From: Deltaproteobacteria bacterium
Lineage (GTDB): Bacteria; Desulfobacterota; DSM-4660; Desulfatiglandales; B25-G16
Reading direction: 5' to 3'
NCBI GenBank assembly: GCA_020348625.1
Contig: CP070752.1
Span: forward strand, 2,261,448 to 2,275,487
DNA: 14,040 nucleotides
Both the position numbers and the translations under genes were made by a program. A model generated the notes under the pieces. That model was given only the letters and a program-made list of their open reading frames with translations. It had not been told where the DNA came from and searched no databases. This document shows, piece by piece, positions 1 to 14,040 of the stretch (position 1 is its first letter; the number at the start of each line of letters is the position of its first letter).

Positions 1-1119
1 GCCGAAAGACCGTTGCTCTACGCTGGAGGTGGCGTAATTCTTTCAGAGGCCTCAGGCTCCGTAGCACCGCTGGCCGAAGCGCTCGGTGCCCCAGTAGCAT
101 ACAGCCTCATGGGAAAAGGGGCAATAAGCGATAGTCATCCTCTCGCAGTCGGCATGAGCGGTTTCTGGGGCACACCAACAGCCAACCGCCTGTGCCGTGA
201 AGCCGATGTAATACTGGCAATCGGAACCCGATTTGCCGAAGCCAGCAGTTCTTCGTGGATACCTAAATATACGTTTGCCGTGGGACCGACGAAAGTAATC
301 CAGGTTGATATTGATGAAGAAGAAATCGGCAAGAACTACCCGGTTGAAGTCGGCATCCTGGGAGACGCCGGTGCGGTGCTTGAGGACATATTGGCCGGTA
401 TCAGGGATGCCAAGAAAGGATACAACTGGAAGGATGACCAGCGCCTGAGGCACATTGGAGATGAAATGACTGCCTGGCGAAGAGATATCGCAGTGCATAA
501 CGCCTCCGATGCCGTGCCGATCCGGCCGGAGCGGATTCTCGCCGAGGTAAGAGCGTTGCTCCCCGAGGACGGGATTGTGGTAACCGATGTGGGATGGAAT
601 AAGAATGGCCTGGCCCAGCAATTTCCGATCTATAAGGCCATGACGCATTTTCCGCCCTCGGGACTGGCCACCATGGGCTTCGGCCCGGCGGCGGTAATTG
701 GAGCCAAACTGGGGGCACCGGATAAAAAGGTGATTACCCTTATTGGCGATGGCGCCATGAGTTCGGTATTAGGGGTTCTGGCAACGGCCAAGGAGCGGAA
801 CATCGCGGCCGTCTGGCTGGTGATGAACAACGGTGCCTTTGGCACGATTTACGGACTACAGAACACGGCTTATGGCCGCAACATCGGAACAAGGTTTATC
901 TGTCACGATACTAAGGCAGATTACAGCCCCGATTTTGCTGGTATTGCGAGGGCCTGTGGCATTGGCGGTATTCGTATCGATCAGCCCGATCAGCTGAGGC
1001 CAGCACTGCAAAAGGCCCTAAAGGGCAATGAACCCATCCTGTTGGATGTCATTATGGACCGCGACGTGGGTGTTCCTACAGACGGCTACTGGGATATACT
1101 CGATATTTACCAGTACTGA
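1..1119 (+). CDS. Thiamine-diphosphate-dependent enzyme, acetolactate-synthase-like (5' partial)
   Basis: The reading frame is open from base 1, so the gene starts upstream. The 372 visible residues lack the N-terminal Pyr domain with the catalytic Glu. Family members are about 550-600 residues. Seen: a central TPP_enzyme_M-type domain beginning LLYAGGGV, with DVILAIGTRF and KVIQVDIDEEEIG, followed by the C-terminal ThDP domain. The ThDP signature GDGAM (from residue 249) is followed after the usual spacing by MNNGAFGTIYG. The family includes acetolactate synthase, glyoxylate carboligase, sulfoacetaldehyde acetyltransferase (Xsc) and 2-hydroxyacyl-CoA lyases. It is not a close match to Xsc: the GDGAW and CTRE stretches I expect there are absent. 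The substrate is therefore open. The next gene, 288 bases downstream, is a CoA-acylating aldehyde dehydrogenase, which suggests that this enzyme makes or uses an aldehyde. The stop is TGA. Confidence 0.85.
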   Translation, partial: AERPLLYAGGGVILSEASGSVAPLAEALGAPVAYSLMGKGAISDSHPLAVGMSGFWGTPTANRLCREADVILAIGTRFAEASSSSWIPKYTFAVGPTKVIQVDIDEEEIGKNYPVEVGILGDAGAVLEDILAGIRDAKKGYNWKDDQRLRHIGDEMTAWRRDIAVHNASDAVPIRPERILAEVRALLPEDGIVVTDVGWNKNGLAQQFPIYKAMTHFPPSGLATMGFGPAAVIGAKLGAPDKKVITLIGDGAMSSVLGVLATAKERNIAAVWLVMNNGAFGTIYGLQNTAYGRNIGTRFICHDTKADYSPDFAGIARACGIGGIRIDQPDQLRPALQKALKGNEPILLDVIMDRDVGVPTDGYWDILDIYQY

Positions 1120-1205
1120 AACGAGCACCACACAATACTGTATCCGTGCATTGTTCGGCTGTTTATATCGACCGTCAAAATGACTTTGAAATAAAATGGA
1201 ACAAG

Positions 1206-1247
1206 GGGGGGTATTTCTGTGGGTGCTGGAGCCAAAGAATACTCCCC
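1206..1247 (+). other. Inverted repeat (hairpin) in the intergenic region
   Basis: A run of seven G precedes a stem of 11 pairs: 1206-1216 pairs with 1237-1247 (two G-T wobbles) around a 20-base loop. It is followed by GTTTAAGT rather than a real T-tract. It could be a weak terminator for the ThDP enzyme or leader structure of the aldehyde dehydrogenase transcript. Confidence 0.4.
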
Positions 1248-1369
1248 GTTTAAGTAGGCATGCAGCGTTTCGGATAATTACCGTAGCGGGCAATAGAGGT
1301 GAAAAAATTTCTTAGTCTTTCCGGTTTCGAAACTGCTGGAAGCACGTAACGATACTATGATGACAAAAT

Positions 1370-1388
1370 CAAGATGAGCATTATCTTG
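1370..1388 (+). promoter_or_regulatory. Small hairpin just upstream of the sauS-like ribosome binding site
   Basis: CAAGATGA (1370-1377) pairs with TTATCTTG (1381-1388) over eight positions (one G-T) around the loop GCA. It ends four bases before the Shine-Dalgarno sequence. A 10-base palindrome, GTTTCGAAAC, lies upstream at 1324-1333 and could be an operator. Both are seen in sequence; the function is a guess. Confidence 0.3.
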
Positions 1389-1407
1389 TTATGAGGAGGT
1401 AAGAAAA

Positions 1408-2814
1408 ATGCCAAGGCAAATTAGTGAAGAAGAAAAACAATATGCCCAGGAGCTGCTGCAAAAGGCCCGGGCAGCGATGAAAGCCATAGAAGACTATGAT
1501 CAGGCGAGGATCGACAGATTGTGCCAGGCCGTCGGATGGGCTACGGCGAATGAGGAAACTTTTACACGGCTTGCCCATATGGGCGTGGAGGAAAGTGGTT
1601 TAGGAGACTGGGAGGGGAGACCGAATAAGCGGTTCAAGATTATTGGGATTCTCCGGGATGCGCTCAGACAAAAGAGTATCGGAGTCATTGAAGAAATTCC
1701 TGAAAAAGGAATCACGAAATATGGTAAGCCCGCCGGTGTTATCGCTTGTTTGGTTCCCTCCACTAACCCGGCCCTCACGCCCCCCGGAAACGGGATCTAT
1801 GCTCTGAAGTGCAAGGATGCGATTATCTTTTCCCCACACCCCAGGACCAAGAACACATCCTATGAAACGGTCCGCATTATGCGGGCAGCTCTCAAAAAAC
1901 AGGGCGCACCTGAAGATCTATTCCAGTGTGTCGAAAGGCCGAGCATTCCTCTCTCCCAGGAATTGATGTCAATCTGTGATCTGACGATCGCAACCGGTGG
2001 GGCGGCCATGGTCAAAGCAGCCTACAGTTCCGGTAAGCCAGCATACGGCGTCGGAGCGGGCAATTCCACTATGGTTATCGATGAAACCGCCGATATTGAG
2101 GAGGCCGCCAGAAACACGCGCATGAGTAAAACATCTGACAACGGCTCCGGGTGTTCCGCCGATGGGAACCTGCTGGTGGAAACCTCAATCTATGATAGAT
2201 TCCTGGCACAGCTCCAGAATGAAGGCGGCTACCTGGCCACGGAAGAGGAAAAGAAACTCTTAGAGGCCGCTATGTGGGATTCCGAAGGGCATCGAACCTT
2301 TGAGACAATCGCCCGACCAGCGGCCAAGATTGCAGAGATAGCAGGGTTTGCAATACCGGAAGACAAGAAGTTTATCATCGTTAAAGAGGATAAGATTGGA
2401 AAGGAACATCTCTTTTCCAGCGAGAAACTCTGCCCTGTCCTGGCCATTTTTAAGTACAGCGGCTTTGAGACCGCCCTTGAGATGGTCAAACAAATATACG
2501 AAGTGGGTGGCAAGGGGCACTCTTGCGGTATCTATTCTTTTAATGAGGAGCACATTCATCAATTGGCGCTTATTGCCCCTGTCAGTCGTACGATGGTTCG
2601 ACAGCCCCAATCCAAAGCCAATGCCGGATCATTTACTAACGGCATGCCCATGACCTCGAGCCTGGGCTGCGGCACTTGGGGCGGCACCATTACCAGTGAG
2701 AACATCTCGCTGAAGCACTACATGAACGTTACCTGGGTTAGCCGGCCAATCCCGGAAGACAGGCCTTCCGATGAAGAGCTATTCGGTGAGTTCTATAATA
2801 CGGAAACGTTCTGA
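1408..2814 (+). CDS. sauS: CoA-acylating aldehyde dehydrogenase, sulfoacetaldehyde dehydrogenase (SauS)-like
   Basis: A complete 468-residue protein. The start ATG has a strong ribosome binding site, GAGGAGGT, at 1393-1400. It belongs to the acylating branch of the aldehyde dehydrogenase superfamily: aldehyde + CoA + NAD(P)+ gives acyl-CoA + NAD(P)H. Seen: VPSTNPA near residue 117, TGG at 196-198, the nucleotide-binding GVGAGN at 214-219, the catalytic Cys249 in DNGSGCSADGN, and the C-terminal TWGG...SENISLKHY block. The overall pattern (KSIGVIEE, TKYGKP, AYSSGKPA, SRPI, ELFG) matches what I remember of SauS of Cupriavidus necator, which converts sulfoacetaldehyde to sulfoacetyl-CoA or the reverse. 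EutE/AdhE-type acetaldehyde or glycolaldehyde dehydrogenases are alternatives. A cytosolic role is inferred since no signal peptide is seen. No sulfonate transporter or isethionate enzyme lies in the window, so the true aldehyde is unproven. Confidence 0.8.
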   Translation: MPRQISEEEKQYAQELLQKARAAMKAIEDYDQARIDRLCQAVGWATANEETFTRLAHMGVEESGLGDWEGRPNKRFKIIGILRDALRQKSIGVIEEIPEKGITKYGKPAGVIACLVPSTNPALTPPGNGIYALKCKDAIIFSPHPRTKNTSYETVRIMRAALKKQGAPEDLFQCVERPSIPLSQELMSICDLTIATGGAAMVKAAYSSGKPAYGVGAGNSTMVIDETADIEEAARNTRMSKTSDNGSGCSADGNLLVETSIYDRFLAQLQNEGGYLATEEEKKLLEAAMWDSEGHRTFETIARPAAKIAEIAGFAIPEDKKFIIVKEDKIGKEHLFSSEKLCPVLAIFKYSGFETALEMVKQIYEVGGKGHSCGIYSFNEEHIHQLALIAPVSRTMVRQPQSKANAGSFTNGMPMTSSLGCGTWGGTITSENISLKHYMNVTWVSRPIPEDRPSDEELFGEFYNTETF

Positions 2815-2833
2815 GATTCACTGCTGTCTTTAA

Positions 2834-3163
2834 TACGCTAATAATGCCATAAGCCGGTTCTATCCTCAAGCTCGGCCCTATCTGGGGCGAAACATCATGT
2901 CGCTATGGGATGCGAAAAAAATGCTACTATCGCGACATGGGACGGACCCCCAAAAGGCGGAGTGGCAGTTCCCACTCATAACAGAGCATATCCATGTAAA
3001 ATCGCGAGATCCCCTCGTTGCGCAGTTGAAGCACTTCTTCAAGGTTGTAAAAGGAATGAAAGAACCCAGAACCAGCGGAGAGGATGCCACAAGGACGCTG
3101 GCAGTGGCTCAGGCGATTTTGAAATCGGGGGCGAGTGGAGATCCAGTGGATTTATCATATTAA
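2834..3163 (+). pseudogene. 3' remnant of a Gfo/Idh/MocA-family oxidoreductase
   Basis: The frame is open from just after a TAA at 2831-2833; the first ATG is at 2897 (88 codons to the stop). The encoded segment has the look of the extreme C-terminus of Gfo/Idh/MocA NAD(P)-dependent sugar or cyclitol dehydrogenases: EWQFPLITEHI, DPLVAQLKHFFKVVKG, SGEDATRTLAVAQAILKS, then G.PVDL. Full-length members are about 330-390 residues, and the N-terminal Rossmann domain is missing. The intact sauS-like gene ends 20 bases before this frame opens, leaving no room for the rest, so the gene is 5'-truncated. No convincing ribosome binding site precedes the ATG. A small free-standing protein is possible but less likely. 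Confidence 0.55.
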
Positions 3164-3257
3164 TAATCCGCACGAGCATAACAATCTAGCATGATTAAAA
3201 CACGTAAGCACAATCGCATTTTGCCCGGAGAAGGCGCATATGACAGAGCCTGTGCGC

Positions 3258-3347
3258 CTATGTCACCTTCCTCAGTACAATATCCGTGCTGATTGGCTTT
3301 TCCAAAACGTCATAGGACTTGGATGATCTCCTCTCTTTTCATCTCAT
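3258..3347 (-). pseudogene. Tiny minus-strand reading frame, interrupted
   Basis: Read on the minus strand, AAGGAGG (3356-3362) lies eight bases before an ATG at 3347 whose third codon is TGA. The rest of that frame runs to a TAG at 3258-3260 and encodes YDVLEKPISTDIVLRKVT. An overlapping ATG at 3342 encodes MKREEIIQVL and then stops at TGA. A single +1 shift near CTA TGA C would join the two into a helix-like peptide of about 28 residues. This looks like a frameshifted remnant, a leader peptide, or possibly a programmed frameshift. I do not recognise the family. Confidence 0.3.
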
Positions 3348-3376
3348 TCCCCAAACCTCCTTAAGTGTTTGTATCT

Positions 3377-3405
3377 AATAGACTGGTTTCGTTCCATTTT
3401 GTCAA
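3377..3405 (-). promoter_or_regulatory. Minus-strand sigma70-type promoter
   Basis: On the minus strand, TTGACA (3405 to 3400) is followed by a 17-base spacer and TCTATT (3382 to 3377, four of six consensus bases). It lies directly upstream of an AAGGAGG ribosome binding site and the tiny reading frame ending at 3258. Confidence 0.45.
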
Positions 3406-3426
3406 CAGAACCAATGGGGTAGCCAC

Positions 3427-3455
3427 TTGACACAGAATGCCCTTTAGCCTATGCT
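3427..3455 (+). promoter_or_regulatory. Plus-strand sigma70-type promoter for the gpgS-like gene
   Basis: TTGACA (3427-3432), a 17-base spacer, then TATGCT (3450-3455, four of six consensus bases). The start of transcription would fall near 3462, giving a leader of about 113 bases before the ATG at 3575. Confidence 0.5.
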
Positions 3456-3574
3456 TATGCTACTAGTACAAATGATGATCAACAAAATCCGATGTAGTTA
3501 CTATCATCAGTGTAAGGGGTTCAGCCATTTCAGATTTCTCACAAAAAAGCAGCAGTATCAGTACCTTCCACATA

Positions 3575-4918
3575 ATGGGCCAGGATCGAAGGAAGTTGAG
3601 ATCCCAGCTCAGACTTCATTCCAGGTGGAAGAAAACCGTTTTGATTATCCCTTGCCTGGCCAGTGAGTTTACGGATTCCGCAAATCTCCCGGTCTTCAGG
3701 AACATCCTCAGGCACTTAAGGAATATGCCCTATCTTTCAAGCATTATCTTCGGGCTGGATAGAGCGACTGAGGATGAGGCCCGCGGGCTCAGAGATCTCA
3801 TAACGGCAGCGGGAATCAGAAATTCCCTTATCCAGTGGAACAATGGTCCAGGTTTCAGCGATATCTACCGCCAGCTCAACGAGGCGGGATTCAACATTAC
3901 CGAACCTGGCAAGGGCAAGAATATGTTTCTCAGCTTCGGTATCGCCATTGCTCTGGGTGCTGAATCGATCGGGCTGATTGACGCAGATATTAGAACCTTT
4001 AGGCGTGTTCAGCTCGACCGGCTCTTTTATCCCGTAGTGGTTCTGAATTACGATTTTTCCAAGGCCTACTATGCCCGCATTTCCGAAAGAGGAGAGATTT
4101 ACGGCAGGGTCAAGCGGCTCCTTCTGGACCCCCTCCTGCTTTCCCTGAAAAGAAAATTCACGGAAAGCAAAGAGGAAAAGATGCTGCGCCTCATAGATTT
4201 TCTGCTGGGCTTCAATTACCAACTCTCCGGTGAAGTAGCTTTTCATGTGGACCTTCTGAAAAAGATGCGCTTTGCCACCAACTGGGGCGTTGAAATCTTC
4301 ACTTTGATTGAGGTATACCGCAAGGCCTCATCTCCAGCCCAGGTTATGTTCACCGAGGAAGCCTTTGATCACAAGCATCAAGAGGCCTCGCCTGAAGATC
4401 AGGCAAAAGGACTTAATCGAATGGCAATCGACATTGTCACTACCTTGATGAATGCGCTCGTCATCGAGGAAGGGCTCGAGATCTCCGATACCTTCTTCAG
4501 GGATTTGGCCATCACCTACCAAGCTGTGGCCGAAGACCAGATCAAAAAGTATTCCGACGACGCCAGTTTTAGCAACCTGAAATACGACCGTGACGCCGAA
4601 GAGTATCTTGTTAGAAATGTGTTGCACAACTCAATCCTTGAAGCCGGCGAAGTATTGACCTCACCCTACAGAATCACAGAGCGGTTTTTGAGATTTGTGA
4701 ATTCCCATTCGGAATTCAGGTCATTCATCGAAAAGGGCCTTGCCGAAGCAATACTTGAGGTTGAGCGCAAGACACGGGGAAGTATCTTCGAGATGCCACA
4801 AACTGTCTCATGGGAACGGGTATCGAACAAACTGCCCCGCATTTTCTATGATCTCATCGAGGTCGTGGAAGAGGAAAAAAGACGGTTCACCCAATCCGGG
4901 CAAGCCGAGATTCCCTAG
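3575..4918 (+). CDS. gpgS: Glucosyl-3-phosphoglycerate synthase-like glycosyltransferase (GT-A fold, GT81-like)
   Basis: A 447-residue protein. GpgS transfers glucose from an NDP-sugar to 3-phosphoglycerate, the first step to the compatible solute glucosylglycerate. Seen: KKTVLIIPCLASEF near residue 19, a PGKGKNMFLSFG block (111-122), the DAD metal-binding motif in IGLIDADIRTF (136-138), DFSKAYYARI, LSGE (217-220), NWGVEIFTLIEVYR, and DHKHQ (265-269). This arrangement is typical of the bacterial GpgS/MpgS family. The C-terminal part beyond about 400 is somewhat longer than I expect. The ATG at 3575 has no clear Shine-Dalgarno sequence. A TTG at 3596, preceded by GAAGGA, is an alternative start that keeps all motifs. 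The expected partner phosphatase (GpgP) is not in the window. A mannosyl-3-phosphoglycerate synthase is the main alternative. Confidence 0.75.
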   Translation: MGQDRRKLRSQLRLHSRWKKTVLIIPCLASEFTDSANLPVFRNILRHLRNMPYLSSIIFGLDRATEDEARGLRDLITAAGIRNSLIQWNNGPGFSDIYRQLNEAGFNITEPGKGKNMFLSFGIAIALGAESIGLIDADIRTFRRVQLDRLFYPVVVLNYDFSKAYYARISERGEIYGRVKRLLLDPLLLSLKRKFTESKEEKMLRLIDFLLGFNYQLSGEVAFHVDLLKKMRFATNWGVEIFTLIEVYRKASSPAQVMFTEEAFDHKHQEASPEDQAKGLNRMAIDIVTTLMNALVIEEGLEISDTFFRDLAITYQAVAEDQIKKYSDDASFSNLKYDRDAEEYLVRNVLHNSILEAGEVLTSPYRITERFLRFVNSHSEFRSFIEKGLAEAILEVERKTRGSIFEMPQTVSWERVSNKLPRIFYDLIEVVEEEKRRFTQSGQAEIP

Positions 4919-5087
4919 CCCAGATCTTGATTACAAATGCACAGATCCTTTGATGGCGCCTTGGTAGTGTTACGACAGCAGCTTTCAGCCTGGAAAGCAA
5001 CTGCGCCGAAACACGAAACAAATTTGATTATGGAGTTCTGCACAAGGGTTATTTAAGGTTTTTCTCTAAAATCCCGAAAAAGCCACT

Positions 5088-6266
5088 ATGCCCCTATTCG
5101 CTATCTTAACTGATTTACGATTTCAGGATGTGCTGGATATCCTGTTTCTTGCCGTTGTTGTGTATCATCTCTATCTCTGGTTTTGGGGAACAAAGGCCTT
5201 TAAGGCGCTGGTAGGTCTCCTGGCTTTAGGGATCATTTTCACCCTCGCTCGCTTCTGGGGTCTGTTTCTTACTACCTGGGTGTTTCAAATACTCTGGCAG
5301 GTCTTGATCGTTCTTATTATTATCCTCTTTCAATCGGAGATCCGCCAGGTCCTTGAAAGGGTTAATCCCCTCCAAATGCTCGGACTGCGCTCTTTTCCGA
5401 AGTCGGCGGGTTGGGTACCGAGCTTTGTTAAAGGGATATACTTTCTGGCCGAGCGTAGAATCGGGGCCCTCATCATTTTCGAGCGTACAGACTTGGTGAA
5501 CGAATTGATCACCGGAGGAATTCCTTTGGAGGGTGAGCCGTCATCCGAGATCCTGGTGAGTGTTTTTCAAAAAGAATCGCCCTTGCATGACGGCGCACTC
5601 TTGATCCAAAAGGGGAGAATCGCAAAGGCAGCCTGCTATCTCCCTCTGAGCTCTGCTGAAGGGCTTCCCAAGAACTGGGGCACAAGGCACAGAGCCGCTT
5701 TAGGGCTTTCCGAGCGCTGTGATGCCTGGGTACTGGTTGTTTCAGAGGAACGAGGTGAGGTTTCCCTTGCCCGGGAGGGGAAAATCGTGCCCATCGCAAA
5801 TCCGGAGGAACTTGCCGACCTCGTTGAAAGAGCCACCAAACCACCTGCTGTCTCTGATGGAAATTGGCGGGAAAGGACTCGCTCTGTAGTAATCCGTCGC
5901 TGGCCCATTAAGCTTGGGGCCTTGGGATTGGTATTTGTGTTGTGGTTGCTCCTGGCAGGACAGCAGAACTTCGAGGTAGCCCTTACACTGCCCGTTGAGA
6001 TGAAGAATATTCCCGAGAACGTCGAGATTCTGGAGCCCTTGAATCCAGAGGTCCTTATCACAGTGCGAGGGCTTCGAAAGGACGCAAGCACATTGAATAG
6101 CAGAAACGTGCGTGCCGAAATCGACCTCTCGCCCGCTCGTTTCGGCAGTAAGCTTTTCCGGATCACTCGCGACGAGATTGATCTGCCCAACGATAGGATC
6201 AGCATTGTGAACATAAAGCCGACCCTGATGGAATTCAAGTTCAAGAAGGCTTTGGCTCCGGAATAA
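5088..6266 (+). CDS. cdaA: Membrane diadenylate cyclase (CdaA type) fused to a YbbR domain
   Basis: 392 residues. It makes c-di-AMP from two ATP at the inner membrane. Seen in order: three hydrophobic segments (about 14-32, 40-57, 63-81), a DAC/DisA_N domain (about 90-240) with both catalytic signatures, DGA at 168-170 in SPLHDGALLI and RHR at 200-202 in GTRHRAALG, a fourth membrane segment (about 274-290), and one YbbR-like beta domain (about 293-386). In Bacillus, CdaA (about 270 residues) and its YbbR-repeat partner CdaR are separate proteins of one operon; here they are joined, with a single YbbR unit placed outside the membrane by prediction. The start gives the usual CdaA N-terminus (DVLDILFLAVVVYHLYLW), although no good ribosome binding site is seen. 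The gap to the upstream gene is 169 bases. Co-transcription with the neighbouring glycosyltransferases is possible. Confidence 0.92.
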   Translation: MPLFAILTDLRFQDVLDILFLAVVVYHLYLWFWGTKAFKALVGLLALGIIFTLARFWGLFLTTWVFQILWQVLIVLIIILFQSEIRQVLERVNPLQMLGLRSFPKSAGWVPSFVKGIYFLAERRIGALIIFERTDLVNELITGGIPLEGEPSSEILVSVFQKESPLHDGALLIQKGRIAKAACYLPLSSAEGLPKNWGTRHRAALGLSERCDAWVLVVSEERGEVSLAREGKIVPIANPEELADLVERATKPPAVSDGNWRERTRSVVIRRWPIKLGALGLVFVLWLLLAGQQNFEVALTLPVEMKNIPENVEILEPLNPEVLITVRGLRKDASTLNSRNVRAEIDLSPARFGSKLFRITRDEIDLPNDRISIVNIKPTLMEFKFKKALAPE

Positions 6267-6490
6267 ACGCTGAGCCACATAGCCCATCCGATACCAGACT
6301 CTCTTTCCCATGACCTGAAGCAACCGCAAGCGCTCCAGAAATCCCCTGAGCAATGAGAGCAAAAACTGCTTGATAATTGAACAAAGGTTTATAAGAATAA
6401 GACGGAAAGGAAGAAATACGGAGCCAGCCTGACGATGGCTTGGGCGCTGAGCAGCTAACCTTGAAGGAGCAACCGCAAGAGTAGGAGATC
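6267..6490 (+). other. Intergenic leader with a repeated 12-mer and a possible RNA structure
   Basis: AGCAACCGCAAG occurs twice on the same strand (6319-6330 and 6468-6479), and CGCTGAGC occurs twice (6268-6275 and 6445-6452). A 5-bp stem (AGCCA 6422-6426 with TGGCT 6436-6440) precedes GCAGCTAACC at 6451-6460, which resembles the 3' part of the ydaO c-di-AMP riboswitch. The matching 5' half of that motif is not seen. TATAAG at 6390-6395 could be a -10 box. Confidence 0.3.
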
Positions 6491-7732
6491 ATGAATTACG
6501 ATACGGCATTGAGGGCCTATACCTCAAAGAGGATGGAAGAGATAGAAAACGCTGATATTTTGGTAGGCATTCCCTGCTATAATAATGAGGGAACTATTGC
6601 TCACGTGATCCAGATGGTAACCCATGGGCTCGCCGAGCACTATAAGGACAAAAGGAGTGTTATTCTTATCGCCGACGGCGGTTCAACCGATGACACGAGG
6701 GAGATGGCTAAGGAGTTTGAAATCAAGCCTTGGCAGGAAAAGGTCACCTCCATTTACCGAGGCCCTGCGGGGAAGGGATCGGCCTTCAGGTCAATCTTTG
6801 AGGCGGCCAAGCGCCTGAAGGTCAAAGCCTGCATGGTTGTCGACTCAGACCTTCGCTCTATTACCAGTGACTGGGTCAAGTATCTCCTTGAACCCATCGT
6901 GGAAAAGGGCTATCAGTATGTCTCCCCCATTTACTCGCGCTACAAATACGACGGAACCATTACTAACAACATCGTCTATAATCTCACCCGAGCCCTCTAT
7001 GGCCTCCGTATCCGTCAGCCCATCGGAGGGGACTTCGCCTTCGACGGTGAACTGGCAGCGTATTACATCGATCAGGATGTGTGGAACACCGATGTGGCCC
7101 GATACGGTATAGACATCTGGATGACAACCAACGCCATAACGAATAACTTCAAGATCTGCCAGTCAAATCTGGGAGTAAAAATCCATGATGCCAAAGACCC
7201 AGCTGAATCACTCGGCCCCATGTTTAGACAAGTAGTACACACGCTTTTCGTGCTCATGGAGCAGCACGAGGCGGAATGGAAGGCGGTCAAGGGCAGTCGC
7301 ACCGTTCCCACATTCGGGCTTCAAGAATTTAAAGAACCGGAGCCTATTAAAGTCAACCTTGACCGCCTTGTAACCGAGTTCAAGACCGGTTTCCGGCAGT
7401 TCAGAGGCCTCTACCAGGATATATTCTGCCCTGACTGCTTTGAAGAACTCAAGAGATGCGCGGGCAAAGCAAAAACCAAGTTCGTAATGCCCGTCTCAAC
7501 ATGGATCCAGGTACTTTACGAGACTGCTGCAACATTTCACCACTGGACCCACAACAGGACGCAGCTGGTAAACCTCGTCACCCCCTTGTACCTCGGGCGG
7601 GTTGCTTCCTTTATAAATCAAACGAAAATGATGAACTCGTTTCAAGCCGAGGAACTCGTTGAAGAGCAAGCCCAAGTCTTTGAAGATCACAAGGGCTACC
7701 TTATCGAGATCTGGGACAAAAAGCCGACCTAA
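6491..7732 (+). CDS. Glucosylglycerate synthase-like family 2/81 glycosyltransferase
   Basis: 413 residues. Seen: an N-terminal GT-A domain with VGIPCYNNEGTI (25-36), LIADGGSTDDT (59-69), GPAGKGSAFR (91-100), the metal-binding DSD in VVDSDLRS (118-120), and RQPIGGDFAF (175-184), then a mostly helical C-terminal part. This pattern fits the GT81-related enzymes that include Ggs of Persephonella marina, which makes glucosylglycerate directly from an NDP-glucose and glycerate. The acceptor cannot be read from sequence, and a mannosyl or other hydroxy-acid acceptor is possible. AGGAG at 6483-6487 lies three bases before the ATG, which is rather close. No signal peptide or membrane helix is seen, so it should act in the cytosol. 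It follows the cyclase gene after 224 bases and ends 42 bases before the converging yitT-like gene, with no clear terminator between. Confidence 0.75.
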   Translation: MNYDTALRAYTSKRMEEIENADILVGIPCYNNEGTIAHVIQMVTHGLAEHYKDKRSVILIADGGSTDDTREMAKEFEIKPWQEKVTSIYRGPAGKGSAFRSIFEAAKRLKVKACMVVDSDLRSITSDWVKYLLEPIVEKGYQYVSPIYSRYKYDGTITNNIVYNLTRALYGLRIRQPIGGDFAFDGELAAYYIDQDVWNTDVARYGIDIWMTTNAITNNFKICQSNLGVKIHDAKDPAESLGPMFRQVVHTLFVLMEQHEAEWKAVKGSRTVPTFGLQEFKEPEPIKVNLDRLVTEFKTGFRQFRGLYQDIFCPDCFEELKRCAGKAKTKFVMPVSTWIQVLYETAATFHHWTHNRTQLVNLVTPLYLGRVASFINQTKMMNSFQAEELVEEQAQVFEDHKGYLIEIWDKKPT

Positions 7733-7774
7733 GGCCTGCCTCGCCATGAACACCCAATACAACACCCGGCATGA

Positions 7775-8650
7775 TCACCAATGGGGCTCGTTCCCGATCC
7801 GCTGCCCCATCACCTCGAGCGTATCGTTGACTACTACGAAAGCATCGGGGTCGATAACCTTAACCAGCTGCTTGAGTCGAGGCAGCTCTCTAAAGGTGAT
7901 AACAGTGTAGAGAATCTGCTCTTCCTGGCCGGTATATCCGCCTCGACCCCCTATGATCGTCACTCCCCGCTGGAGTTGCCCCATAATCTCCCGAGAAATC
8001 ACCTCCCATTGCGGAGATATGATGTGCACGGCCTTTCTTTGGCTGAGGCCTGTTACCACCAGATTGACCATGGAGGAGCTGACATACATGAAAATCAAGG
8101 TATAAAGGGCCATCTCTAGGCTAAAGAAAACTGCCGCTCCAAGAAGTATGATGGCATTGAAGGTTAGTATGGTGGAACCCAGGCGGACTGAGAAACGTTT
8201 AAGGAGTATAATTGATAGGATATCGAGCCCTCCTGCCGAGCCCCAAGACCGCAATATGATCCCAGACCCCACACCTGTAATGATGCCAGCCAGAAGGGCA
8301 CTTAAGAGCATGTCATGGACTGGCACGGTGAAGTTCACTAAGACTACGGCACCGGAAAATATAAGGACCCCTGCCAGGCTGTAAAAAAAGAAGCGTCTTC
8401 CCACGTACAACCAGCCCAAAACGAAAAGCGGTATATTGAGCACGGGGTAAAGCCAGCCTACCGGTAATGACGAGAGAAGGTAATGGATCACCAAGGCGAG
8501 CCCGACGAGCCCTCCGCTCACAAAACGATGCGGGATAAGGATTCCGTTTATGGCCGCGGCACACAACACGCTGCCTAGGGCAATAAGCCCTATGTGCCAG
8601 AATATTTGCCTCGTCGATCCCAATCTTGATTTGATGGACCACCGGTGCAT
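7775..8650 (-). CDS. YitT family membrane protein (DUF161 + DUF2179)
   Basis: 291 residues. Seen: an N-terminal region of five to six hydrophobic helices with the family marks GILIPHRFVSGG, LNIPLFVLGW and GSAGGLDILS, then a C-terminal cytosolic DUF2179 domain (about 207-285) with RGVTIIGGRGGYTG, the aromatic/acidic turn QEEQILYTVI, and IDPDAFVVV. The start ATG has AGGAGC about eight bases upstream. The molecular function of YitT proteins is not settled; small-molecule transport or export is usually presumed. As I recall, DUF2179 has a PII/ferredoxin-like fold, in the same clan as the PstA/DarA c-di-AMP receptor. That would fit the neighbouring cyclase, but it is inference. It converges on the Ggs-like gene and diverges from the TrkA-N/DHH gene. 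Confidence 0.88.
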   Translation of the reverse strand: MHRWSIKSRLGSTRQIFWHIGLIALGSVLCAAAINGILIPHRFVSGGLVGLALVIHYLLSSLPVGWLYPVLNIPLFVLGWLYVGRRFFFYSLAGVLIFSGAVVLVNFTVPVHDMLLSALLAGIITGVGSGIILRSWGSAGGLDILSIILLKRFSVRLGSTILTFNAIILLGAAVFFSLEMALYTLIFMYVSSSMVNLVVTGLSQRKAVHIISPQWEVISREIMGQLQRGVTIIGGRGGYTGQEEQILYTVITFRELPRLKQLVKVIDPDAFVVVNDTLEVMGQRIGNEPHW

Positions 8651-8685
8651 TTTTTGCTCCTACAAGATAGAATAGAATTTTTGCT

Positions 8686-8714
8686 CTCAAACCACAATTT
8701 CCGCTCTCTGTCAA
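8686..8714 (-). promoter_or_regulatory. Possible promoter of the yitT-like gene
   Basis: On the minus strand, a perfect TTGACA (8714 to 8709) and a 17-base spacer precede TTTGAG (8691 to 8686), which matches the -10 consensus at only three of six positions. A transcript would start near 8680, about 30 bases before the ATG. Confidence 0.3.
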
Positions 8715-8795
8715 TCATAATGTCGTTCATGTTTGCCGCTATGATCTTTTCCGTGTCACAGAATTCATAGATGATCACTCTCATTAATGTATCAT

Positions 8796-8838
8796 GAGAA
8801 AATCCGGGCAGTCCCATTCACAACAGCTTTCTGCCCGG
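8796..8838 (-). terminator. Terminator- or attenuator-like hairpin upstream of yitT
   Basis: CCGGGCAG (8838 to 8831 on the minus strand) and CTGCCCGG (8811 to 8804) form a perfect 8-bp stem with a 19-base loop. On the minus strand this is followed by ATTTTCTC. The loop is long for a classic terminator. The position, 150 bases ahead of a same-strand gene, would fit attenuation or the end of an unseen transcript. Confidence 0.35.
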
Positions 8839-8881
8839 GAGCTGATGCCCTCCGCCAACAAGGACGAAACCGACTTTTCTT

Positions 8882-8910
8882 TTGACTTTAACCGCCCCAC
8901 CCTTTAGAGT
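8882..8910 (+). promoter_or_regulatory. Possible promoter of the TrkA-N/DHH gene
   Basis: TTGACT (8882-8887), a 17-base spacer and TAGAGT (8905-8910, four of six consensus bases). A transcript from here would carry a leader of about 200 bases that includes all three inverted repeats at 8920-9006. Confidence 0.35.
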
Positions 8911-8960
8911 AGTGATGATGGGATAATCCCGCGTGCTATTGAGAGCACGAAATATTCTCC

Positions 8961-9006
8961 CCTATGGGATGATCATGAGGTCTTTACCTCATGATCATCC
9001 CATAGG
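8961..9006. repeat. Perfect 21-bp inverted repeat with a 4-base loop
   Basis: Bases 8961-8981 are the exact reverse complement of 8986-9006, separated only by CTTT. Each arm begins CCTATGGGATGATCATGAGG or its complement and contains the palindrome ATGATCAT. Only TTTCAC follows on the plus strand and no T-tract follows on the minus strand, so it is a poor terminator in either direction. The flanking genes diverge, which also argues against a terminator. Confidence 0.9.
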
Positions 9007-9124
9007 TTTCACAGCTATGGCTAATTTGAGCAGTACCGTGTTCTCGTTAGAAACTGTTTTGTTGCAGCTCCACTTGCTTGCTCCGTGGATAATGCGTTTG
9101 TTATAGCAAACCCGGGTGATACTC

Positions 9125-10540
9125 ATGTATATCATTCTAGGAAGCGGAACTGCTGGCTATTATGCGGCCAACCAACTGAAAAACATGGGTCATCAGTTCA
9201 CCCTTGTGGACATCAAGCCCGAAAGAACCGAGGCCCTCAGGGAGATGGGCTTCGAACGTGTGGTAGAAGGCGATATCACTTCACCGGACCTCTTGAAGAA
9301 AATCCATATAGAGTCTGCCAAAGGCCTATTAGTGCTGACAACCGACCCGGACTTAAATATGAGGGCTGCGAAGGCGATAAGGGGAATCAGCAAGGAGGTT
9401 CCTATTATCCTGAGAGTGGACAAACAGAATGCCGCCGAGGATTTCAAAGGCCTTGAAATCGACGATATCATTTATCCCAGCTCCGCAGTGGCCGATATGG
9501 CCATCAGAGGCCTTGAAGAGTTAGAACTCAAGAGAAATCTCAAAAGACTGAGTGCAGTGGTGGCCCAAGCCGATAAGCGCATAGGTATCGTTACTCAGGA
9601 CAACCCCGATCCTGATGCCATTGCTAGTGCTGTCAGCCTCAGGAAGATTATAGAAAAGATGGGCAAGAGCGCGGACATAATCTATGGGGGGGAAATCGGC
9701 TACGCGGAGAACAAGGCCCTGATCAATCTCTTGGGTGTAGAAACAATACCAGTCGCTAAAATCAAGCATATCGAAAACTATTCCAAGATAGCCCTCGTTG
9801 AAGCCTCCATCCCGGGGGAGAATAATTGTCTGCCAAAGGAAATCAGTCCCAATATCATTATCGATCACCACCCCTATGACCCTGCAAACATATCGGCGGA
9901 ATATGCGGACATTAGGCCCGAAATCGGGGCAACCTCGACTATCTTGACACAGTACCTGATAGAGCTCGATTTTGAAATATCAACCGAGTTGGCTACCCTG
10001 CTGCTTTATGGCATCAAGACGGACACTGCTGATTTCACCAGGGGCGCTACACCGAAGGATCTTCAAGCAGTGGCCCTTCTGTATCCGAAGGCCTCTCGGG
10101 ACCTGTTAAACAAGATTGAAACGCCACTCATGTCTTCTGAAACCATTGACGTTCTCGGTGAAGCAATAAAGAAGAGGAGAACTATTGGAAGCCTGCTCTT
10201 GGCCAATGTGGGTTTCATCAGCAATAGGGACACCCTGCCCCAGGCAGCAGATCATCTGCTCAAACTTGAGGGGGTGTCCACCGTTCTGGTCCACGGCCTG
10301 AGTGAAGAGGTTGTCCACATTTCAGGCAGAAATAAGGATATCAGGATCAACCTCGGCCAGGTTATGGAGCAGGCCTTTGGAGATATCGGCGAGGCTGGAG
10401 GCCATCCTACAGCTGCAGCGGCACGAATTAAGCTAGGGCTCTTTGGTGGTGCCAAAGACAAAGAGTCTCTGCTGAAACTAGCCGAGGAGGCCATAACAGA
10501 TCGGTTCTTACGGATAGTAGGGGTCGAAGAAAAGAAGTGA
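9125..10540 (+). CDS. TrkA-N (RCK_N) domain fused to a DHH/DHHA1 phosphoesterase
   Basis: 471 residues from ATG 9125, chosen because MYIILGSG is the usual TrkA-N start and GGGTGA lies just upstream; a GTG at 9116 would add three residues. Seen: a Rossmann domain (1-125) with GSGTAG and the acidic VDIKPER that binds the NAD ribose, then a DHH domain (about 150-300) with DNPDPDAIASA (159-169), IIIDHHPYD (DHH at 247-249) and YGIKTDTADF, then DHHA1 with GEAGGHPTAAAA (423-434). DHH/DHHA1 enzymes such as GdpP and NrnA cleave c-di-AMP, pApA or nanoRNA. The His expected before DNPDPD is Gln158, and the Asp of the second metal motif appears as Glu226 in LVEASIP, so activity may be altered. The TrkA-N part suggests regulation by NAD(H) or a link to potassium transport, but there is no membrane part. 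Confidence 0.88.
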   Translation: MYIILGSGTAGYYAANQLKNMGHQFTLVDIKPERTEALREMGFERVVEGDITSPDLLKKIHIESAKGLLVLTTDPDLNMRAAKAIRGISKEVPIILRVDKQNAAEDFKGLEIDDIIYPSSAVADMAIRGLEELELKRNLKRLSAVVAQADKRIGIVTQDNPDPDAIASAVSLRKIIEKMGKSADIIYGGEIGYAENKALINLLGVETIPVAKIKHIENYSKIALVEASIPGENNCLPKEISPNIIIDHHPYDPANISAEYADIRPEIGATSTILTQYLIELDFEISTELATLLLYGIKTDTADFTRGATPKDLQAVALLYPKASRDLLNKIETPLMSSETIDVLGEAIKKRRTIGSLLLANVGFISNRDTLPQAADHLLKLEGVSTVLVHGLSEEVVHISGRNKDIRINLGQVMEQAFGDIGEAGGHPTAAAARIKLGLFGGAKDKESLLKLAEEAITDRFLRIVGVEEKK

Positions 10541-10563
10541 CGCTACAGTCTCGCTTGCCTGCC

Positions 10564-10821
10564 CTACTCCTCTTGCGCAGCCTCTTCTTTCTTGCCGATT
10601 TTTTCCGCGGCTTTTTCTAGGGTTGCAGCCAGTTTTTTCCTGAGCTCATCTTCCCCCTTTTTAAGCTCGACAATCCTCGCTTTGAGGGCAGCAATATCGT
10701 CCTCAGCGGTCCTTCCCGCCCTTTCATAGGCGAGGAGCGAGATAACGATTGCTATAATGGCAACAATCAGGGCCAAAAACGCCATAAACCCTCCACGTCT
10801 CTTCGTCTCCCTTTCAGCCAT
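10564..10821 (-). CDS. Small single-pass membrane protein with coiled-coil tail
   Basis: 85 residues, complete, family not recognised. A short basic N-terminus (AERETKRRGG) leads into one membrane helix (about 13-32, FLALIVAIIAIVISLLAY). A charged helical, probably coiled-coil tail of about 50 residues follows, rich in Lys, Glu and Ala (ALKARIVELKKGEDELRKKL) and ending AAQEE. The ATG is preceded by AAGGAGGTC, a strong ribosome binding site. It lies 84 bases downstream of a second small protein of the same layout and was probably transcribed with it. It converges on the TrkA-N/DHH gene with 23 bases between the stops and no clear terminator. A structural or scaffold role at the membrane is a guess. 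Confidence 0.7.
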   Translation of the reverse strand: MAERETKRRGGFMAFLALIVAIIAIVISLLAYERAGRTAEDDIAALKARIVELKKGEDELRKKLAATLEKAAEKIGKKEEAAQEE

Positions 10822-10905
10822 GGTTAAGACCTCCTTCGTTGAAAGTGAAAAGCGGAATCACGCAATACCCCCCTGTGTCTCTTGACGGTACTCTTAATGT
10901 TTTGG

Positions 10906-11172
10906 CTATTTCTTGCTCTTTTCGCTTTCTTTCTTTGTCGCAGCCTTCGGGCCTTGCTTTTTTTCCTCGACCCCTCTTATAGCTGCCTCCATCCTGTCTA
11001 GGACATCTGCCGTCTTATCTCGCAGGGAATCGGTTGCCTTGGCAACGGTCTCCCCAACATTAGTCAAAACCTCCGTCTGTTTCTTCAGGTCTGCAACTCC
11101 TCCAACCTTGTAATAAGCCAGGATAGCTATAATAAGGGCTATAATCGAAATTATGAGTGCTAACGTCTCCAT
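10906..11172 (-). CDS. Small single-pass membrane protein with amphipathic helical tail
   Basis: 88 residues, complete, family not recognised. One N-terminal membrane helix (about 3-21, LALIISIIALIIAILAYY) is followed by a long amphipathic helix (ADLKKQTEVLTNVGETVAKA, then SLRDKTADVLDRMEAAIRG) and a Lys/Glu-rich tail. The helix recalls apolipoprotein- or phasin-like segments, but this is only a resemblance. Its ribosome binding site, AAAGGAGGTGAT, is a near-perfect anti-16S match, and it has its own promoter at 11256-11286, so strong expression is likely. The layout is like that of the 85-residue protein downstream (shared ALI..I..IIAI..LAY pattern), so the two may be distant paralogues or partners. 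Confidence 0.72.
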   Translation of the reverse strand: METLALIISIIALIIAILAYYKVGGVADLKKQTEVLTNVGETVAKATDSLRDKTADVLDRMEAAIRGVEEKKQGPKAATKKESEKSKK

Positions 11173-11255
11173 GATTTATCACCTCCTTTACCGGTTTTCT
11201 CTAAGGTGTTTATTCGCACCCTGTTTCCTTCCAATGATATTTCTATCCTTTTTCT

Positions 11256-11286
11256 ATTATAACCGGCTTCTTCATAATCCTGTCAA
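11256..11286 (-). promoter_or_regulatory. Strong sigma70-type promoter for the two small membrane-protein genes
   Basis: On the minus strand, consensus TTGACA (11286 to 11281) and consensus TATAAT (11261 to 11256) are separated by 19 bases, which is longer than the ideal 17. The start of transcription should be near 11249, about 77 bases before the ATG at 11172. Confidence 0.6.
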
Positions 11287-11301
11287 TACCCAATCTGACC
11301 C

Positions 11302-11754
11302 CTATCTCTTGACGACCAAAACGGGTGTTCCGGATTTTCTGATAACCTTTTCAGAAACAGAGCCAAGGAGCATTTCCTCAACGTTGCTCTTACCGTGAGA
11401 GCCGATCACTATTGGCGAAACGCCTTCCTCTTGTTCAACCCTCAATATTTCAGTCAACGGAATTCCCCTTTCAATCCTCAGCTTCACCCTAAAGCCCATT
11501 TGCCTCAATCTGGCCCCTATGTTATCCATTTCTTTCCAAGCTTCTTCTTCGATTCTCCTTACCATCTCTACAGAACCTTTCGACGCGTGCAACAGACAAA
11601 TATCGCCGATTGCCCTTTCATCAATGACGTGCAAACCGATAACTTCTTTTCCTCCAGCTTCTTTCAATTTCGTAATGTAGTTCATGGCCTTATTCGCTAC
11701 ATTTGAGAAATCGGTTGGATATAGGATCTTATCAAACATGTATCTCAATCCCAT
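11302..11754 (-). CDS. Universal stress protein (UspA family)
   Basis: 150 residues, the usual length of a single-domain Usp. Seen: the start MFDKILYPTDFS, the strand VIGLHVIDE, and the ATP-binding signature G-2X-G-9X-G(S): GSHGKSNVEEMLLGSVSEKV, ending TPVLVVKR. It is therefore expected to be an ATP-binding Usp, cytosolic and probably dimeric. Two starts are possible: 11754 (five extra residues, MGLRY) or 11739, which gives the standard N-terminus; neither has a strong ribosome binding site. It lies 58 bases downstream of the ATP-grasp gene on the same strand and may share its transcript. Usp proteins respond to starvation and stress in general, so the neighbourhood says little more about its exact job. 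Confidence 0.9.
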   Translation of the reverse strand: MGLRYMFDKILYPTDFSNVANKAMNYITKLKEAGGKEVIGLHVIDERAIGDICLLHASKGSVEMVRRIEEEAWKEMDNIGARLRQMGFRVKLRIERGIPLTEILRVEQEEGVSPIVIGSHGKSNVEEMLLGSVSEKVIRKSGTPVLVVKR

Positions 11755-11812
11755 TCTCGCTCGGGTGTGACTCGTAACAACCGTTCCTATTCGTCATCTC
11801 TCTTAACTCCGT

Positions 11813-12760
11813 TCACGCTTGAGCACCAAAATGCGTTCGTGCAAAAGCCACACGTTCCTCAACGCCATGCAGGCTCCTATGGTTTTGTTCAACCAGGTTC
11901 AAACAGGGTAACAGTCCGGCGTGGTTGGCAATCTGGATATTGAGCCCAGGGCGTGCATTCAGCTCCAGAATCAGTGCACCCTTGTCTTTATCAAGCACGA
12001 TATCTACTCCTTGATATCCCAGGCCACTAAGCTCATAGCAGTTCGCTGCCAGCCTCAATAAATCTGCCCAGTCTGGGATTCTCAAGCCAGTTATAGGCCC
12101 TCCAGTGTCAGGATGTTCGGTGACAATATCGTTGCCCCACACCGCGGTGAGCGTTGTACCGGTTGCGATGTCGACTCCGGCACCGAGCGCGCCCTGGTGA
12201 AGGTTGGCCCGGCCACCTGACATTCGTGTCGGCAAACGGACCATGGACATTACGGGCACACCCAAAAACACGATGACACGGACATCGGGGACTCCCTGGT
12301 AACTGACGGTTTCAAAAAGAGGATCAGGACGGACCCGATATTCGATCAGGGCTTTGTCTGGTTGTCCGCCCAGACTGTACAGGCCGCTCACCACATTCGC
12401 AACATGATGCCTAAGCTCTTCGTGGCTTATCAATAAACCGTCGTGTTTTCGGTACAGGTCCTTCAAACGGCCTGAGATTACGAGAATTCCATCCCCACCA
12501 CTACCATAGGCTGGTTTTATCACAAAATCCGAATAGTGTCTCAGCAGGTCAGGTAAACTCCGGAGCTGATATTCTCCCTGCACCACAGCATAAAGCTCCG
12601 GAACGGCTATACCTGCTCTGAGGGCAAGCTCCTTAGTGCGCAACTTGTCATCGACCAAAGGATATAATTTGCGCGGGTTGTGCCAGAGCGTGTACTCTGC
12701 ATTGCGCCGGTTCAACCCCAGCACCCCTATAGCAGCAAGCCGTCTTGCCAGTTCAAACAT
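11813..12760 (-). CDS. ATP-grasp ligase, RimK-related (alpha-L-glutamate ligase-like)
   Basis: 315 residues. Seen: DDKLRTKELALRAGIAVPE (a typical pre-ATP-grasp segment), the nucleotide-binding FVIKPAYGSGGDGI (79-92), PDVRVIVFLG, a flexible loop rich in Gly and His (SGGRANLHQGALGAGVDI), and the metal-binding end LILELNARPGLNIQIANHAG. These fit the group of RimK-related ligases that form an amide bond between a carboxylate and an amino acid or peptide with ATP. The ATG overlaps the stop of the upstream membrane protein as TGATG, so the two are translationally coupled. Published comparative work on amidoligases (Iyer, Aravind and colleagues) links this ligase type to the 7TM inactive-transglutaminase proteins. 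The substrate is unknown. Confidence 0.85.
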   Translation of the reverse strand: MFELARRLAAIGVLGLNRRNAEYTLWHNPRKLYPLVDDKLRTKELALRAGIAVPELYAVVQGEYQLRSLPDLLRHYSDFVIKPAYGSGGDGILVISGRLKDLYRKHDGLLISHEELRHHVANVVSGLYSLGGQPDKALIEYRVRPDPLFETVSYQGVPDVRVIVFLGVPVMSMVRLPTRMSGGRANLHQGALGAGVDIATGTTLTAVWGNDIVTEHPDTGGPITGLRIPDWADLLRLAANCYELSGLGYQGVDIVLDKDKGALILELNARPGLNIQIANHAGLLPCLNLVEQNHRSLHGVEERVAFARTHFGAQA

Positions 12761-14040
12761 CAGAAGCCACCTTTAACCAATGCCTTGAAACGGAGGAGCT
12801 CCACGAGGCGGTAGCCATAGTAGCGCCCCAACAGCAACGTCCCTGCCAGCAGCACCAGCAGCAACTCCGGGAATACGAACACGAGATGTTCCACATAACT
12901 GATGGTCATGATGAGGTGGGCCAAAGCTGCAACTATGAGACTGCCAGCCCCCTGTTGTAAGGCCTCGCTTGCACCGCGCTCTTCCCACACGATGGACATC
13001 CTTTCAATCGTCATAGTCAAGATGACCATGGGGAAAAGTGCAACGGACAGCCCGCGCTCGAAACCAAGCTTGTGTGTCAGCACGCTCAACGCGGCCATTA
13101 CCAAGACCACAACAAAAAGCACACACGCCAAGCGGGGAACCAGCAATAGCTTCAAGTGTTCAAGATAGCGGCGTGCGCTCAGACCAAGACCAACCACTAA
13201 ACTAAAGAGTATGATGCCCCACAGCAATTGGGTCTCTCGGAATGCAAGAGCAATGAGCACGGGCATGAACGTTCCGAAAGTCTTGATGCCGATAACATTG
13301 CGCAGAATAACCAGCAGAAATGCACCCACTGGGATGAGCAGCAGTATACGATACACCGCCTGCGTATGGATCGGCAGGCTGAAGAGCGAGAACTCAAGCA
13401 AGAAAGGGCTCTTAATCCTTCCGCTTTCGATCGCGGCACGAACTGCCTCTTCCTCTTGCAGATTTACCGACAAGGTTACGTGCAGTCTATCCCCGCCTTC
13501 CAACCTCACCAGCGGCTCTGTCCCTCTATACCATGGGAAATAATCAGCAGGGACTCCCGAGTCTCCTGTAATCGGATCGTATGGCCGCCACCGCTTTTCT
13601 TCGTATACCTGAAACCACTGGATTAATGGGGCCTCACGGTTTTCCCACTCCAATCGCATACCCTGTATGGCCCGGGCAGCTATCCCTGCGTGCCCCAGGA
13701 TCTGTACCGCGATCTTCACCTTCTTTGAAACAGCCGCTTGCTTACCGACCAGTAAAGCCGTATTGTTATCGGGCTGAGGGCCGTTGAGGCGTTTTATCAG
13801 CTCCTTCACAAAGGTATCAACGTCGGCAGATTGGGCGTGGATGTCGGCGATCAGAGATTCGGCAGCCGCAAGGTAAGCGCCTTCAAACGTAGGCTTTTCT
13901 CCCTCCGGTGTTGTTACTGCCACCGGCAGCGCCTCGGCGTCAATTCGCCGAACCACTGCGCGATAGTAAAGAGTCTGTTGCCCTTGAGCCTTCCGGATTG
14001 ACCACACTGCTTGCCGATTACCATCTTTGATAGCAGTGCC
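12760..14040 (-). CDS. Inactive transglutaminase domain fused to seven membrane helices (UUP1-type, 5' partial)
   Basis: The frame is open to the window edge, so the gene begins outside; a GTG at 14007 is not a convincing start, since coding continues upstream without a stop. 426 residues are visible of an expected 500 or so. Seen: a periplasmic-type N-terminal domain ending in a degenerate transglutaminase fold (KVKIAVQILGHAGIAARAIQG, then WFQVYEEKRWRPYDPITGD), in which the usual catalytic Cys is not apparent. About seven membrane helices follow, starting AVYRILLLIPVGAFLLVILR and including the family hallmark GIKTFGTFMPVLIALAF. The stop overlaps the ATP-grasp start (TGATG). The pair is known as a conserved, functionally uncharacterised module, probably tied to peptide or envelope modification. 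The retropepsin-like protease sometimes found with it is not in the window. Confidence 0.88.
   Translation of the reverse strand, partial: GTAIKDGNRQAVWSIRKAQGQQTLYYRAVVRRIDAEALPVAVTTPEGEKPTFEGAYLAAAESLIADIHAQSADVDTFVKELIKRLNGPQPDNNTALLVGKQAAVSKKVKIAVQILGHAGIAARAIQGMRLEWENREAPLIQWFQVYEEKRWRPYDPITGDSGVPADYFPWYRGTEPLVRLEGGDRLHVTLSVNLQEEEAVRAAIESGRIKSPFLLEFSLFSLPIHTQAVYRILLLIPVGAFLLVILRNVIGIKTFGTFMPVLIALAFRETQLLWGIILFSLVVGLGLSARRYLEHLKLLLVPRLACVLFVVVLVMAALSVLTHKLGFERGLSVALFPMVILTMTIERMSIVWEERGASEALQQGAGSLIVAALAHLIMTISYVEHLVFVFPELLLVLLAGTLLLGRYYGYRLVELLRFKALVKGGF

Follow-up and report, generated by a model that had tools for sequence, protein, structure and literature searches.

Osmoregulation by c-di-AMP is known chiefly as control of the uptake of K+ and solutes, mostly in Gram-positive bacteria. 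In Firmicutes, CdaA-type cyclases have cdaR and glmM as neighbors. The synthesis of glycosyl-glycerates is encoded in Persephonella marina by a gpgS-gpgP-ggs operon, and we know of no diadenylate cyclase gene in it. In cyanobacteria, the PII-like protein SbtB links c-di-AMP to osmotic tolerance and to the metabolism of glucose polymers (available part of PMC10117731). Among the papers listed by a literature search confined largely to freely available work, none describes a c-di-AMP gene beside glycosyl-glycerate synthases.

In this study, we analyzed a 14,040-nucleotide stretch of deltaproteobacterial DNA (the window) together with 85 genomes of the order around genome G018, which is probably Desulfatiglandales (a class-level search gave the same 85). 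Five genes had been reported here by a first-pass annotation, i.e., the glycosyltransferases GTa and GTb, the diadenylate cyclase DAC between them, a YitT protein and a TrkA-N/DHH protein; all five are open reading frames, at the positions and in the order claimed (Table 1). The neighborhood is real, lineage-restricted and of a c-di-AMP/osmoadaptation kind. The repeated occurrence of DAC near genes for glycosyl-glycerate synthesis and K+/solute transport in these little-studied sediment bacteria suggests that the signal may help with salt and water stress.

Table 1. Features of the window
Positions	Strand	Feature	Length (aa)	Evidence or remark
within 1-2814		ThDP enzyme, acetolactate-synthase/Xsc kind		profile match; open at window start
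within 1-2814		SauS-like acylating aldehyde dehydrogenase		475 bits vs cut-off 600; beside ThDP enzyme
2897-3163		open reading frame	88	sugar-nucleotide dehydrogenase model, E 8.8e-5; match confined to model positions 253-300 of 302 (C-terminal end)
3575-4918	+	GTa, GpgS-like glycosyltransferase	447	NCBIfam GpgS_Meth 209.9 bits; Pfam Osmo_MPGsynth marginal
5088-6266	+	DAC, CdaA-type diadenylate cyclase	392	N-terminal membrane part; extra C-terminal region
6491-7732	+	GTb, Ggs/MGS-like glycosyltransferase	413	
7775-8650	-	YitT membrane protein with C-terminal DUF2179	291	Pfam YitT_membrane 191.4 bits, DUF2179 76.9 bits
9116-10540	+	TrkA_N + DHH + DHHA1 protein	474	Pfam
10564-11172	-	two small proteins		no Pfam match; relatives in L031 (74%, 65%)
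11302-11754	-	universal stress protein, possibly related		Pfam Usp 95.2 bits
11813-14040	-	ATP-grasp protein + 7TM inactive transglutaminase, RloC/RloB-like, possibly related		scores in text

The DAC protein has the sequence features of a CdaA-type cyclase, namely the DAC domain (131.8 bits; Pfam cut-off 27), the motifs DGA at residue 168 and GTRHRAA at 198 (RHR at 200), and predicted N-terminal membrane segments within residues 12-86. It scored narrowly below the cut-off of the NCBIfam CdaA model TIGR00159 (188.5 vs 188.8) and matched the solved CdaA 9g69 with an E value of 6.5e-43. The last ~100 residues follow a membrane segment predicted at 271-292 by crude hydropathy. A YbbR domain had been thought to be fused to this protein, but Pfam called none (E<=0.001), and a Pfam scan of ten proteins of the window showed neither GlmM nor a separate YbbR.

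GTb has the fold of one-step glycosyl-glycerate synthases (Ggs/MGS), including their C-terminal helical part, and its identification as a putative glycosyl-glycerate synthase, by fold and by cassette, is well supported. Comparison with this fold led us to abandon the reading of GTb as just another GpgS. Its identity to the mannosylglycerate synthase of Rhodothermus marinus (2bo4 and 2y4k) is 17%, and sequence profiles favor GpgS over the synthase. Since both transferases miss the curated GpgS equivalog cut-off (GTa, 210 bits vs 700 in NCBIfam GpgS_Meth; GTb, 72 bits vs 262 in PRK13915 GpgS), the GpgS-like assignment stands at the family level only. No solved relative of GTa was found at E<=0.001.

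Indirect support for the predicted NDP-sugar/D-glycerate activity of GTb comes from a cassette with a phosphatase and GpgS beside it in seven of the loci fetched. Within the order, a GpgS-type gene directly adjoins GTb in 10 of 30 GTb genomes (G024, G052, G053, G056, G073, G074, G079, G081, G082 and G083), and a match to an MPGP-type phosphatase is also present in G024, G073, G074 and G081. Outside the order, both genes were found at GTb in 3 of 20 fetched loci (L137, L141 and L142), and neither a GpgS nor a phosphatase match was near GTb in the other 17. In G037, GTb lies ~1.6 kb from a whole set of GTa, phosphatase and GTb', a GTb paralog (L154). Glycerate 2-kinase-like proteins (244 and 277 bits; cut-off 550) are encoded near the GTa cassette in L012 and near GTb in L132.

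When GTa was searched against species genomes, 41 loci were obtained, each from a metagenome-assembled or uncultured bacterium labeled as Pseudomonadota, Deltaproteobacteria or Desulfobacter-type; 40 of these loci were examined (L033 was too short). The layout GTa - MPGP-type phosphatase - GTb' occurs in 23 of the 40; GTb' is 40-47% identical to GTb, and the phosphatase of L012, at 248 bits, is well within the MPGP family (cut-off 165). No DAC was found in these 23 loci within the stretches compared, many of which have short flanks. The order GTa-DAC-GTb is shared by the window, by L003, L004 and L031 (GTb 87-91% in these three) and by L001, where GTb is cut by the contig end; G019 has the DAC-GTb pair with GTa on another contig. 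The window's clade has this cassette in dispersed form: in G018, GTa lies at 3.91 Mb, GTb' at 3.41 Mb and the phosphatase at 4.14 Mb. That this clade is devoid of an MPGP-type phosphatase was considered and dropped, as such a gene is present in 11 of 13 genomes; G001 and G003, where it is missing, are bins of 1.5-1.7 Mb. A DUF3417/glycogen-phosphorylase-type gene comes after GTa, on the same strand, in G006 (L160, 216-2719). In L120 (7504-9058), a second GTb of G018 is directly preceded by two DAC-like pieces (65% and 48%), a pattern that would result if a DAC-GTb pair had been doubled and its DAC had then decayed.

The TrkA-N/DHH protein has the domains and motifs of DHH/DHHA1 phosphodiesterases (DPDA, DHH and GGH) and matches the solved DHH phosphodiesterase TmPDE 5o1u (8.9e-7); pyrophosphatase and NrnA models also match it. 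According to the available part of PMC10243994, organisms that lack c-di-AMP commonly have stand-alone DHH-DHHA1 proteins, and a role as c-di-AMP or pApA phosphodiesterase is possible for this putative enzyme. The query found matches in 59 of 85 genomes, of which four (G027, G006, G033 and G005) are at least 73% identical; the other 55 cover the DHH part only (31-37%). The restriction of the full-length kind to 4 of 85 genomes speaks against the explanation that we favor below. YitT is present in 29 of 85 genomes and lies less than 10 kb from GTb or DAC in eight of them (G001, G006, G018, G052, G053, G067, G071 and G084). In fold comparisons of its DUF2179 domain, DarA/PstA tied with unrelated ferredoxin folds, and DarA/PstA is not claimed as its nearest fold.

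Among the outer genes of the window, the ThDP enzyme and the SauS-like dehydrogenase perhaps belong to a sulfonate or aldehyde pathway, and the 88-residue open reading frame has the match pattern expected of a remnant. Universal stress protein matches at 29% also occur beside DAC-GTb in L104/L105. The RloC/RloB-like pair matched TIGR02291 (454.7; cut-off 314), NCBIfam RloB (445.7; cut-off 900) and Pfam 7TM_transglut, and no RloA-type protease was found among the window proteins scanned. In Pseudomonas aeruginosa, rlo genes have a role in hypo-osmotic tolerance (available part of PMC12239564).

Across the order, DAC is present in 68 of 85 genomes (E<=1e-20), GTa in 75 (1e-30) and GTb in 77 at 1e-30, GTb' included, or 30 at 1e-115. 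Seventeen genomes contain both DAC (>=50% identity) and GTb (>=60%), and in nine of these (G003, G004, G018, G019, G052, G053, G056, G067 and G071) the two genes lie within 10 kb on one contig, in a count made by hand with identity and distance limits set after the lists were seen. Random placement, calculated from genome sizes, predicts 0.11 linked genomes of 17; because the genomes are related, a Poisson probability for the linkage should not be taken literally. Looser limits (DAC E<=1e-40, GTb >=46%) gave 9 linked of 28. The count leaves aside G001, linked in L001 with GTb cut, and G006, which has fragments of both genes. The eight unlinked genomes (G014, G027, G039, G045, G046, G079, G083 and G084), some of them on short contigs, weigh against our favored explanation, as do G002, G005 and G027, the nearest kin of the window's clade, which have the same DAC type without an adjacent GTb.

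The GTb proteins of linked pairs fall into two subgroups, 79-95% and 62-70% identical to that of the window. In a DAC tree of 29 rows (the window, G022 from outside the order and 25 of its 68 DAC genomes, two of them twice), the linked label requires three changes, a number forced by well-supported branches, and these may be gains or losses. The linked groups are the window with G001, G003, G004, G018 and G019; G052 with G053; and G056 with G067 and G071. Six of the eight unlinked genomes (G039, G045, G046, G079, G083 and G084) are absent from this tree. In a scan of 297 genomes of the phylum, GTb was found in 66 (E<=1e-115) and DAC in 240 (1e-20), and among the matches listed the only DAC-GTb linkages across Desulfobacterota were in G018 and G052, both of the same order. 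The first-pass annotation would have been refuted by the absence of a conserved linkage in related genomes; this check came out in its favor, with linkage on three branches of the DAC tree within one order, and with none beyond that order among these matches.

While DAC and GTb recur together, the other members change and are often osmotic in kind, such as genes for K+ transport, a betaine-type transporter, a mechanosensitive channel or YitT. In G067 and G071, GTb and DAC are separated by TrkH, TrkA and a third gene, and GTb is flanked on its far side by GlgA and YitT (in G067 the arrangement spans two contigs, kept unjoined). GTb adjoins DAC in G056, with an MscS-type gene ~1.6 kb away. In G052 and G053, GTb, a GpgS-type gene (GTa'), GlgA and DAC follow one another on one strand, with YitT ~5 kb on. 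GTb is directly followed by the TrkA-N/DHH gene in G027, and DAC in G022 by a 34% DHH protein lacking TrkA-N. G006 has on one strand the end of DAC, an SBP/SLT protein, a TrkA-N/DHH gene, near this DAC fragment, and MarR; next to these, on the opposite strand, are a ProV-family ATPase with a CBS domain (408 bits; cut-off 327) and its permease.

We tentatively propose, with somewhat less than even confidence, that the locus is part of an osmotic-adaptation neighborhood of this order in which c-di-AMP would restrain K+ and organic solute together. GTb would use an NDP-sugar and D-glycerate to make glucosylglycerate (or mannosylglycerate), and GTa would make the phosphorylated form, which a phosphatase encoded at another site would clear. 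The cyclase would raise c-di-AMP at high turgor or K+, the DHH protein would lower it, and the nucleotide may then hold back accumulation of both kinds of solute. As a hypothesis, the control of osmolyte synthesis by c-di-AMP that the first-pass annotation put forward is plausible. An alternative, unlikely but with a real chance of being right, is that the genes share only a stress setting: as it does in Firmicutes, the cyclase would act on transporters of K+ and betaine, and the synthases would be merely co-located and unaffected by c-di-AMP. Transport genes do lie near DAC in G067, G071 and G006, the known c-di-AMP targets are transporters (available parts of PMC10243994 and PMC10117731), and co-expression alone could yield the linkage; however, in the window's clade, G052, G053 and G056, the genes next to DAC are the synthases rather than a transporter of K+ or betaine.

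A bolder form of the osmotic-adaptation reading, which we regard as quite improbable, holds that c-di-AMP directly tunes the cell's own glycosyl-glycerate synthesis. The DUF2179 domain of YitT would be its PII-like receptor, bound to the membrane, and the TrkA-N/DHH protein a phosphodiesterase that senses nucleotides or redox state. If true, this anaerobic Gram-negative lineage would have a complete circuit for making, sensing and degrading the signal, centered on an osmolyte that the cell itself synthesizes. No test made here supports c-di-AMP binding to, or control of, GTa or GTb. The ydaO-yuaA riboswitch was not found at the gathering score in the window and nine related loci, where the only match was 5S rRNA. 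The TrkA-N/DHH protein of the window has TrkA_N only and no TrkA_C domain (Pfam), and the linked TrkA of L106/L107 does not match the RCK_C c-di-AMP signature, though TrkA_C is present. The gaps between GTa, DAC and GTb (169 and 224 bp) are not conserved in sequence and thus lend no support to co-transcription; promoters and terminators were not clearly in excess, and no conserved signal was seen between the genes. The missing riboswitch, RCK_C signature and TrkA_C domain and the unconserved gaps also weigh against our favored explanation, as does the lack of linkage outside the order among the matches listed. The loci name as candidate receptors GTb, DUF2179 and, in G006, the betaine-type ATPase with its CBS domain; the ATPase and DUF2179 are put ahead of the transferases.

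Quite improbable, in our estimate, is a partition of carbon, in which c-di-AMP would adjust how ADP-glucose is shared out between glycogen (GlgA) and glycosyl-glycerate, in a way comparable with its effect on glycogen through SbtB-GlgB in cyanobacteria (available part of PMC10117731). GlgA adjoins GTb or is one gene off in nine genomes (G045, G046, G052, G053, G067, G071, G079, G082 and G083; 29 of the 30 GTb genomes were fetched), and GlgC- or GlgB-type genes are near GTb in some genomes of the order, but a glycogen gene is absent from the window and, by the queries used, from the compared stretches of clade members. It is highly improbable that a rearrangement put DAC beside GTb by chance and the order was inherited without functional meaning, as the restriction of linkage to one order among the matches listed, the unlinked DACs of near kin and the unconserved intergenic DNA might suggest. 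Against it stand the nine linked genomes of 17, where 0.11 would be expected, the three changes of label, the variety of flanks and the involvement of two subgroups of GTb.

Compared with the operon of Persephonella marina, L141, L142 and L149-L152 likewise hold GpgS-type, phosphatase and one-step synthase-type genes together, whereas in the window's clade these genes no longer form one cassette, and GTa and GTb have DAC between them. The glucose-polymer link of the cyanobacterial c-di-AMP-SbtB-GlgB system is matched by the nine genomes with GlgA beside GTb, but the PII-group domain is here fused to a YitT membrane protein. With the Gram-positive control of K+ and solute uptake (Trk/Ktr, BusA/OpuC and BusR; available part of PMC10243994), the locus has in common a CdaA-type cyclase, a DHH/DHHA1 protein and an osmotic theme, and in some relatives also K+ and betaine-type transporters and a CBS domain. 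It differs in having a solute synthase, and not transporters alone, as the recurrent partner, and in its host, a Gram-negative anaerobe. A recurrent tie to solute synthesis would extend c-di-AMP osmoregulation to uncultured sediment anaerobes (Desulfobacterota) and to biosynthesis.
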